Below are positions 1 to 64,000 of a DNA stretch of 64,000 bases, piece after piece. The DNA lies in the NCBI RefSeq assembly GCF_000147815.2, contig NC_015957.1, positions 6,944,001 through 7,008,000 on the forward strand, written 5' to 3'. The notes below the pieces were generated by a model. It was not told where the DNA came from and did not search any database. It saw only the letters and a program-made list of their open reading frames with translations. Source of the DNA: Streptomyces violaceusniger Tu 4113 (GTDB lineage Bacteria; Actinomycetota; Actinomycetes; Streptomycetales; Streptomycetaceae). Made by a program: the position numbers and the translations under genes. Every line of letters starts with the position of its first letter. The stretch's first letter is position 1.

Positions 1-189
1 CGCCCACTCGCAGCGCTCGGCCGGCGCCGATCCGGCCGCGAAGAGGCTGGCCGGGAGGGTGGAGAAGACATCGCTCACCTGGCGCGCCCGTCTCCCCAAG
101 GCGGCCTCCACCTGCTGCTGACCCCCGTCGCGGACGCACAGCGGCCGTTCCTGCTGTCCACGGCGACCGATCCGGTTGTCGACGATCAC
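1..189 (-). other. Open reading frame running off the left edge, unidentified
   Basis: A minus-strand frame opens with GTG at 187-189, directly after an in-frame TGA at 193-195, and stays open to base 1 (63 codons). It contains a Cys-Glu-Trp segment near the edge. I do not recognise it. It could be the start of a real gene or a chance frame; high GC makes long chance frames common. Confidence 0.2.
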
Positions 190-214
190 GCTTCAGGCCG
201 TCGACGGTCGCGAT

Positions 215-670
215 TCAGGCGGGCGGTAGCGCGGCGGCGGCCGAGCCGGCGAGGTCGGTGGCCAGTTCGCAGGGCCGGCCCTTGGGGCCCGCACCCTTGA
301 TGACCAGGGCCACCCGCTCGGTCCCCTTCACCCGGTCCAGGCCGGTGTAGTCACGATGGACCACCTCGACGCGGCAGCTCCCGGGGCCCTCGTCCTCCGG
401 CAGAACGATGGCCTGGTGATTGTCGCCGAGCTTGGTCGACCGGGCGTTCTTGTCGCGCGGCAGGTCGCCCTGGTCGAAGCGCAAGTCCACTTCGAACTCG
501 TTGGTGATGCTCTTCCACTGGCAGTCCCAGCGGCCGAATCCGACGTCCGGCTCCCGGGCGTCGATCCCGGCCACCTTCTCCAGCGCCTTGCCGTCGAGCA
601 ACGTACAGGCGTCCAGATGCGCCAGCGAACTGGCCGGAAAGTCCGGCGAACGCCGGCGAATCTCACCGCG
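215..670 (-). pseudogene. Decayed C-terminal part of a conserved secreted/sensor-domain protein
   Basis: From a TTG at 599-601 the frame gives 128 residues with an ordered pattern: LLDGKALEKV, then WDCQW, a GSCRVEV strand and a final Cys-containing helix (CELATDLAGSAAAALP). The frame stays open to 670 and reads HLDACT just before the TTG, which looks like the true continuation of the domain, but then turns into an Arg-rich stretch and hits TGA at 671-673 with no start or signal peptide. The paired-cysteine layout resembles small extracytoplasmic domains found at the ends of actinobacterial kinases and lipoproteins (inference). I read it as a 5'-truncated remnant; a short functional protein from the TTG is the alternative. 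Confidence 0.45.
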
Positions 671-702
671 TCACCCTCAGTGCCGCCATCCGCATCGGCC
701 GG

Positions 703-1596
703 TCAGCGCTTCTGTTCGGAGGCGGAGGGCCGTGGCTCGGCGGGCGTGGCGGTCATGTCGAGCAGGAGCATGGCGTCGTGGTCCGGGGTACCGGGTTCGG
801 CCGTGTAGACGCCCATGCGGTGGCCGGGAGTGCCTTCGAGTGCCATGCCCTGAAAGACGAGGGTGATCTTGCCGACGTGGGGGTGCTGGAAGGTCTTGGC
901 GGTGTGCTTGCGGCCGGTGACCTCGTAACGCTCCCACAGGCCCGCGAAGTCGGGGCTCTTGAGGAGCAGTTCGCCGACGAGCGTGGTGAGGTCAGGGGCG
1001 TCGGGGTCGGTGCCGGCCAGGGCGCGCAGGCGGGCGACGCAGCCGCGGATCTGGTTCTCCCAGTCGGGGAAGACCTCATGGGCCGCGGGGTGGAGGAAGA
1101 GGTAGCGGGCGAGGTTGCGCTGCTTGACGGGCCAGTCGGCGATGCCGGCGTAGAGGGCGAGGCCGCCGGGGTTGTGGGCGAGGATGTCCATACTGCGGCT
1201 GAGGATGTACGCGGGGTTCGGGCGCACCGTTTCCAGCAGCAGCTTCAGGTGGGGGCGCACGGTGCGGCTGGGGGCCGGGGCGGGCTTGGGTGCGTAGCGG
1301 GCGGCGCGGACGGCCAGCTCGCGCAGGTGCTGGTGCTCGGCGTCGTCGAGCTGCAGGGCGCGCCCGAGGGCATCGACCACGGCGGGGCTGGGGCGGGTTT
1401 CCTTGCCGCGTTCCAGACGGGTGTAGTAGTCGATGCTGACCCCGGCGAGGGTGGCCAGCTCCTCGCGGCGCAGGCCGGGGGTGCGGCGGATACCGGGCCC
1501 CGGGGTGAGGCCGGCGGCCTGGGGGCTGGTCTGGGTGCGGCGGGCGCGCAGGAAGCGCCCCAGTTCCTCGCCGCCGCTGTGCTGCTCGGGTGCCAT
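703..1596 (-). CDS. XRE-family regulator of the MmyB type
   Basis: 297 aa from ATG at 1594-1596. The N-terminal ~80 residues are a helix-turn-helix (GLRREELATLAGVSIDYYTRLERGK), preceded by the TPGLRREELA segment typical of MmyB-like regulators; residues ~105-270 match the MmyB ligand-binding PAS-like domain (YILSRSMDILAHNPGGLALY; HPHVGKITLVFQGMAL). Family members commonly sit divergent to an oxidoreductase gene that they control, and here the divergent neighbour 233 bp away is a zinc alcohol dehydrogenase. Ligands in the family are thought to be fatty-acid-like. The frame remains open well upstream of this ATG, but the conserved N-terminus begins here. Confidence 0.9.
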   Translation of the reverse strand: MAPEQHSGGEELGRFLRARRTQTSPQAAGLTPGPGIRRTPGLRREELATLAGVSIDYYTRLERGKETRPSPAVVDALGRALQLDDAEHQHLRELAVRAARYAPKPAPAPSRTVRPHLKLLLETVRPNPAYILSRSMDILAHNPGGLALYAGIADWPVKQRNLARYLFLHPAAHEVFPDWENQIRGCVARLRALAGTDPDAPDLTTLVGELLLKSPDFAGLWERYEVTGRKHTAKTFQHPHVGKITLVFQGMALEGTPGHRMGVYTAEPGTPDHDAMLLLDMTATPAEPRPSASEQKR

Positions 1597-1828
1597 AGGG
1601 CCAGTGTCTCCCCGCCTCCACCGGAACACGCCCGGTGAGGGGGGTCCTGTCACACCCCCGCTGGCCGCTCCCCCGCATACCTCGGCCTGCCTGAAGCGGG
1701 CGCGAGGCGGCAGGCTCGATGGTGTCGCGCCGACCGGCCTCCTGGGCCCGGAAGACGGTCGAGCGGTCCGGCGCCGCCACTGGCGGCTCCCTTCCACCAT
1801 CCCGCCCACATATCGAGGAGCTGCGCCC

Positions 1829-2863
1829 ATGCGCGCCACCCTGCTGTACGCGGCCGACGACGTACGCGTCGAGGACGTCGCCGACCCGAAGATCCAGAAC
1901 CCCACCGACGCGGTCGTGCGGATCGTGCTGTCCTGCATCTGCGGCAGCGACCTGTGGCCCTTCAAGTCGCTGCCGCACACCGACACCCCCCGCCACATGG
2001 GCCATGAGTTCCTGGGCGTCGTCGAGGAGACCGGCTCCGAGGTGCGCGGCCTCGTCCCCGGTGACCTGGTGGTGGCCCCGTTCATGTGGGCCGACAACAC
2101 CTGCGGGTACTGCCGCGACGGTTTGCAGACCTCCTGTGTGCACGGCGGGCAGTGGGGCGTGAACGGTGTCGACGGCGGCCAGGGGGAGATCGCGCGGGTC
2201 CCGTACGCCGACGGCACCCTGGTGAAGCTGCCGGTCGGTGAGGACTCCGAGCTGCTGCCGGATCTGCTGACCCTGTCCGACATCCTGTGCACCGGCTACC
2301 ACGCGACCCGTACCGCCGGTGTCGAGCGCGGCGACAGCGTCACCGTCGTCGGCGACGGCGCCGTGGGCCTGGCGGCCGTGATCGCCGCCAGGCTGCGGGG
2401 CGCCGAGCAGATCATCCTGATGGGCCGGCACACCCGGCGCACCGATCTGGGCCGTGACTTCGGAGCCACCGATGTGGTGGCCGAGCGCGGCGAGGAGGGC
2501 ATCGCCCGGGTGCGTGACCTGACCGGCGGCGAGGGCACCCGTAAGGTCCTGGAATGCGTGGGCCTGAGGGACGCGCTGGTGCAGAGCTTCGGCGTGGTCC
2601 GCGACGGCGGCACGATCAGCCGTGTCGGAGCACCGCAGTACAGCGATGTCGCGTTCGGGTTCGGCGACTTCATGCGCAACATCACCCTCACCGGTGGCGT
2701 CGCCCCGGCCCGCGCCTACATCGAGGAGCTGATGCCGCACATCCTCGACGGCTCGATCCGGCCCGGCCGGGTCTTCGACCGCACGCTGAGCCTGGAGGAC
2801 GTCGCCGACGGCTACCGGGCGATGAACGACCGCGAGGCCCTGAAGGTCCTCATCCGCCCGTGA
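1829..2863 (+). CDS. Zinc-dependent alcohol dehydrogenase (MDR family)
   Basis: 344 aa, ATG at 1829 preceded by GAGGAG. Medium-chain dehydrogenase: catalytic-zinc ligands Cys38 and His59-Glu60 (CICGSD; MGHEFLGVVEETG), a structural-zinc loop with three visible Cys (NTCGYCRDGLQTSC), and a Rossmann segment VVGDGAVGLAAVIAARLRGA. It resembles threonine-dehydrogenase-like / glutathione-independent formaldehyde dehydrogenase-like MDRs common in Streptomyces; the substrate is not readable from sequence. Divergent from the MmyB-type regulator, which is its likely controller, and followed 194 bp later by an aldo/keto reductase, so the two reductases may share a role in aldehyde or ketone detoxification. 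Confidence 0.9.
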   Translation: MRATLLYAADDVRVEDVADPKIQNPTDAVVRIVLSCICGSDLWPFKSLPHTDTPRHMGHEFLGVVEETGSEVRGLVPGDLVVAPFMWADNTCGYCRDGLQTSCVHGGQWGVNGVDGGQGEIARVPYADGTLVKLPVGEDSELLPDLLTLSDILCTGYHATRTAGVERGDSVTVVGDGAVGLAAVIAARLRGAEQIILMGRHTRRTDLGRDFGATDVVAERGEEGIARVRDLTGGEGTRKVLECVGLRDALVQSFGVVRDGGTISRVGAPQYSDVAFGFGDFMRNITLTGGVAPARAYIEELMPHILDGSIRPGRVFDRTLSLEDVADGYRAMNDREALKVLIRP

Positions 2864-2909
2864 CCCTCCCGGCGCTCCTCGCGGGCGCCCGCCTGCCGAG
2901 GGCGGCAGC

Positions 2910-3000
2910 CACGCCCGGCGGGCGCCACACGACGCGCGGCCACGCCCGGCGGGCGCCACACGACGCGCGGCCACGCCCGGCGGGTGCCACGCGACACAAC
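2910..3000. repeat. 31-bp tandem repeat, about 2.9 copies
   Basis: The 31-bp unit begins CACGCCCGGCGGGCGCCACA and occurs exactly at 2910-2940 and 2941-2971, with a degenerate third copy at 2972-3000. It lies in the short gap between the alcohol dehydrogenase and the aldo/keto reductase. The unit contains GCCCGGCGGGC, able to form small hairpins; it may attenuate read-through (inference). Confidence 0.9.
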
Positions 3001-3051
3001 GCTCGGCCGCGGGCGTCCGGCCGATCCGACGACACGTATCAGGAGAAGTGA

Positions 3052-4094
<1,043 letters not shown>

Positions 4095-4868
4095 TTACGA
4101 CGGCACGCTCGCTCCGAGGCGTTGGGCCATCGCCCGTGCCCCATCGAGGACCAACTCGACGTAGTGCTCCTTCTCCGCGTCGCCCCACCGCGGGGTCGGT
4201 ACCGAGATGCTCATGGCCGCCACGCAGTTGCCGAGCCGGTCGTACACCGGCGCGGCGACACAGGCCGCGTGGTCATTGGACTCGCAGTACTCCTCGGTCC
4301 AGCCGCGCTCGCGGGCCTCTTCGACCTCGGCCAGCAGCCGCTTCCGCGTGGAGATGCTGTTCGACGTCATCTGCTGCAGCGCCTTGCCGTTCGGGAACAG
4401 CTCATCGAGCTCCCGGGCCGGCAGGGCGCTCAGCAGCGCCTTTCCGCCCGCGGTGCAGGACGCGAGCAGCCGGCTGCCCACCTGCGACACCAACCGGACC
4501 GAGTACTTGCTGTCGATGCGCACGATGAACACCGCATATTTGCCGTCCCGTACGACCACCTGGACCGTTTCGCCGCATGCCCGCGCCACCTCGCCGGCAC
4601 ACTCCCGGCCCACCGTGGCGAGGTCGAGCCCGCGCTCGTAACCGGCGCCGAGCCGCAGGGCGTTGAGCCCTATCGCGACGCGTCCGGTCTCCTTGGAGAC
4701 GGTCACATAGCCCCGGTCGGCCAGCGTGTTGACGAGCTCGTGCGTGGTGGCACGGGGCAGGCCGAGGTGCTGGGTGATTTCCGGAACCCGCAGCCCCTCG
4801 TCCTGGTCGACGAGCAGCTCCAGGATGTCCAGGCCCCGGCGCAGGGCCGGAGCGGTGAGTCGCGCCAC
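4095..4868 (-). CDS. IclR-family transcriptional regulator
   Basis: 257 aa using the GTG at 4866-4868, which has a strong GGGAGG six bases upstream; a GTG at 4886 in frame lacks a ribosome site. Winged helix at residues ~10-65 (EITQHLGLPRATTHELVNTL), then the IclR ligand domain with SKYSVRLVSQVGSR, CTAGGKALLSAL and the C-terminal GNCVAAMSIS motif. IclR proteins bind short palindromes and often control catabolic clusters for small acids, lactones or aromatics. Its own promoter carries sequence resembling the palindromes of the 9.3-12.5 kb regulon, making it the best local candidate for that regulon's regulator (inference). Confidence 0.93.
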   Translation of the reverse strand: MARLTAPALRRGLDILELLVDQDEGLRVPEITQHLGLPRATTHELVNTLADRGYVTVSKETGRVAIGLNALRLGAGYERGLDLATVGRECAGEVARACGETVQVVVRDGKYAVFIVRIDSKYSVRLVSQVGSRLLASCTAGGKALLSALPARELDELFPNGKALQQMTSNSISTRKRLLAEVEEARERGWTEEYCESNDHAACVAAPVYDRLGNCVAAMSISVPTPRWGDAEKEHYVELVLDGARAMAQRLGASVPS

Positions 4869-4892
4869 GATGTCCTCCCAGCACACCTACCA

Positions 4893-4926
4893 ACAGACGA
4901 CGTCCAAAATATCAGACGCCGAGGTG
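4893..4926. promoter_or_regulatory. IclR-gene promoter with degenerate copies of the regulon operator
   Basis: Read on the minus strand toward the IclR gene, 4926-4906 contains GGCGTCTGATATTTTGGACG. This repeats the right half GCGTCT plus the ATATTT extension seen in the ALDH and SDR promoters. A second weak copy, ACAGACGACGTCCAA (4893-4907), matches the 6-3-6 palindrome at most positions. The GATATT element could be the -10 box, so binding would repress. Pattern seen directly; regulator identity inferred. Confidence 0.55.
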
Positions 4927-4945
4927 TGCGAGACAAGGTGGCCGG

Positions 4946-5620
4946 TCAGTCGTTCGCGGGTGCGTCCCCGTGGGGTGCCGGATCGGACTCGGGCTCGGGC
5001 AGTGGCTCGGCGTTGCGGGCACGGAGGCCGTCGAGGGAGATACGGAGCAGGCGGCGCCACTGGCCGGGGTGGCTGTCTCCGGTCGCCTGGACGATCTGAC
5101 TCAGGGATGCGCTGAGCAGGACCAGGTCGGCGGTGGTGACACCGGCGCGCAGGAGGCCGGCGTTCAGGCAGCGGGTGCGCAGTTCGTCGATGAAGGCGTC
5201 GCGGTACTGGGCACACGCGCGCGAGGGGGCGCCGGTGGCGGCGTAGCTCTCGACCATGGCGCGGTTGCGGGCCTGATGCGTGAGGGTCTGCTCGAAGAAG
5301 CCGGTCAGGGCCTCCCAGGGGTCTTCGGTCGCCTCCGCCGCCTCGTGGGCGGCGGTGAGCCAGCAGGTGAACTCCCGCTCCAGGACGGTGGCGAGCAGGT
5401 CGTCCTTGGTCGGGAAGTGGCGGTAGAGCGTGCCCATGCCGACGCCGCTGCGCCGGGCGATCTCGCGGACGTCGACCGTGCCGCCCCGTTCGGCGAAGAC
5501 CACCCCGGCCGCCTCGATGATCGCGGCGCGGTTGCGCTCGGCGTCCGCCCGGCGGGCGCGCTTGGCCGGGGGCTGCGTTGCCGGGGGTTGCGTGGGCGTG
5601 GACTGGTCGGCGCTGGTCAC
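4946..5620 (-). CDS. TetR-family regulator
   Basis: 224 aa, GTG start at 5618-5620. HTH at residues ~30-75: RNRAAIIEAAGVVFAERGG, VDVREIARRSGVGMGTLYRHFPTKDDLL; the C-terminal ligand domain is of the SACE_7040/YbjK-like type common in Streptomyces. It is divergent to an F420-reductase-like gene with two operator-like inverted repeats between them, so autoregulation plus control of that neighbour is likely. Confidence 0.93.
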   Translation of the reverse strand: MTSADQSTPTQPPATQPPAKRARRADAERNRAAIIEAAGVVFAERGGTVDVREIARRSGVGMGTLYRHFPTKDDLLATVLEREFTCWLTAAHEAAEATEDPWEALTGFFEQTLTHQARNRAMVESYAATGAPSRACAQYRDAFIDELRTRCLNAGLLRAGVTTADLVLLSASLSQIVQATGDSHPGQWRRLLRISLDGLRARNAEPLPEPESDPAPHGDAPAND

Positions 5621-5646
5621 GGCATTCAGCGTACAAGCGGCCTTTG

Positions 5647-5696
5647 CGGAGCGCTCGCTCCGGTTGTGTTACCTTCAAGGGGAGCACTCGCTCCGG
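5647..5696. promoter_or_regulatory. Two TetR operator-like inverted repeats
   Basis: Perfect 7-2-7 palindrome CGGAGCG-CT-CGCTCCG at 5647-5662, and a second imperfect copy GGGAGCACTCGCTCCG at 5680-5695, 33 bp apart (three helical turns). Both lie between the TetR start (5620) and the divergent oxidoreductase start (5808), the usual position for TetR operators. Confidence 0.8.
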
Positions 5697-5807
5697 TTTG
5701 GTGGCGCGAGAGGCCCAGACCTCCGCACGCCTGCTCCCGCCCGAGCCCGGCTCCCAGACAGAACCGCCGGCGGACCACCGGTCCGTCAGATGAGGAGACC
5801 TCCTTCC

Positions 5808-6578
5808 ATGGCAACACTTGGCTTCATCGGCAGCGGTCGCATCGGCACGAAGATCGCCCGGCTCGCGATCGCGGCGGGGATCGACGTCGTCCTGTCCAAT
5901 TCCCGCGGGCCCCAGACCCTGACCGAGACGGTCGCGGAGCTCGGGGAGCGCGCCCGGGCCGCGACGCCCGAGGAGGCGGCCCGAGCGGGCGACTGGGTCG
6001 TGGTGAGCATCCCGCTGACCCCCTACCAGCAGCTTCCGGCGGCCGCGCTGGCGGGCAAGGTCGTGCTCGACACGATCAACTACTACCCGTTCCGCGACGG
6101 GGACTTCGAGGTGCTCGACTCGGGCGAGACCACCACGAGCGAACTCATCCAGAAGCACCTGACCGGCGCGAAGCTCGTCAAGGCGTTCAACAACATCGCC
6201 GACGGGCACATCCCGGCGCTCGCCCGCCCCGCGGGAGCCGCCGACCGCTCCGCGCTGCCGATCGCCGGCGACGACCCGGAGGCGAAGGCGAGCGCCGCCG
6301 CCCTCATCGACCGGCTGGGCTTCGACACCGTCGACGCGGGCCCCCTGGCCGAGAGCTGGCGCTTCGAGCCGGAGACCGCGGCTTACGTGGCGCCTTATTA
6401 CGCCGACACCGACGCGTTGAAGGAATTCGTGGCCACGATGAGCGAGGAGATCAGGGCGGGCCGCCCGATGCAGACCCTGCCCCCCAAGGACCCGGGCACC
6501 CCGCTGTCCGCGCACCAACTGCGCGCCCTGCTGGCCGAGACGCCCCGCGTCCTCCCTGCCGACCGCGCGATGCGCTGA
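5808..6578 (+). CDS. NADPH-dependent F420 reductase-like oxidoreductase
   Basis: 256 aa, ATG at 5808, GAGGAGA upstream. N-terminal dinucleotide fold GFIGSGRIGTKIARLAIAAG with VVLSNSRGP (NADPH-type Ser-Arg after strand 2), then WVVVSIPLTPY and LVKAFNNI, all features of the NpdG/F420-dependent NADP reductase family. The C-terminal ~60 residues (ESWRFEPETAAYV...) are longer than in archaeal Fno, as in actinobacterial homologues called NAD(P)-binding proteins. It probably reduces NADP+ or a small quinone/flavin-like partner; true F420 use cannot be proven. Controlled by the divergent TetR. Confidence 0.8.
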   Translation: MATLGFIGSGRIGTKIARLAIAAGIDVVLSNSRGPQTLTETVAELGERARAATPEEAARAGDWVVVSIPLTPYQQLPAAALAGKVVLDTINYYPFRDGDFEVLDSGETTTSELIQKHLTGAKLVKAFNNIADGHIPALARPAGAADRSALPIAGDDPEAKASAAALIDRLGFDTVDAGPLAESWRFEPETAAYVAPYYADTDALKEFVATMSEEIRAGRPMQTLPPKDPGTPLSAHQLRALLAETPRVLPADRAMR

Positions 6579-7359
6579 CCCTGGCCCCGGCTGTGGGCGC
6601 CGACGGCGCGCAAGCGCACAGACCGGTCGGCTCCAGGGTGCTACGGGGTGTCCGGCGGATCTTTCCCCACCCCGCCCCTTCCCGATACCAGGGGCTCCGC
6701 CCCTGGACCCCGGGGTCCAGGGGCGGAGCAGCGAATCGATGCCGCGGGAAAGGGCGGGGAGGAGAGCAACCTGCCCGCCTCTGCCCGATACCAGGAGCCT
6801 CCCCCTGGGCCCCCGGTCTGGGGCAGAGCCTCGCCACGCAGCGGAGCCGCACACCGATGCTGCGAGAAGGCGCGGGGAGACGAGCCAGAGGCTTCGCCCC
6901 CGGACCCGGGGCCTGGGGCAGAACCCCAGTTGCGGGAAGGGGCGAGGAGGGGCGGGGGGGGAACAGCCCGCCTGCCCGCACCCATTAGCAGGGGCTTCGC
7001 CCCCCGTCGGGGCCTGGGACAGAGCCCCACCACGCGGCGGAGCCGCATATCGGTGCCGCCGGACGCGACGGGGAAGCGGGCAGCCCGCACGCACCCGTTG
7101 CCAGGGGCCTCGCCCCTCGACCCCGGAGCCTGGGGCGGCGGCGGAGCCGCATATCAATGCCGCCGGACGGGGCGGCGAAGCGGGCAGCCCGCACGCCTCT
7201 GCCGGATACCGGGGGCTCCGGGGTCCGGGGCAGAGCCCCGGTTCGGGAAGGGGCGGGGAGGAGAACAGCCCGCCGCAGGCGGCACGGTCCGCCGGACACC
7301 TCCTGGAGACGGCCGGATGACGGCCCGGACGTACCGGCCATCCGCCCAAGCAGTGTTGG
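6579..7359. repeat. Gene-free spacer holding six imperfect ~100-bp GC-rich repeats
   Basis: No convincing gene. Units begin with a CAGGGGCTTCGCCCC-type hairpin at about 6688, 6791, 6885, 6988, 7101 and 7208 (spacing 94-113 bp). Most units continue with GGGGCCTGGGGCAGAGCCCC-like sequence, then GCGGAGCCGCATATC...GCCG and a GAGGAGAACAGCCCGCC-like tail. Such GGGGCTCCGCCCC elements are common intergenic sequence in Streptomyces, but a six-fold array is unusual. Long frames through it on both strands are artefacts of the repeat. Confidence 0.8.
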
Positions 7360-8151
7360 TCAGATGACGTCGAGGGCGATCCGGCCCAGCTCGCCGAGGT
7401 CGGCGACCAGGCGGTCACCCGCGCTGATCGCCGTCGGGGCGCACAGAGTGCCGCTCAGGACGATGTCCCCGGCTTCCAGTCGCCGTCCGCCGCGCAGCAG
7501 GTGTTGGGCCAGCCACGCGACCGCCTCGGCGGGGTCGCCCATGACGGCGGTCGCGCTCCCCGGCACCGTCCGGGAGCCGATCGACAGCGTGGCGGTGATT
7601 TTCACCAGGTCCGCAGACGCCGGTGGGGCGACCGGGGACCCCAGCAGCGCGCGAGCGGCGTTGGTGTTGTCGGCCACGAGCATGGGGAGCGTTCGCGCGC
7701 CGCCGCGCCACCTGCTGTCGACGATCTCGAAGGCCGGTGCGACCGCGGCGGTGGCGTTGCGGACGTCCTCCGCGGTGACCTGCGGGCCGGGCAGCGCCTC
7801 GCCCAGGATGAACGCGATCTCCACCTCCGCCATGGGAGCGAACAGCCCGGCCGTGGCGAGGGGTTCGCCGTCCCCCAGCAGCCGGTCGGCGAGCAGGTGG
7901 CCCGCGGCGGGCTCGTCGGCGCCGAAGGTGTCCCGCACGGGCTGTGCCGTGAGGCCGACCTTGTAGCCGATCACCCGACCACCGGCCGCGATCGCCAGCT
8001 CGCGGGTCGCGCTCTCGACGGCGTAGGCCATTTCGAGGTCATCGAGCTGATCGGCCGCGGCGGCGTCGACCGCGGTGGAGTCGTCCGCGGTGGCCTCGTT
8101 ACCGGCTTGCCACAGCCGTCGGCCCAGGTCCGCGGTCAGGTTCTTCCTCAT
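7360..8151 (-). CDS. 2-keto-4-pentenoate hydratase-like enzyme (MhpD/FAH superfamily)
   Basis: 263 aa, ATG at 8149-8151. Matches 2-oxopent-4-enoate / 2-oxohept-4-ene-1,7-dioate hydratases: IGYKVGLTAQPVRDTFGADEPAAGHLL, metal-binding EVEIAFILGE, AFEIVDSRW, and the C-terminal LEAGDIVLSGTLCAPTAISAGD. The known reaction adds water to a 2-keto-4-enoate to give a 4-hydroxy-2-keto acid in meta-cleavage pathways; decarboxylase partners share the fold. The gene starts 10 bp after the stop of the upstream Zn-ADH, so the two form an operon under the palindrome at 9314-9328. Confidence 0.88.
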   Translation of the reverse strand: MRKNLTADLGRRLWQAGNEATADDSTAVDAAAADQLDDLEMAYAVESATRELAIAAGGRVIGYKVGLTAQPVRDTFGADEPAAGHLLADRLLGDGEPLATAGLFAPMAEVEIAFILGEALPGPQVTAEDVRNATAAVAPAFEIVDSRWRGGARTLPMLVADNTNAARALLGSPVAPPASADLVKITATLSIGSRTVPGSATAVMGDPAEAVAWLAQHLLRGGRRLEAGDIVLSGTLCAPTAISAGDRLVADLGELGRIALDVI

Positions 8152-8161
8152 CGGTCTCTCC

Positions 8162-9271
8162 CTACGAGCGCTGGTGACCAGGGATGATCACAGCACGGCC
8201 GGTGGCGCCCTGCGACAGCGCGGCGTAAGCCTCGTTGATCGCCGACAGTTCGTATTGTTCCCCGAGCAGCTTGTCGAGGGGCAGGCGGCCGGTCTTGAAC
8301 AGTTCGACGAGCTTGGGGATGTCGACCGGTGTGTTGGCCGAGCCGTAGAGGCTGCCGATCAGCCGCTTCTCCTGCTGTACCAGGGGGTTGATCGGTACAG
8401 CCGCGGTGGCGCCCGCCTTGCCGAGGCCGACGGCGACGGCGGTGCCGCCGGTGCCCACGACCTCGACCGCCTGGGCGAGCGTCTGAGGCGTGCCGACCGC
8501 GTCCAGCGACCAGGCCATCGGTTTCGGCGAGATCCTGGTGAGTTCCTCTGCGAGGCGGTGCGTACGGGCGTTGACCGCATGGCTGGCGCCCAGCTCAAGT
8601 GCCTTCTCCAGCTTGGCGTCCACCGTGTCGACCGCGACGATCGGATCGGCGCCGACGAGGCGCAGCCCCATCACCGCACTGAGCCCGACGCCACCGGCGC
8701 CGATGACCACGACGCCCTCTCCGGTGGCGTCCTTCATGACGTTCAGCGCCGCACCGGCCCCGGTCACCACGGCGCATCCGGCGATCGCCGCGATCTCCGG
8801 AGGGATGTCCGGGTCGATCGTGAGGACCGACCGTTCCGAGACGACGCATTGCTCGGCGAAGCAGGAGACCCCCATGAGGTGGTGGACCTTCTCGCCGTTC
8901 AGGTTCAGCCGCTGGGTCCCGTCGAGCAGGCCGCCCGAGGCCGCCTGCACCCGGCCGAGCGCGCACAGGGCGGGGCGGCCGGTCGTACAGAACTCGCAGT
9001 CGCCGCACCGCGGGCGCCACAAGGTGATGACGGTGTCGCCGGGGCGGACCCGGGTCACCCCCTCCCCCACCCGCTCGACGATGCCGGTCCCTTCATGCCC
9101 GAGCACCGCGGGCAGGCGGACGTTGAGGTCGCCGTTCATGTAGTGCAGATCGCTGTGGCACACGCCGGCGGCGAGCACGCGGAGGGTGACCTCGCCCGGT
9201 CCGGGGTCGTCGAGATCGACGTCCTCGACGGTCAACGGCGCACCGGGCCGGTGCAGTACTGCTGCCTTCAT
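8162..9271 (-). CDS. Zinc-dependent alcohol dehydrogenase (class III-like)
   Basis: 369 aa using ATG at 9269-9271 (MKAAVLHRPG; GAGG upstream); a GTG five codons earlier lacks a ribosome site. Catalytic zinc Cys38, His59, Glu60 (VCHSDLHY; LGHEGTGIVE); full structural-zinc set Cys89, Cys92, Cys95, Cys103 (CGDCEFCTTGRPALC); NAD site VVIGAGGVGLSAVMG followed by AVD, indicating NAD+ preference. This is the NDMA-dependent/mycothiol-like class of alcohol dehydrogenases used for primary alcohols or hydroxyacids. First gene of a two-gene operon with the hydratase. Confidence 0.92.
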   Translation of the reverse strand: MKAAVLHRPGAPLTVEDVDLDDPGPGEVTLRVLAAGVCHSDLHYMNGDLNVRLPAVLGHEGTGIVERVGEGVTRVRPGDTVITLWRPRCGDCEFCTTGRPALCALGRVQAASGGLLDGTQRLNLNGEKVHHLMGVSCFAEQCVVSERSVLTIDPDIPPEIAAIAGCAVVTGAGAALNVMKDATGEGVVVIGAGGVGLSAVMGLRLVGADPIVAVDTVDAKLEKALELGASHAVNARTHRLAEELTRISPKPMAWSLDAVGTPQTLAQAVEVVGTGGTAVAVGLGKAGATAAVPINPLVQQEKRLIGSLYGSANTPVDIPKLVELFKTGRLPLDKLLGEQYELSAINEAYAALSQGATGRAVIIPGHQRS

Positions 9272-9313
9272 TGAGCCACGCCTCACTGTGTACGGATCAC
9301 CGTGTACGAAACT

Positions 9314-9328
9314 TCAGACGCCGTCTTA
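9314..9328. promoter_or_regulatory. Operator palindrome upstream of the Zn-ADH/hydratase operon
   Basis: TCAGACGCCGTCTTA, a 6-3-6 inverted repeat ending 43 bp before the ADH start. On the minus strand it reads TAAGACGGCGTCTGA followed by AGTTT, the same order as the other regulon promoters. A partial relative, TGAGCCCGTCTCA, lies at 9354-9366. Confidence 0.75.
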
Positions 9329-9421
9329 CGGGTTGTCTTGCGGGTTGAGTATGTGAGCCCGTCTCAGCCGCCGTCAAGCGCGTTGACGAGTGCGCCGACG
9401 CATGCAACTGTGTCTTGAGAT

Positions 9422-9447
9422 TGAGACTGCGTCTCATATTTAAGACG
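9422..9447. promoter_or_regulatory. Operator palindrome plus -10-like ATATTT upstream of the aldehyde dehydrogenase
   Basis: TGAGACTGCGTCTCA at 9422-9436 is a perfect 6-3-6 palindrome. It runs into CATATTTAAGAC, so a CATATT -10 candidate abuts the right half-site. The SDR promoter at 12450-12475 has the same arrangement almost base for base. Confidence 0.82.
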
Positions 9448-9466
9448 AATTGAGGGAGCGTGCTTG

Positions 9467-10903
9467 ATGACCGATGCGACCAATGCACAGGTCCTGGCGC
9501 ATAAACTCGACGCCGCAGCAGACGCGTTCGAGCAGTGGAGCCGCCTCCAGTCGGCCGACCGGGCCCCGTTTCTCGAGGCCATCGCCTCCGCACTCGAAGA
9601 GGCCGCGCCGAAGCTCGTGACGATCGCGGACGAGGAGACGTCCCTCGGGCAGCCCCGGCTGCGGAACGAAATGGTCCGTACGGTGTTCCAGCTACGGCTC
9701 TTCGCCGAGGTGGTGACGCGGGGGGAATACCTCGGGGCCGCGATCGACCGCGCCGACCCCGCGTGGCCGATGGGCCCGCGGCCCGATCTGCGCCGGGTGC
9801 TCGAACCACTCGGTCCCGTGGTCGTCTTCGCCGCGAGCAACTTCCCGTTCGCGTTCAGCGTGGCGGGCGGGGACACCGCCTCGGCGCTCGCGGCGGGCTG
9901 CCCGGTCGTGGTCAAGGCCCACTCCGGCCACCCCAGGCTCTCGGCCGCCACGGCGGAGGTGGTGCACCACGCACTGCGGTCCGCGGGCGCACCCGATGGG
10001 CTCTTCGACGTGGTCTTCGGTACGGAGGCGGGCCGGGCCGCCATCGTGGACTCGCGGGTGAAGGCGGGCGCGTTCACCGGATCGATCGAGGCGGGCCGGA
10101 CGCTTTTCGACCTCGCCACGGGCCGTCCGGAGCCCATACCGTTCTTCGGCGAACTCGGCAGCGTCAACCCGGTGTTCGTGACGGAGGCCGCCGCCGAGCG
10201 GCGCGGGCCCGAGATCGTCTCGGAGTTCGCCGGCTCGTTCACGCTCGGCGCCGGACAGTTCTGCACCAAGCCCGGCATCCTGCTGGTCCCGGCCGCGGCC
10301 AAGCTGGTGGACCGGCTTCCCGGCGCGGTTCCGGGCGAGGCGTTGGCGTTGCTCAACGATCGCATCCGGACCTCCTATGCGAGTGCGGTGCGGGAGTTGC
10401 GCGATACGGCCGGGGTGCGGGTCGTGGTGAGTGGCGACCACGCCGCCGCCGATCCGTCGCCGACGGTGCTGTGCACGACCTCGGCCGAACTCCTCGGTGA
10501 CCCCGAGGCGCTCATACGCGAGGTGTTCGGACCGGCCGCGCTGGTCGTCGAGTACGCGGAGGAGAGCGAACTGCTCGACGTGGCGAAGGTCATCGACGGA
10601 CAACTGACCGCGTCCATCCAGGGCGAGGACGACGACACCATCGCAGCGGAGTTGATCAGGCTCCTGGCCGCCAAGGCCGGACGTGTGCTCTGGAACCAGT
10701 GGCCCACGGGCGTGTCGGTCACCTATGCCCAGCAGCACGGCGGCCCCTACCCGGCCACCACCGCGCCGGGTACGACTTCGGTAGGGACCGAGGCCATCTC
10801 CCGGTTCCTGCGGCCGGTCGCCTATCAGGGCGTGCCGCAGCACCTGCTGCCGCCCGCCCTGCGCGACGCCAACCCGCTCGGGATCCCCCAACGGGCCTCC
10901 TGA
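9467..10903 (+). CDS. NADP-dependent aldehyde dehydrogenase (alpha-ketoglutarate semialdehyde type)
   Basis: 478 aa, ATG at 9467 with GAGGGAG upstream. ALDH fold with Lys150 (VVVKAHSGHP), Glu229 (FFGELGSVNP) and nucleophile Cys266 (GAGQFCTKPG). The N-terminal part and FPFAFSVAGGDTASALAAGCPVVVKAHSGHP-type segment (read in pieces) resemble 2,5-dioxovalerate / succinate-semialdehyde-like dehydrogenases of acid-sugar and hydroxyacid pathways. Known family role: oxidise a terminal semialdehyde to a TCA-cycle acid. Divergent from the Zn-ADH operon, each side with a copy of the same operator, and convergent with the FMN hydroxyacid dehydrogenase. Confidence 0.9.
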   Translation: MTDATNAQVLAHKLDAAADAFEQWSRLQSADRAPFLEAIASALEEAAPKLVTIADEETSLGQPRLRNEMVRTVFQLRLFAEVVTRGEYLGAAIDRADPAWPMGPRPDLRRVLEPLGPVVVFAASNFPFAFSVAGGDTASALAAGCPVVVKAHSGHPRLSAATAEVVHHALRSAGAPDGLFDVVFGTEAGRAAIVDSRVKAGAFTGSIEAGRTLFDLATGRPEPIPFFGELGSVNPVFVTEAAAERRGPEIVSEFAGSFTLGAGQFCTKPGILLVPAAAKLVDRLPGAVPGEALALLNDRIRTSYASAVRELRDTAGVRVVVSGDHAAADPSPTVLCTTSAELLGDPEALIREVFGPAALVVEYAEESELLDVAKVIDGQLTASIQGEDDDTIAAELIRLLAAKAGRVLWNQWPTGVSVTYAQQHGGPYPATTAPGTTSVGTEAISRFLRPVAYQGVPQHLLPPALRDANPLGIPQRAS

Positions 10904-10943
10904 GGCCGGGCCGCAGCGCACGCGGCCAAGGGGCCGTGCGCAC

Positions 10944-10980
10944 GGGAAAGGGCCCGCTTCCCCCGGCGGGCCCCTTCCGT
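10944..10980. terminator. Bidirectional terminator hairpin
   Basis: Stem GGAAAGGGCCCGC (10945-10957) / GCGGGCCCCTTCC (10966-10978), 13 bp with one mismatch and an 8-nt loop. It stands between the stops of the convergent aldehyde dehydrogenase and FMN dehydrogenase genes. Confidence 0.8.
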
Positions 10981-11008
10981 ACCCGAACCGTTCACGGCAT
11001 ACGACCGC

Positions 11009-12304
11009 TCAAGGCATGCGGAGGTGATGCCGCGCGATGGCATCGCTCGCCTTCAGGCCGAGCAGTTGCAGGCTGCGTGCGTACTCCTCGCGCAGGATCG
11101 TGACGGCACGCTCCACGCCCCGCTCGCCACCGGCCATCAGGCCGTACAGATAGGCCCGGCCGATCATGACCGCGTCCGCCCCGAGTGCCCGCGCGGCGAG
11201 GATGTCCTGACCGTGTGTGACACCGCTGTCGAGGATGACCGTGGCGTCAGGGCCGAGCTCCTCGCGTATCCCGGGCAGCACCGTGAGGGTGGCCGGTGTG
11301 CGGTCGAGCTGCCGCCCGCCGTGGTTGGACACGATCACGCCGTCCGCGCCCCCCTCGACGACGCGGCGCGCGTCGCGCGGGCTGAGGACCCCCTTGACCA
11401 GCAACCGGTACGGCCAGTGGGCGCGCAGCCATGCCAGGTGCTCGTAGCTCAGCGTCGGTTCGAAGACGACGTCGGCGACCCGCACGGCGTCGATCGTGTC
11501 GCCGCTCACGCCACTCACACCGCCACCCATGCCACTCAGCGACGCGAACGTGATCGGGGCTGTGGTCAGCTTGTTCAGCGCCCAGGAGGGGTAGCGGGCC
11601 ATCCCGAACAGCGTCCGCAGGGTGAGCGAGGGCGGGATCGTGAGGCCGTTGCGCATGTCCTTCGGGTGCCGGCCCGCCACCGGTGTGTCGACGGTGAGGA
11701 CCACGGTGGTGAACCCGGCCGCGAGCGCGCGGTCGAGAAGCTCCGCGTTGAGGCGCTCGTTCCGGGTCAGGTAGAGCTGGAACCAGTGTTCGCCGCCGGG
11801 AGCCGCCGCGGCGACGTCCTCGACGGTCGAGGTGCCCACGGTGGACAGGGCGTAGGGCAGGCCGTGGCGGGCGGCCACGCGCGCGACCGCCGCCTCACCC
11901 TCGTGGTGCATCATCCGGGTGTAACCGGTCGGCGCGAAGATCAGCGGCATCGCGATCTCGCGGCCGAACAGCCGCGTGGACAGGTCCGGATGGTCGACCG
12001 GCGACAGGTACTCCGGCACGAGTTCGACCGCCGCGAACGCCGCCCTGCTGCGCCGCGCGGTCAGCTCCGCGTCGGCCGCGCCGTCGACGTAGTCGAACAC
12101 CGCACGCGGGGTCGTGCGCACCGCCACCGCGCGCAGATCGCCGATGGTCAGCGCGGCCCCGAGCCGCCGCTCGACCGGATTGAGGGTCGGCCGGCGCAGT
12201 TGCAGAACCTCCCGGAGCTCGGTCCACCGGGGTCGCTGCCGCGCCACACGAGGCCGCTTGGGGGCTGCGGATGCCGCTTGGGGCTGGGTGCCGGTCACTG
12301 TCAT
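11009..12304 (-). CDS. FMN-dependent 2-hydroxyacid dehydrogenase/oxidase (lactate dehydrogenase-like)
   Basis: 431 aa, ATG at 12302-12304. TIM-barrel flavoprotein: PRAVFDYVDGAADAE near the N-terminus, MPLIFAPTGYTRMMHHEGE, LTVDTPVAGRHPKDMRNG, LLVKGVLSPRDA (flavin Lys), and the active-site signature VSNHGGRQLDRTPATL with catalytic His and substrate-binding Arg; then VILDSGVTHGQDILAARALGADAVMIGRAYLYGL. The family oxidises L-2-hydroxyacids (lactate, glycolate, mandelate) to 2-keto acids. The ~35-residue N-terminal extension is not membrane-spanning. Its promoter carries the palindrome TCAGACGCTGTCTGA. Confidence 0.92.
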   Translation of the reverse strand: MTVTGTQPQAASAAPKRPRVARQRPRWTELREVLQLRRPTLNPVERRLGAALTIGDLRAVAVRTTPRAVFDYVDGAADAELTARRSRAAFAAVELVPEYLSPVDHPDLSTRLFGREIAMPLIFAPTGYTRMMHHEGEAAVARVAARHGLPYALSTVGTSTVEDVAAAAPGGEHWFQLYLTRNERLNAELLDRALAAGFTTVVLTVDTPVAGRHPKDMRNGLTIPPSLTLRTLFGMARYPSWALNKLTTAPITFASLSGMGGGVSGVSGDTIDAVRVADVVFEPTLSYEHLAWLRAHWPYRLLVKGVLSPRDARRVVEGGADGVIVSNHGGRQLDRTPATLTVLPGIREELGPDATVILDSGVTHGQDILAARALGADAVMIGRAYLYGLMAGGERGVERAVTILREEYARSLQLLGLKASDAIARHHLRMP

Positions 12305-12352
12305 GCCTCTCGGTGTGCGGGTGTCGAAGGCCGTTCGACGAACGACGAGATA

Positions 12353-12367
12353 TCAGACGCTGTCTGA
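12353..12367. promoter_or_regulatory. Operator palindrome upstream of the FMN dehydrogenase
   Basis: Perfect 6-3-6 palindrome TCAGAC-GCT-GTCTGA, 48 bp before the FMN dehydrogenase start. On the minus strand it is followed by TATCTC, matching the ATATTT position of sister sites. It shares the intergenic region with the site at 12450. Confidence 0.8.
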
Positions 12368-12449
12368 GAAATCGGAGTCTCGCTCGTCGTTTCGGCGGGC
12401 GTCAAGCCTTGACGTGCGCCGCACACGTGGGCACCATCTGGTTTGTATA

Positions 12450-12475
12450 TGAGACAGCGTCTTATATTTCAGACA
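12450..12475. promoter_or_regulatory. Operator palindrome plus TATATT -10 upstream of the SDR operon
   Basis: TGAGACAGCGTCTTA at 12450-12464, running into TATATTTCAGACA. The TATATT at 12463-12468 is a good -10 hexamer, so the palindrome occupies the -10/-35 spacer, as expected of a repressor site. AGGAAGG before the ATG at 12488 is the ribosome site. Confidence 0.82.
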
Positions 12476-12487
12476 TAGGAAGGTGCC

Positions 12488-13261
12488 ATGCAACTCGGTC
12501 TGGCAGGCAAAACCGCCCTCATCTGTGCGTCCACCTCCGGTCTCGGCCGGGCGACCGCCCGGGCCCTGGCGGAGGAAGGCGTCACCGTCGTGGTCACGGG
12601 CCGCTCGGGCGAACGGGCCAAGGAGGTGGCGGGCGAGCTGCCCAACGCGGTCGGCGTGGGCTGCGACCTGGTCGCGGACGGCGGCGCGGAGCGGCTCCTC
12701 ACGGCGGCCCGCGAGGCCGTCGGCGACCTCGACATCCTCGTACTGAACGGGCCGGGGCCAACGCCCGGACCCGCCCGCGCCATCGACACCGCCGGGGTCG
12801 AGCAGGCCATCGCCACGCTGGTGACACCCCAGCAGATCCTGGTGCGGGGCACCCTGCCCGCCATGGTCGAGAAGGGGTGGGGCCGCATCCTGAGCATCAG
12901 CTCGACGAGCGTGCAGGCGCCCCTGCCGAACCTTTCGCTGTCCAACCTCGGGCGGGCCGCGCTCGCCGGATACCTCAAAACCCTCGCCGCCGAAGTCGCC
13001 GCCCACGGCGTGACGGTCAACTCCCTGCTTCCCGGGCGCATCGCCACCCCGCGCGCCCGGCAGATCGACGAGGCCGCCGCCCAGCGCACCGGCCAGTCAC
13101 TGGACGAGGTCGAGGCCGCGTCCAAGGCCACGATCCCGGCCGGGCGCTACGGCGACCCCGCTGAGTTCGGCGCCGTCGCCGCGTTTCTGTGCAGCACCCA
13201 GGCCGCGTACGTCACGGGCAGTGCCCTGCGGTGTGACGGCGGCATGGTGCCAACTCTCTGA
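12488..13261 (+). CDS. SDR-family protein lacking the Tyr-Lys catalytic pair
   Basis: 257 aa, ATG 12488, preceded by AGGAAGG. Classical short-chain dehydrogenase length and fold: cofactor motif CASTSGLGRATA (TGxxxGxG variant), VTGRSGER (NADP-type Arg), C-terminal GRYGDPAEFGAVAAFLCS and GSALRCDGGMVPTL. The YxxxK position reads S152-N-L-G-R156 after the Ser138-140 cluster, and NNAG is replaced by LNGPGPTPG. A subset of bacterial '3-oxoacyl-ACP reductase-like' SDRs shares this altered pattern, so it is probably a stable subfamily and not a dead gene. First gene of a five-gene run. Confidence 0.85.
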   Translation: MQLGLAGKTALICASTSGLGRATARALAEEGVTVVVTGRSGERAKEVAGELPNAVGVGCDLVADGGAERLLTAAREAVGDLDILVLNGPGPTPGPARAIDTAGVEQAIATLVTPQQILVRGTLPAMVEKGWGRILSISSTSVQAPLPNLSLSNLGRAALAGYLKTLAAEVAAHGVTVNSLLPGRIATPRARQIDEAAAQRTGQSLDEVEAASKATIPAGRYGDPAEFGAVAAFLCSTQAAYVTGSALRCDGGMVPTL

Positions 13262-13311
13262 CGCGGTCGACAAGTTCACCCGACTCCCCCAGACGAGAGC
13301 AGCGCAGCCGC

Positions 13312-14664
13312 ATGAGCCATATTCCCGTCACCGACACAGCAACCGACGCCAGAGCCGGCCAGTCCCCCGTGGCTCCCCGGGCCGCCTCCGCCATCCGCCG
13401 AACGGCCCTGGCGGGCATGATCGGCACCACGATCGAGTGGTACGACTTCTACATCTACGGCCTCGCCGCGGCACTGGTCTTCGGCACGGAGTTCTTTCCC
13501 GACTTCTCACCGGCGGCCGGCACGCTGGCCGCGTTCGCCACCTTCGCGGTCGGCTTCATCGCCCGCCCGCTCGGCGGAGTGATCTTCGGTCACTTCGGGG
13601 ACCGCGTGGGGCGCAAGAACGCGCTCATGCTCACGCTGTTCCTGATGGGCGCGGCGACCGTCATCGTCGGCCTGCTGCCGGGCTTCCAGACCATCGGCAT
13701 CTGGGCGCCCATCCTGCTGGTCACGCTGCGCTTCCTCCAGGGCTTCGCGGTCGGCGGTGAGTGGGGCGGCGCGGTGACCATGGTCGTGGAGTCCTCGCCA
13801 CGGGACCGGCGCGGCTTCTACGGGAGCCTGCCGCAGATGGGTGTGCCGCTGGGGCTGGTGCTCTCGTCGACCGTGTTCGCGGCGGTCTCCACGCTGCCCG
13901 ATGACGACCTCCTCGCCTGGGGCTGGCGCATCCCCTTCCTGCTCAGCATCGTGCTGATCGCGGTCGGACTGTTCCTCCGTTCGCGCATCACCGAGACACA
14001 GACGTTCGTCCAGGTGAAGGCGTCGGGGCGGGCGCGCAAGATGCCGGCCATGGAGGCGTTCCGCCACCACGGGAAGGCGATCGCCCTCACCGTCGGCATG
14101 TATGTCTCGGCCGGTGTCCCCTTCTACATCGTCTCGGTTTTCGTGCTGTCCTACGGCTCATCCCACCTTGGTCTCTCGCGGAGTGTGCTGCTGACCGGGA
14201 TGCTCATCGCGGCGGTGGCCGAGGCGCTGACGGTGCCCTGCTTCGGCGCGCTGTCGGACCGATGGGGCCGGCGGCCCGTGTTCCTGAGCGCCGCCGCGTT
14301 CACGGCCGTTCTCGCCTTCCCGTTCTTCTGGCTGCTGGCGACCGGGCAGACGGGGCTCGCCTGGCTGGCCATGCTGCTCGCGCTCGCCGTGGCGCACGCG
14401 GGGATGTACGCGCCCACCGCGGCGCTGTACGCGGAACTGTTCCCCGCGAACGTCCGGTACACCGGTACGTCGATCGGCTATCAACTCGGCGGTGTCGTGG
14501 CCGGGTTCGTGCCGCTCGTGGCGGGCGCACTCGTCAACGCGGCCGACGGCGCCTCGTGGCCGATCGCCGCCATCTGGGCGGGAGCGGCACTGATCGGGCT
14601 GGTCTGCGCGCTGATCGTCCGGGAATCCCGGGGCCGCGATCTGCACCCCCACCACGACACCTGA
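13312..14664 (+). CDS. MFS importer, metabolite:H+ symporter (MHS/ShiA-like) family
   Basis: 450 aa with 12 predicted membrane segments. MHS hallmarks: GTTIEWYDFYIYGLAAALVF in helix 1, loop GHFGDRVGRKNAL, RFLQGFAVGGEWGGAV, and the second-half loop DRWGRRPV. Known relatives import shikimate, alpha-ketoglutarate, proline/betaine or small organic acids with protons. Position between the SDR and the lactonase suggests it brings in the substrate of this pathway. Start ATG 13312 follows the SDR stop by 50 bp. Confidence 0.92.
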   Translation: MSHIPVTDTATDARAGQSPVAPRAASAIRRTALAGMIGTTIEWYDFYIYGLAAALVFGTEFFPDFSPAAGTLAAFATFAVGFIARPLGGVIFGHFGDRVGRKNALMLTLFLMGAATVIVGLLPGFQTIGIWAPILLVTLRFLQGFAVGGEWGGAVTMVVESSPRDRRGFYGSLPQMGVPLGLVLSSTVFAAVSTLPDDDLLAWGWRIPFLLSIVLIAVGLFLRSRITETQTFVQVKASGRARKMPAMEAFRHHGKAIALTVGMYVSAGVPFYIVSVFVLSYGSSHLGLSRSVLLTGMLIAAVAEALTVPCFGALSDRWGRRPVFLSAAAFTAVLAFPFFWLLATGQTGLAWLAMLLALAVAHAGMYAPTAALYAELFPANVRYTGTSIGYQLGGVVAGFVPLVAGALVNAADGASWPIAAIWAGAALIGLVCALIVRESRGRDLHPHHDT

Positions 14665-14752
14665 GCCGGGGAATCCCCTCCCCCGCCCGCCCACTGCCCT
14701 GCCCAACTCACACCGACCGACCCGTATGTCCCCCGACCGGAGGTGAAGCTCC

Positions 14753-15562
14753 ATGACCGCCAACAAAGTCCACGTACTGAGCTGCGGAGCGATGAGCTGC
14801 GATCTGACGTGGCTGCTGCTCAAGGCCGGCCGTACGATGCGGACGCGCACCGAGCACCAGCGGCCGCCCGAGTGGTACTCCTGCACCACCCACTGCGTCC
14901 TCGTGGAAACCCCCGGGGGCACCCTGCTGTGGGACACAAGCTGTCCCCGCGACTGGGAGACCCGCTGGGCCCCGACCGGTCTGCAGGAGTACTTCCCCTA
15001 CGACCGGGTGAGCGACGAGGAGTATCTCGACGCGCGGCTCGGCCAGCTCGGCGTCCAACCGCAGGACATCGACTACCTGGTCCTGTCCCATCTGCACTTC
15101 GACCACGCCGGGAACATCGGCATGTTCACCGGCACCGGCGCGAAGCTGGTGTGCCACGAGAGGGAGAAGGAGTTCGCCTTCGGCTTCGACGGCGCCTTCA
15201 ACGGTGCCCATCTCAAGGCGGACTACGCGGCGTGTGATTTCGACACCGTCAGCGGCGACACCGAGATCCTGCCCGGCGTCACCCTCATCGAGGCCCCCGG
15301 GCACACCCCCGGCACCATGGCGATGAAGGTCGAACTGCCGGAGACCGGGACCATGCTCTTCACCTCGGACGCCGTCTATATGGGTGACTCCTACGGGCCG
15401 CCGGCCACCCCCGCCGCCATCGTCAACGATCTGTCCGCCTGGTACGGCTCGGTGGAGAAGCTCCGCGGCATCGCCGAGCAGTCGGACGCCACCGTCGTCT
15501 TCGGCCACGACGCCGAGCAGTTGCGCTCGATGCGGCTCGCCCCCAGCGGCTTCTACGCCTGA
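14753..15562 (+). CDS. Metallo-beta-lactamase-fold lactonase, AttM/BlcC (AHL lactonase) type
   Basis: 269 aa, ATG 14753, GGAGGTGAAG upstream. Dinuclear zinc motif His113-Leu-His115-Phe-Asp117-His118, then His184 (APGHTPG), Asp206 (TSDAVYM) and a C-terminal GHD (VVFGHDAEQL). The N-terminal VLSCGAMSCD and the closing LAPSGFYA match the AttM/AiiB branch of lactonases, which in Agrobacterium open gamma-butyrolactone to 4-hydroxybutyrate (BlcC) as well as acyl-homoserine lactones. Its next neighbour is a 4-hydroxybutyrate-type Fe-ADH, strengthening a lactone-opening role. Alternative: another ester or lactone substrate. Confidence 0.85.
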   Translation: MTANKVHVLSCGAMSCDLTWLLLKAGRTMRTRTEHQRPPEWYSCTTHCVLVETPGGTLLWDTSCPRDWETRWAPTGLQEYFPYDRVSDEEYLDARLGQLGVQPQDIDYLVLSHLHFDHAGNIGMFTGTGAKLVCHEREKEFAFGFDGAFNGAHLKADYAACDFDTVSGDTEILPGVTLIEAPGHTPGTMAMKVELPETGTMLFTSDAVYMGDSYGPPATPAAIVNDLSAWYGSVEKLRGIAEQSDATVVFGHDAEQLRSMRLAPSGFYA

Positions 15563-15639
15563 TCGTCCGGGTCCCGGCCGGCGCTCCGGTACCGTTCGCC
15601 GCGCCGCTGGGACCCAACCGATCCCCAGGAGGGACGCGT

Positions 15640-16929
15640 ATGAGCACCACCGCTCCGGCCGGACCCGAGTCCGTTTTCACCTACGGCGCCCCGGCGCTGA
15701 AGTTCGGGCCGGGAGCATCCGACGAGATCGGCTACGACCTCGCCCAGCACGGGGCCCGCCGGGTCCTCGTGATCACCGACGCGGGGGTGGCCGCCACCGG
15801 CGCGCCGCACCGCATCGCCGAGCGGATGACCGCGTTCGGCATCGAAGCCCACGTCTTCGACGGCGTCCACGTGGAGCCCACCGACGTCAGCCTGCGGCAG
15901 GCCGTGGACCACGCGCTGGCGTCGGGCCCGTGGGACGCCTTCGTCGCGGTGGGCGGCGGCTCCAGCATCGACACCGCCAAGGCCGTCAACCTGCTGAGCA
16001 CCAACCCCGGCGAGCTGATGGACTACATCAACGCGCCGGTGGGCAGGGCGCTGGCGCCCGCGAACCCGCTGGGGCCGCTGGTCGCGGTTCCCACCACCAC
16101 CGGAACCGGCGCGGAGAGCACCACCATCTGTGTGCTCGACGTCCTGGAACTGAAGGTCAAGACCGGCATCAGCCACGCCCGCCTGCGGCCCACGCTCGCG
16201 GTCATCGACCCGGACCTGACCTTCACCCAGCCCGCCGGGGTGACCGCCGCCAGCGGCATGGACATCCTGTGCCACGCGCTGGAGAGCTACACGGCCCGCC
16301 CGTACGACACCTACCCGCACAAGCGCCCCGAGCAGCGCGTGCCGTACTGCGGCGCCAATCCCATCTCCGACGCGTGGTCGGAACGGGCGCTGCACCTGCT
16401 CGCGCAGTCCTTCCGCACCGCGGTCCGCGACGGCGACAATCCCCAGGCGCGTTCCGACATGGCGCTGGCGGCAACCTTCGCCGGCCTCGGATTCGGCAAC
16501 GCGGGCGTCCACATCCCCCACGCCAACGCCTACCCGATCGCCGGACGGGTGAAGGACTTCCACCCCGCCGGCTACCCCGCACACGAGCCGATGGTGCCCC
16601 ACGGCATGGCGGTCTCGCTCACCGCGCCGGAGGCGTTCCGCTTCACCTTCTCCGCCCGGCCCGAGCGGCATCTGCGGGCCGCGGAACTCCTCGCCCCGGG
16701 GATGGAACGCCCCGCCGACCCCGCCGAGTATCTGCCCACCGCGATCGAGCAGTTGATGCGCGACATCGGCATGCCCAACGGCATCGGCGGTGTCGGCTAC
16801 GGCGAGGGAGACATCCCGGCGCTGGTGGAAGGCGCCATGAAGCAGCAGCGACTGCTGTCCACCGCCCCGCGCACGGTCACCGAGGACGACGTGGCCGGCA
16901 TCCTCGACCGCTCTCTGACGCTCTGGTGA
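15640..16929 (+). CDS. Iron-containing alcohol dehydrogenase, hydroxyacid-oxoacid transhydrogenase-like
   Basis: 429 aa, ATG 15640, AGGAGGG upstream. Type III ADH: GGGSSIDTAKAVNLL, PTTTGTGAESTTICVL, and metal ligands in SGMDILCHALESY, GVHIPHANAYPIAG and MVPHGMAVSL. Length, the HKRPEQRVPYCGANPISD insert and the GVHIPHA region match the ADHFE1/HOT branch, which oxidises 4-hydroxybutyrate while reducing 2-oxoglutarate to 2-hydroxyglutarate. Next to a lactonase it would take the ring-opened hydroxyacid to a semialdehyde, which the ALDH at 9467 could finish (inference). Confidence 0.87.
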   Translation: MSTTAPAGPESVFTYGAPALKFGPGASDEIGYDLAQHGARRVLVITDAGVAATGAPHRIAERMTAFGIEAHVFDGVHVEPTDVSLRQAVDHALASGPWDAFVAVGGGSSIDTAKAVNLLSTNPGELMDYINAPVGRALAPANPLGPLVAVPTTTGTGAESTTICVLDVLELKVKTGISHARLRPTLAVIDPDLTFTQPAGVTAASGMDILCHALESYTARPYDTYPHKRPEQRVPYCGANPISDAWSERALHLLAQSFRTAVRDGDNPQARSDMALAATFAGLGFGNAGVHIPHANAYPIAGRVKDFHPAGYPAHEPMVPHGMAVSLTAPEAFRFTFSARPERHLRAAELLAPGMERPADPAEYLPTAIEQLMRDIGMPNGIGGVGYGEGDIPALVEGAMKQQRLLSTAPRTVTEDDVAGILDRSLTLW

Positions 16930-16942
16930 TGTGAGGGACCCC

Positions 16943-17407
16943 ATGGCCATCTATGAACTCGCCTGCGAGACCGGACACCGCTTCGAGGTGATCCAGTCGT
17001 ACACCGCACCGCTGCCGAGCTGCCCGGAGTGCGGCGGCGCCACCCGCAAGATACCCAGCAGCTTCGCCCTGGGTGGCGCCGCCACCGTGCCACCGCCGCC
17101 GGAGCGGATGCCGCAGACCTGGAAGGGAACGTATCGCGGCGACCGTGACTACGTCACCGACCTGCGGCGCACGGCCGAATCCCGGCAGAAGCTGGAGGAC
17201 AAGTACCCCGAACTCGCCGGCGACCGGCGGCCGATCGTCGCTCACGAAGGCAGATACGAGGGAGCCCCGCTGCGCGCGGGCGACACACCATCCGCTCCCT
17301 CCGAGGGGGCCGGGCACGGCCACTCTCACGGGCACTCGCATGCACACGGCCATGACCATGGCCACGCTCACGGGAGCGCCAAGAGCCGCCCCGCAGCAGG
17401 CGACTGA
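16943..17407 (+). CDS. FmdB-like zinc-ribbon protein with a histidine-rich tail
   Basis: 154 aa, ATG at 16943 (GAGGG upstream), 13 bp after the Fe-ADH stop. Residues 1-40 are an FmdB-type ribbon, MAIYELACETGHRFEV...SCPECGGATRKI, with the first knuckle reduced to Cys-x3-His. Residues ~115-145 are strongly His-rich, alternating with Gly, Ser and Ala. FmdB proteins accompany amidase and oxidoreductase genes with unclear roles; the His tail suggests binding or delivery of Fe, Zn or Ni, possibly to the adjacent metal-dependent enzymes (inference). Confidence 0.8.
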   Translation: MAIYELACETGHRFEVIQSYTAPLPSCPECGGATRKIPSSFALGGAATVPPPPERMPQTWKGTYRGDRDYVTDLRRTAESRQKLEDKYPELAGDRRPIVAHEGRYEGAPLRAGDTPSAPSEGAGHGHSHGHSHAHGHDHGHAHGSAKSRPAAGD

Positions 17408-17495
17408 GCCCTCGGCGGACCGATCCCGAAAGCGGACACGGATACATGGTTAGGGTTACCTGACTTCGATGCGTGTCGGGTTCGATGGAGGTCTC

Positions 17496-17834
17496 ATGGG
17501 CAGCGGGAACGACGGGCTGACGCCGATCCGTGACGTGGCCGACCACTTCGGCCTGCCGCTCTCGACGCTCCACTACTGGGAGCGGCGGGAGTTGGTCGCG
17601 CCGACCCGGCGGGCGGGGCAGCGGTGGTACGACACCGAGCAGCTCTACCGGGTGGCGCTGATCAAGCAGTGGCGTACGACCGGGCTGATCGGCGTGGAGC
17701 ACATCGCCGAGATGCTCGGCGACGGGCCGGGTCGGCGGGAGGCCGTGCCCGAGCTGATCGCCGAGTGCGAGCGGCGGCGGGCGGAGCTGGACGAGGCGCT
17801 CGACTATCTGAACCGTCTGCACGCCTGCCGGTAG
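17496..17834 (+). CDS. MerR-family regulator
   Basis: 112 aa from ATG 17496, chosen because GGAGG lies five bases upstream (an earlier in-frame ATG at 17469 lacks one). MerR winged helix RDVADHFGLPLSTLHYWERRELVAPTRR, GQRWYDTEQLYRVALIKQWRTTG, and a short C-terminal dimerisation helix (PELIAECERRRAELDEAL). No Cys ligand cluster, so probably a drug- or metabolite-sensing type. The gene downstream is a broken MFS efflux remnant, so its former target may be lost. Confidence 0.9.
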   Translation: MGSGNDGLTPIRDVADHFGLPLSTLHYWERRELVAPTRRAGQRWYDTEQLYRVALIKQWRTTGLIGVEHIAEMLGDGPGRREAVPELIAECERRRAELDEALDYLNRLHACR

Positions 17835-17949
17835 AGGGTGGCCCCGAGCGCTGCCCGGGATTCCGCGCCCTCGTCAGCCTGCCCGGCGAGGACTCCCCGC
17901 CGGGCGATGCCGCCTCCAGCGGTGGTGCGGTCGGCGACCGCGTGGAGGG

Positions 17950-18359
17950 TCAGAACCCGCGCGGGATCAGGAGCGGCGCGGCGGCCGCCGCGGCCGCCAG
18001 GCAACCGGCCGACACGGCGAACGCGGCGGTGTAACCGGCGGCCAGTGCCAGCGTGCTCAGCACGGCCGGCCCGAGTGCCCCGCTGGTCTGCCGTACGGTG
18101 TTCAGGAGCCCGGCGGCCAGGCCGCTGCGGTCGGGCGGCAGGCCGCCGGTGGCCGCCACCGTGATCGGTGTGAACGCCGCGGCCGTCCCGAACCCGAAGA
18201 CAGCGCCCGGGATCAGAACCGAGACCGTGTACGAGGCGTGCAGACCCGTGCCCGCGGCCACCCCGGCGAAGCCACGGCGCCCAGCGCACAGCACAGCATG
18301 GCGGCGCGGCGGGCTCCGATCCGTACCGCCAGGGGCCAAACGATCCGGAGCAGGCCATG
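17950..18359 (-). pseudogene. Frameshifted C-terminal fragment of an MFS (DHA2-like) transporter
   Basis: Two minus-strand frames join into one protein end: LLRIVWPLAVRIGARRAAML (upstream frame, ~18355-18275) continues as FAGVAAGTGLHASYTVSVLIPG and GTAAAFTPITVAATGGLPPDRSG in the other frame down to the stop at 17950. The text matches the last four helices of 14-TM efflux pumps (SGLAAGLLNTVRQTSGALG). A frameshift near 18265-18285 and loss of the first three quarters make it non-functional. Confidence 0.8.
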
Positions 18360-18717
18360 GCCAGGACCGCGCGGGGACGGGCGCCGGTGGGTGCCGCAGA
18401 TGGAAATTCGGGTACGGATTCGGCTGGGCATTCCGGTGTGGCCCGTGCGGGGCGCGATCGCATCTCTCGCTCCGAGTGAATGCGGTGACGACGCGATCAG
18501 CGTGCTGGCTCAACCGCGGTTGAGGGCAAGCGACTCCGCAGGGTGCCGGTGGCCGCTTTCTGTGAGTTTTCTGAGAGTTCCCAGCCAGCCGGCTGCCGTG
18601 GCCTGCCGGTTTCCGTCGTACGGGACTCGCGGTTCACATGGCGCACTCACACTCGCGCAGATCAGGCCCAGAAGAGCGGATCACTGTGAGGTGGAGCCCT
18701 TGGATCCGGCCGACCCA
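18360..18717. other. No gene seen
   Basis: About 360 bp between the broken transporter and the Nudix gene. Both strands lack a frame with a ribosome site and codon bias of a gene. GC falls and T-rich runs appear around 18550-18580, consistent with decayed DNA. Confidence 0.5.
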
Positions 18718-19260
18718 CTACACCGGTTGTCCTTCGCGGAAGCAGACGACTGTCCCCGATGCGGCGGCGGTGTGGAGCGCTTCAAGGCTGCCCGCATGCC
18801 CGGCGAGTGGCGTGTCCGCCAGCTCGTTCAGGCTGAAGACGGCGTACCGATCGTGCTCAGGACTCAGGCTGATCGAGGTTCCGTCTGAGAGGGTTCCACC
18901 GTAGAAGAAGCAGTCGAGGACCGGTCCGGTGCCTCCGACGTCCGCTCGGTGGTCGATGCCGATCAGCCTCGGGATGGGGCTCAGTTCGACGCCGGTCTCC
19001 TCATGCGTCTCCCGCCATGCCGCCGTCCACGGGTCTTCGCCGTGCTCAAGCATTCCGCCCGGCAGCCACCAGTCTCCGGCATTCGGCTGGCCGGGGCCGT
19101 AGCGCAACAGGAGAACCCCGCCCTGGCGGTCGAGAAGTACGACGCAGGAGGCGATGAGTGCCTGGGGCTGAGTCTTGACCCACTCCTCACGGGGCACCCA
19201 GGCGGCGACGGGCATACCTTCCGTGCGGGGCTGATGCGGCGGTGGTGTGGCGTCTTCCAT
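18718..19260 (-). CDS. Nudix hydrolase
   Basis: 180 aa from ATG 19258-19260 with GGGAG upstream. Complete Nudix box: Gly-x5-Glu-x7-Arg-Glu-x2-Glu-Glu-x-Gly-Val, read as GGMLEHGEDP...RETHEETGVEL at residues ~75-98. Upstream ALIASCVVLLDRQGGVLLLR and WWLPGG are typical of mutT/ADP-ribose-pyrophosphatase-like housekeepers; the substrate (a nucleoside diphosphate linked to X) cannot be told. The C-terminus contains LSPEHDRYAVFSLNEL. Confidence 0.92.
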   Translation of the reverse strand: MEDATPPPHQPRTEGMPVAAWVPREEWVKTQPQALIASCVVLLDRQGGVLLLRYGPGQPNAGDWWLPGGMLEHGEDPWTAAWRETHEETGVELSPIPRLIGIDHRADVGGTGPVLDCFFYGGTLSDGTSISLSPEHDRYAVFSLNELADTPLAGHAGSLEALHTAAASGTVVCFREGQPV

Positions 19261-19370
19261 GGTCACTCCCAATCGGCGGTCTCGGCCGCCAGTAGTCGGG
19301 CGCGCGCGTCACTATGAACATCCACCATCCGCAGAGCCCTCAACCACCTGAACATCCCTCCCGCGCCCCG

Positions 19371-19419
19371 ACGGCTGACGGCTGACGGCTGACGGCTGAC
19401 GGCTGACGGCTGACGGCTA
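19371..19419. repeat. 7-bp microsatellite (ACGGCTG), about 7 copies
   Basis: ACGGCTG is repeated head to tail from 19371 to 19419, six exact units plus a near-complete seventh. Upstream of the Nudix gene start and outside any gene; length variation by slippage is likely. Confidence 0.95.
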
Positions 19420-19496
19420 TGGCGTGGCGACACTCCCTGCGGAGCAATCGTCAAGGTGCTGGATCGGGTGAGCTGAAGTGGTCGAGCACACGCGGC

Positions 19497-20030
19497 TCAG
19501 CCGTGTGTGCGCCGCCGGTAGTAGTGCACGGTGACGACGGCCAGCAGCGGCCCCCACGCCACCAACGGCACGTAGCAGACGTTCATCAGCCACTCCCCCC
19601 ACCGCGTGATCTCCATGTCGGCGTGCAGCGTGGTCCACATGAACAGCACACCGTAGATCGTGCAGGCGAGTGCCCCCAGCGCCGCGGGCACGACTGCGGC
19701 GTATACGGGGATACGGCGGCCTCGCAGACCCGGGATCCAGCCCGGCCACACCTCGCCCCATGGCCGCACCAGCCCCAGCGTCAGAAAGGCCAGGGCTTCC
19801 TGGAAGGCGGACAGCAACGGCACGACGAGATACCCCCAGCCGGGGATGAGCATCGAGTCGTACTCGGACTCGGCGAGCCCCAGCGGAACGCCGAGCACCA
19901 CGGCGAGCCGCCAGAGCGCGGACGGCGCGGATGCCCATAAGGCCGCGGCCGCCACGCGCCTGGCCCACGAGGGGACAGGCGCGGCGGTCATGAGGTGCGA
20001 GGGGGCGGGTGGCGACAGGCTGATGGACAT
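19497..20030 (-). CDS. Hypothetical integral membrane protein
   Basis: 177 aa from ATG 20028-20030 with GGGAG eight bases upstream; the frame is open further upstream but without hydrophobic or biased sequence. Four to five hydrophobic segments: VAAAALWASAPSALWRLAVV, LIPGWGYLVVPLLSAFQEAL, YAAVVPAALGALACTIYGVL, VCYVPLVAWGPLLAVVTVHY. The Trp-rich loops (RPWGEVWPGWIPGLRGRR) suggest a conserved Streptomyces family without assigned function. No operon partner. Confidence 0.8.
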   Translation of the reverse strand: MSISLSPPAPSHLMTAAPVPSWARRVAAAALWASAPSALWRLAVVLGVPLGLAESEYDSMLIPGWGYLVVPLLSAFQEALAFLTLGLVRPWGEVWPGWIPGLRGRRIPVYAAVVPAALGALACTIYGVLFMWTTLHADMEITRWGEWLMNVCYVPLVAWGPLLAVVTVHYYRRRTHG

Positions 20031-20258
20031 GACGGCGGCTCCCGTGTGCGCGCTTGGTCCGACACCCCGGAGATTGCCACGCACCGTCCCACGGCCACAT
20101 CCATCCGGAGAACGCGACGGCGTACGTCTCGGGGCGCACGGGCGAAGGCGGGAGTCAGACCTTGGGACCACTATCTGTCGTGAGGCGGCGTCAGCGAGCC
20201 AGGACGGTGACGGTCCACCCAGCCTTCCCGGGAAGGAGAACAGGTTCCGGCCGTCCGG

Positions 20259-20363
20259 TCACTCTGCCACCACCGCGGGCCCCTTCCCGGCTGCCGCGTC
20301 GAAGATGCCACCGCTGCGGATCGCCCACTCCTGGTAGAAGGCGGGGACATCGATCGAGACCAT
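20259..20363 (-). CDS. Small ORF of 34 codons with strong ribosome site, unknown
   Basis: ATG at 20361-20363 preceded by GGAGG at optimal spacing; the product is MVSIDVPAFYQEWAIRSGGI followed by FDAAAGKGPAVVAE and a stop at 20259. A MerR-type dyad with TTGACC lies 80 bp upstream on the same strand. Mixed hydrophobic and charged sequence with no signal or membrane segment. It might be a real small protein, a peptide precursor, or the first codons of a lost gene. No homologue recognised. Confidence 0.5.
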   Translation of the reverse strand: MVSIDVPAFYQEWAIRSGGIFDAAAGKGPAVVAE

Positions 20364-20419
20364 GACTGATCCTCCTCAGAACACGTGAACTGCGGCTGCG
20401 TTCCAGCCGCGCCCTGCGA

Positions 20420-20451
20420 GTCTCAGGCCCTCACATCAGTGTGAAGGTCAA
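20420..20451 (-). promoter_or_regulatory. MerR-type promoter dyad
   Basis: On the minus strand TTGACC (20451-20446) is followed by TTCACACTGATGTGAGGG, which contains the perfect dyad TCACA-CTGA-TGTGA (20431-20444), and then CTGAGACT as possible -10 after a long 19-21 bp spacer. A dyad in an over-long spacer is the hallmark of MerR-activated promoters. It points at the small ORF at 20363. Confidence 0.6.
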
Positions 20452-20552
20452 GCGGGAGCGTGAGCGCAGTACCGCCCGCTCGTCCGGCGGGGGCGAGGTC
20501 CCCTACCGCTGGGGTCGGGACCGGTCCCGACGCGGGTCCTTACGGTGGCGGC

Positions 20553-21209
20553 ATGGTTCGAATGACGCGCCGCGGCGTGCTGGTCGGTGTGGCGGCCTTG
20601 GTGCTGGCGCTGGCCGGTTTCGGCGCGTATCTGTTGTGGCCCGCCCCCACTCTTGACGCCGGCGACGTTGACGCGGTGCTGCCGACCAAGCGTGACCTGC
20701 CCGGGTTCATCCCGCACGACGGGCTCACCGGGTCCCTGTCGGTGCCGACCGGCAACAAGGACGGCAGATCCGTGCTGGCCGGCGCCGACCTGGAGAAGCA
20801 GTGCCGGAAGTGGCGCAAGGAAGGGGGCGGCTGGGCGTGCCGACACCTCCACGGGGCGGGCATGGTCGTGCTCGAGCGGTCGGAGAACGTGTTCTTCCGG
20901 GTCAAGTCCGATGTCCTCGCCTACGACGACGAGGACGCGGCGAAGGCAGCCTGGAACGGACTGGTGGCTGCCAACCGCGACGCGATCGACAAGATCCCAG
21001 CCGCCAAGGAGCACTCGTCCGATCTGGGGGATGCGGGCCGGTCCTTCGAGGCCCCGGGCGTTACGGTCCTGGCGATCCGGATCGAGACGGTCGTCGTGGA
21101 GGCCATCGTCTGGGACGGGAGCGACCAGGTGAGCAAGGAGGACGAGGACGCGATGGTGAAGAAGTGGCCCACGCTGCAGCTCTCGAAGATCGAGGAGCGG
21201 CTCGGCTGA
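20553..21209 (+). CDS. Membrane-anchored hypothetical protein
   Basis: 218 aa, ATG 20553. An N-terminal helix, TRRGVLVGVAALVLALAGFG, anchors an extracytoplasmic domain with two Cys (EKQCRKWRKEGGGWACRHL) that may form a disulfide. The rest alternates strands and helices (VLERSENVFFRVKSDVLAYDDEDAAKAAW; read in parts). No catalytic motif seen. The 78-bp gap to the next gene suggests co-transcription with the two WD40 proteins. Confidence 0.75.
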   Translation: MVRMTRRGVLVGVAALVLALAGFGAYLLWPAPTLDAGDVDAVLPTKRDLPGFIPHDGLTGSLSVPTGNKDGRSVLAGADLEKQCRKWRKEGGGWACRHLHGAGMVVLERSENVFFRVKSDVLAYDDEDAAKAAWNGLVAANRDAIDKIPAAKEHSSDLGDAGRSFEAPGVTVLAIRIETVVVEAIVWDGSDQVSKEDEDAMVKKWPTLQLSKIEERLG

Positions 21210-21287
21210 TCAGCGGTGGCGCGTGCAGCGACCGCGGCGGTACCGGTCGTCGGCACGACCGACGGCCTTGACGGGAAGAGTGGCGAC

Positions 21288-22745
<1,458 letters not shown>

Positions 22746-22760
22746 ACGCCGGTCGCCCGG

Positions 22761-22808
22761 TCTCGCGGTCTCGCGGTCTCGCGGTCTCGCGGTCTCGCGG
22801 TCTCGCGG
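22761..22808. repeat. 8-bp tandem repeat (TCTCGCGG), 6 copies
   Basis: Six perfect head-to-tail copies of TCTCGCGG from 22761 to 22808, between the stop of the first WD40 gene and the start of the second. It could vary spacer length or fold into weak structures. Confidence 0.97.
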
Positions 22809-22852
22809 CAAGCACATCACAGGGAGTGGAACAGGGAATGGCGGTAGCGGGC

Positions 22853-24241
22853 ATGGACGAGCGAGAACCCTCGCCGGAGGACGGACGCGGCGCCGCATCC
22901 AGTACGGGGCGAACCGGGCCGGACGGGACGACGGAAGCGAACGCCGACGCCGAGGAACTCAGCCAACTCCGCGCCGAACGCGACCATTTGCTGGCCGAAC
23001 GCGAACGCCTCCGCCACGAGCTGAACGGACCGCCCTCGCACCCACCGAGGATCCCGCCGGAGCCCCCGCCCCACTTCCCCGCCACTCCCGACGCGCCGCT
23101 CCAGGAGGCGGACGCCCCGCCACCCTCACGGCGCCGTCTGCTCGTCGGCGCGGGCGCGGCCGTCGTGATGGCCGCCGTGGCCGTACCCACCGCCATCGCG
23201 CTCCTCGACGACGACACGGACGACGCGAAGGACACCGCCCGCGCCAAGCCCGGCACGCACACCTCCGGCGACCCGTCCCCCACGCCCGCGCGGACACCCC
23301 CGCCCGTCGCCATCCCCGCCGATCCCGGGCTGCGCCCGCTGGCGACGCTCAAGGGACACCGGGGCGACATCGGCACGCTGCGCTTCAGCCCGGATGGGAA
23401 GACCCTCGCCTCCAGCGAAGCCCACGACGGTGTGCTGCGGCTGTGGGACGTGGCCACCCGCAAGCAGCGGGCGAAAGCCCTACTCTCCTCGCTCGTCGTC
23501 TTCAAGGGCGTGGCCTTCAGCCCGGACGGCCGGACGGTGGCGACCGGCCACGAGAGCAGGGCCCAGTTCTGGGACGCCACCACCCTGCGCCCGCGCGGCA
23601 AGGAGATCGCGAAACACGAGGACCCCTTCCTGTCCTTCGAGACGATCGCCTTCAGTCCGGACGGCACGATCTTTGCCACCAGCGGCTTCATCGACCAGGA
23701 GATCCGGTTCTACGACGCGGCCACCCATCGGCAGAAGGCCACGCCCCTGGAGTCGAAAGGCGCCGACAAGCTGGTGTTCAGCCCGGACGGGAAGACCCTC
23801 GCCGGCGTGGACGAGTCCGGCATGGACGGCGTGCGGCTATGGGATGTGGCCACCCGCACGCAACGCCCGAAACCGCCGAACGACTTCTTCGGCGGCTCCA
23901 ACCACATGGCCTTCAGCCCGGACAGCACCACCCTGGCCGTCGCAGGCAGCTCCAACGACGTCCGCTTCTTCGACCCGCTCACCGGCAAGGAGCGCGGCGG
24001 GCCCCTCGACAGCCACGTCGGCTCCGTCACCGGTCTGGCCTATGCCACGGACGGCAAGAGCGTCCTCACCGCCGACTACTCGGGCCTGCACGTGTGGGAC
24101 GCCGCCACCCGCAAACGCCGAGCCACCATCTCCGTCCCCGGAGCCACGTCCATCGCCCAACTCGCCTTCAGCCCCGACGGCCGCACGCTGGCCACCCTCG
24201 GCTTCCAGGACAAGACGATCCACCTGTGGCGTCTGGAGTAG
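22853..24241 (+). CDS. Membrane-anchored WD40 beta-propeller protein, copy 2
   Basis: 462 aa from ATG 22853; this start gives MDERE, aligning with MDERT of the upstream paralogue (ATG 22838 is possible). Same build: acidic leader, coiled coil LRAERDHLLAERERLRHEL, Pro-rich linker, membrane helix RRLLVGAGAAVVMAAVAVPT, then ~7 blades (FSPDGKTLASSEAHDGVLRL; LWDVATRKQ; FSPDGRTLATLG). The two genes arose by tandem duplication and have diverged mainly in linkers. A role in signalling scaffolds is likely for WD40 proteins of streptomycetes, but the partner is unknown. Confidence 0.87.
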   Translation: MDEREPSPEDGRGAASSTGRTGPDGTTEANADAEELSQLRAERDHLLAERERLRHELNGPPSHPPRIPPEPPPHFPATPDAPLQEADAPPPSRRRLLVGAGAAVVMAAVAVPTAIALLDDDTDDAKDTARAKPGTHTSGDPSPTPARTPPPVAIPADPGLRPLATLKGHRGDIGTLRFSPDGKTLASSEAHDGVLRLWDVATRKQRAKALLSSLVVFKGVAFSPDGRTVATGHESRAQFWDATTLRPRGKEIAKHEDPFLSFETIAFSPDGTIFATSGFIDQEIRFYDAATHRQKATPLESKGADKLVFSPDGKTLAGVDESGMDGVRLWDVATRTQRPKPPNDFFGGSNHMAFSPDSTTLAVAGSSNDVRFFDPLTGKERGGPLDSHVGSVTGLAYATDGKSVLTADYSGLHVWDAATRKRRATISVPGATSIAQLAFSPDGRTLATLGFQDKTIHLWRLE

Positions 24242-24323
24242 CCCCGGTCCGGAGTGGCCCTGTGTGCCGCGGGCCGCCCAACTCGTGCCTCGCGAAGGCG
24301 GCTTGGCATCACCGCGCCCGGCA

Positions 24324-24767
24324 TCAGTCCTGGCCGTCCACCAAACGGCTCTCCTGCCACCGCTGCACCGCCGTGTGCACGGCCTCTTCGTCTTCGACGG
24401 CATGGGCACCGGACGCGCCCGCGGCACCGAGAATCAACTCACCGTCGGTGACCAGAACACCGCCGGCCCACGGGACGAAGTCGCCGCCGTAGAGGTGCTG
24501 GATGCTGTCGACGATGCTCCCGGGGAGGTCGATCCGGCCGGAGGACTTCAGCGCGAGCAACGCGGTACGCGCCTTGGACACGGCAATGCGGCTGGTCATC
24601 GGCATACCGCCATCGGCTCGCCGCAGGGCGATCACCTCTCCGGCAACGTCGACAACGGCCACGGCCAGCGGAGGGAAACCTCGCTCCGCACCGACCGCCA
24701 ACGCGGCTTGTACCAACCCATCCGCATCGGCCAGCTTCAGCCCAGGAAGGCGCGGAGTATCAGACAT
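24324..24767 (-). CDS. HbpS/GlcG-family protein
   Basis: 147 aa from ATG 24765-24767 (an upstream in-frame TTG exists at 24809). Matches the GlcG/HbpS (DUF336) fold: ALAVGAERGFPPLAVAVVDV, AGEVIALRRADGG, SRIAVSKARTAL, and Gly-rich closing LVTDGELILGAAGASGA. HbpS of Streptomyces binds haem and iron and modulates a sensor kinase, but secreted HbpS carries a leader that is absent here, so this is a cytoplasmic relative of uncertain role. Convergent with WD40 copy 2. Confidence 0.85.
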   Translation of the reverse strand: MSDTPRLPGLKLADADGLVQAALAVGAERGFPPLAVAVVDVAGEVIALRRADGGMPMTSRIAVSKARTALLALKSSGRIDLPGSIVDSIQHLYGGDFVPWAGGVLVTDGELILGAAGASGAHAVEDEEAVHTAVQRWQESRLVDGQD

Positions 24768-24879
24768 GGATGCGAAATTATCGGTGAGATCCCCGGCAGT
24801 CAAAAGCAACCAGGCGCCTCACGCGGGCGGGAACCGACCGCGGCGACCTGGTGCGGGACCTCGAAATTGGACCGTACCA

Positions 24880-24908
24880 TTGACACTCACTGGTCTAGTC
24901 CTGTTTTC
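24880..24908 (+). promoter_or_regulatory. Chitinase promoter with DasR-like element
   Basis: TTGACA at 24880-24885 is a perfect -35. Immediately after it ACTGGTCTAGTCCTGT (24889-24904) matches 13 of 16 positions of the DasR consensus A(C/G)TGGTCTAGACCA(C/G)T. The site would overlap the spacer, giving N-acetylglucosamine-responsive repression of the chitinase. A related TGGACCGTACCA lies just upstream at ~24868. Confidence 0.75.
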
Positions 24909-25000
24909 TCGTGGGCGCGCAGCCTCCCCCCACGCCGTCCGATCATCCCGTCCCACCTCGGTTCGGCTCCGCCTTCCCCCCACACCAAGGAGCGGTCCCC

Positions 25001-26152
25001 ATGAGCCTCCGTTTCCCCTTGAGCAAGAGGGTTCTGACCGGCATGTGCGTCTCTGTCGCCACGGCCGGACTGCTCGCCACGGTCACGGCGACGACCGCCG
25101 ACGCGGGTACCACCTCCGCCACCGCGAAGGCGGCACTCCCCGAGCACGCGCTCGTGGGCTATCTGCACTCGAGCTTCGCCAACGGCTCCGGATACACCCG
25201 AATGGCCGATGTCCCCGACAGCTGGGACATCATCGACCTGGCCTTCGGCGAACCCACCTCCACCACCTCCGGCGACATCCGCTTCAGCCTCTGCCCGCAG
25301 ACCGAGTGCTCGAACGTCGAGTCGGAGGACGAGTTCAAGGCCGCCATCAAGGCCAAGCAGGCCGCAGGCAAGAAGGTGCTGATATCCATCGGCGGGCAGA
25401 ACGGCCAGGTGCAGCTCACCACCACCGCCGCCCGTGACAAGTTCGTCGAGTCGGTCGGCGCGATCATCGACAAGTACGGACTGGACGGCCTGGACATCGA
25501 CTTCGAGGGCCACTCGCTGTCGCTGGACGACGGCGACACCGACTTCAAGAACCCGAAGACCCCCGCGATCGTCAATCTGATCTCGGCCGTGAAGTCGCTC
25601 AAGGCGAAGTACGGATCCGACTTCACCCTCACCATGGCCCCGGAAACGTTCTTCGTGCAGCTCGGCTACCAGTTCTACGGGTCGGGCCCCTTCGGCGGCC
25701 AGGACCCGCGCGCCGGGGCGTATCTCCCGGTCATTCACGCACTGCGGGACGACCTCACCCTGCTGCACGTCCAGGACTACAACTCCGGACCGATCATGGG
25801 GCTCGACAACCAGTTCCACACCATGGGCAGCGCCGACTTCCACATCGCGATGACCGACATGCTGCTCACCGGCTTCCCCGTCGCGGGCGACACCAACAAC
25901 GTGTTCCCGCCGCTGGACCCGTCCCAAGTGGCGATCGGCCTGCCCGCGAGCCCGAACGCGGGCAACGGCCACACCCAGCCCAGCGAAGTGACCAAGACCC
26001 TGAACTGCCTGACGAAGAAGACCGACTGCGGCGGCTACCAGCCCCATGGGAGCTGGCCCGCCCTGCGCGGGCTGATGGCCTGGTCGATCAACTGGGACAG
26101 CTTCAACGGCGGCGAGTTCGCGAAGAACTTCGACGCCTACTACGGCGGCTGA
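25001..26152 (+). CDS. Secreted GH18 chitinase
   Basis: 383 aa from ATG 25001, AAGGAG upstream. Signal peptide residues 1-35 with a cleavage-like TTADA. GH18 catalytic motif complete: Asp162-Gly-Leu-Asp165-Ile-Asp167-Phe-Glu169, Glu169 being the proton donor; also KVLISIGGQNG and LTMAPETF, and a C-terminal GLMAWSINWDS. No carbohydrate-binding module. It hydrolyses chitin outside the cell, in agreement with a DasR-like operator upstream. A two-step hairpin terminator follows. Confidence 0.93.
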   Translation: MSLRFPLSKRVLTGMCVSVATAGLLATVTATTADAGTTSATAKAALPEHALVGYLHSSFANGSGYTRMADVPDSWDIIDLAFGEPTSTTSGDIRFSLCPQTECSNVESEDEFKAAIKAKQAAGKKVLISIGGQNGQVQLTTTAARDKFVESVGAIIDKYGLDGLDIDFEGHSLSLDDGDTDFKNPKTPAIVNLISAVKSLKAKYGSDFTLTMAPETFFVQLGYQFYGSGPFGGQDPRAGAYLPVIHALRDDLTLLHVQDYNSGPIMGLDNQFHTMGSADFHIAMTDMLLTGFPVAGDTNNVFPPLDPSQVAIGLPASPNAGNGHTQPSEVTKTLNCLTKKTDCGGYQPHGSWPALRGLMAWSINWDSFNGGEFAKNFDAYYGG

Positions 26153-26171
26153 AGCCGTATCCGACACTTCA

Positions 26172-26218
26172 CGGTGTGGGGCATGGGGCCGCCGGGATCG
26201 GCCCCGCGCCCCACACCG
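26172..26218 (+). terminator. Long hairpin terminator
   Basis: Outer 11-bp stem CGGTGTGGGGC (26172-26182) / GCCCCACACCG (26208-26218) enclosing a second stem GGGGCC (26185-26190) / GGCCCC (26200-26205). Just downstream of the chitinase stop. Confidence 0.8.
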
Positions 26219-26228
26219 GTTGCGGGGC

Positions 26229-26948
26229 ATGTCCGTGAGACGCGTGTTTCCGCAGGCCATGGGCGGGGACCCACCCGGTGTGAGCCGAGAACGCGGCAAG
26301 GCCACCAGCCCCACGCGGCTGCGCTTCGACGGATGGATCGCGGGCACCGGCACCTCCTCCGGGACGCGCATCGTGCTGGGTCACTGGGAGCGGTCGCCGT
26401 TCGGGCCGTTCAGCGATGTGATGCTCGATCGAGCCGACGGCGAACGGCTGCTGCTCGCTCCCACACCGGAGACCGCGGACTTCATCGCCCTCACCTACAC
26501 CTTCGACGCGGTGCGCATCGTGCCGGTCCGCGTGCGCGTCGAGGCGGACACCTGGACCGTCACGGCCGGGCCACTGGACATGCGCTTCACCATGGGCCGA
26601 CGAGGGCCCCTGGGACTTCTGCTGCGTGCCGTGCCCGGCGCACTCGCCCGCCGTCCGGCCTGGAGCGCGCTGCTGGACTTCCCCGCCCGCCTGCTGCTGT
26701 CCGGTGTGCGGACTCGCGGCAGCGCCGGGGGCGGTCGCCGTGAGTGGTACGGCGCGCGGGATCTGAGGCCGATCGACGCGGTGTCGGCGGTCTTCGAGGG
26801 CGCCGACCTCGGCGCGCCGGCGCCCGTCGAACCCCCGGTGCGCTTCGGGTTCGGTTCGGTGCCCCGGAGGCCCAGCGTCACCCGGATCACCACGACGGTG
26901 GCATGGGGCCGGGGCGGGGGCGACGGGCCCCTCGGACCCGGAGCCTGA
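26229..26948 (+). CDS. Conserved hypothetical protein
   Basis: 239 aa from ATG 26229 (other starts 26259 or GTG 26280 possible; ribosome sites are weak). No membrane segments or signal peptide. Ordered, gene-like sequence: LRFDGWIAGTGTSSGTRIVL, ERLLLAPTPETADFIALTY, WTVTAGPLDMRFTMGRRGPL, WYGARDLRPIDAVSAVFEGA. It resembles conserved actinobacterial proteins of unknown function. Convergent with the following TetR gene, from which it is probably independent. Confidence 0.65.
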   Translation: MSVRRVFPQAMGGDPPGVSRERGKATSPTRLRFDGWIAGTGTSSGTRIVLGHWERSPFGPFSDVMLDRADGERLLLAPTPETADFIALTYTFDAVRIVPVRVRVEADTWTVTAGPLDMRFTMGRRGPLGLLLRAVPGALARRPAWSALLDFPARLLLSGVRTRGSAGGGRREWYGARDLRPIDAVSAVFEGADLGAPAPVEPPVRFGFGSVPRRPSVTRITTTVAWGRGGGDGPLGPGA

Positions 26949-26974
26949 GCGCCTCGCAGAGAGCCGCAGGTTGG

Positions 26975-27658
26975 CTACGGGGTGTCGACCGAGGCCGTCG
27001 TGGAGGGGCCCGCGTCGAGTCCGGTGAGGAAGGCGGCGAGGACGCGGCGCAGGCGGGGTTCCACCTCGACGACGGCGTGGCCGAGCCGGGGGTCGGTCTC
27101 GTAGAGCTCCCGCAGGCGCGGGCCGGGGGTGGCCATCTGCCACAGGGCCCCGGCCATGCTGGTCGCCGCGGCGATCAGGTCGACGGTCTGCGACTCGGTC
27201 AGCCCGAGCAGTCGTCGCAGTTCACCGTCGATCAGCTCGATCTCCTTGAACGTCCCCAGCTTGAAGGCGCGCACCGAGTCGATCGAGACATTGCGCTCAA
27301 GGTTCAATGGCGCCTGTGCCAGCAGGTCGCAGAACATCGGGCGAGCCGCCAGCGTGGCGGCGACCACCTCGGCGACCTCCGTGGGCGTGGCGTGTGCCCT
27401 CCGTTCGAGATCGCCGCGCAGGTCGGCGGACCACTGCCGCCAGCCTTCCGCGGTGAGCAGCAGGAAGATCTGCTCCCTCGTCTCGAAGTAGCGGAGCAGG
27501 GCCGACTTGTGCATCCCGACGGCCGCGGCGATGTCGGTGAGGGTGACGTCCCGGACCCCGCGCCGGCGGCCGAGCGTACGGGCCGCGTCCAGGATCGCCT
27601 CTTCCCGCGCCTGCTTGGCCTGGGTACTGCGGGCACGTTGGAAGGCAGGCGTCGTCAT
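26975..27658 (-). CDS. TetR-family regulator
   Basis: 227 aa, ATG 27656-27658. HTH EEAILDAARTLGRRRGVRDV and LTDIAAAVGMHKSALLRYFE, then a C-terminal TetR_C domain (MAGALWQMATPGPRLRELYE). Divergent from an SDR gene across 69 bp containing two AACGG-type palindromes, so it most likely represses that SDR and itself. Confidence 0.92.
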   Translation of the reverse strand: MTTPAFQRARSTQAKQAREEAILDAARTLGRRRGVRDVTLTDIAAAVGMHKSALLRYFETREQIFLLLTAEGWRQWSADLRGDLERRAHATPTEVAEVVAATLAARPMFCDLLAQAPLNLERNVSIDSVRAFKLGTFKEIELIDGELRRLLGLTESQTVDLIAAATSMAGALWQMATPGPRLRELYETDPRLGHAVVEVEPRLRRVLAAFLTGLDAGPSTTASVDTP

Positions 27659-27683
27659 GCCTCACATCATAGGAACCCGTAAG

Positions 27684-27717
27684 GCAACGGCGTTGCATTA
27701 TTAAGAGAACGGTGTTG
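27684..27717. promoter_or_regulatory. Twin TetR operators
   Basis: GCAACG-G-CGTTGC (27684-27696, perfect) and the related AACGGTGTT (27708-27716) share AACGGYGTT and lie 22 bp apart, two helical turns, between the TetR and SDR starts. TTGCATTATTAA between them could be part of a -10 region. Confidence 0.78.
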
Positions 27718-27727
27718 TACTAACGGC

Positions 27728-28603
27728 ATGAAGCAACAGGTCTGGTTCATCACCGGTTCATCCCGCGGCCTCGGCCGCGCCCTGGTCACCGCCGCCCTCG
27801 AGGCCGGCGATCACGTCGTGGCCACCGCCCGCGACCCCAAGGCCCTCGCGGAGGCATTCAGCGAGTACGGCGACCGCGTCCATCCCGTCGCGCTGGACGT
27901 CACGCGTCCGGAAGCGGCGCAGGAGGCCGTCGAGGCGGCGCTCGCCCGCTTCGGCCGCATCGACGTACTCGTGAACAACGCGGGATACGCGAATGTGTCA
28001 CCCATCGAGACATCGGACGACGACGACTTCCGCGCCCAGTTCGAGACGAACTTCTGGGGCGTCTACAACGTCACCAAGGCCGCGCTCCCCACTCTGCGCC
28101 GACAGGGAGCCGGCACCGTCGTGCAGATCTCCTCGATCGGCGGGCGGGTCGGCGGATCGCCGGGCATCGCCTCCTACCAGGCGGCCAAGTTCGCGGTCGA
28201 CGGCTTCAGCCGGACCCTCGCCGTGGAGACCGCACCGTTCGGCGTGCGCGTCATGGTCGTCGAACCGAGCGGCTTCGCCACCGACTGGGCCGGTTCCTCC
28301 ATGACGGTCCACCCCATCCCCGACGCCTACGACGAGACCGTCGGGGCGATGAACCGGCTGGTGCGGCAGAGCACAACAGGAGCGGCCGGGGACCCTCGGC
28401 GCGCCGCCGAGATCATCGTGCGCACCGTCCACCGCGACCAGGTCCCGAGCCATCTCCCGCTGGGCGTGAACGCGACGACCATGGCGCGGGACTACTCCCA
28501 GCACCAACTCGCCGAGGCGACCGCCTGGGAGCAGGTCAGCCGCTCGGCCGACTTCGGCGAGCCCTACCCCGCACAGCTCCCGCCCGAAGGCACGGCCGAC
28601 TAG
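27728..28603 (+). CDS. Short-chain dehydrogenase/reductase
   Basis: 291 aa, ATG 27728. Classical SDR with FITGSSRGLGRALVTAA (TGxxxGxG), NNAG (LVNNAGYANV), Ser135-136 and catalytic Tyr150-x3-Lys154 (ASYQAAKFAVDGF). ATARDP after strand 2 suggests NADP. The YqjQ/17-beta-HSD-like long C-terminus fits bacterial ketone reductases frequently paired with TetR regulators. Substrate unknown. Confidence 0.93.
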   Translation: MKQQVWFITGSSRGLGRALVTAALEAGDHVVATARDPKALAEAFSEYGDRVHPVALDVTRPEAAQEAVEAALARFGRIDVLVNNAGYANVSPIETSDDDDFRAQFETNFWGVYNVTKAALPTLRRQGAGTVVQISSIGGRVGGSPGIASYQAAKFAVDGFSRTLAVETAPFGVRVMVVEPSGFATDWAGSSMTVHPIPDAYDETVGAMNRLVRQSTTGAAGDPRRAAEIIVRTVHRDQVPSHLPLGVNATTMARDYSQHQLAEATAWEQVSRSADFGEPYPAQLPPEGTAD

Positions 28604-28685
28604 AGCCTCTTGGGAGCGTGCCGGTCACACTACGTGTTGCGGGCTGCGACCAGCACGACGGGCGCCCGCCCGCGCGGTCGCCCGG

Positions 28686-29258
28686 TCAACGGTCGTCCTG
28701 GCCCACCGGGCCGAGGAGCCCCGCCACGAGTTCGCGGGCGTAGGCGGCGTCGAGTCCGGCGGGGCGGAAGAGAATGCGGTACATCAGCGGGGCGACGACA
28801 CGGTCGATGACCGTCTCGACCTCGGGGATGTCGTCCCCGCGTTCGGTCGCGCGGGCCAGGATGAGGTCGACCTGGTCGGCGGCGTAGGCCGAGCACTGGC
28901 CGGCGTTGGTGCCGTCGGGGTCGCCGAGCAGGGCGTCGCGGATGTAGGCACGGCCGGCGGGGGAGGCCATCTCGTCGAGGAACTGCTCGGCCCAGGCCGC
29001 CAGGTCGGACGCCAGGGCGCCGTGGTCCTTGGGTGCGGTGTCGGGCCGCAGCCGCTCGACCGCCACGTCCGAGAGCAGTTCCGTGAGGTCTCCCCAGCGG
29101 CGGTAGATCGTGGAGGGGGTGACCCCGGCGCGCTGGGCGACCAGCGGCACGGTCAGGGCGTCGCGGCCCACCTCCGCTTCGAGTTCGCGTACGGCGGTGT
29201 GCACCGATGCCTGGACCCGGGCGCTGCGCCCGCCGGGGCGCACCATCTGCCTGCTCAT
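28686..29258 (-). CDS. TetR-family regulator
   Basis: 190 aa, ATG 29256-29258. HTH SVHTAVRELEAEVGRDALTV followed by PLVAQRAGVTPSTIYRRWGD (the YRRW form), C-terminal TetR_C_11-like domain. The motif AAGCAA-N5-TTGCTT stands just before it and again before the MFS gene at 31077, so it probably controls both itself and that transporter. Confidence 0.92.
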   Translation of the reverse strand: MSRQMVRPGGRSARVQASVHTAVRELEAEVGRDALTVPLVAQRAGVTPSTIYRRWGDLTELLSDVAVERLRPDTAPKDHGALASDLAAWAEQFLDEMASPAGRAYIRDALLGDPDGTNAGQCSAYAADQVDLILARATERGDDIPEVETVIDRVVAPLMYRILFRPAGLDAAYARELVAGLLGPVGQDDR

Positions 29259-29270
29259 CCCTCCACCTTA

Positions 29271-29287
29271 AAGCAAATTCCTTGCTT
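29271..29287. promoter_or_regulatory. TetR operator AAGCAA-N5-TTGCTT
   Basis: Perfect 6-5-6 palindrome 12 bp upstream of the TetR start. A near copy, AAGCAAATGCGTCGCTT, lies at 31042-31058 before the MFS gene, and both are preceded by TT(A), giving TTAAAGCAAA in each. Confidence 0.8.
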
Positions 29288-29329
29288 CTAGACAGCGGTG
29301 CGCCCCGGGCCGCGCGCCCCAGGCCGTCG

Positions 29330-30721
29330 TCAGGCCGCGGGTGCGAGCACGCGGGCCGGCTGGGACTGCTCGTAGGCGTGGCCGACCCGCAGGAGCATGT
29401 TCTCCCCGAGGGGCCGCCCCAGCAGCTGCATGCCGATCGGCAGGCCCGCCGCGTCGTGGCCGACCGGGACGGACAGTGACGGCACTCCGGTGAGGTTGGC
29501 GGGGGCCGAGAGGCGTACGTAGGCGTCGGAGACGGCTTCGACGGTGCCGTCCGCCCAGGTGATCGTCTCCTGGTCGGCCTTCGCCGCGGTCGCCGGGACC
29601 GTCGGGGCGGCGATGACGTCGACGTCGGCCAGCACGCGCGCCCACTCCTGGCGCATCAGTGTCCGGGAGCGCTGGGCGCGCAGATAGTCCCCGGCGGGCA
29701 TCAGTTCCCCGGCTTCGAGCAGGGTGCGCACGTCCACCTGGTACAGCTCGGGCACCGCGCGCAGGGTGCGCTCGTGGTAGGCGGTGGCCTCCGGCACCAT
29801 CAGGCCCCACTGAGTGGCCTGGATATAGCGGGTCATGGGGATCTCGACCTCGACCAGCGTTGCGCCGAGGGCCTGAAGCCGGTCGACGGCCTGCCGGACC
29901 GCCGCTTCCACCTCCGTATCGACGTGCTCGAAGTAGTGGTTGCGCGGCACGCCGACGCGCAGTCCGGTCAGGTCCTCGCCCGCGCCGGGCCGGTAGTCCT
30001 GCGCGGGGGCGGCCAGGGAGGCGGGGTCGCGGGGGTCGTGTCCGGCCAGGGCCGCCAGGACCAGGGCCTGGTCCTCGACGGTGCGGGTCAGGGGGCCGAC
30101 GTGGTCCAGCGACCAGGACAGGGAGGTGACGCCGTGGCGGGGGACGAGGCCATAGGTCGGCTTGAGGCCGACGACCCCGTTGAGCGCGGCGGGGACGCGG
30201 ATGGATCCGCCGGTGTCGGTGCCCAGCGCGAAGGTCGCGGCGCCCGCGGCGACGGCCACGGCGGATCCGCCGCTGGAGCCGCCTGCGACCCGGCCGGCGT
30301 CCCAGGCGTTGCGGGTCTGCGGGGTGGTCAGCCCGTAGGCGAACTCATGGGTGTGGGTCTTGCCGACCAGGACCGCGCCGGCCGCGCCGAGGCGCGCGGC
30401 GACCGTGCTGTCCGCCTGAGCGCGGTGGTCGGCGCGGACCCGGGAGCTGGCGGTGGTGGCCACGCCGGCGACGTCGATCAGGTCCTTCAGCCCCATGGGG
30501 ATGCCGTGCAGCGGGCCGCGCGAGCGGCCGGCGGCGAGGTCGTCCGCGGCCTTGCGTGCCGCGTGGCGCGCCTGCTCGGCGGTCACCGTGGCGTAGGCGT
30601 TCAGGTGGGGTTCCAGCCGCTCGACGCGTTCCAGGACGGAGTCCACCAGCTCGACCGGGGACAGCTCTCCGGCCCGGATCGCGGCGGCGGCCGCGGTGAG
30701 GGACAGTTCATACGGCTGCAT
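29330..30721 (-). CDS. Amidase (AtzE/GatA-type amidase-signature hydrolase)
   Basis: 463 aa, ATG 30719-30721. Amidase signature with the Ser-cisSer-Lys triad: Lys79 (GIPMGLKDLID), cis-Ser in GGSSGGSAVAVAAGAA (residues 147-162) and nucleophile Ser173 (GTDTGGSIRVPAAL). The start overlaps by 14 bp the end of a 69-aa AtzG-like gene, the usual arrangement of AtzE/AtzG amidases that act on carboxybiuret-like amides. Substrate not established; other AS-family amides are possible. Part of a TetR-linked cassette with an MFS transporter. Confidence 0.92.
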   Translation of the reverse strand: MQPYELSLTAAAAAIRAGELSPVELVDSVLERVERLEPHLNAYATVTAEQARHAARKAADDLAAGRSRGPLHGIPMGLKDLIDVAGVATTASSRVRADHRAQADSTVAARLGAAGAVLVGKTHTHEFAYGLTTPQTRNAWDAGRVAGGSSGGSAVAVAAGAATFALGTDTGGSIRVPAALNGVVGLKPTYGLVPRHGVTSLSWSLDHVGPLTRTVEDQALVLAALAGHDPRDPASLAAPAQDYRPGAGEDLTGLRVGVPRNHYFEHVDTEVEAAVRQAVDRLQALGATLVEVEIPMTRYIQATQWGLMVPEATAYHERTLRAVPELYQVDVRTLLEAGELMPAGDYLRAQRSRTLMRQEWARVLADVDVIAAPTVPATAAKADQETITWADGTVEAVSDAYVRLSAPANLTGVPSLSVPVGHDAAGLPIGMQLLGRPLGENMLLRVGHAYEQSQPARVLAPAA

Positions 30722-30917
30722 CGTGCTGCTCCTCTCGCGCCCGGTAGGCGGGGGCGGGCGGGGTGTCGCCGAAGTCGAGTTCGCGCAGGACGGCGACGAC
30801 CGAGTGGATGTGATTGGCGGTGGCCGCCGCCGCGGCGTGGCGCTCGGGCGGCAGTGGGAGCCCGGCCCGGGCGGCCCAGCGGGCCGCTTCCGGAGGGGTG
30901 AGTTCAGCAGCGGACAT
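30708..30917 (-). CDS. AtzG-like small amidase subunit
   Basis: 69 aa from ATG 30915-30917. Sequence pattern ARAGLPLPPERHAAAAATAN and ELDFGDTPPAPAYRAR is the AtzG/DUF4089 type: two helices related to GatC, ending in the short PAPAYRA segment. Known members form a complex with AtzE-type amidases and stabilise them. It ends inside the amidase start (overlap 30708-30721), so translation is coupled. Confidence 0.8.
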   Translation of the reverse strand: MSAAELTPPEAARWAARAGLPLPPERHAAAAATANHIHSVVAVLRELDFGDTPPAPAYRAREEQHDAAV

Positions 30918-30997
30918 GGTGTCTCCCTCATGGGCCGGAGAGGCGGAGCGACCCCGGGAGGCGTGACCCCGGCGATCCTCGGCAACCCCGAACAAAA

Positions 30998-31058
30998 GCT
31001 AACGGCTTGCGTTAGCAGACTGTAGGACCTACAGTCCCTTAAAGCAAATGCGTCGCTT
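30998..31058. promoter_or_regulatory. Three consecutive palindromes in the amidase/MFS divergent promoter
   Basis: GCTAACG-N5-CGTTAGC (30998-31016, 7-5-7 perfect), GACTGTAGG-A-CCTACAGTC (31018-31036, 9-1-9 perfect) and AAGCAA-N5-TCGCTT (31042-31058). The third matches the operator of the TetR at 29258. The first two are different sequences, implying more than one regulator or promoter element in 61 bp. Confidence 0.78.
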
Positions 31059-31076
31059 TTAACGGGAAGGAGTCCC

Positions 31077-32381
31077 ATGTCCAGCGCCACCTCCGGCGCC
31101 CCCGCGCAGTGCCCCTACACAGTCGCCCTCGTCCGCGAGACCACGGCCAACCGCACCGTCCCCCTCCGCGAGACCACGGCCAACCGCACCGCGCCCCTCG
31201 TCCTCTACGCGTCGGTCCTCACCACCCTCCTGGCCGCGTCCAGCGCCCCCACCCCGCTGTACCCGCTCTACCAGGACCAGTGGGGCCTGTCGGCGCTCAC
31301 CATCACGGTGGTCTTCAGCGCCTACTCCCTGACCCTGCTGCTGGCCCTGCTCACCGTCGGAGCCCTCTCCGACCACCTGGGACGGCGCCCCGTCCTGGTG
31401 GGCGCGCTGGTCCTGGCGGCCGCGTCCATGGTGCTGCTGGCCACGGCGGACGGCGCCGGACCGCTGATCGCCGCCCGGGTCCTGCAAGGTGCGGCCACCG
31501 GCGCGGCCACCAGCGCCTCGGGCGCGGCGCTCCTCGACCTCGACGACCCGCTGCGCCCCGGCAGATCGGCCCTGACCAACAGCATCACCCCGGTGGCCGG
31601 CATGGCCGGCGGCGTGCTCGTCTCGACCCTCCTCATCCCCCTCTCCCCCGCCCCCACGGTCACCGTCTACCTGCTGCTGGCCGCGCTGTTCGTGGCGCAG
31701 GCGGCCGCGGTCACCTTCACCGCGGAGACCGGGCGGCGGCGCCCCGGCGCGCTGCGGTCGCTGCTCCCGCGGCTCGGCGTCCCGCCCTCGGCCCGCCGCG
31801 CGCTGCTGACCGTCGGCACGGGTGTCGTCGCCGTCTGGGCGCTCGGCGGTCTCTACTCCTCCCTGGGGCCCGCGCTCGTACGCCTCGTGGCCCCCGGCAC
31901 TCCCCGTCCGGCGGGCGGCATGGTGTTCTTCACCGTCAGCGCCGCCGCCGCGCTCACCGTATGGACACTGCGGCGTACGGCGCCGACCACCGCCGCCACC
32001 GGCGGATCCCTGGCCGTCATCCCCTCCGCCGCCCTGAGCCTGGTCGCTCTGCACGGCGCCGGGCCGCTCGCCCTGTTCGGCGGCGCGGCCCTGGCGGGCA
32101 TCGCCTTCGGCGCCGTCTCCCAGGGGGCGCTGCGGATGATGCTCGGCTCGCTCGACGAGCGGGACCGGGCCACCACCGTGGCCGCCTACTACGTCCTGAG
32201 CTATCTGGCGATGAGCCTGCCCGCCATCGCCGCGGGCGCCGCCACCCAGCACTACGGGCTCCGCACCGCCGCCTACGCCTACGCCATCGGCGCCGCCGTC
32301 CTCGCCGCCGCGGCGGTGGCGGCACTCACCGCGTCACGGCGCCACGCCGCGCCCCGGACCACCAGCGCCCTCCACCGCTAG
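31077..32381 (+). CDS. MFS transporter
   Basis: 434 aa, ATG 31077 with GGAAGGAG upstream. Twelve membrane segments; motif A GALSDHLGRRPVLVGALVL and motif C-like GAATGAATSASGAALL. A cytoplasmic N-terminus contains an exact 11-residue duplication with one change (RETTANRTVPL, RETTANRTAPL; residues 20-41, DNA 31134-31199, 33-bp units). Drug or metabolite efflux/uptake cannot be told apart. The TetR-type operator in its promoter suggests inducible efflux. Confidence 0.9.
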   Translation: MSSATSGAPAQCPYTVALVRETTANRTVPLRETTANRTAPLVLYASVLTTLLAASSAPTPLYPLYQDQWGLSALTITVVFSAYSLTLLLALLTVGALSDHLGRRPVLVGALVLAAASMVLLATADGAGPLIAARVLQGAATGAATSASGAALLDLDDPLRPGRSALTNSITPVAGMAGGVLVSTLLIPLSPAPTVTVYLLLAALFVAQAAAVTFTAETGRRRPGALRSLLPRLGVPPSARRALLTVGTGVVAVWALGGLYSSLGPALVRLVAPGTPRPAGGMVFFTVSAAAALTVWTLRRTAPTTAATGGSLAVIPSAALSLVALHGAGPLALFGGAALAGIAFGAVSQGALRMMLGSLDERDRATTVAAYYVLSYLAMSLPAIAAGAATQHYGLRTAAYAYAIGAAVLAAAAVAALTASRRHAAPRTTSALHR

Positions 32382-32422
32382 AGATCAAGCCCGCCCGCCA
32401 GAGATCAAGGAAACGACGGACC

Positions 32423-33328
32423 ATGCGCACAGCACACAGCATCGACATCCCCTTCTGGACCGTGGGCGACATCGCCGTCCACCGCATCGACGAGGTGCTC
32501 CTGCCGCCGCAGACCGGGCCGTGGCTGCTGCCCGACGCCACCACGGACGTGGTCACGCGAGAGGACTGGCTGCGCCCGGACTTCGCCGACCAGGAGGGCA
32601 TCCTGCGCATCGACAGCCACAGCTTCGCCTTCGAGGTGAGCGGGCTGAAGGTGCTCGTCGACACCGGCATCGGCAACGGCAAGACGCGGGCCAACCCCGC
32701 CTGGCACGACCTGCACACCGACTACCCGGAGCGGCTGGCCGCCGCCGGATTCCCCCCGGAATCCATCGACTTGGTGATCCTCACCCATCTGCACACCGAC
32801 CACGTCGGCTGGAACACCCACGAGGTGGACGGCGCATGGGTGCCCACCTTCCCCCATGCGCGCTACCTCACCTCCCGCGCCGAACGGGACTTCTGGGCGG
32901 GCTACGACATGGACGAACCGCGCGCGCAGATGTTCCGTGACTCCGTGACCCCGATCGAGGAGGCAGGACTGCTCGATCTGGTCGACGTCCTGGCCGAGGG
33001 CACCGAGGTCGCCCCCGGGCTGCGGCTGATCCCCACGCCCGGCCACACCCCCGGCCATATCGCCCTCCAGCTCACCAGCCGCGACCAGACGGCGCTGATC
33101 ACCGGCGACTGCATCCACCACCCCGTCCAGCTCGCCCATCCCACCATCGGCTCATGCGTCGACATCGCCCCCGAGCAGTCCGAGGCCACCCGCCGCGAAC
33201 TCCTCGGCTCCCTCGCCGGTACGGACACGCTCCTGCTCGGCACCCACTTCCCGCCGCCCACCGCCGGCCGTGTGATCACCCACGAGAACACCTACCGGCT
33301 CTCGCCCGTACACCCGGATGCGCGGTGA
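32423..33328 (+). CDS. Metallo-beta-lactamase-fold hydrolase
   Basis: 301 aa, ATG 32423, AAGGAAAC upstream. Dinuclear zinc motif HLHTDHVGWN, then TPGHTPGHIALQL (His), ITGDCIHHPVQ (Asp) and GTHFPPPTAG (His). It resembles YtnP-like lactonases and other quorum-quenching-type or arylester hydrolases. 42 bp after the MFS stop and probably co-transcribed with it, so the pair may handle an ester- or lactone-like compound. Exact substrate unknown. Confidence 0.87.
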   Translation: MRTAHSIDIPFWTVGDIAVHRIDEVLLPPQTGPWLLPDATTDVVTREDWLRPDFADQEGILRIDSHSFAFEVSGLKVLVDTGIGNGKTRANPAWHDLHTDYPERLAAAGFPPESIDLVILTHLHTDHVGWNTHEVDGAWVPTFPHARYLTSRAERDFWAGYDMDEPRAQMFRDSVTPIEEAGLLDLVDVLAEGTEVAPGLRLIPTPGHTPGHIALQLTSRDQTALITGDCIHHPVQLAHPTIGSCVDIAPEQSEATRRELLGSLAGTDTLLLGTHFPPPTAGRVITHENTYRLSPVHPDAR

Positions 33329-33374
33329 CCACGGGACGTACATCGAGCGCGGCCCACCCCATCCGGGCGCCCCA

Positions 33375-34034
33375 TCAGGGCAGCTCCGGGCCGCGGTACT
33401 CGCTCATCGCGTCGATGAGCCAGCGCGCCAGATAGTCGGCGAACGAGGACCGGGGGAACAGCCGGTACGTCGGGGCACCGTCGACCTGCCAGAGCAGCGC
33501 CGCGACGGGCCCCACCGTGGTCGACACCGCGTGGCCGGGGCCGAAGGCCCGGGGGTGCAGGTCCAGCGGGCAGCCCTTCTCCAGCACCTGCCGAGCGGCG
33601 GGGCCGCTCAGCTCCAGCGTGGTGCGGTTCGCCGAAACGTCCACGACCGAGCCCGGATCCGCTCCGAGTGCCGCCCGCAACTCGGCGACCACGGCGGTCC
33701 CGTCAGCCTGAGAGAGCACGAGCCACTCGTCGGGTCCGAGCCAGAGAACCGTGTGGGAAGCCGAGGCGGTGGTGTGGCCGCACTGCCGTGGAAGTGGCGC
33801 CCCCAGGGACTTCTCGATGCGGTCGGCCGCTTCGGAGGCGGGGTCGACGCGCAGGTTCACCATCGTGCTGAACGGCCACTCGGTCAGCGTGACTCCGCGC
33901 GGGCCGGTGACGGTGGCGGTGTGCATCCGCTCCGTCAGATGTGCCAGGGGGCTGGTGCGCAGCGCCACCGGGCCCGCGCCAGCGTCTGCGCCTGCGCCTG
34001 CGCCTGCGCCTGCGGCATTCGTCGGCTCAGCCAT
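33375..34034 (-). CDS. soxG: Sarcosine oxidase gamma subunit
   Basis: 219 aa, ATG 34032-34034, overlapping the soxA stop by 8 bp. GcvT-like small subunit: [56 protein letters not shown] low-complexity Gly-Ala tract fills residues 7-22. With SoxB, SoxD and SoxA it forms the heterotetrameric enzyme that demethylates sarcosine to glycine, passing the methyl group to tetrahydrofolate. Last gene of the operon. Confidence 0.93.
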
Positions 34035-36951
34035 CTCGCCTGGTCCCTTCGGGGTCGTAGAGGACGGTGTCGGCCACCAGGACGGGCACCAGGTCCTCGC
34101 CCACCGGGGCGAGGAGGGTCTCGCCGATCCGTGCTCGCCCGTCGGCGACGAGCGCGAGGGCGAAGGGGCGGCCGAGGGCCGGGCTGTGGTAGCTGGAGGT
34201 GACGTGGCCGAGCATCGGCACCGGCCCGGCCTCAGGGGTGAGGGGCACGTTCGGCGCGATGAGCTGGGTGCCCTCGGGCAGCCGGGTCCGCTGATCGCTC
34301 GGCAGCAGGCCGACCAACTGCTTGCGGTCGGTGCGGGAGGTGCCGGCGCGGGAGTACGAGCGGTTGCCGATGAAGTCCTTGCGCTTGGAGACCACCCAGG
34401 ACATGCCCGCGTCCTGCGGGGTGACGGTGCCGTCGGTGTCCTGGCCGACGATGATGTACCCCTTCTCGGCCCGCAGGACGTGCATGGTCTCGGTGCCGTA
34501 CGGGGTGATGTCGTACGGCCGGCCGATCGCGTACACCTCCTCCCAGACCGCCGGGCCGTACCACGCGGATACGTTGATCTCGTAGGCGAGTTCGCCGGAG
34601 AAGGAGATGCGGCAGATGCGGGCGGGGATGCCGGAGGCCAGGGTGGTCTCGCGGAAGGCCATGAACGGGAAGGTCTCGTTCGACAGGTCGATCTCGGGCG
34701 CGAGATGGGCCACGACCTCGCGCGACTGCGGGCCGACGACCGCGATCGTCGCCCACTGCTCGGTCACCGAGGTGCAGTGGACGTCGAGGCCGGGCCATTC
34801 GGTCTGCAGCCACTCCTCCAGCCAGTCCAGGACGGCGGCGGCGCCACCGGTCGTGGTGGTCGTGAAGTAGCGGGTCTCCTCGAGACGCAGCGTCACACCG
34901 TCGTCGAAGATCATCCCGTCGGGCTTGCACATCACGCCGTAGCGGGCCATACCGGGCTTCAGCTTCTTGAAGGCGTTGGTGTAGACGCGGTTGAGGAACT
35001 CACCGGCGTCCGCGCCCCAGATCTCGATCTTGCCGAGGGTGGAGGCGTCCATGAACGCCACCCCCTCACGGGCCGCCCGGCACTCGCGGGCCACGGCCGT
35101 GTCCATGTCCTCACCGGGCCGGGGGTAGTACCGGGGCCGCTTCCACTGCCCGACGTCCTCGAACACCGCCCCGTGGGCGACGTGCCAGGGGTGGATGGAG
35201 GTCGTGCGCTCCGGATCGAACAGCTCGCCGCGCTCACGCCCGGCGATGGCCGCGAAGGCCACCGGCGTGTACGGCGCCCGGTAGCCCGTGGTGCCGATCT
35301 GCCCGGGTGACGCGCCCGCGCCGAGCGCCTCGGCGATCACGCCGATCGCGTTGACGTTGGAGGTCTTGCCCTGGTCGCCCGCCGTGCCGAGCGAGGTGTA
35401 GCGCTTGATGTGCTCGACACTGCGCATACCGGCACCGGTGGACCGCCACACGTCGGCGACGGTGACATCGCGCTGCAGGTCGACGAAGTGGGTGTCCCAG
35501 ATGGCGGGTTCTCCCTCGGGGCCGGTGCCGGTGCCGGGTGCGGGCACCAGCCACAGTGCGCGCACCGGGCCCGCCGCGGCGCGGGGCCGCGCGTCGCCGG
35601 ACGGCGGTTCGGGCGAGGCCACCGGGAACCCGGCGTCCGTCGCGGCCCCCGCACCGGCCCGCGCCCCTTCGGCGAGGCAGCCGTCGAGGTCGTACGTCCC
35701 CCGGGCCGCGCCGACGATGCGCTGGTCCCGTACGGTGCCGTCGGAGACGAAGGCGACCAGGTCCTCGTCCCAGCGCAGCGTGCCCTGGCGCTGGCTGTGC
35801 AGGTGCACCACCGGGCTCCAGCCGCCCGAGACGGCGAGCAGGTCGCAGTCGAACCACTCTGTCTCACCGGTGAGTTGACCCTCGGCGTCGAGGGGCTGGA
35901 CGGTGACACCGGTGAGCCGGTTCCCGCCCGCGGTGTCGACCACCGCACTGCCCGTCAGCACCCGCACCCCACTCGCCACGGCGACCTCGGCGGCCCGGCG
36001 GGACAGCTCGGGCCGCGCGTCCACGACGGCGGCGATGTCGATTCCGGCGGCGTGGAGATCGGCCACCGTGTCATAGGCGCTGTCATTCGTCGTGCTCACC
36101 ACCGCCCGCGAACCCGGCGCCACCGCATACCGGTTCAGGTACGAGCGCACGGCCCCGGCGAGCATCACCCCGGGCCGGTCGTTGCCCGCGAAGACCAGCG
36201 GCCGCTCGTGGGCGCCGGTCGCCAGGACCACCTGGCGGGCCCGGATGTGCCACAGCCGCTGCCGCGAGACGCCTGTGGACGGCTCGGGAGCGTCGGCGCC
36301 GAGGTGGTCGGTGCGCCGCTCCAGGGCCAGTACGTAGTTGTCGTCGTAACTGCCGAACGCCGTGGTGCGCCGCAGGACGACGACCTCGGGGGCGGTGTCG
36401 AGGGCCGCGCGCACTTCGGCGACCCACTCCAGGGCGGTCTGCCCGCCGACCCGCTCGGTGCGCCCCGAGAGCAGCGAACCGCCGGGCTCGGGCTGGTCGT
36501 CGAGGAGGATCACCCGGGCCCCTGAGTCCGCGGCAGCGGCGGCGGCCGCGAGCCCGGCCGGTCCGGCGCCGACCACCAGGACATCGGTGTGGACGTACTT
36601 CTTGTCATAGCCGGCGGGGTCGGGACTCGGGTCGAGCCGCCCCATCCCGGACAGCGTCGTGGCGGACAGCCCGTCGTACAGCTCCGCCGTCGTGGCCGGC
36701 AGCATGCCCTCGGAGCACGGGCCGTCGATCTGCAACAGGGCGCTGGGCTCCTCGACACCCGCGGCGACGATGCCGCGCGGTCGGCCGCGGTAGATCGACG
36801 GGGCGGCCTCGACGCGCCCGTTCGCCAGCATCGCCGAGGCGACGGTGTCTCCGGGGTGCCCGGTCATCTCCCGGCCGTCGACGGTGAACCGCAGCACGGT
36901 GCCGCGGTCGACGCGGCCCCCGTGCGGGAGCCGGAATCGTTGGTCGGTCAT
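34027..36951 (-). CDS. soxA: Sarcosine oxidase alpha subunit
   Basis: 974 aa, the normal length for this subunit; ATG 36949-36951 overlaps the soxD stop by 4 bp. N-terminal ferredoxin-like part ([20 protein letters not shown]), NAD-binding [20 protein letters not shown], then a C-terminal GcvT-like tetrahydrofolate domain (residues ~600-970) with [40 protein letters not shown] and [17 protein letters not shown]. Oxidises sarcosine with the beta subunit; formaldehyde is captured as 5,10-methylene-THF. Confidence 0.96.
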
Positions 36952-37274
36952 CGGTTGCCTCCGGCCGGTTCGGCGGGCTGGTGGACATCCGCCCGGCCGG
37001 GCAGTTCGGGGCGGGGCTCGTCGAGCCGGTAGGCGGCCAGCACCTCGTAACTCACGGTGTCGCGCAGGACGTTGAACCAGCGGCGGCAGCCGGTGCCGTG
37101 CATCCACCGCTCGGCGAAGGGCCCCTTGGGGTTGTCGCGGTAGAAGACGTACGCGGCCCACTCCTCGTCGGTGAGGTCCGCGGGGTTTCCGGGGTAGGGG
37201 ACGTGGGCCTGTCCCCCGTAGTGGTACTCGGTCTCGTCGCGAGGACCGCACCATGGGCAACTGATCAGCAGCAC
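36948..37274 (-). CDS. soxD: Sarcosine oxidase delta subunit
   Basis: 108 aa, ATG 37272-37274. The zinc-binding subunit: [19 protein letters not shown] near the N-terminus and [17 protein letters not shown] supply Cys, Cys, His and Cys ligands. Length fits; the C-terminal 20 residues are a Pro/Gly tail. Lies between soxB (10 bp upstream) and soxA (4-bp overlap), the conserved order soxB-D-A-G. Confidence 0.95.
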
Positions 37275-37284
37275 GATGTCCTCC

Positions 37285-38505
37285 TCAGTGGGCCACGGCC
37301 GCGGCGCCGTGTTCGTCGATCAACGCGCCCGTCGTAAAGCGTTCGAGGGCGAAGGGGGCGTTCAGCGGATGCGGCTCGCCGGTGGCGATGGTGTGGGCGA
37401 AGGTCCACCCGGCGGCCGGGGTGGCCTTGAACCCGCCGGTGCCCCAGCCGCAGTTGACGTAGAGGTTCTCGACGGGGGTGGTGCCGATGATCGGGGAGGC
37501 GTCCGGTGTGACATCGACGATGCCACCCCAGGTCCGCAGCACATGCGCACGGGCGAAGACGGGGAACAGCTCGACGGCGGCGGCCATCTGCCGCTCGATC
37601 ACATGGAAGGAGCCGCGCTGTCCGTAGCCGTTGTAGGCGTCGACGCCCGCGCCCATCACCAGCTCGCCCTTGTGCGCCTGGGAGACGTACACGTGCACAT
37701 GGTTGGACATCACCACGGTGGGGTGCACCGGTTCGTGCAGTTCGGAGACGAGCGCCTGGAGCGGATGGGACTGCACCGGCAGCCGCACGCCTGCCCGCTC
37801 GGCCAGCACGCTGCTGTGCCCGGCGGCCGCGAGACCGACCCGGCCGGCGAGGATGCGGCCGCGGCTGGTCTCGACGCCCACCACCCGGTCGCCGTCCTTG
37901 AGGAAGCCGGTGACCTCGCACCCCTGGATCAGATCCACGCCCATCTCGTCCGCCCGGCGGGCCAGCGCCCAGGCGACATGGTCGTGCTTGGCGATACCGG
38001 CCCGCGGCTGGAAGGTGGCGCCGAGGACCGGATAGCGGGTACGGGGCGAGACATTGAGGATGGGGCAGACCTTGGCGACCTCGTCCGGCTCCAGCCACTG
38101 GGCGTCGACTCCGTTGAGGCGATTGGCGTTGACGCGGCGCACGCCCTCGCGGACGTCCTGGAGGGTGTGTGCGAGGTTGAGGACGCCACGCTGGCTGAAC
38201 AGGAAGTCGTAGTCCAGCTCCTCCGGGAGCCGCTCCCACAGCCCCAGCGCGTGCTCGTACATCGCCGCGCTCTCATCCCACAGGTAGTTCGAGCGGATGA
38301 TCGTGGTGTTGCGTGCCATGTTGCCACCGGCCAGCCAGCCCTTCTCCAGGACGGCGACATTGGTGATGCCGTGGTTCCGGGCGAGGTAGTAGGCGGTGGC
38401 CAGGCCGTGGCCTCCCGCGCCGACGATGACCACGTCGTACGAGGAGCGCGGCTCGGGGGTGCGCCAGAGGAAGTCCGGGTGCTCCGGCAGCGGCGTGGCG
38501 GTCAT
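37285..38505 (-). CDS. soxB: Sarcosine oxidase beta subunit
   Basis: 406 aa, ATG 38503-38505, overlapping the glyA stop by 4 bp. FAD-dependent DAO-type oxidoreductase: [44 protein letters not shown] (region where covalent flavin attaches in the family), [19 protein letters not shown], and [17 protein letters not shown] near the end. It carries the sarcosine-oxidising site. Confidence 0.96.
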
Positions 38506-39851
38506 GCCGCGTCTCCGTTCGGGCGGGGCTGGTGAGTCGGGTGAGTCGGGTGAGACAGCCGGGGATAGAGGGGGAAGGCGGTGGCGAGCTTTTCCACCCG
38601 GTCACGCAGCAGACCGGTGCGCTCGTCGCCCAGCCGCTCGTCCATCAAGGCCTGCGCGATGATGTCGGCGACCTCCCGGAACTCCGCCGTGCCGAAACCC
38701 CGGGTGGCCAGGGCCGGGGTGCCGATCCGCAGCCCGGAGGAGACCATCGGCGGACGGGGGTCGAACGGCACCGCGTTGCGGTTGACGGTGATACCGACGC
38801 GGTGCAGCCGGTCCTCGGCCTGCTGCCCGTCGAGGGCCGAGGCGCGCAGGTCGACCAGGACCAGATGGACCTCGGTGCCGCCGGTCAGCACCGTGATCCC
38901 GGCCTCGGCCACATCGTCGGCCAGCAGCCGTCCGGCGAGGATGCGGGCGCCGTCCAGGGTGCGCCGCTGGCGCTCGGCGAACTCCTCGCCCGCCGCCACC
39001 TTGAAGGCCACCGCCTTGGCCGCGATGACATGCTCCAACGGGCCGCCCTGCTGCCCCGGGAAGACCGCGGAGTTGATCTTCTTGGCCAGGTCGGCACGGC
39101 TGAGGATCACCCCGCCGCGCGGGCCGCCGAGGGTCTTGTGCGTGGTGGTCGTCACGACATCGGCGTACGGCACCGGGCTCGGGTGGAGGCCCGCGGCCAC
39201 CAGCCCGGCGAAGTGCGCCATGTCCACCATCAGATACGCGCCCACCTCGTCGGCGATCCGCCGGAACGCGGCGAAGTCCAGCCGGCGGGGGTAGGCCGAC
39301 CAGCCGGCGACGATCATCTTGGGCCGGTGGGCGAGCGCGAGCCGCTCGACCTCGTCCATGTCGATGCGCAGACCGGATTCGCGCACGTGGTACGGCACGA
39401 CGTTGTACAGCTTGCCGGAGTAGTTGATGCGCATGCCGTGGGTCAGATGCCCGCCGTGCGCGAGGTCGAGGCCGAGGATCGTGTCGCCGGGCTGCAGCAG
39501 CGCGAACATCGCGGCGGCGTTGGCCTGGGCGCCCGAATGCGGCTGCACGTTCGCGGCCTCGGCGCCGAAGAGTTCCTTCACCCGGGCGATGGCCAACCGC
39601 TCGATGACGTCGACGTGTTCACAGCCGCCGTAGTAGCGGCGGCCCGGGTAGCCCTCGGCGTACTTGTTGGTCAGGACCGAGCCCTGGGCCTCCATGACGG
39701 CGGCCGGGGCGAAGTTCTCCGAGGCGATCATCTCGAGGGTCGACCGCTGCCGGTGCAGCTCGGCGTCGACCGCGGCGGCGACCTCCGGGTCGAGCTCGCT
39801 GAGCGGGAGGGAGAGAGGGGTGGTGACCTCGGTGGGCGGGTTCGCTGCCAT
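38502..39851 (-). CDS. glyA: Serine hydroxymethyltransferase
   Basis: 449 aa, ATG 39849-39851. PLP type I fold: [56 protein letters not shown], and the PLP-lysine motif [15 protein letters not shown]. Converts glycine plus 5,10-methylene-THF into serine, consuming both products of the sarcosine oxidase encoded directly downstream. Likely a catabolic paralogue specific to this operon. First gene of glyA-soxBDAG. Confidence 0.96.
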
Positions 39852-39897
39852 GTGCGCACCATCCTGGGAGGCGAACTACTGGACCACTGATCGGCAA

Positions 39898-39909
39898 CTG
39901 ATATATCAG
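39898..39909. promoter_or_regulatory. Palindromic operator between glyA-sox and GntR
   Basis: CTGATATATCAG, a perfect 12-bp palindrome in the 106-bp divergent promoter. A second CTGATC stands at 39887. The central TATA could double as a -10 element. The GntR protein encoded at 39958 is the likely ligand-responsive binder. Confidence 0.65.
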
Positions 39910-39957
39910 CCTGTGCGGTAAGGTATGGGAGCTCGCCGGACAGGTCAAGGGGGCCTC

Positions 39958-40626
39958 ATGCGGAACGTGGCGACCGAGCCCGGGGACGGCGAGGAGCTGT
40001 CCCTCGCCGAGCGCGCCTACCGCGCCATCCGGGACCGTCTGGTCATGCTCGAGATCCGACCGGGCGCGCCGATCAACGAGGACCAGTTGGCACAGTCCCT
40101 CGGCGTCGGGCGGACGCCGGTGCGCGAGGCGCTCAAGCGGCTCCAGTACGAGCGCCTCATCACCACCTACCCCCGGCGCGGCACCTTCGCCACCGAGGTC
40201 AACATCACCGACCTGGCCTATATCTCGGAGGTGCGCCAGGAGCTGGAGCCCCTGGCCGCCGCCCGGGCCGCGCGGCGCGCCACCGCCACCGACCGTGCCA
40301 CGCTGACGGCCCTACGGCGGGAGCTGGAGAGCGTGGATCCGCGCGGGCACGCCGCCGCCGACCTCATGCACCTGGACCTTCAGGTCCACCGCGCCATCTA
40401 CGCCGCCACGCACAACCCGTACTTGGAGGACACCCTCGTCCGCCACGACAATCTGGCCACGCGCATCTGGTGCCTGTTCATCGACCGCCTGTCCGACGTG
40501 GCCGGCCATGTCGAAGAGCACGGACCGCTGATCGACGCGATCGTCGCCGGTGACCCCGACAAGGCGGCGCAGCTCGCCGGCAACCACGTCGAGGGTTTCG
40601 AACGGGCCATCCGCGCGGCCATCTGA
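39958..40626 (+). CDS. GntR-family (FCD/FadR-type) regulator
   Basis: 222 aa from ATG 39958 with AAGGGGG upstream. wHTH AYRAIRDRLVMLEIRPGAPI and QLAQSLGVGRTPVREALKRL, then FCD domain with metal-site residues (EVRQELEPLAAARAARRAT; DLMHLDLQVHRAIYAATHNP; EHGPLIDAIVAGDPDKAAQL). Divergent from glyA-sox; sarcosine, glycine or choline/betaine-derived compounds are plausible effectors (inference). Confidence 0.93.
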   Translation: MRNVATEPGDGEELSLAERAYRAIRDRLVMLEIRPGAPINEDQLAQSLGVGRTPVREALKRLQYERLITTYPRRGTFATEVNITDLAYISEVRQELEPLAAARAARRATATDRATLTALRRELESVDPRGHAAADLMHLDLQVHRAIYAATHNPYLEDTLVRHDNLATRIWCLFIDRLSDVAGHVEEHGPLIDAIVAGDPDKAAQLAGNHVEGFERAIRAAI

Positions 40627-41119
40627 GACGCCATCCTCCCGACCGGGGGCGGGAGTTCTCCCCGGCCGGTTCTCCCTGGTCTCCTGGTCAGTTCTCCCCG
40701 GTCAGTGCGCGGCGCCGCGCTGCCCGTGAACGCCTGTGCCCCCTCCCACAGGGTGGACGGGGCACAGCGGGGTGCGGTCCGGCGGCGTCAGACTCGCGTC
40801 GAGTGCTCCGCGTACGGCGACTCCGCCGTGGCTCCCGACATTCACAGCCGGATTGCCGCACCCGTGGACACCCCGCGTTCGGCCGAGAGCTGAGGGATTC
40901 GCCGACGCAACGCGACGTGTGAGTTCGCTCCTTGAAGGCACGTCACTTCATTGGTGCGGACCTATTGACGGGACGCGTTCAACTCCCGAAATATATGGGC
41001 CGAGAGTCCGGCCGTGACCTTCCGGCCGAAAACCGCATGTCGCGGGCTGCGGCGGCGCCTGTCCGACGGACATGCCCACTGCCGGGGCCCGTCCGCGTCT
41101 GAGGAAGGCATCCCCCCAC
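40627..41119. other. 493-bp intergenic region with a candidate regulated promoter
   Basis: No gene seen. A weak CCGGGG/CCCCGG hairpin follows the GntR stop (40643-40665). Near the right end TGGTGCGGACCT (40952-40963) resembles a DasR half-palindrome (TGGT-N4-ACC), then TTGACG (40965-40970) and AAATAT (40989-40994) with an 18-bp spacer form a promoter candidate for the secreted GH18-like gene. An AGGAAGG ribosome site precedes 41120. Confidence 0.5.
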
Positions 41120-42148
41120 ATGAACCACCGCGAAGAATTCACCGCCCAGGACCGCGCGCACCGCCGCCGGCGGCGGACCGCCCTGGCCGTGGCCGCCGTG
41201 GCCGCCGTCGCGAGCACGACCGCGGCCGCCTGGGCCGAAAGCCCCGGTCAAGCTCCCAGCGCGGCATCCGCCGCACCCGCCGCCGTGGCCCCCTACCTGT
41301 ACAACGGATGGGGCAACCCGCCGGACCCGGGCGAAGTGATGGACGCCACCGGCGTCAGTTGGTTCACCCTCGCCTTCGTCCTCGACTCGGGCAACTGCTC
41401 CCCGCAGTGGGACGGCAGCCGCCCGCTGACCGGCGGGGCCGACGAGCAGACCGTGAAGGCCATACGGGCCAAGGGCGGCGATGTCGTGCCGTCCTTCGGC
41501 GGCGCGAGCGGCGCCAAGCTGGAGCAGTCCTGTGGCGACGCGAAGGCACTCGCCGGGGCCTACCAGAAGGTCATCGACGCCTACGGTCTCAAGGCCATCG
41601 ACATCGACATCGAAGGCGACGCCTACAACGACCCGGCCGTCCAGCAGAAGACCATCGACGCCCTGAAGCAGGTGAAGGCCGACAACCCGGGGCTGCTCAC
41701 CTACGTCACCTTCCCCAGCGATCAGAACGGCCCCGACGACAGCATGATCCGCCGGGCCGCCGAATCCGATTTCGCGGCCGATAGCTGGACCATCATGCCG
41801 TTCGACTTCGGCGGCGCGGGCCAGAACATGGGCGAGCTGACCAAGCAGGCCACCGACGGTCTGAAGAACGCCGTCAAGGGCGCCTACGGCTACAGCGACG
41901 ACGACGCCTACCGGCACAGCGGCCTGTCCTCGATGAACGGCATCACCGACGTCAACGAGACCGTCTCCACCGACGACTTCGAGACGATCCTGGACTACGC
42001 CTCCCAGCACCACCTGTCGCGGCTCTCCTTCTGGTCCGTCAACCGGGACCGCCCCTGCCCCGGCGCCTACCCGAACGACGACACCTGCTCCGGAGTCGCC
42101 CAGGAGCCCCGGCAGTTCACCGGAATATTCGCCCGGTACCAGGGCTGA
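41120..42148 (+). CDS. Secreted GH18-family protein, no lectin domain
   Basis: 342 aa, ATG 41120, AGGAAGG upstream. Basic N-region then ALAVAAVAAVASTTAAAWAE, a Sec/Tat-like leader. The catalytic strand reads YGLKAIDIDIEGDAY: Asp161, Asp163 and Glu165 of DxDxE are kept, but the first Asp-Gly of DGxDxDxE is Lys-Ala. The same variant occurs in the paralogue at 60171, with long matching stretches throughout, so it is a subfamily trait. Belongs to the chitinase-like GH18 branch; lysozyme-like or endo-glucosaminidase activity is possible. First of a three-gene secreted set. Confidence 0.87.
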   Translation: MNHREEFTAQDRAHRRRRRTALAVAAVAAVASTTAAAWAESPGQAPSAASAAPAAVAPYLYNGWGNPPDPGEVMDATGVSWFTLAFVLDSGNCSPQWDGSRPLTGGADEQTVKAIRAKGGDVVPSFGGASGAKLEQSCGDAKALAGAYQKVIDAYGLKAIDIDIEGDAYNDPAVQQKTIDALKQVKADNPGLLTYVTFPSDQNGPDDSMIRRAAESDFAADSWTIMPFDFGGAGQNMGELTKQATDGLKNAVKGAYGYSDDDAYRHSGLSSMNGITDVNETVSTDDFETILDYASQHHLSRLSFWSVNRDRPCPGAYPNDDTCSGVAQEPRQFTGIFARYQG

Positions 42149-42163
42149 GGGAGACACACCACC

Positions 42164-43930
42164 ATGACGAACGACACCACGGGGCGCGGGCGTCGCGGAC
42201 GCCGCCGCATCGCCGGCTGGACCGCCGCGTTCGCCGCGCTGGCCGGCGCCGCAGCGGCGGCGCTGACCGTACCGGCGGCGCACGGCGCGGACGCCGAACC
42301 GGACCTCGGTCCCAACGTGCAGATCTTCGACCCGTCCATGTCCGCCCAGGACATCCAGGGCAAGCTCGACTCGGTCTTCGGCGAGCAGGAGAAGAACCAG
42401 TTCGGCCAGGCCCGGCACGCCCTGCTGTTCAAGCCCGGCTCCTACGACGTCAAGGCCAACGTCGGCTTCTACACCCAGGTGGCGGGCCTGGGCCTGTCGC
42501 CCGACGACACCACCATCAACGGCCAGGTGCACGCCGAGGCCGACTGGTTCGACGGCAACGCCACGCAGAACTTCTGGCGCGACGCGGAGAACCTCGCCGT
42601 CAACCCGGACGGTGGCGCGGACCGTTGGGCCGTATCGCAGGCCGCCCCGTACCGCCGCATGCATCTGAAGGGCGATCTGCAGCTCGACGACGGCGGCTGG
42701 TCCAGCGGCGGTCTGCTGGCCGACACCAAGGTCGACGGGCAGGTGAAGTCCGGCTCGCAGCAGCAGTGGCTCTCCCGCAACACCGAATGGGGCGGCTGGA
42801 CCGGCTCCAACTGGAACATGGTGTTCGTCGGCGCGCAGAACGCCCCGGCCGGGGACTTCCCCAACCCGCCGTACACGCGGGTCGACAAGACACCCGTGTC
42901 CCGTGAGAAGCCGTTCCTGTACGTCGACGACGACGGCGCGTACAAGGTGTTCGCGCCGGACGTGCGCAAGGACTCGACGGGCACGTCCTGGTCCTCCGGC
43001 GCGCCGAAGGGCACCTCGATCCCGCTGGACGACTTCTTCATCGTCAAGCCGGGTGACACGGCCGAGGAGATGAACGCGGCGCTGGATGCGGGCAAGCACC
43101 TGCTCGTCACCCCGGGGGTCTACCACCTGGACGCGCCGCTGAAGGTGACCCGTCCCGACACCGTCGTGCTGGGCCTGGGGCTGGCCACGCTGATTCCGGA
43201 CAACGGGGTCTCGGCGATGACGGTGGCCGACGTCGACGGCGTCAAGCTCGCGGGCCTGCTCATCGACGCGGGCACCGAGAACTCCGAGACGCTGATGGAG
43301 GTCGGCCCCAAGGACTCGTCCGCGAGCCACGCCGACAACCCCACCTCGCTGCACGATGTGTTCTTCCGGGTCGGCGGCGCGGGCGTGGGCAAGGCGTCCA
43401 CGAGCCTGGTGGTCAACAGCTCGAACGTGATCGGCGACCACACGTGGATCTGGCGCGCCGACCACGGTGACGGCGTCGGCTGGGACTCCAACACGGCCGA
43501 CCAGGGGCTCGTCGTCAACGGCGACGACGTGACCATGTACGGCCTGTTCGTGGAGCACTACCAGAAGCACCAGACCACCTGGAACGGCGAGGGCGGCCGC
43601 ACGTACTTCTACCAGAACGAGATGCCCTACGACCCGCCGAACCAGGACGCCTGGATGAACGGCTCCACCAAGGGATACGCCGCCTACAAGGTGGCCGACT
43701 CGGTCAAGCGCCATGAGGCGTGGGGCCTGGGCAGTTACTGCTTCTTCAGCACCAACAAGTCCGTCACCGCCGAGCACGCCTTCGAGGTCCCCCAGACCCC
43801 GGATGTGAGGTTCCACGACATGGTCACCGTCTCGCTCGGCGGCACCGGCACGATCAACCATGTCATCAATGGCACGGGAGGCCCCTCGGATGCGGGCAGC
43901 AACGTCGCGAACGTGACCGAGTACCCCTGA
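42164..43930 (+). CDS. Secreted beta-helix protein of unknown activity
   Basis: 588 aa, ATG 42164, 15 bp after the GH18-like gene. Twin-Arg-rich N-terminus and leader WTAAFAALAGAAAAALTVPA. The body has the repeats of a right-handed beta-helix: FKPGSYDVKANVGFYTQVAG, DGVKLAGLLIDAGTENSETL, FFRVGGAGVGKASTSLVVNS, VNGDDVTMYGLFVEHYQKHQ. The family is often labelled 'adenylyl cyclase' or 'coagulation factor 5/8', with no visible basis; GH55/pectate-lyase-like polysaccharide binding or cleavage is more credible. Likely extracellular. Confidence 0.8.
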   Translation: MTNDTTGRGRRGRRRIAGWTAAFAALAGAAAAALTVPAAHGADAEPDLGPNVQIFDPSMSAQDIQGKLDSVFGEQEKNQFGQARHALLFKPGSYDVKANVGFYTQVAGLGLSPDDTTINGQVHAEADWFDGNATQNFWRDAENLAVNPDGGADRWAVSQAAPYRRMHLKGDLQLDDGGWSSGGLLADTKVDGQVKSGSQQQWLSRNTEWGGWTGSNWNMVFVGAQNAPAGDFPNPPYTRVDKTPVSREKPFLYVDDDGAYKVFAPDVRKDSTGTSWSSGAPKGTSIPLDDFFIVKPGDTAEEMNAALDAGKHLLVTPGVYHLDAPLKVTRPDTVVLGLGLATLIPDNGVSAMTVADVDGVKLAGLLIDAGTENSETLMEVGPKDSSASHADNPTSLHDVFFRVGGAGVGKASTSLVVNSSNVIGDHTWIWRADHGDGVGWDSNTADQGLVVNGDDVTMYGLFVEHYQKHQTTWNGEGGRTYFYQNEMPYDPPNQDAWMNGSTKGYAAYKVADSVKRHEAWGLGSYCFFSTNKSVTAEHAFEVPQTPDVRFHDMVTVSLGGTGTINHVINGTGGPSDAGSNVANVTEYP

Positions 43931-43987
43931 TCCCCCGGCTTCCCTGACGCACTCGACCAGCTCCACCAGTTCCACCAGTTCGGCTGT

Positions 43988-44014
43988 GGGGCGCGGGTAC
44001 CTCGCCCGCGCCCC
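43988..44014 (+). terminator. Hairpin terminator after the beta-helix gene
   Basis: Perfect 10-bp stem GGGGCGCGGG (43988-43997) / CCCGCGCCCC (44005-44014), 7-nt loop, no T-tract. It separates the GH18/beta-helix pair from the GH88 gene. Confidence 0.75.
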
Positions 44015-44080
44015 GCAGGCGGCTGAGCACACGCACGGACCGCATGTCGTTGTCGGATTCCCCTTCGTGAAAGGGCACTG

Positions 44081-45301
44081 ATGAGCGTTTCCCGGCGAGC
44101 CCTGCTGACCACCGCGGCCGGTACGGCGGTGGCGGCCACCTCGATCGCTCCCCCGGCGCAGGCCGCGCGGAAGGCTCCCGGCCATGCCGCCACGCTCGAC
44201 GCGGCGGCGGACTACGCGGTGGCCAAACTGCGCGCGGTCGCACCGGGGGTGAGTGGCTTTCCGGTCGGCACGAAGTTCGAGAAGTGGACGTACTCCCAAA
44301 ACGGCGACTGGGTCGGCGGGTTCTGGCCCGGCACCCTGTGGATGGCCTGGCTCCACAGCGGCGAGGAGCGGTTCCGCACCCTGGCCCTCGCCTCCGCGGA
44401 GAAGCTCGCCCCGCGCCAGAACGACACCGGCACCCACGACCTCGGATTCCTCTTCTCCCCCTCGTGGGTCACCGCGTGGCGGCTCACCGGCGACGACACG
44501 TGGCGGGCGGGCGCGATCCGGGCGGCCTCCTCGCTGATCCGGCGGTACAACCCGCAGGGCCGTTTCATCCGGGCCTGGGGAGCGCTGAACGATCCGGCGA
44601 ACGCGGGCCGGGTCATCATGGACACGATGATGAACCTCGATCTGCTGGCCTTCGCGAGCAGCCAGACCGGGGACGGCAAGTACCTCGACATCGCCGTCGA
44701 GCACGCGAGAACCACCCAGCGGAACTTCCCCCGCCCGGACGGGTCGACCCTGCATGTCTACGACTTCGACCCGGCCTCCGGCGCTCCCCTCGGCCCGGGC
44801 ACCGTACAGGGCTACAGCCCGTCCTCCTGCTGGTCACGCGGGCAGGCATGGGGGATCTACGGATTCACCACGATCTACCGCCGGACCGGCCAGCGGGAAT
44901 TCCTCACCACCGCACGGAAACTCGCCGACTTCGCCCTGGGCGCGCTGAGCCCGGACCACGTGCCGGTGTGGGACTATCTCGCGCCGCAAGCGCCCCACGA
45001 CATCAAGGACGCCTCCGCGGGGGCGGTCATGGCCTGCGGCCTGCTCGACCTGTCGCGGGCAACCGGCGAACCGCGCTACCGCGAGGAGGCGCTGAAGCTG
45101 CTCACCGCGCTGTCGGAGACCTGTCTGACCAGGAAGTCGACCCGCGCGGATGCGGTCGTGGCGCGCTGCACCCGCAATCGGCCGAGCGAGGACGGCATCG
45201 AGATCTCGCTCCCGTACGCCGACTACTACCTGCTCGAAGGCATCCTGCGGGTGCTGCGGCCCGACGACATCGACCGGGCCATCGACCTGTCCACGGTCTG
45301 A
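44081..45301 (+). CDS. Secreted GH88-like unsaturated glucuronyl hydrolase
   Basis: 406 aa, ATG 44081. Tat-type leader SRRALLTTAAGTAVAATS with PAQAA cleavage. (alpha/alpha)6 GH88 features: NGDWVGGFWPGTLWMAW, DTGTHDLGFLFSPSW (Asp), RVIMDTMMNLDLLAFAS (catalytic Asp region) and SCWSRGQAWGIYGFTTIYRR. The family removes unsaturated uronic acids from oligosaccharides produced by polysaccharide lyases by hydration of the vinyl ether. Suggests use of uronate-containing polymers together with the adjacent beta-helix protein. Confidence 0.9.
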   Translation: MSVSRRALLTTAAGTAVAATSIAPPAQAARKAPGHAATLDAAADYAVAKLRAVAPGVSGFPVGTKFEKWTYSQNGDWVGGFWPGTLWMAWLHSGEERFRTLALASAEKLAPRQNDTGTHDLGFLFSPSWVTAWRLTGDDTWRAGAIRAASSLIRRYNPQGRFIRAWGALNDPANAGRVIMDTMMNLDLLAFASSQTGDGKYLDIAVEHARTTQRNFPRPDGSTLHVYDFDPASGAPLGPGTVQGYSPSSCWSRGQAWGIYGFTTIYRRTGQREFLTTARKLADFALGALSPDHVPVWDYLAPQAPHDIKDASAGAVMACGLLDLSRATGEPRYREEALKLLTALSETCLTRKSTRADAVVARCTRNRPSEDGIEISLPYADYYLLEGILRVLRPDDIDRAIDLSTV

Positions 45302-45366
45302 CCCCGCCCCCTCGCCGACCACCTCATCGCTCGCTCTCCAATCCGCCGGGGCCGCCGGTGCGCCGT

Positions 45367-45933
45367 TCAGGCGCCCGCGGTCACGGCCTTGAGCTCGTCC
45401 AGCGATTCGCGCATCACCTGTGACATCCCGCGTTCCTCGGACCCCAGGACCCAGCGCTCGAAGCCGACCTTGAAGACGGCGAGCCCCGCCTCCGCGGCCA
45501 GGCTCGCGGCCGGCTCGGCGACGCCGCGTCGGCGCAGGGTGTCGGCGAGCGCGGCCGACAGCGAGGCGAGTTTGATCAGCTCGCGCTCCAGGAGTTCCGC
45601 GTTCGCCGTGATCACTGCCTGGCGCTTGCGCGCGAACTCGCGGCGGTCTTCGAACAGCTCGGAGACCGCGTCCAGACCCACCCCCAGCGCGTCGATCGGC
45701 GCCGCTGGCTCCGGGGCTTCGGCGACCGCCCGCACGAACCGTTCCTCCAGCTCACCGGAGCCGGCGAACAGCACCTCGCGCTTGTCCGCGTAGTGCCGGA
45801 AGAAGGTCCGCTCCGTGAGCCCCGCCCGTCTGGCGATCTCCGCCACGGTGGTCTGCTCGTAGCCGCGCTCGCTGTACAGCTCCAGCGCCGCCTTCGCCAT
45901 GCGTCCCCGCGCGTCCGGCTGCCACCTACCCAT
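45367..45933 (-). CDS. TetR-family regulator
   Basis: 188 aa, ATG 45931-45933. HTH AALELYSERGYEQTTVAEIA and RRAGLTERTFFRHYADKREV; C-terminal TetR_C part with GLAVFKVGFERWVLGSEERG. Divergent from an NAD-epimerase-like gene, with two strong inverted repeats in the 85-bp gap; self- and neighbour-repression likely. Confidence 0.93.
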   Translation of the reverse strand: MGRWQPDARGRMAKAALELYSERGYEQTTVAEIARRAGLTERTFFRHYADKREVLFAGSGELEERFVRAVAEAPEPAAPIDALGVGLDAVSELFEDRREFARKRQAVITANAELLERELIKLASLSAALADTLRRRGVAEPAASLAAEAGLAVFKVGFERWVLGSEERGMSQVMRESLDELKAVTAGA

Positions 45934-45948
45934 ACGCGGATCTTACGC

Positions 45949-46002
45949 GATGACAGTCCGTGTCATCAGCTGTAGTGTCGATGACAGTAACTGACATCGA
46001 CA
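45949..46002. promoter_or_regulatory. Two inverted-repeat operators for the TetR
   Basis: GATGACA-N5-TGTCATC (45949-45967, perfect) and TGTCGATG...CATCGACA (45976-46002), a 27-bp near-perfect palindrome around CAGTAACTG. Both contain the core TGACAGTN; centres are ~31 bp apart. The region also includes the -10 of the divergent gene. Confidence 0.8.
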
Positions 46003-46018
46003 CGGTCTGAGGTTTCCC

Positions 46019-46942
46019 ATGCGCATCTTTGTGACCGGCGCGTCCGGCTGGCTCGGCTCCGCTCTCGTCCCCGATCTCCTCGACGCGGGACACCAGGTCC
46101 TCGGCCTCGCCCGCTCCGACACCTCCGCCGCCGCGCTCACCACGGCCGGGGCGGAGGTCGTCCGCGGCACCGTCGACGACCTCGACGTCCTGCGGGACGC
46201 GGCCATCGCCTCGGACGGGGTGATCCACCTCGCCTTCAAGCACGACATCGCCTTCACCGGCGACTTCCAGGGCGCCGCCGAGGCCGATCGCCGCGCCGTC
46301 GACACCTTCGGCGACGCGCTGGCCGGCACCGACCGCCCCTTCGTCCTCGCCGGCGGCCTGGCAGGGCTCGCGCCCGGACGGGTGGCGACCGAGCGGACCA
46401 TCCCCACGATCGACGGTTCGCCGACCTCGATCCGATCGGCCACCGCCCAGGCGGTGCTCGCCCTCGCCCCACGCGGCGTGCGCTCCTCCGTGGTACGGCT
46501 CGCCCCGACCTGTCACGGTGAAGGAGACCAGGGCTTCATGGCGATTCTGGTCGCCACTGCCCGGGCCAAGGGCGTCTCCGGCTATATCGACGACGGCGCC
46601 CACCGCTGGCCGGCCGTCCACCGGCTCGACGCCGCACGGCTGTTCCGCCTTGCGGTCGAGAAGGCCCCGGCGGGATCGGTGCTGCACGGCACCGCGGAGG
46701 AGAGCGTCACCATCCGGGACATCGCCGAGGTGATCGGCCGCCATCTCGACGTCCCGGTCACCTCCGTGGCGCCCGAGGCCGCGGCCGAGCACTTCACCTG
46801 GCTGGGCGCCTTCCTGGGCATGGACTCCCCGGCGTCGAACACCCTGACTCGCGAACTGCTCGACTGGCAGCCGACCCGCCCCGGCCTCCTCGAAGACCTC
46901 GACAAGGGCCACTACTTCCACACCCCCGCCGCCACCGCCTGA
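46019..46942 (+). CDS. NAD(P)-dependent epimerase/dehydratase-like reductase
   Basis: 307 aa, ATG 46019. Extended-SDR cofactor motif FVTGASGWLGSALVPDLLDA, LARSDTSAAAL, and GVIHLAFKHD. The YxxxK pair is not obvious (region reads SPTSIRSATAQAVLAL), as in atypical SDRs. C-terminal half holds DGAHRWPAVHRLDAARLFRL and the closing TRELLDWQPTRPGLLEDLDK. Probably a small-molecule reductase induced through the TetR; substrate unknown. Confidence 0.87.
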   Translation: MRIFVTGASGWLGSALVPDLLDAGHQVLGLARSDTSAAALTTAGAEVVRGTVDDLDVLRDAAIASDGVIHLAFKHDIAFTGDFQGAAEADRRAVDTFGDALAGTDRPFVLAGGLAGLAPGRVATERTIPTIDGSPTSIRSATAQAVLALAPRGVRSSVVRLAPTCHGEGDQGFMAILVATARAKGVSGYIDDGAHRWPAVHRLDAARLFRLAVEKAPAGSVLHGTAEESVTIRDIAEVIGRHLDVPVTSVAPEAAAEHFTWLGAFLGMDSPASNTLTRELLDWQPTRPGLLEDLDKGHYFHTPAATA

Positions 46943-47005
46943 CGAAGGGCCAAGACGCCACCTGCGGCGAAGCCGGCACTGCGCCCCAGTCGCGCCCCGC
47001 GCGTC

Positions 47006-47239
47006 TCAGCTCACGTCACCGGCCGCCGCCCCGGTGGAGTGTTTCACCGTGGCCGCCCCACTGGCGCCGTACCCCGGCCGGGCACGAACACCGATCAGGG
47101 CGAGGGCGACAACGGCGGCCACCAGCAGGCCGATGCCACCGACGAGGGCGCAGGTGTGCGGCGCGTCGGTGAAGCTCGCGCCGTAGGCGGCCAGCACCCG
47201 GCCGGTGCCCTCGGAGGTCTCCAGGTGCGGGAAACGCAC
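47006..47239 (-). pseudogene. C-terminal remnant of an MFS efflux pump
   Basis: 77 codons ending at 47006 carry the last helix and tail of a DHA2-type pump: RVLAAYGASFTDAPHTCALV and GLLVAAVVALALIGVRARPG. Upstream the frame loses similarity and no start with a ribosome site exists, so only the end of the gene survived. It abuts the LacI gene, suggesting a deletion joint near 47240-47290. Confidence 0.6.
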
Positions 47240-47290
47240 CGGCCTGAGGGTGCGGAGCAGGGGAAATCATCTGTATCGGCTGCTCGGCCG

Positions 47291-48217
47291 TCACGCCGAC
47301 GCGCGGACCACGATCCGTCCGGGCACCGGAGCCAGTCCCGCTGTGTCGATGCCGAGGGCGCCTCGGGCGGCGAGCCGCCCGAGGACCTCGGCATCGATGT
47401 GGACGGTGGTGAGCGCGGGCGTCGACAGAGCGCCGTACTCGGTCTCGTCGAAGCCGATCACGGCCACGTCCTCGGGCACGCGCCGCCCGATGTCGCGCAG
47501 GGCCGTGAGGCTGCGCAGCGCGATGTCGTCGTCGAAGGCGGCCAGAGCGGTGACGTCCGGATGCTCCGCCAGTAACGCCTCGACGGCGGCAGCGCCGGCC
47601 TCCCGTGGCCGCGCGACGACGAAGCGCTCCAGGGGCGGAAGGTCCAGTCGCCGGGCGACCTCCCGGGCGAATCCGAGGCGGGCCTCGGTCAGCGGGAAGT
47701 CGTGGTCCGGCATGGCCATGGCGACGTGGGTGTGCCCGCGTTCGGCCAGGTAGTCGATCTGCAGGGCGGCATTGGCGGCGAACCCGCTCTCCCAGTCCTC
47801 TTCGATGGGCACGTCTGCCTGCATGTAGACCTCGCCCAGCCGGAGGACCGCGCGCGGCACGATGGCGTCGAGGACCTTCCGCGTGGCCTCGGGCGCCCCG
47901 TGCCCGTGCCGGACAAGAAGAACGTGGTCATGCTCGGCCAGCTCCTCGTCCAGGCCCCGGACGTAGCTCCGGGAGAAGTTGCCCTCCAGGCCCTGGTCGA
48001 CGTTGAGCACGACGATGCGCGAAGAACCCTCGCGCAACGCGCGGGCGATCCCGTGCGGGACGTACCCCAACTCGTGGGCGGCTTCCAGGACCCGTTCCCG
48101 GGTCGCCACGGAGATCGTCTGCCGCGGGTCGTCGTTCAGTACGAAGCTCACCGTCGCCTGCGACACGTCGGCCGCTTTGGCCACGTCGCTCAACGTCACC
48201 CGACCGGAACGCCCCAT
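47291..48217 (-). CDS. LacI-family regulator
   Basis: 308 aa from ATG 48215-48217, chosen for the AAGGAG site nine bases upstream (an ATG at 48238 lacks one). N-terminal LacI HTH VTLSDVAKAADVSQATVSFV and hinge ATRERVLEAAHELGYVPHGI, periplasmic-binding-like core (DVTALAAFDDDIALRSLTAL; VAVIGFDETEYGALSTPALT). Downstream of metF-ligM in the same direction; two CTAAATCGNTYTAG boxes before ligM fit its DNA-binding class. Confidence 0.93.
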   Translation of the reverse strand: MGRSGRVTLSDVAKAADVSQATVSFVLNDDPRQTISVATRERVLEAAHELGYVPHGIARALREGSSRIVVLNVDQGLEGNFSRSYVRGLDEELAEHDHVLLVRHGHGAPEATRKVLDAIVPRAVLRLGEVYMQADVPIEEDWESGFAANAALQIDYLAERGHTHVAMAMPDHDFPLTEARLGFAREVARRLDLPPLERFVVARPREAGAAAVEALLAEHPDVTALAAFDDDIALRSLTALRDIGRRVPEDVAVIGFDETEYGALSTPALTTVHIDAEVLGRLAARGALGIDTAGLAPVPGRIVVRASA

Positions 48218-48386
48218 GTCGGCACACTCCTTCTCCATCGGACCGGGCGCGCCCGCCCGACCAGCGGCCTCACCGAAAGCGGTGTGAGCCGAGCTCTGGG
48301 ACGATTGAGCGGTGGGGCCGGCCTACGCGAGGACGATGGTGTGGTTGCCGTCGCCGATGACCCGGCCGGGGCGTCGTGCGTGAGGA

Positions 48387-49259
48387 TCATGCCGGGCTTT
48401 CCTTCCGGATACGGGCGGCCCAGTCGGAGGTGGCCCCGAGCCCGCCGAACGTATAGAAGTGAATCTTCAACTCGCCGTGGTGGCCGGGGTCGTGGGCCGC
48501 GGTGAGGTCGCGCAGGAAGCGATCCGGCCCTGCCGTACCCATGAGGTTGGTCAGGGAGAACCCGTATTTCCTCACCACGGAGGCGCTGGTGCCGACGCCG
48601 AAACGGGCCGCGTACGACAGGAGCCGACGCACTCCGGCGGGCCCGGGCACCCCGATCCTGATCGGAAGGTCGATGCCGCGGCGGCGGACCTCTTCCACCC
48701 AGGCCAGCACCGGGTCCACGGCGAACCCGAACTGCGTGATGATGCAGCCCTCCAGCGGCTGGTCGGCGAGGGCCGCGTGTTTGTCCCGCAGCGCGGACCA
48801 CAGCGCATCGGCGTCGATCGCGGGGTGCCCTTCCGGGTACCCGCTGATACCGACGTGGCGAACGCCGTACTCCTGCAGCAGCCCCGTGCCGATCAGGGAC
48901 AGGGAATCAGCATAGGGGCCCTCGGGGCGGGCCGGGTCACCGCCGACGACGAACACGTTGTCGGATGTGCCGTCGGCGTGCAGACCGGCCAGAAACCGCT
49001 CGAAGTCGTCGCGTGACCCCAGGCGGCGGGCGGATATGTGCGGTACGGGAACGAAGCCGAGCCGCTTGACCTCCCGGGCAGCGTCCAGCCGCATCCGCAG
49101 GTCCTCGTTGCCGAGAAAGGTGATGTTGATCCGGGTTCCCTGGGGGATGGTGTCGCGGGCTTCCTCCAGTTCGGGGACGTCCTTCCCGGTCATCTCCAGG
49201 GAGAAGTCCTCAAGCAGCGAGGTACCGACCGCTGTTCGTACCGAGCTCGGGGGATTCAT
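48387..49259 (-). CDS. metF: Methylenetetrahydrofolate reductase
   Basis: 290 aa, ATG 49257-49259. MetF barrel: DFSLEMTGKD, RINITFLGNEDLRMRLDAAR, VPHISARRLGSRDDFERFLA, NVFVVGGDPARPEGPYADSL, VGISGYPEGHPAID and EGCIITQFGFAVDPVLAWVE. It interconverts 5-methyl- and 5,10-methylene-THF. Next to a LigM-like THF-dependent O-demethylase it would work in the oxidative direction, recycling 5-methyl-THF formed from aromatic methoxyl groups, as in the ligM-metF pair of Sphingobium. Confidence 0.93.
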   Translation of the reverse strand: MNPPSSVRTAVGTSLLEDFSLEMTGKDVPELEEARDTIPQGTRINITFLGNEDLRMRLDAAREVKRLGFVPVPHISARRLGSRDDFERFLAGLHADGTSDNVFVVGGDPARPEGPYADSLSLIGTGLLQEYGVRHVGISGYPEGHPAIDADALWSALRDKHAALADQPLEGCIITQFGFAVDPVLAWVEEVRRRGIDLPIRIGVPGPAGVRRLLSYAARFGVGTSASVVRKYGFSLTNLMGTAGPDRFLRDLTAAHDPGHHGELKIHFYTFGGLGATSDWAARIRKESPA

Positions 49260-49288
49260 CGTCGGGTGTCTCGCTTTCTGAACCGGCG

Positions 49289-50632
49289 TCAGCGATCACG
49301 GCGGTAGAGGGCGCGCGCGTGCTCGTTGAACGGGGACGGCTGGACGGTGGCGCGGATGCGGGGGAAGCCGAGGTCGGCCTCGGGGTCGGTGCCGGGACCG
49401 GGGTGCTCCCCCCAGACCACCGTCACCTCGGTGCCCGGTGCGGCGTGTTCGGCGTCGATCAGGGTTTGCGCCAGCACGGTGCCCACGGGGTCGATCGACG
49501 CGCTCTGCATCGTCACACCGACCAGACCGGCGGCGTTCTCCACGCGGTGGCGGGCGTAGGTGAGCACGAAGCCGGGGTCCTGGCCCTCGCCCATGACCGT
49601 GCGCACGTCGTCGGCGTCGAGGACGAGGGTGGCCTTGGTGCGGCGCACCTCGCCCTTGGCCTTCTCCAGGGCGTCCCGGCCCAGGAAGTCGTGGTTGAAG
49701 GAGATCATCTTCCCGTAGCCCAGCTCGTACGGGGAGACGTAGTAGTCCTCGATGTCCTCCGAGAAGAAGCTGCCGTTCAGCGGGCGCTTGCCCTCGATGC
49801 CGAACAGGGGCAGGTACGTTCGGTATTCCAGCAGGTCCGGGTCGGTGTAGATGCCGGGCACGGGCGAGGGGATCCAGCCGCTCTCCACGCTCGGCGTGGT
49901 GTACGCCAGCGCCCCGACCTGGATCAGGCCGAGCGGCTCACCCGCCGCCAGGAACGCTTCGTGCACATACGCGGCGTGGCCCCAGGGGCCGATGAACTCG
50001 AAGCCGGCCTGACCGGCCATGCCGTGGCGCAGGGCGCGCAGGGGACGCCCGGCCAGAGTGACCGCGGTGGAGTGGAAGAACTTGGTCTCCGGCAGCGGCC
50101 CGCCGAAAACCCGCTCGACCAGTTCCGCCGCCAGCGGGCCCTGGATCTGGTAGCGGAACAGCTTCGGATCACCGCCGCCGGGCCGGAAGGCGGAGGAGGG
50201 GTCGGTGACAAAGCCGACGTCGTAGCCGCCCTTCTCCGCGTGGTACCGCACCCAGTGCTGCGCGGCCGGGACCCCGCTGAGCACGTACGTGTTCTCGGCC
50301 TCCCGGGCGAGGATCCCATCGGTGACGAGGTGGCCGGCCCCGGTGACCGGCACGTACTGCTTGGCCTGTCCGATGGCGAACTTCTCGAAGTTGTTGGCTC
50401 CGTGGTCGGCCAGCACCCTGGTGGCGTCCGGGCCCTCGATCCACATGTCGGACATGTGATGCGAGAGGTTGAGCAGGGCCACGCCCTCGTGCCACGCGGC
50501 CTGCTCCTGACGCCAGCCCGCGTATTCGCGCTCGACGACCTCGGGGGTCCACGGCTCGGCATCCGGCTGCCACAACAGCCTGATCGGCGAGCCGGCCTTG
50601 TCGATGCCGTCCTGGAGGGAGGGGGTTGCCAT
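49289..50632 (-). CDS. LigM-like THF-dependent O-demethylase (GcvT family)
   Basis: 447 aa from ATG 50630-50632 (GGAG five bases upstream). Aminomethyltransferase-fold protein of the LigM/DesA branch: WHEGVALLNLSHHMSDMWIE, GPDATRVLADHGANNFEKFA, FEFIGPWGHAAYVHEAFLAA, YTTPSVESGWIPSPVPGIYT, GYGKMISFNHDFLGRDALEK. Known members transfer the methyl of vanillate, 3-O-methylgallate or syringate to THF. 29 bp upstream of metF, with LacI boxes in its promoter, so the pair forms an inducible demethylation operon (substrate inferred). Confidence 0.87.
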   Translation of the reverse strand: MATPSLQDGIDKAGSPIRLLWQPDAEPWTPEVVEREYAGWRQEQAAWHEGVALLNLSHHMSDMWIEGPDATRVLADHGANNFEKFAIGQAKQYVPVTGAGHLVTDGILAREAENTYVLSGVPAAQHWVRYHAEKGGYDVGFVTDPSSAFRPGGGDPKLFRYQIQGPLAAELVERVFGGPLPETKFFHSTAVTLAGRPLRALRHGMAGQAGFEFIGPWGHAAYVHEAFLAAGEPLGLIQVGALAYTTPSVESGWIPSPVPGIYTDPDLLEYRTYLPLFGIEGKRPLNGSFFSEDIEDYYVSPYELGYGKMISFNHDFLGRDALEKAKGEVRRTKATLVLDADDVRTVMGEGQDPGFVLTYARHRVENAAGLVGVTMQSASIDPVGTVLAQTLIDAEHAAPGTEVTVVWGEHPGPGTDPEADLGFPRIRATVQPSPFNEHARALYRRDR

Positions 50633-50670
50633 CACGGCTCCTTCTTCTCGTCGCTGCCCGCTTCGTTGAG

Positions 50671-50745
50671 CTAAATCGTTTTAGTGAACGGCAGAGGTAG
50701 GCCACCGCACAGACTCCGGCGACTCGGCTCGCTAAATCGATCTAG
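50671..50745. promoter_or_regulatory. Two LacI-type operator boxes
   Basis: CTAAATCGTTTTAG (50671-50684) and CTAAATCGATCTAG (50732-50745), each one base off the palindrome CTAAATCGATTTAG with the central CG typical of LacI proteins. They flank the ligM promoter, 61 bp apart (about six helical turns), which would permit looping, and also face the divergent acyl-CoA synthetase. Confidence 0.8.
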
Positions 50746-50968
50746 CGAAAGCTAGCAAAAACGCCCCGTCCCGCACGAGTTCTGATCACGGATTCCTTTA
50801 CGCGCGCTCACGTATCTCGACATGGGCGGCCGCCTTGGGTACCGCGTCGGGACGCGCGCGGACGTCGTGCCGACGTGAAAGGCACCACCCTGACGGGGCT
50901 GGCCGCCGTCCGGCCGATGGGCCACACTGCTCACAGTTTTCCAAGGCCGAGCAATGCAAGGAGCGCTG

Positions 50969-52846
50969 ATGGGCGCGTACGACGAGACTTACCACCGCAG
51001 CCTCGAGGACGTCGAAGGGTTCTGGCTGGACGCGGCGGCGGCGATCGACTGGATCCGGCCGCCGACCCAGGCCCTGGACGACTCCCGTGCGCCGCTCCTG
51101 CGGTGGTTCCCCGACGGTGAACTCAACACCTCCTACAACGCGTTGGACCGGCACATCGAGAACGGCCACGGCGACCGGACCGCGCTGATCTACGACTCCC
51201 CGGTGACCGGTGCGGTCCGGCGCTTCAGCTACGCCGAGCTCCGTGACGAGGTCGCGCTCTTCGCCGGGGCGCTGCGCTCGCTGGGGGTGGGCAAGGGCGA
51301 CCGGGTCATCGTCTACATGCCGATGGTGCCCGAGGCGGTCATCGCCATGCTGGCCTGCGCCAGGATCGGGGCGGTGCACTCGGTGGTCTTCGGCGGCTTC
51401 GCGCCCAAGGAGTTGGCCGCCCGGATCGAGGACGCCGAACCGGCCGTGATCGTCGCGGCGTCCTGCGGGATCGAGCCGACGCGGGTCGTGGAGTATCAGC
51501 CGATCGTCGAGGCGGCGCTCGGTCTGACCGCCCATCAGCCGGACAAGGTCGTCATCCTGCAGCGCGACCGGGCGCGAGCGGAGCTCGGCGGGCGTTACGT
51601 GGACTGGGCGGATCTCGTCGCCCGCGCCGAGCCGGTCGGCCCGGTCACGGTGGCGGCGACCGACCCGCTGTATGTGCTGTACACCTCCGGTACCACCGGC
51701 AGGCCGAAGGGCGTCGTCCGCGACAACGGCGGCCATGCGGTGGCGCTGGCGTGGTCGATGGCTGCGATCTACGACATCGGGCCGGGCGACGTCTGGTGGA
51801 CCGCGTCCGACGTCGGCTGGGTGGTCGGTCACTCCTACATCGTCTACGCGCCGCTGCTGATCGGTGCGACCACCGTGCTGTACGAGGGCAAGCCGGTGGG
51901 CACCCCGGATGCCGGCGCGTTCTGGCGGGTGATCAGCGACCACGGGGTGAAGGCGCTGTTCACCGCTCCTACGGCGTTGCGGGCGATCAAAAGGCTCGAC
52001 TCGGAGGCCGCCGAGCTGAAGAAGTACGACCTGTCGGCGTTCCGCACCCTCTTCCTGGCCGGGGAGCGGCTCGACCCCGAGACCTACCGCTGGGCGCACC
52101 GGCACCTCGGCACACCGGTCATCGACCATTGGTGGCAGACCGAGACCGGCTGGCCGATCGCGGCGAACCTCCACGGGCTGGAGCCGATGCCGGTCAAGCC
52201 CGGGTCGGCCACGGTCCCGGTTCCCGGCTGGGATGTGCGCGTCCTGGACCCGGGCGGTACCGAACTGCCCGCGGGCCAGGAGGGCGTGATCGCGATCCGG
52301 CTTCCGCTGCCTCCCGGCGCGCTTCCCACGCTGTGGGGTGACGACCAGCGGTTCATCGAGGCGTATCTGTCCCAGTACGACGGCTACTACCTGACCGGTG
52401 ACTCCGGGTACCGCGACGCGGACGGCTATCTGTTCGTCATGGGCCGCACCGACGACGTGATCAACGTCGCGGGGCACCGATTGTCCACCGGTGCGATGGA
52501 AGCGGTGCTCGCGGCGCACCCGGCAGTGGCCGAGTGTGCGGTGATCGGGGTGCGCGACAAGCTCAAGGGCCAGTTGCCCCGGGGTTTCGTGGTGCTCAAG
52601 GCGGGCGCCGAGATCAGCGACGAAGACCTCCGCGAGGAGCTGATCGCGGCGGTACGCCGGGAGATCGGCCCGGTGGCCGCGTTCCGGGCCGTCTCGGTCG
52701 TGGAGGCGCTGCCCAAGACCCGGTCGGGAAAGATCCTGCGCAAGACGATGCGCGGAATCGCCGACGGCCGCGACGAGCCGGTGCCGTCGACGATCGAGGA
52801 CCCGTCGGTGCTGGACACGCTGCGGCCGGTGCTGCGCCCTGAGTGA
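50969..52846 (+). CDS. prpE: Propionyl-CoA synthetase-like acyl-CoA ligase
   Basis: 625 aa from ATG 50969 (AAGGAG five bases upstream; an ATG at 50954 is weaker). ANL superfamily: AMP motif YTSGTTGRPKGVVRDNGGHA, WWQTETGWPI, YLTGDSGYRDADGYLFVMGR and the catalytic Lys in PKTRSGKILRKTMR. N-terminal ACAS domain (SLEDVEGFWLDAAAAIDW) and FGGFAPKELAARIEDAEP match PrpE/ACSS3 enzymes activating propionate or other short acids. Divergent from the ligM operon across the LacI boxes. Confidence 0.9.
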   Translation: MGAYDETYHRSLEDVEGFWLDAAAAIDWIRPPTQALDDSRAPLLRWFPDGELNTSYNALDRHIENGHGDRTALIYDSPVTGAVRRFSYAELRDEVALFAGALRSLGVGKGDRVIVYMPMVPEAVIAMLACARIGAVHSVVFGGFAPKELAARIEDAEPAVIVAASCGIEPTRVVEYQPIVEAALGLTAHQPDKVVILQRDRARAELGGRYVDWADLVARAEPVGPVTVAATDPLYVLYTSGTTGRPKGVVRDNGGHAVALAWSMAAIYDIGPGDVWWTASDVGWVVGHSYIVYAPLLIGATTVLYEGKPVGTPDAGAFWRVISDHGVKALFTAPTALRAIKRLDSEAAELKKYDLSAFRTLFLAGERLDPETYRWAHRHLGTPVIDHWWQTETGWPIAANLHGLEPMPVKPGSATVPVPGWDVRVLDPGGTELPAGQEGVIAIRLPLPPGALPTLWGDDQRFIEAYLSQYDGYYLTGDSGYRDADGYLFVMGRTDDVINVAGHRLSTGAMEAVLAAHPAVAECAVIGVRDKLKGQLPRGFVVLKAGAEISDEDLREELIAAVRREIGPVAAFRAVSVVEALPKTRSGKILRKTMRGIADGRDEPVPSTIEDPSVLDTLRPVLRPE

Positions 52847-53301
52847 GCGTCCCTCGCCGACAGCATCTGGGTCGGTGGTGGACCGCCGCCGGGGCGCGCG
52901 GTCGATCACTGACCGGGCGCGGGTTCACCGGCTCCCGCCGCCCTGTCGCCGTTGAGCGGAAAGGCCGCCGACCCCCAGCCGTCGTCCACGCTCAGCGGCT
53001 CCAGCCACTTGCGGTCGGTGACCCGGATCTCGTACTCGGCCTGGACCAGCAGGTCCTCGTCCTTCCAGGAGCCATCGCGCTCGTAGTCCAGGAGCCATCG
53101 CGCTCGTAGTGGAAATCGGACGAGGTTCCTTTTCCCGACTTCCCCCAAGCAGGTGAATATGACCCATAACGACTATATCGGGTTCCACTTCGCCGCAGCT
53201 CAGCACAGGGTGGGGCGGACCCGGCTCACCCCTGAACCGCGTCCCTCACCTGGGTAAACTGTTGCTGCCCCGACAAGCCCCGAACAGCACCAGGAGGCCG
53301 G
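52847..53301. other. 455-bp region with decayed reading frame and a 23-bp duplication
   Basis: A minus-strand frame ending at ~52906 (YERDGSWKDEDLLVQAEYEI, then RVTDRKWLEPLSVDDGW) looks like the end of a real protein. At 53065-53110 a 23-bp segment, CCAGGAGCCATCGCGCTCGT plus AGT, is tandemly duplicated exactly and shifts the frame, and no start follows. I read it as a pseudogene remnant. The GntR promoter lies near the right end (GTAAAC at ~53252; GGAGG before 53302). Confidence 0.5.
53065..53110. repeat. 23-bp exact tandem duplication
   Basis: Positions 53065-53087 and 53088-53110 are identical. The duplication adds 23 bases (not a multiple of three) inside what seems to be coding sequence on the minus strand, so it is a candidate inactivating event by slippage. 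Confidence 0.95.
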
Positions 53302-54033
53302 ATGCCACCGCACGACACCTCCGCGCACGACACCTCCGCGCTCGGGGCACCGCGCGAAGGGCACGGCCGGGATCTGTCCCCCGCCCGTCAGGCCCTGTCG
53401 GACAGCGTCTACGAGAACATCAAGGCCATGGTCATGGACCATGAGATCACTCCCGGCGCGCGTGTCAGCATCGAGGCCCTGGCCCGCGCCCTGAGCGTCT
53501 CACCGACCCCCATCCGGGAGGCGCTGGCCAGGCTGGAGTCCGACGGCCTGGTGGTGAAGAGACCGCTCTCGGGGTACCGCACCACCGAGCTGCTGACCCG
53601 CCAGGGGCTCGAGGAGCTCTTCGAGATGCGGCAGTTGCTGGAGCCGAGGGCGGCGGCGCTCGCCGCGGGCAACGCCAGTGAGGCTCAGCTCGACGGCATC
53701 GAGCGGATCGCGGAGGAGATGCAGTCCCATTCGGGGACCGCCGGGCGCTATGCGGCCTACCGCGACTTCGCCGCCCTCGACCAGCGCTTCCACGACGCGA
53801 TCGCGCAGGCGTCCGGGCGGCCGCTGCTCGCGGACGCGGTGGAGCGGCTCCATTCCCATCTGCACATCTTCAGGCTCAGCAGCGTGCTCGACGCCGAGGA
53901 CCCGACCCTCGCCGAGCACCAGCGCGTGCTGCACGCGATACTGCGCCGCAACCCCGACCGCGCGGCCGAGGCAATGGCCGAGCACCTCGCCCGCAGCCTC
54001 CGGCGCCAGCTCAGCCAGGACAAGGAGTCCTGA
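53302..54033 (+). CDS. GntR-family (FCD) regulator
   Basis: 243 aa, ATG 53302 with GGAGG five bases upstream. wHTH VYENIKAMVMDHEITPGARV and LARALSVSPTPIREALARLE, FCD domain with LLEPRAAALAAGNASEAQLD, DQRFHDAIAQASGRPLLADA and EHQRVLHAILRRNPDRAAEA. An ~28-residue disordered head contains the repeat HDTSA. Convergent with the sugar ABC operon, which it probably regulates together with sugar-acid substrates. Confidence 0.93.
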   Translation: MPPHDTSAHDTSALGAPREGHGRDLSPARQALSDSVYENIKAMVMDHEITPGARVSIEALARALSVSPTPIREALARLESDGLVVKRPLSGYRTTELLTRQGLEELFEMRQLLEPRAAALAAGNASEAQLDGIERIAEEMQSHSGTAGRYAAYRDFAALDQRFHDAIAQASGRPLLADAVERLHSHLHIFRLSSVLDAEDPTLAEHQRVLHAILRRNPDRAAEAMAEHLARSLRRQLSQDKES

Positions 54034-54057
54034 CCGCGCGGCGTCCTGTATCGGCGC

Positions 54058-54081
54058 GGCCGGGGCGGGGTCAGCCCGGCC
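54058..54081. terminator. Hairpin between convergent GntR and ABC genes
   Basis: GGCCGGG (54058-54064) / CCCGGCC (54075-54081), 7-bp perfect stem, 10-nt loop, between the two stops. Confidence 0.6.
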
Positions 54082-54084
54082 CGG

Positions 54085-55629
54085 TCATGCCTCCACCGCT
54101 CGCGGGCGCACGGCCGGGGTCGCGCGGTCGTGGATGATGCGGATGATCCGGCCGCTCATCCGCTCGTAGTCGCGGTCGTTGTCCACCTCACCGCGGATCC
54201 GGTGGTCGGCCATCACGGCCACCCGGTCCGCGAGCGTGATCATCTCCGCGAGGTCGCTGCTGATCAGCAGGATGGGCAGGCCATCGCGGGCCAGCTCCCA
54301 GATGAGTTCGTGGAAGGCGTGCTTGGTGCGCACATCGACACCGACGGTCGGCTCGTCGACGATGAGCAGCCGTGTGTCGGCCGCCAGCCACTTCGCCAGG
54401 CTCACCTTCTGCTGGTTGCCACCGGACAGCTCACCGGCGTTCTGCCCCAGCCCGGAGATGCGGATGCCGAGACGTTCGACGAGGTCGTGGGCCACGGCCT
54501 GCTCCTCGCGCGCGGAGACGAAGCCGAACGCCTTCGCCAGCCTCTTCCATACCGTCACCGTGATGTTCCGGGCGATGGGCTGCTCCAGGAACACCCCTTC
54601 CTCCTTACGGTTCTCGGTGAGATAGCCGATGCCGAAGCGGTGCAGGGCCTGCCGGGGAGAGGTGATGCGCACCGGCTCGCCGTGCACCCGGATCTCCCCG
54701 CCGGTGACGCGGTCGAGGCCGAGCATGGCCTTGACCAGTTCGCTGCGCCCCGCGCCGACCAGGCCGTACAGACCGACGATCTCCCCGGGCCGGACGTCCA
54801 GGCTGATGTCCCGGTGCCCGGCGGCGGTGGAGACATCGTCGAACGAGAGCACCGGCGCCGCGGACGTGTCCACCTCCCGCGGACGCATCTCGGTGGCCGA
54901 GTGGGCACGGCCGACCATGAGACCGACCACATCGTCGTGGGTGTGGTCGGCGAGCGGCGAGGACTCGAGCACGGACCTGCCGTCACGCAGCACGGTGACG
55001 GTGTCGCAGATGGCGAACACTTCCTCCAGTTTGTGACTGACGAAGACGACACACGTCCCCCGGGCCTTCAGCCGCCGGACGACCTCGAACAGGCGCTCCG
55101 CCTCCTGCGGGGAGAGGGAAGCGGTCGGCTCGTCCAGGAGCAGCACCCGGCTCTCGGTGTACAGGGCCTTCGCGATCTCCACCAACTGCTGTTGTGCCAC
55201 GGACAGTTCACGGACCGGCTGGTCCGGGTCGAGGTCCAGACCCAGCTCACCGAGGCACCTCAGAGCGGGCGCGGTCATCGCCGCGCGGTCGATCAGACCG
55301 CGGTGCGAGGGAGGGCTCTGCAACGTGATGTTCTCGGCCACCGAGAAGCCCGGAATCAGATTGCGCTCCTGGTGCACCACGCCGATACCGGTACGGGTGG
55401 CCTCCTGTGGTGAGCGCAGGTGGACCTCGCCGCCGCACCAGGTCAGGCGGCCGCCGTTGGGCGTGTGCACCCCGGTCAGGACCTTGATGAGGGTGGACTT
55501 TCCCGCGCCGTTCTCGCCGAGCAGCGCGTGGATGGACCCCTCGGTCAGCCGCAGTCCGACGCCGTCCAGGGCCCGTACGCCGGGAAAGACCTTGACGATG
55601 GCGTGGCATTCGAGAAGGACGTTGCTCAT
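54085..55629 (-). CDS. Sugar ABC transporter ATPase (RbsA/XylG type)
   Basis: 514 aa, ATG 55627-55629. Two tandem ABC domains: first with Walker A LLGENGAGKSTLIKVLTG, signature LSVAQQQLVEIAKAL and Walker B RVLLLDEPTAS; second with degenerate Walker A GLVGAGRSELVKAMLG, intact LSGGNQQKVSLAKWLA and LLIVDEPTVGVD. This fused layout is typical of ribose/xylose/galactose importers. Last gene of an operon with two permeases, an enolase-like enzyme and a binding protein. Confidence 0.95.
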   Translation of the reverse strand: MSNVLLECHAIVKVFPGVRALDGVGLRLTEGSIHALLGENGAGKSTLIKVLTGVHTPNGGRLTWCGGEVHLRSPQEATRTGIGVVHQERNLIPGFSVAENITLQSPPSHRGLIDRAAMTAPALRCLGELGLDLDPDQPVRELSVAQQQLVEIAKALYTESRVLLLDEPTASLSPQEAERLFEVVRRLKARGTCVVFVSHKLEEVFAICDTVTVLRDGRSVLESSPLADHTHDDVVGLMVGRAHSATEMRPREVDTSAAPVLSFDDVSTAAGHRDISLDVRPGEIVGLYGLVGAGRSELVKAMLGLDRVTGGEIRVHGEPVRITSPRQALHRFGIGYLTENRKEEGVFLEQPIARNITVTVWKRLAKAFGFVSAREEQAVAHDLVERLGIRISGLGQNAGELSGGNQQKVSLAKWLAADTRLLIVDEPTVGVDVRTKHAFHELIWELARDGLPILLISSDLAEMITLADRVAVMADHRIRGEVDNDRDYERMSGRIIRIIHDRATPAVRPRAVEA

Positions 55630-56702
55630 CCGGAACCTCCCGTGTGCGGCAGGACGGCGGTCGGTCGCGCGTCACTCGGCGGTGGTGCGGGCGGTACGCT
55701 GCCGCGCGAACCGCCCCGCTTTTCCAGGTGGGTCTGGTGGATACGGCCGCCGACCACCGTGCCGAGCACGACCACGCCGATGAGGAAGTTCACCCAGCTC
55801 GGGTCGAGCGAGAACTGCGCGCGTGCGGCGTCGATGAGCCGCATCACGAAGGCCGCGAGCACCGTGCCGAGCACGGCGACCGACCCTCCGGTGAGCGCCA
55901 CGCCGCCGATGATGGGTGCCGCGAAGCTGGGCAGCAACCAGTCGCCGCCGACACTGCGGTTGACTCCGGGCAGCGACGCCGTCGCGGTCAGGGCTGCCAC
56001 GCCGATCAAGAGTCCGGACAGGGTGTGGGCGAGCACGATCTGCCGGTCCGTGGAGATGCCCGACAGCCTGGCCGCCAGCGGGTTGCCGCCCGCCGCCAGG
56101 AGCCGCCGGCCGGCGGTGCCGCGGTACAGGAAGGCGGCGAGCAGGGCCGCGGCGGCCAGAGCGGTGAGGAACACCAGCGGGACGTTCAGCGGGGCCGCCC
56201 TGCCGAGCTCCTTCAGGCCCGCGGAGTATCCGTCGACGGTGCGCGTGCCCACCAGCCAGTACTGCGCCCCCTGGAGGATCGTCATCGTCCCGAGTGTGAC
56301 GATAAAGCCGTTGATCTTCGTCGCCACGATGCACAGGCCCGTCACCAGCCCGATGGCTGTCGCCGCCAGCACACCGGCCGCCACCGCGACCCCGGCGGGC
56401 ACGCCCTGGTCCGCCATGAGGACGCCCATCAGGCAGGCGGTGAAGCCACCGAGCGCGCCGACCGCGAGGTTGAGCTGTCCGACGCACAGCGCCACCATCT
56501 GGGCCAGCCCGATGAGGACAGGGGTGGCCAGATACCGCAGGAAGGTCCGTATCGATGGGCCCTCGAGGAACGAGCCGGAGGAGGCCACGCCCAGGGCGAG
56601 GTAGCCGGCGAGCACCACGCACAGCAGGGTCATCGTCGTGGAGCGGGAGAAGCGGCGCAGGACCGCGGCGCCCCGCTCTCGCCGATCGTGGATCGTGTTC
56701 AT
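55626..56702 (-). CDS. Sugar ABC transporter permease 1 (RbsC type)
   Basis: 358 aa, ATG 56700-56702; overlaps the ATPase start by 4 bp and the next permease stop by 4 bp. 8-10 membrane segments with the BPD_transp_2 motif GLAQMVALCVGQLNLAVGAL and C-terminal FAAPIIGGVALTGGSVAVLG. Forms the membrane pore with the second permease. Confidence 0.94.
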   Translation of the reverse strand: MNTIHDRRERGAAVLRRFSRSTTMTLLCVVLAGYLALGVASSGSFLEGPSIRTFLRYLATPVLIGLAQMVALCVGQLNLAVGALGGFTACLMGVLMADQGVPAGVAVAAGVLAATAIGLVTGLCIVATKINGFIVTLGTMTILQGAQYWLVGTRTVDGYSAGLKELGRAAPLNVPLVFLTALAAAALLAAFLYRGTAGRRLLAAGGNPLAARLSGISTDRQIVLAHTLSGLLIGVAALTATASLPGVNRSVGGDWLLPSFAAPIIGGVALTGGSVAVLGTVLAAFVMRLIDAARAQFSLDPSWVNFLIGVVVLGTVVGGRIHQTHLEKRGGSRGSVPPAPPPSDARPTAVLPHTGGSG

Positions 56703-57778
56703 GTGGAGCGCACCACCTTGCGATGGGCCACCACGGTGCGCACCCGGTCGGCCGAGAGGGCCAGCAGGAGTACGCAGCCGAGGTAGATGTTCAGGCTTTC
56801 GAGACCGACACCGAGCAGATCGAGCCCTTTGCGGATGACGCCGACCAGGGACGTGCCCAGCAGAGCGCCCAGTACGGAGACGACGCCGCCGGTGAGCAGG
56901 GTGCCGCCGAGCACCGAGCCGAGGAAGGAGGGCAGCATGAAGTCATCCCCGATGGAGGCGCGGAACGTTCCGGTGCCGACGGCGGCCATGAATCCGGCGA
57001 GCGCGGCGAGCAGCCCCGAGAGCGTGTGCGCCAGGATGAGGCGGCGGCCGGTGGGAATGCCGGACAGCTCGGCCGCCGCGGGGTTCGCCCCGGTGAGCAG
57101 CAGCTCCCGGCCGATGCGGGTGCGGGCGTACAGGAAACCGAGGCCGGCCAGTGCCAGGACGGTGAACTGCGCCAACTGCGGGATGACCGGGGATCCGCAC
57201 ACGGGCCCGACGCAGATGTCGGCCAGCGAGTACGAGCGCAGTTCCGCGAGCCCGGACGGCTTGCTGGTGAAGGCGGCGTTCTCGGTCAGGGCCGAGTAGA
57301 GCAGGGAGACGAGTCCCAGCAGCGCGAAGTCCATCGCCAGGGTCACCACGAAGGAACTGACCCCGGTACGGGTGATGATCCAGCCGGTCAGCGCGCCGAT
57401 GGCGGCCCCGGCCAGCAGGCACAGCAGCAGGCCCAGTGGCAGGGGCAGGTCCAGCCGGTCGTAGCCGAATCCCGCGAACAGGGCTCCGAAGGCGGCCATC
57501 CGCCCGACGGCCAGGTTCATATGCCCCACCGAGAGGACGACCATCTGGGCGAGCGCCACCACTGTCAGCGTCGAGACGTCCCGCACCAGCGGGAACAGCA
57601 CGAGCCGTTCATCGAGGAACGCCGGCTGCGCCACGCCGAACAGGGCGCTGAGGCCGATGACGAGCACCAGCAGGCCGAGCCGCTGGTTGACCCAGAACGG
57701 CAGCCGGTGCACCGGACGCGGCGGCGTGGCCCCGGCGGGGCCGGTGTCGGTGCCCGGCGGGAGGACGGGCGTTGTCAT
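56699..57778 (-). CDS. Sugar ABC transporter permease 2 (RbsC type)
   Basis: 359 aa, ATG 57776-57778 overlapping the enzyme gene's stop by 4 bp. Same family as permease 1: ALAQMVVLSVGHMNLAVGRM, GWIITRTGVSSFVVTLAMDF, LLPS-type FMLPSFLGSVLGGTLLTGGV. A pair of different permeases implies a heterodimer. An ~25-residue Pro-rich head precedes helix 1. Confidence 0.94.
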   Translation of the reverse strand: MTTPVLPPGTDTGPAGATPPRPVHRLPFWVNQRLGLLVLVIGLSALFGVAQPAFLDERLVLFPLVRDVSTLTVVALAQMVVLSVGHMNLAVGRMAAFGALFAGFGYDRLDLPLPLGLLLCLLAGAAIGALTGWIITRTGVSSFVVTLAMDFALLGLVSLLYSALTENAAFTSKPSGLAELRSYSLADICVGPVCGSPVIPQLAQFTVLALAGLGFLYARTRIGRELLLTGANPAAAELSGIPTGRRLILAHTLSGLLAALAGFMAAVGTGTFRASIGDDFMLPSFLGSVLGGTLLTGGVVSVLGALLGTSLVGVIRKGLDLLGVGLESLNIYLGCVLLLALSADRVRTVVAHRKVVRST

Positions 57779-58863
57779 GACACCCTCCGGTCGTCGATGG
57801 CGTCCATGTCCCAGTCGATGCCGATCCCCGGAACATCCGGCGCCAGGGCCCGCCCGTCGCGGATCGTCAACTCGCTGCGGGTGACGGCCCGCAACTGCGG
57901 GATGTACTCGACGAACCTGCCGTTGGGCACCGCGGCCACGAGGCTGACATGCAGCTCCATCAGGAAGTGCGGACACACCATGACGTTGTGGCTCTCCGCC
58001 GTGTGGGCGACCTTGAGCCAGGGGGTGATCCCGCCGATGCGGGCGGCGTCGACCTGCACGATGGAAGCGGCGCCCGTCTCGAGGTAGGTGCGGAACTGCG
58101 CGGGCGAGTACAGGGACTCGCCGACAGCGACGGGAATCCGTGTCGCACGCGCCAGCCGGGCATGGCCGCTGATGTCGTCCGCCGGCAGGGGCTCCTCGAT
58201 CCAGTACGGGTCGTAGGGCTCCAGCGCGGCCGCCAGTTGGAGGGCCGAGGACATCGTCTGCGACTGGTTGGCGTCCGTCATGATGTGCAGCGAGGGGCCG
58301 ACGGCCTCTCGTACGGCGCGCAGGCGCTCCGCGTCCTCGGCGGCATGCGGCTTGCCCACCTTGATCTTGACGCCGTCCCACCCGGCCTTCCTGGCCTGGA
58401 GCGCCCCCTTCACCAGGTCGTCCGCGGTCAGATGGAGCCAGCCGCCCTCGGTGTCGTAGACCGGAACGTCCTGGCGGTGGCCGCCGGCCAGCCGCCCCAG
58501 CGGCTCGCCCGCGCGCTTGCAGCGCACATCCCACAGCGCGGTGTCGACGGCGGCGAGCGCGAGCGAGGTGATGGCTCCGGTGGTGGTGGCGCGGGTCAGG
58601 GCGAACAGCCGCTGCCACAGCGCCTCGATGTTGCGCGCGTCCTGCCCGATGAGGGCGGGCAGCAGATGGTCCCGCAGCAGGGCCAGTACGGAGGTTCCGC
58701 CGGTGCCGATGGTGTAGGCGTAGCCGGTCCCCGTGCTGCCGTCCACCGTGGTGATGTCGACCAGGACCGTCTCCTGCTTGACGAAGGACTGCACCGCGTC
58801 GGTGCGGTCCGTCTCCACGGCGATGTCGGCCAGCTTGGCCGTGGCGGTCGTGATGATGCTCAT
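57775..58863 (-). CDS. Enolase-superfamily enzyme (mandelate racemase subgroup)
   Basis: 362 aa, ATG 58861-58863. MR-type residues: Lys166/Lys168 (GVKIKVGK), metal ligands Asp197, Glu223, Glu249 (TDANQ; WIEEP; VGES), Asp272 (VQVDAARIGG) and His299 (CPHFLMELH), a complete KxK + His-Asp set. Members racemise or dehydrate hydroxyacids and sugar acids. Being inside a sugar ABC operon it likely acts on the imported compound, e.g. a sugar-acid dehydratase. Translationally coupled to permease 2. Confidence 0.92.
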   Translation of the reverse strand: MSIITTATAKLADIAVETDRTDAVQSFVKQETVLVDITTVDGSTGTGYAYTIGTGGTSVLALLRDHLLPALIGQDARNIEALWQRLFALTRATTTGAITSLALAAVDTALWDVRCKRAGEPLGRLAGGHRQDVPVYDTEGGWLHLTADDLVKGALQARKAGWDGVKIKVGKPHAAEDAERLRAVREAVGPSLHIMTDANQSQTMSSALQLAAALEPYDPYWIEEPLPADDISGHARLARATRIPVAVGESLYSPAQFRTYLETGAASIVQVDAARIGGITPWLKVAHTAESHNVMVCPHFLMELHVSLVAAVPNGRFVEYIPQLRAVTRSELTIRDGRALAPDVPGIGIDWDMDAIDDRRVS

Positions 58864-58915
58864 CTCGTGATGCCCGTTTTCTGTAGAGCGTTCCGTAGTA
58901 CGGGGACGGCGGGGA

Positions 58916-60007
58916 TCAGCCGCACGCGAGGACGTCGTCGGCGAACTGCTTCTTCAGCCGATCGGTCTTCGCCTTCCGCGCACGGTCGTAGGTCGCGACG
59001 TTCTGCTTGGTGACGACGAACGAGCCGGAGTCGACGGACTGACCGGGCGTGCGCATGGCGCACTGCTTCGTCTGCAGCAGCGCGAGCGCCCACGCCCCGA
59101 CCTTCGCCTGTCCCACCGGGTTCTGCACGACGGTGGCGGTGACCGTGCCCTGCTTGATGGAGCTGAGGATCTTCGCGTCGTCGTCGATGGCGACGACCTT
59201 CGCCCGCGAACCGGAGCTCCTGACCGCGTCGGCGGCGGCGACGGCCGGGTTGTAGGCGGTGGAGACGATGCCCTGGATCTGCTTGCCTTTGGCCGTCAGC
59301 AGGTCGGACACCGCCTTCTGCGCGGTCTGCAGGTCCTTGTCGATGTCGGTGACGGTCTGCAGCAGCTTCGCCTTGCCGCCCGACTCCTTCACGGCCCTGG
59401 CGACGCCCTTGATCCGCAACTGGGTGTTGGCGTCCACGTTGTTGCCCGTCAGATGGACGATCGTGCCCTTGCCGCCCATCGCGTCGATGGCGGCCTTGGC
59501 CGCCTTGTACGCGGCGAGTTCGACATCCGTGGAGAGGCAGAAGTCGGCCTCGTTCCTGCCCGCCGGGCAGGAGCCGAGCGAGGCCACGGCGAGGCCCTGC
59601 GACTTCAGGTCGGCGAATGTGGTGTTGATGTCGGTCGGCGAGACCCCGAAGACGCCGAACGCGTTGTAGCCGCGCGCGGCGAGCGTGGACAGCAGATTGT
59701 TCTGCTTCTGCTGGTCCCACTCCGCCGTCTCGTCGAACGTCACGCCCCCGAGCCGGTACGTCTTCTTCGCCTCGGTGCCCGCGGACTTCCAGGGCTGGAA
59801 GTAGGGGTGGGCGCCGCCGGGCACGAGCGCCACCTTGGTGGCCGACCCGTCCGCGAGCACGGCCGAGCCGCCACCCGCCCGCGCGGACGCGGGGCCCTGG
59901 CCGCCCGTCGGCTCACCCGAGTTCTTGAGCGTGCAAGCCGCCGAACCCGCGGCCAGCAACGCGACGGCCACCACTCCCGGCAGTACAGATCCAGTCCGGA
60001 GACCCAC
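58916..60007 (-). CDS. Sugar ABC transporter substrate-binding lipoprotein
   Basis: 363 aa from GTG 60005-60007, which places SVLPGVVAVALLAAGSAACT at the N-terminus, a lipoprotein leader with Cys in GSAAC. The frame stays open upstream to 60088 without a ribosome site. Periplasmic-binding type 1 fold: HPYFQPWKSAGTEAKKTYRL, ARGYNAFGVFGVSPTDINTT, GKGTIVHLTGNNVDANTQLR, IQGIVSTAYNPAVAAADAVR, KVVAIDDDAKILSSIKQGTV. First gene of the five-gene import operon. Confidence 0.92.
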   Translation of the reverse strand: MGLRTGSVLPGVVAVALLAAGSAACTLKNSGEPTGGQGPASARAGGGSAVLADGSATKVALVPGGAHPYFQPWKSAGTEAKKTYRLGGVTFDETAEWDQQKQNNLLSTLAARGYNAFGVFGVSPTDINTTFADLKSQGLAVASLGSCPAGRNEADFCLSTDVELAAYKAAKAAIDAMGGKGTIVHLTGNNVDANTQLRIKGVARAVKESGGKAKLLQTVTDIDKDLQTAQKAVSDLLTAKGKQIQGIVSTAYNPAVAAADAVRSSGSRAKVVAIDDDAKILSSIKQGTVTATVVQNPVGQAKVGAWALALLQTKQCAMRTPGQSVDSGSFVVTKQNVATYDRARKAKTDRLKKQFADDVLACG

Positions 60008-60090
60008 CTCCGCACCCCCACGAATCAAATAGGAAATTGATGCCGCGATGGTGTGCCAGTCGAGCCGCCCCGTCAAGGCCCCGGACAAAC

Positions 60091-60131
60091 ACGAGATCCG
60101 GCACCCCTGTGGATCGGGTGCCGGATCTCGT
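60091..60131 (-). terminator. Strong hairpin terminator of the GH16-GH18 operon
   Basis: Perfect 16-bp stem ACGAGATCCGGCACCC (60091-60106) / GGGTGCCGGATCTCGT (60116-60131), 9-nt loop. It follows the GH18 stop at 60171 and precedes the ABC operon. A perfect palindrome TTCCTATAGGAA (60140-60151) lies next to it. Confidence 0.85.
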
Positions 60132-60170
60132 CTCGCAGATTCCTATAGGAAACGCGTGTCCTGAATTGGA

Positions 60171-61559
60171 TCAGCCGGCGTACTGGGCGAAGACCCGGGT
60201 GAAGTCCCACGGCTGCTGGGAGACGCCCGAGCAGGTGTCCGCTCCGCCACCGGTGCAGGGCCGGTCACGGTTGACCGACCAGAAGGTCAGCCGCGCGAGG
60301 TGCCGCTGCTGGGCGTAGCCCAGGATGGTGCGGAAGTCGTTCACGGTCACGGTCTCGCCGTTGTCGGTGATGCCGTTCATCGAGGAGATGCCGGTGTGCC
60401 GGTACGCCTGGTCGTCCGTGTACCCGTAGGCGCTCTTGACCGCGTTCTTGAGCCCCTCGGCGGCGCGGAGGGTGAGCTGGCCCATGTTCTGGCCGGCTCC
60501 CCCGAAGTTGAACGGCATGATGGTCCAGCTGTCCACGGTCAGACCGGCGGCGGCGGCCTTGCTGATCAGGCTGTTGTCGGGGCCGTTCTGGCCGGTGCCG
60601 AAGGTGACGTACACCTTGATGCCGGGGTTGTTGGCCTTGACCGTCTTCAGCGCGTCGACCGTGCGCTGCTGGACGGTCGGGCTGTCGTACGCGGCGGCCT
60701 CGATGTCGATGTCGATCGCCTTGAGACCGTAGGCGTTGATGACCTTCTGATACGCGGCGGCCAGCTCGCCCGCGCTGCCGCAGGAGCTCTCCAGCTTGTT
60801 GCCGCTCCAGCCGCCGAAGGACGGGATGACATCGCCACCGGCGGACCGCACGGTGTTGATGGTCTGCTGGTCGACGCCTCCGGTGAGCGGACGGCCACCG
60901 TCCCACTGCGGGTTGCAATAGCCGTTGCTGAGCACGAAGGCGAGCGTGAACCACTTGACGCCGGTCGCGTTCATCACGGTGGTGGGGCTCGGCGGGCTGC
61001 CCCAGCCATTGTAGAGGTACGGGGCCACGGCCATGGCTCCCGGCCCGGTCGGCGGAGTGCTGCCACCGTCCGGCGCAGTCCACTTCTGGTTGGCGGCGCC
61101 GGTGCAGGTCCATATCTGCAGCCGGGTACCGTTGGCCGAACTGCCACCGGCGGCATCCAGGCACTTGTTGGCCTGCGGATTGACGATGTCGCGGGCCGCC
61201 GGGAGGGACCACTGCTGGGCCGCGCTGCCGTTGCAGTCGTAGAGCTGGACCGGACTGCCGTCCACCGTGCCACCCGACACCACGTCCAGACACTTTCCCA
61301 GCGCACGGATCGTGCCATCGCCACCAACAGTCCACTGCTGCGCGGCGGATCCATTGCAGTCGTAGAGCTGGATGGGTGTGCCATTCGCGCTGTTGGCACC
61401 CGCCACGTCCACACACTTGCCGCCGACACCGGTGATCTGTCCGGTGGCCGCCACGGCACCACTCGCGGGAATGCCGGTCAGGCCGGTGAGCAGGGCGGCG
61501 GCGGCCGCTGCGCCCAGGATGCCGCGCACCGCGGGTCTGCGCAGGAGTCTCATATTCAT
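60171..61559 (-). CDS. Secreted ricin-B lectin + GH18 chitinase-like enzyme
   Basis: 462 aa, ATG 61557-61559 overlapping the upstream stop as ATGA. Order: leader MRLLRRPAVRGILGAAAAAA; ricin-B/CBM13 trefoil (residues ~40-162) with three QxW repeats (QQW, QQW, QKW) and paired Cys; Pro/Gly linker; GH18-like catalytic domain (~178-462). Catalytic strand GLKAIDIDIEAAAY has Asp283, Asp285, Glu287, without the first DG, like the paralogue at 41120. Acts on chitin-like or cell-wall polymers outside the cell, the lectin targeting it. Confidence 0.92.
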   Translation of the reverse strand: MNMRLLRRPAVRGILGAAAAAALLTGLTGIPASGAVAATGQITGVGGKCVDVAGANSANGTPIQLYDCNGSAAQQWTVGGDGTIRALGKCLDVVSGGTVDGSPVQLYDCNGSAAQQWSLPAARDIVNPQANKCLDAAGGSSANGTRLQIWTCTGAANQKWTAPDGGSTPPTGPGAMAVAPYLYNGWGSPPSPTTVMNATGVKWFTLAFVLSNGYCNPQWDGGRPLTGGVDQQTINTVRSAGGDVIPSFGGWSGNKLESSCGSAGELAAAYQKVINAYGLKAIDIDIEAAAYDSPTVQQRTVDALKTVKANNPGIKVYVTFGTGQNGPDNSLISKAAAAGLTVDSWTIMPFNFGGAGQNMGQLTLRAAEGLKNAVKSAYGYTDDQAYRHTGISSMNGITDNGETVTVNDFRTILGYAQQRHLARLTFWSVNRDRPCTGGGADTCSGVSQQPWDFTRVFAQYAG

Positions 61560-61929
61560 CTGGTCACCGTCCACTTCTGGTTGGCGGCGCCGGTGCAGGT
61601 CCATATCTGCAGCCGGGTACCGTTGGCCGAACTGCCACCGGCGGCATCCAGGCACTTGTTGGCCTGCGGATTGACGATGTCGCGGGCCGCGGGAACGGCC
61701 CATTGCTGCGCCGCGCTGCCGTTGCAGTCGTAGAGCTGGACCTGGCTGCCGTCGGCCGTGCCACCCGACGCCACGTCCAGGCACTTCCCCAGCACACGGA
61801 TCGTCCCATCGCCACCAACGGTCCACTGCTGCGCGGCGGATCCATTGCAGTCGTAGAGCTGGATGGGTGTGCCGTTGGCGTTGTCGGCGCCCGCCACGTC
61901 CATGCACTTGCCGCCGACACCGGTGATGG
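61078..61929. repeat. Direct repeat of a ~361-bp lectin module, 491 bp apart
   Basis: The ricin-B module DNA at 61078-61438 (GH18 gene) recurs at 61569-61929 (GH16 gene) with few differences; the stretch 61078-61199 is identical to 61569-61690 over 122 bp. Recombination between copies would delete 491 bp and fuse GH16 to GH18 through one lectin. Confidence 0.92.
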
Positions 61930-62833
61930 CGCCGCCGCCCGGCTGTCCGCTGTCGGTGCTGACCCGGACGTAGTCGACGAGGAGTTGCTGGGGGAAGACC
62001 GTGCTGCCGTTGGGGTCTCCGGGCCAGTAGCCGCCGACCGCGAGGTTGAGGATCACGAAGAAGGGCTTGTTGAACGCCCATTGCCGGCCACCGAGGTCGG
62101 CGGGGGTGCGCCGCTGATACACGGTGCCGTCGACGGACCAGGTGATCGCGTTGGGGCTCCAGTCGACGGCGAAGGTGTGGAACGCGTCGGCGAACGCCTG
62201 GCCGCCGGGCAGGGAGTACCCGGCGCCGATGCCGCCGGACCCCGAGTAGCCGGGGCCGTGGAGGGTGCCGTGGACCGTGGACGGCTCGAAGCCCACGTTC
62301 TCCATGATGTCGATCTCGCCCGAGTTGGGCCAGCCGACCTGTCCGATGTCATTGCCCAGCATCCAGAACGCCGGCCACATGCCCTGCCCGCGCGGAATCT
62401 TCATCCGGGCTTCCACCCGGCCGTAGGTGGTGGTGAACTTACCGGCCGTGTTCAGCCGGGCGGAGGTGTACTCACACCTTCCGTACCAGCACTGGTAGTT
62501 GCTCGGGTTCTCGCGGCGGGCGGTGATGGCCAGATGACCCTGTCCGTCGAGGGCGGCGTTGCGGTTGCCCGCCGTGTAGTACTGCCGCTCATGGTTGTTG
62601 ACGTTGTCGCCCGTCTCGACCTGCCACTTGCCACCGTCGACGGCGGAGCCCGCGGGCCCGTCGAACTCGTCGGAGAAGGTGACGGCGGCGGCCTCGGCGG
62701 CCACGGCCGGTGGCGCGGCGGATTGCGCCGCGGAGGCGGGCGCACCCTGCGCCAGTCCGGTGGACAGGGACGCGAGGGCGAGGAACGAGACGACGGAGAG
62801 CAGCAGTCGCCGGGGTAAGCGCGGGGAGTCCAT
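61556..62833 (-). CDS. Secreted GH16 glucanase + ricin-B lectin
   Basis: 425 aa from ATG 62831-62833 (GGGAG upstream). Signal peptide residues 1-36 (LLSVVSFLALASLSTGLAQG APA). GH16 domain ~50-285: FSDEFDGPAG, RVEARMKIPRGQGMWPAFWM and catalytic GEIDIMENVG with Glu173 nucleophile and Glu178 acid/base, the beta-bulge ExDxxE form of bacterial laminarinases. C-terminal ricin-B trefoil (~298-425) with QQW, QQW, QKW. Degrades beta-1,3/1,4-glucans; coupled to a GH18 gene, so the operon targets fungal-type walls (inference). Confidence 0.94.
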   Translation of the reverse strand: MDSPRLPRRLLLSVVSFLALASLSTGLAQGAPASAAQSAAPPAVAAEAAAVTFSDEFDGPAGSAVDGGKWQVETGDNVNNHERQYYTAGNRNAALDGQGHLAITARRENPSNYQCWYGRCEYTSARLNTAGKFTTTYGRVEARMKIPRGQGMWPAFWMLGNDIGQVGWPNSGEIDIMENVGFEPSTVHGTLHGPGYSGSGGIGAGYSLPGGQAFADAFHTFAVDWSPNAITWSVDGTVYQRRTPADLGGRQWAFNKPFFVILNLAVGGYWPGDPNGSTVFPQQLLVDYVRVSTDSGQPGGGAITGVGGKCMDVAGADNANGTPIQLYDCNGSAAQQWTVGGDGTIRVLGKCLDVASGGTADGSQVQLYDCNGSAAQQWAVPAARDIVNPQANKCLDAAGGSSANGTRLQIWTCTGAANQKWTVTR

Positions 62834-63146
62834 GACTCTCCCTTCCAGAAACATGTGCATGACAGGTACGGAGAGACGTGAGGCGCATGCGAAACCAACA
62901 GGTGGAACCAAGTGGTTACGGCGCCGACCGGGGTGCGATGAGCGATCCGAGAGGTACTTAGTTCACTACGTGATTTAAGAAGTGAAGGAAAATCCTGTCA
63001 AGGGCTTGGTATGGACCATATGTATGGACAGAAACCGCCGTGGAGGACGGCCGCACGACTGGTGACGGCCCGCGGGGGATACCCCCCATACCGGTCCTGG
63101 GGTGCACCGGATGGCGCCCCGCTGGGGGCGAATCCAGCGTTCAGCC
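62834..63146. other. 313-bp divergent promoter region
   Basis: No gene. Contains AACCA-AG-TGGTT (62906-62917), TCAC-TAC-GTGA (62963-62973), TTCACT...AGTGAA (62962-62986) and TTGGTATGGACCAT (63006-63019), which has the TGGT-N4-ACCA form of DasR sites. These lie between the GH16-GH18 operon and the serine hydrolase, so carbon-source control of one or both is likely. Confidence 0.5.
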
Positions 63147-64000
63147 ATGCCTCCGACTCCGCGAAAACATCTCGCCCTGGCCCTCGGTGTCGCTACGCTG
63201 CTCGCCACCGAGGTGGCCACCGCCGTCGCCCAGCCCGCAGGTCCCTCCCCTGTGGAGCGGCTGCGCCAGGACACCGAGGCGATCCACGCCCTCGGTGTCA
63301 GCGGTGTGCAGGCCCGCGTGGTCGCGCCGGACGGTCGGCATTCGGTCGCCACCAGCGGCACCGCCGACCTGAACACCGGCCGCCCCGTTGCCGCCGACGG
63401 CTACTTGCGCATGGCCAGCACGTCAAAGACGCTGGTCGCCACCGTGGTCCTCCAACTGGAGGCCGAGGGCAGGCTCTCCCTGGACGACACGGTCGACCAC
63501 TGGCTGCCCGAGTGGTGCGGGGCAACGGCGACGACGGCAGCCGGATCACCATCCGCCAACTGCTCCAGCACACCAGCGGCATCCACGACGACCTGCCCGG
63601 ATACACCACGCCGGAGGAGTACTACCAGCAGCGCCACGACGTCTACGGCCCCGAGCAGCTCTTCGCCCGCGCCATGGCCCACGCGCCGGACTTCCCGCCC
63701 GGCGAGGGCTGGGCGTACTCCAACACCGGCTACGTCCTGCTCGACATGGTCATCAACAAGGCCACCGGTCACCCCGCCCACCAGGAGATCGAAGACCGCG
63801 TCCTGCGCCCGCTCGGCCTCGACCGGACCCGGTGGCTGGGCACCTCGCCCACCCTCCCCCGGCCGCACGCCACGGCCTACCAGCTCTTCGGCCCCGGTTC
63901 CCGGGTGGACGTCACCGACCAGATACCGGTGGACCACGAGAACCTTTCGTGGGTCACGACCACGCGGGACGAGAACGACTTCTTCCGCGCGCTGCTCGCG
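63147..64000 (+). pseudogene. Serine beta-lactamase-like hydrolase with a frameshift, runs off the right edge
   Basis: ATG 63147, signal peptide HLALALGVATLLATEVATAV, then a class-C/DD-peptidase fold: SxxK in LRMASTSKTLVATVVLQLEA and LSLDDTVDHWLPE. At ~63509 the frame must change: the next frame continues VVRGNGDDGSRITIRQLLQH, TSGIHDDLPGYTT, YSNTGYVLLDMVINKATGHP (Tyr-x-Asn) to base 64000. One missing G (CCCGAG for CCCGGAG) explains it. Either a recent pseudogene or a sequencing error; downstream end not in view. Frame 1 alone also stays open, so it cannot be judged by stops. Confidence 0.83.

Follow-up and report, generated by a model that had tools for sequence, protein, structure and literature searches.

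A multi-box operator in five promoters of a Streptomyces violaceusniger catabolic cluster points to a single, autoregulated IclR-family regulator

The cluster of catabolic genes in the 64,000-nucleotide stretch of Streptomyces violaceusniger Tu 4113 DNA analyzed here (the window) very probably forms a single regulon under the IclR-family protein whose gene lies in the same window (Table 1). As judged from sequence, this protein would be autoregulated and control five units with about ten genes, namely ZnADH-FAAH, ALDH, the hydroxyacid dehydrogenase, SDR-MFS-lactonase-FeADH-FmdB and iclR itself. We assign the role to IclR because the shared operator has an IclR-type multi-box form, the iclR promoter carries the same site and an IclR orthologue co-occurs with the cluster at 12 of 13 loci; the same three observations support the original prediction of one regulator, most likely IclR, for about ten genes.

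The protein matches Pfam HTH_IclR with 59.7 bits (cut-off 22) and IclR_C with 130.7 bits (cut-off 24), which places it in the IclR family. Its gene lies 4.4 kb from the nearest operator-bearing enzyme promoter, with the TetR-family gene in between. The family matches of the enzymes only point to a chemistry of alcohol, aldehyde, alpha-hydroxy acid and lactone; the substrate of the regulated breakdown pathway is probably alcohol-like, and the pathway may lead from alcohol through aldehyde to acid, with a lactone opened in addition. The product of the probable last gene of the SDR operon, which from reading its sequence we take to be an FmdB-like zinc-ribbon protein, has a homologue downstream in all ten Streptomyces-type relatives. 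FeADH had no match in L037, L040 and L117, and no relative came up when viral contigs were searched with the SDR.

Table 1 Genes, predicted operators and promoter elements of the cluster (positions in the window)
Feature	Positions	Strand	Remarks
IclR-family regulator gene (iclR)	4095..4868	-	start GTG at 4868, picked by alignment with orthologues beginning MARLTAP or similar
Predicted iclR operator	4893..4917	+	boxes AGAC 4895-4898, GTCC 4902-4905, AGAC 4914-4917
TetR-family gene	4946-5620		Pfam TetR_N 47.7 bits; adjoins iclR
FAA-hydrolase-fold gene (FAAH), 2-keto-4-pentenoate hydratase-like	7360..8151	-	downstream of ZnADH
Zinc-dependent alcohol dehydrogenase (ZnADH)	8162..9271	-	ORF and family matches
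Predicted ZnADH-unit operator	9304..9328	-	AGAC-N3-GTCT-N8-GTAC, third box degenerate; holds palindrome 9314
Inverted pair CGTCAA-N5-TTGACG	9372..9388		probable back-to-back -35 hexamers of divergent promoters
Predicted ALDH-unit operator	9412..9446	+	four boxes GTCT-N8-AGAC-N3-GTCT-N8-AGAC; holds palindrome 9422
Aldehyde dehydrogenase (ALDH)	9467..10903	+	nearest solved: NADP+ ALDH 3v4c, next 1eyy
FMN-dependent alpha-hydroxyacid dehydrogenase/oxidase	11009..12304	-	family matches
Predicted hydroxyacid dehydrogenase-unit operator	12343..12377	-	inner palindrome 12353-12367; imperfect outer boxes
Inverted pair CGTCAA-N3-TTGACG	12400..12414		probable back-to-back -35 hexamers; 11/11 loci, all N3
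Predicted SDR-unit operator	12450..12474	+	three boxes AGAC-N3-GTCT-N8-AGAC
SDR-family dehydrogenase	12488..13261	+	ORF and family matches
MFS transporter, metabolite:H+ symporter / shikimate-transporter-like	13312..14664	+	both matches below NCBIfam cut-offs
Metallo-beta-lactamase-fold lactonase-like hydrolase	14753..15562	+	family matches
Iron-containing alcohol dehydrogenase (FeADH)	15640..16929	+	family matches
Small zinc-ribbon protein, probable last SDR-operon gene	16931..17407	+	ORF

The four 15-mers of the form TNAGAC-N3-GTCTNA that had been described earlier were recovered by exact matching at 9314, 9422, 12353 and 12450, one upstream of each of four units (ZnADH-FAAH; ALDH; FMN hydroxyacid dehydrogenase; SDR-MFS-lactonase-FeADH), and the ATATTTnAGAC reported as common to the downstream flanks of two of them can be read in the sequence. 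This palindrome is the inner RGAC-N3-GTCY pair of a longer predicted operator, RGAC-N3-GTCY-N8-RGAC, whose outer pair GTCYNAWAYWTNNGAC occurs three times genome-wide, once in each of the promoters of iclR, ALDH and the SDR (control: 1 forward, 0 reverse). At these promoters the alternating three-box pattern, made up of a group 1 pair and a group 2 pair, was found, and the ZnADH and hydroxyacid dehydrogenase operators have a good inner pair next to a poor or decayed outer box. The right half plus ATATTT noted before at the IclR promoter is real and incomplete, since it runs on into GGAC-GTC-GTCT to give the full three-box operator; iclR thus carries the regulon's operator in its own promoter, as an autoregulated local catabolic regulator should. 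The NGC centre seen in all four window sites does not hold in relatives, where AAC, GAC, AGT, TCT, TAT and others stand instead. The five predicted operators lie 13 to 73 bp ahead of their start codons.

In their 2021 survey, Suvorova and Gelfand (PMC8222616) predicted three-box sites with boxes of alternating direction in 32 orthologous groups of the IclR family, and the sites described there have the same layout as ours, combining one group 1-spaced pair (NGTYCRAW4TYGRACN) with one group 2 arrangement. The tandem centres are 18-22 nt apart in those sites and 19 nt apart here, most site centres are placed 20-80 nt ahead of start codons, and COG1028 and COG1012 dehydrogenases are over-represented in the 12-spaced subgroup of that survey (PMC8222616); unlike its three-box sites, the ALDH promoter here has four boxes. 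In Table 1 of the survey, the HutR motif of Corynebacterium resistens, GTCTGWWATWCCAGAC, has the same GTCT-N8-AGAC pair, and IphR of Comamonas is given with GTCTCATCAGAC and a downstream half-site ATGGAC; the survey enters the two proteins under the use of histidine and of isophthalate, respectively (PMC8222616), and their likeness to the present IclR is one of site motif.

Between the divergent genes, inverted CGTCAA/TTGACG pairs probably supply back-to-back -35 hexamers; the pair upstream of ZnADH and ALDH is kept at all 11 Streptomyces-type loci, with a spacing of N5 in ten and N6 in L139. A sigma-70 scan passed one of the four promoters, the only match in this intergenic region being at 9377-9348; in the other a simple promoter scan gave no promoter-like match. 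The operators follow the putative -35/-10 pairs at a distance of 0 to about 20 bp from the -10, a position which suggests that IclR acts as a repressor. IclR dimers, probably two per site, would bind the alternating boxes GTCY-N8-RGAC-N3-GTCY-N8-RGAC, repress by occupying DNA just past the -10 region and be released by a substrate or intermediate of the pathway.

It is also conceivable, if rather unlikely, that IclR binds the sites and chiefly activates, a reading that differs from repression in direction only. PcaU acts as an activator, and the putative -10 hexamers here are weak. PcaU likewise has a three-box site, of which the third box is reported to be needed for binding (PMC8222616). The operators, however, occupy positions at which a bound protein would prevent initiation, and we therefore retain IclR as a probable repressor.

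An IclR orthologue (60-98% identity), ZnADH and ALDH occur together at 12 of the 13 loci fetched (L037, L038, L040, L044, L045, L117, L134, L135 and L137-L140), the thirteenth, L136, being cut by a contig end; the 12 include Arthrobacter, a putative Jiangella, Allosalinactinospora and a metagenome-assembled genome (MAG). In L037, L040, L117 and L045, iclR stands between FAAH and ZnADH, divergent from FAAH. Unrelated regulators beside the same cluster, named beforehand as the observation that would count against the prediction, were seen at none of these 12 loci. The IclR query itself brought up seven of the 13 loci, and an eighth (G020) was reached by both routes; at these loci it is therefore the cluster's presence alone that carries information. 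Among the iclR promoters of the Streptomyces-type loci, window included, the inner pair is exact in 10 of 11, with one mismatch in L138, and the operator also stands before iclR in L044, L045 and L140; the 11 Streptomyces-type loci are closely similar in the region, and conservation among them alone is weak evidence. The cluster occurs in a small fraction of the actinobacterial genomes searched, a figure to be read with the fact that the whole-genome searches scored six first-look candidates per genome and may have missed orthologues. Searching a draw of 396 genomes from the phylum at E 1e-52 brought in nothing beyond paralogues at 45-47%, and plasmid records held only two IclR relatives, both at 45-47%. 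At more distant ZnADH-ALDH pairs (L061, L066 and L086; ZnADH 52-59%) the operator is absent, and any IclR gene there is a different one.

These comparisons bear on whether another protein owns the sites. The genome has further IclR paralogues, the closest 47% identical, and an unlinked IclR-family or other regulator of shared specificity might be invoked; we regard this as very unlikely, because the loci of the next paralogues (45-47%; ten loci) lack an operator of this kind (highest score 5.6), their upstream sequences being of GTTCG/CGAAC type, and because across genera only the present IclR is seen linked to the cluster. Still less probable is binding by the neighbouring TetR-family protein. 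TetR proteins commonly bind short palindromes, and iclR has a TetR homologue as its neighbour in the window as well as in L038, L134, L135, L137, L138 and L139, but none was found (tblastn, E 1e-8, 40% of query) in the fetched stretches of L037, L040, L117, L044, L045 and L140, all of which have sites and iclR; moreover, the multi-box site has the N8 and N3 spacings reported for IclR and is also present in the iclR promoter. A MerR regulator was rejected, having no match in any of the 13 relatives.

The signal proved specific in its strict form. The window holds four exact TNAGAC-N3-GTCTNA matches and no others (0.02 expected from shuffles), the whole genome (11,138,313 bases) six against none for the reversed-pattern control, and the 79 control loci none. 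The two strict palindromes outside the window, C3:349297 and C3:1126943, were rejected as regulon members, neither of their loci (L123 and L124) having an N8 outer box; that of L123 straddles an ORF start and that of L124 precedes a small hypothetical ORF. Allowing up to two mismatches gave 15 matches in the window against 10.8 expected, which is chance level, and the relaxed TNRGACNNNGTCYNA occurs 15 times genome-wide against 17 for its reversed control and is too unspecific to serve as a genome-wide tool; the signal therefore resides in the strict palindrome and in the outer box. A two-mismatch match at 15365 was not counted, as it lies inside the lactonase gene and is kept there in relatives.

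A matrix trained on the Streptomyces-type sites, with the Arthrobacter, Jiangella and MAG loci held out, also found the operator in L044, L045 and L140. The two top scores were 35.0 and 34.8 in L044, the Arthrobacter locus (ZnADH and iclR promoters), 36.3 and 34.0 in L140, the Jiangella locus (iclR promoter and beside a MaoC gene), and 19.9 and 19.5 in L045, the MAG locus (ALDH and ZnADH promoters); the iclR operator of the window, itself part of the training set, scores 35.7. The best control score was 14.9 (79 loci, 1.52 Mb), which six matches in L045 exceed. The proposed scan of relatives thus recovered promoters in all three held-out loci, although the best L045 score was surpassed among 60 block-shuffled copies (largest 24.1). 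Controls were 74 of 80 ALDH loci (L041-L116 without L044 and L045) and L118-L122. L118 comes from the opposite end of the G020 contig; L121 and L103, both 213304 in length, are apparently the same contig, so that one control is doubled. Independent support comes from L044, L045 and L140 only, because the training sites and the Streptomyces-type counts share loci. Two L140 ORFs (5071-6525 and 11222-12286) had no Pfam match and may be miscalled. That the palindromes are a chance or promoter feature with no regulator can be practically dismissed: ATATTT could form part of a -10 element and the relaxed palindrome is as frequent as its control, but the strict form and outer pair are rare in 11.1 Mb and the matrix recovered sites in held-out loci.

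In the blcABC cluster of Agrobacterium, genes for an aldehyde dehydrogenase, a lactonase and an Fe-dependent alcohol dehydrogenase accompany that of the IclR-type BlcR, and the same kinds of genes are clustered here; the BlcR structure 3mq0 ranks fourth among the solved relatives. Unlike blcABC, the cluster also has ZnADH, FAAH, hydroxyacid dehydrogenase, SDR and MFS genes, and its hydrolase is closer to GcL lactonase. That hydrolase falls below the cut-off of every one of the 25 NCBIfam models listed, and a blc-type reading was rejected on its 112.2 bits against the AttM-type lactonase (cut-off 390). The best NCBIfam match of the IclR protein is BhcR of Paracoccus denitrificans (156.9 bits), far below the equivalog cut-off of 350. 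This regulon is not described in the titles and abstract openings covered by a literature search; the supplementary tables of PMC8222616, outside that scope, may list the group.

The control system is of a type already known, and this cluster is a well-supported further example of it. For a catabolic cluster that had not been characterised, the analysis names the probable regulator, operator and member genes, and it yields a candidate sensor-operator pair. We suggest tentatively, and with more doubt than confidence, that one IclR protein pairs in either mode, on N8- or N3-spaced half-sites, along natural arrays with two, three or four boxes whose number and quality vary between the promoters of a single regulon, and that this regulon serves an undescribed actinobacterial alcohol/lactone catabolic pathway. 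The text of the 2021 survey left 'alternative dimerisation' of IclR proteins as a hypothesis needing experiment (PMC8222616). Operators graded from two to four boxes are material for testing IclR pairing on DNA, and two-mode pairing, if true, would make that unproved proposal directly testable.

The four copies of TNAGAC-N3-GTCTNA that the original prediction placed at 9314, 9422, 12353 and 12450, before the units of the zinc alcohol dehydrogenase (ZnADH), the aldehyde dehydrogenase (ALDH), the hydroxyacid dehydrogenase and the SDR, were each found at those positions. In this strict form the pattern is far beyond chance, since the window holds 4 copies against 0.02 expected from shuffling and the whole genome (11.1 Mb) holds 6, of which 4 are in the cluster, against 0 for the reversed-pattern control. 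The relaxed form TNRGACNNNGTCYNA is not enriched (15 places vs. 17 for its control), palindromes with two mismatches are at chance level within the window (15 vs. 10.8 expected), and the strict palindrome occurs in none of the 79 control loci, which stem mostly from the ALDH search. Elsewhere in the same genome a perfect TTAGACTCTGTCTAA palindrome, without the N8 box, lies upstream of a small hypothetical ORF (L124:5444-5458). A palindrome-like match at 15365-15379 of the window falls within the lactonase gene, and at the same place in relatives; it is probably kept as coding sequence.

Alignment of 47 sites, drawn from the window together with its Streptomyces-type relatives (11 mutually close loci, window included), shows an RGAC-N3-GTCY palindrome followed by eight mostly A/T bases and then a further RGAC box, intact or decayed. 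The previously noted ATATTTnAGAC continuation reflects the N8 spacer and outer RGAC box of this predicted operator. At the promoter of the IclR-family regulator gene (iclR) the outer pair is as first described, but that description was incomplete, as the full site holds the inner pair too. The pair GTCYNAWAYWTNNGAC occurs three times genome-wide, always in the cluster, at the iclR, ALDH and SDR promoters. With RGAY allowed in the second box, the four-box ALDH operator is present in 9 of 11 loci (exceptions L040 and L137). The palindromes of the ZnADH/ALDH region are 108-109 bp apart in the window, L134 and L135 vs. 96 in L037 and L117; in the first three, one more AGAC-like half-site precedes the ZnADH operator (window 9329-9347).

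Predicted operator and promoter features of the cluster (window coordinates)
Feature	Position	Remark
iclR-promoter full operator site	4893-4917	inner and outer pair
ALDH-promoter operator	9412-9446	four boxes
CGTCAA-N5-TTGACG (N6 in L139)	9372-9388	between ZnADH and ALDH
CGTCAA-N3-TTGACG	12400-12414	between hydroxyacid dehydrogenase and SDR

A published IclR-family motif survey describes two arrangements of similar half-sites, with three-box sites of alternating direction in 32 orthologous groups and tandem sites 18-22 nt apart, and gives the HutR motif as GTCTGWWATWCCAGAC (PMC8222616). The cluster operator has the same form as these sites, with tandem centres 19 bp apart, which points to an IclR-family protein even with the gene neighbourhood set aside.

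The ALDH search matched at least 80 loci; among the best 80, five (L037, L038, L040, L044, L045) encode an IclR that is 62-91% identical to that of the window, and each of these loci also carries ZnADH (70-94%). L039 shows the same gene content from ALDH onward, its contig ending just upstream. The IclR query at E 1e-70 found 8 of 392 genomes of the genus and 2 of 394 of the class, own genome counted in both; in the family of genome G606 it found only G606 itself (1/22). ZnADH and ALDH accompany the IclR orthologue in 12 of 13 fetched loci, the remaining one (L136) being a contig end with iclR only. In L037, L040, L117 and L045 iclR lies inside the cluster, between the FAA-hydrolase-fold gene and ZnADH; in the window it is 2.5 kb from the FAA-hydrolase-fold gene, with a TetR gene and a reductase-like ORF (4946-6578) intervening. 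The same two genes separate iclR from the cluster in L038, L134, L135 and L137-L139, and no TetR was found in the fetched stretches of L037, L040, L117, L044, L045 and L140. None of the 13 loci searched contains a match to the window's MerR, and L037, L040 and L117 contain none to the iron alcohol dehydrogenase (FeADH). Ten genomes of the genus (L141-L150) carry an IclR paralogue (45-47% identity) whose upstream region has a conserved stretch of the form TGTTCG...TCGAAC, perhaps an operator of its own.

A matrix of 25 positions, built from 38 distinct Streptomyces-type sites, was applied to three loci outside the training set. Best scores were 35.0 (ZnADH promoter) and 34.8 (iclR promoter) in Arthrobacter pascens (L044), 36.3 (iclR promoter) and 34.0 (beside a MaoC gene) in L140, and 19.9 (ALDH promoter) and 19.5 (ZnADH promoter) in the MAG locus L045; the 79 control loci (1.52 Mb) reached at most 14.9. 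The largest score among 60 block-shuffled copies was 17.3 for L044 and 16.7 for L140, so both are clear, whereas L045 on its own is not (24.1 vs. its best 19.9). The strong predicted operator beside the MaoC-like gene (L140:5035-5059) has another ORF on its other side, and the regulon at L140 may therefore include further genes. Operator form, conserved neighbourhood and the held-out test support the main claim of the original prediction, that one IclR-type regulator would serve these units.

In all 11 loci, each of the two divergent regions has at its middle an inverted TTGACG pair that looks like back-to-back -35 elements. Weak -10-like hexamers lie 17-18 bp beyond, of which only that of ZnADH passed a simple promoter scan of both regions. 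The pair is retained in L045 and has its arms 100 bp apart in L044, which suits -35 elements better than the palindrome of a second protein. Because the operators start 0 to about 20 bp past the -10-like hexamers, where bound IclR would block initiation, repression appears clearly the likelier direction of control, given binding.

The window encodes zinc and iron alcohol dehydrogenases, an NADP-type aldehyde dehydrogenase, an FMN alpha-hydroxyacid dehydrogenase, a hydratase-like FAA-fold protein, a lactonase-like hydrolase, an SDR and an MFS transporter. Genes for a CoA-transferase and an acyl-CoA dehydrogenase are among the neighbours in both L140 and L044; those in L140 further include an enoyl-CoA hydratase gene and a MaoC gene. 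Since ZnADH plus ALDH is the core common to 12 of 12 loci, conversion of an alcohol via an aldehyde to an acid would be the likeliest chemistry.

The reading of the cluster as IclR-controlled, through predicted operators, is supported in its main point; judged from sequence, the finding is real and the kind of control system already known. The layout of the operator boxes makes the hypothesis on IclR pairing, as put forward in the motif survey (PMC8222616), testable.
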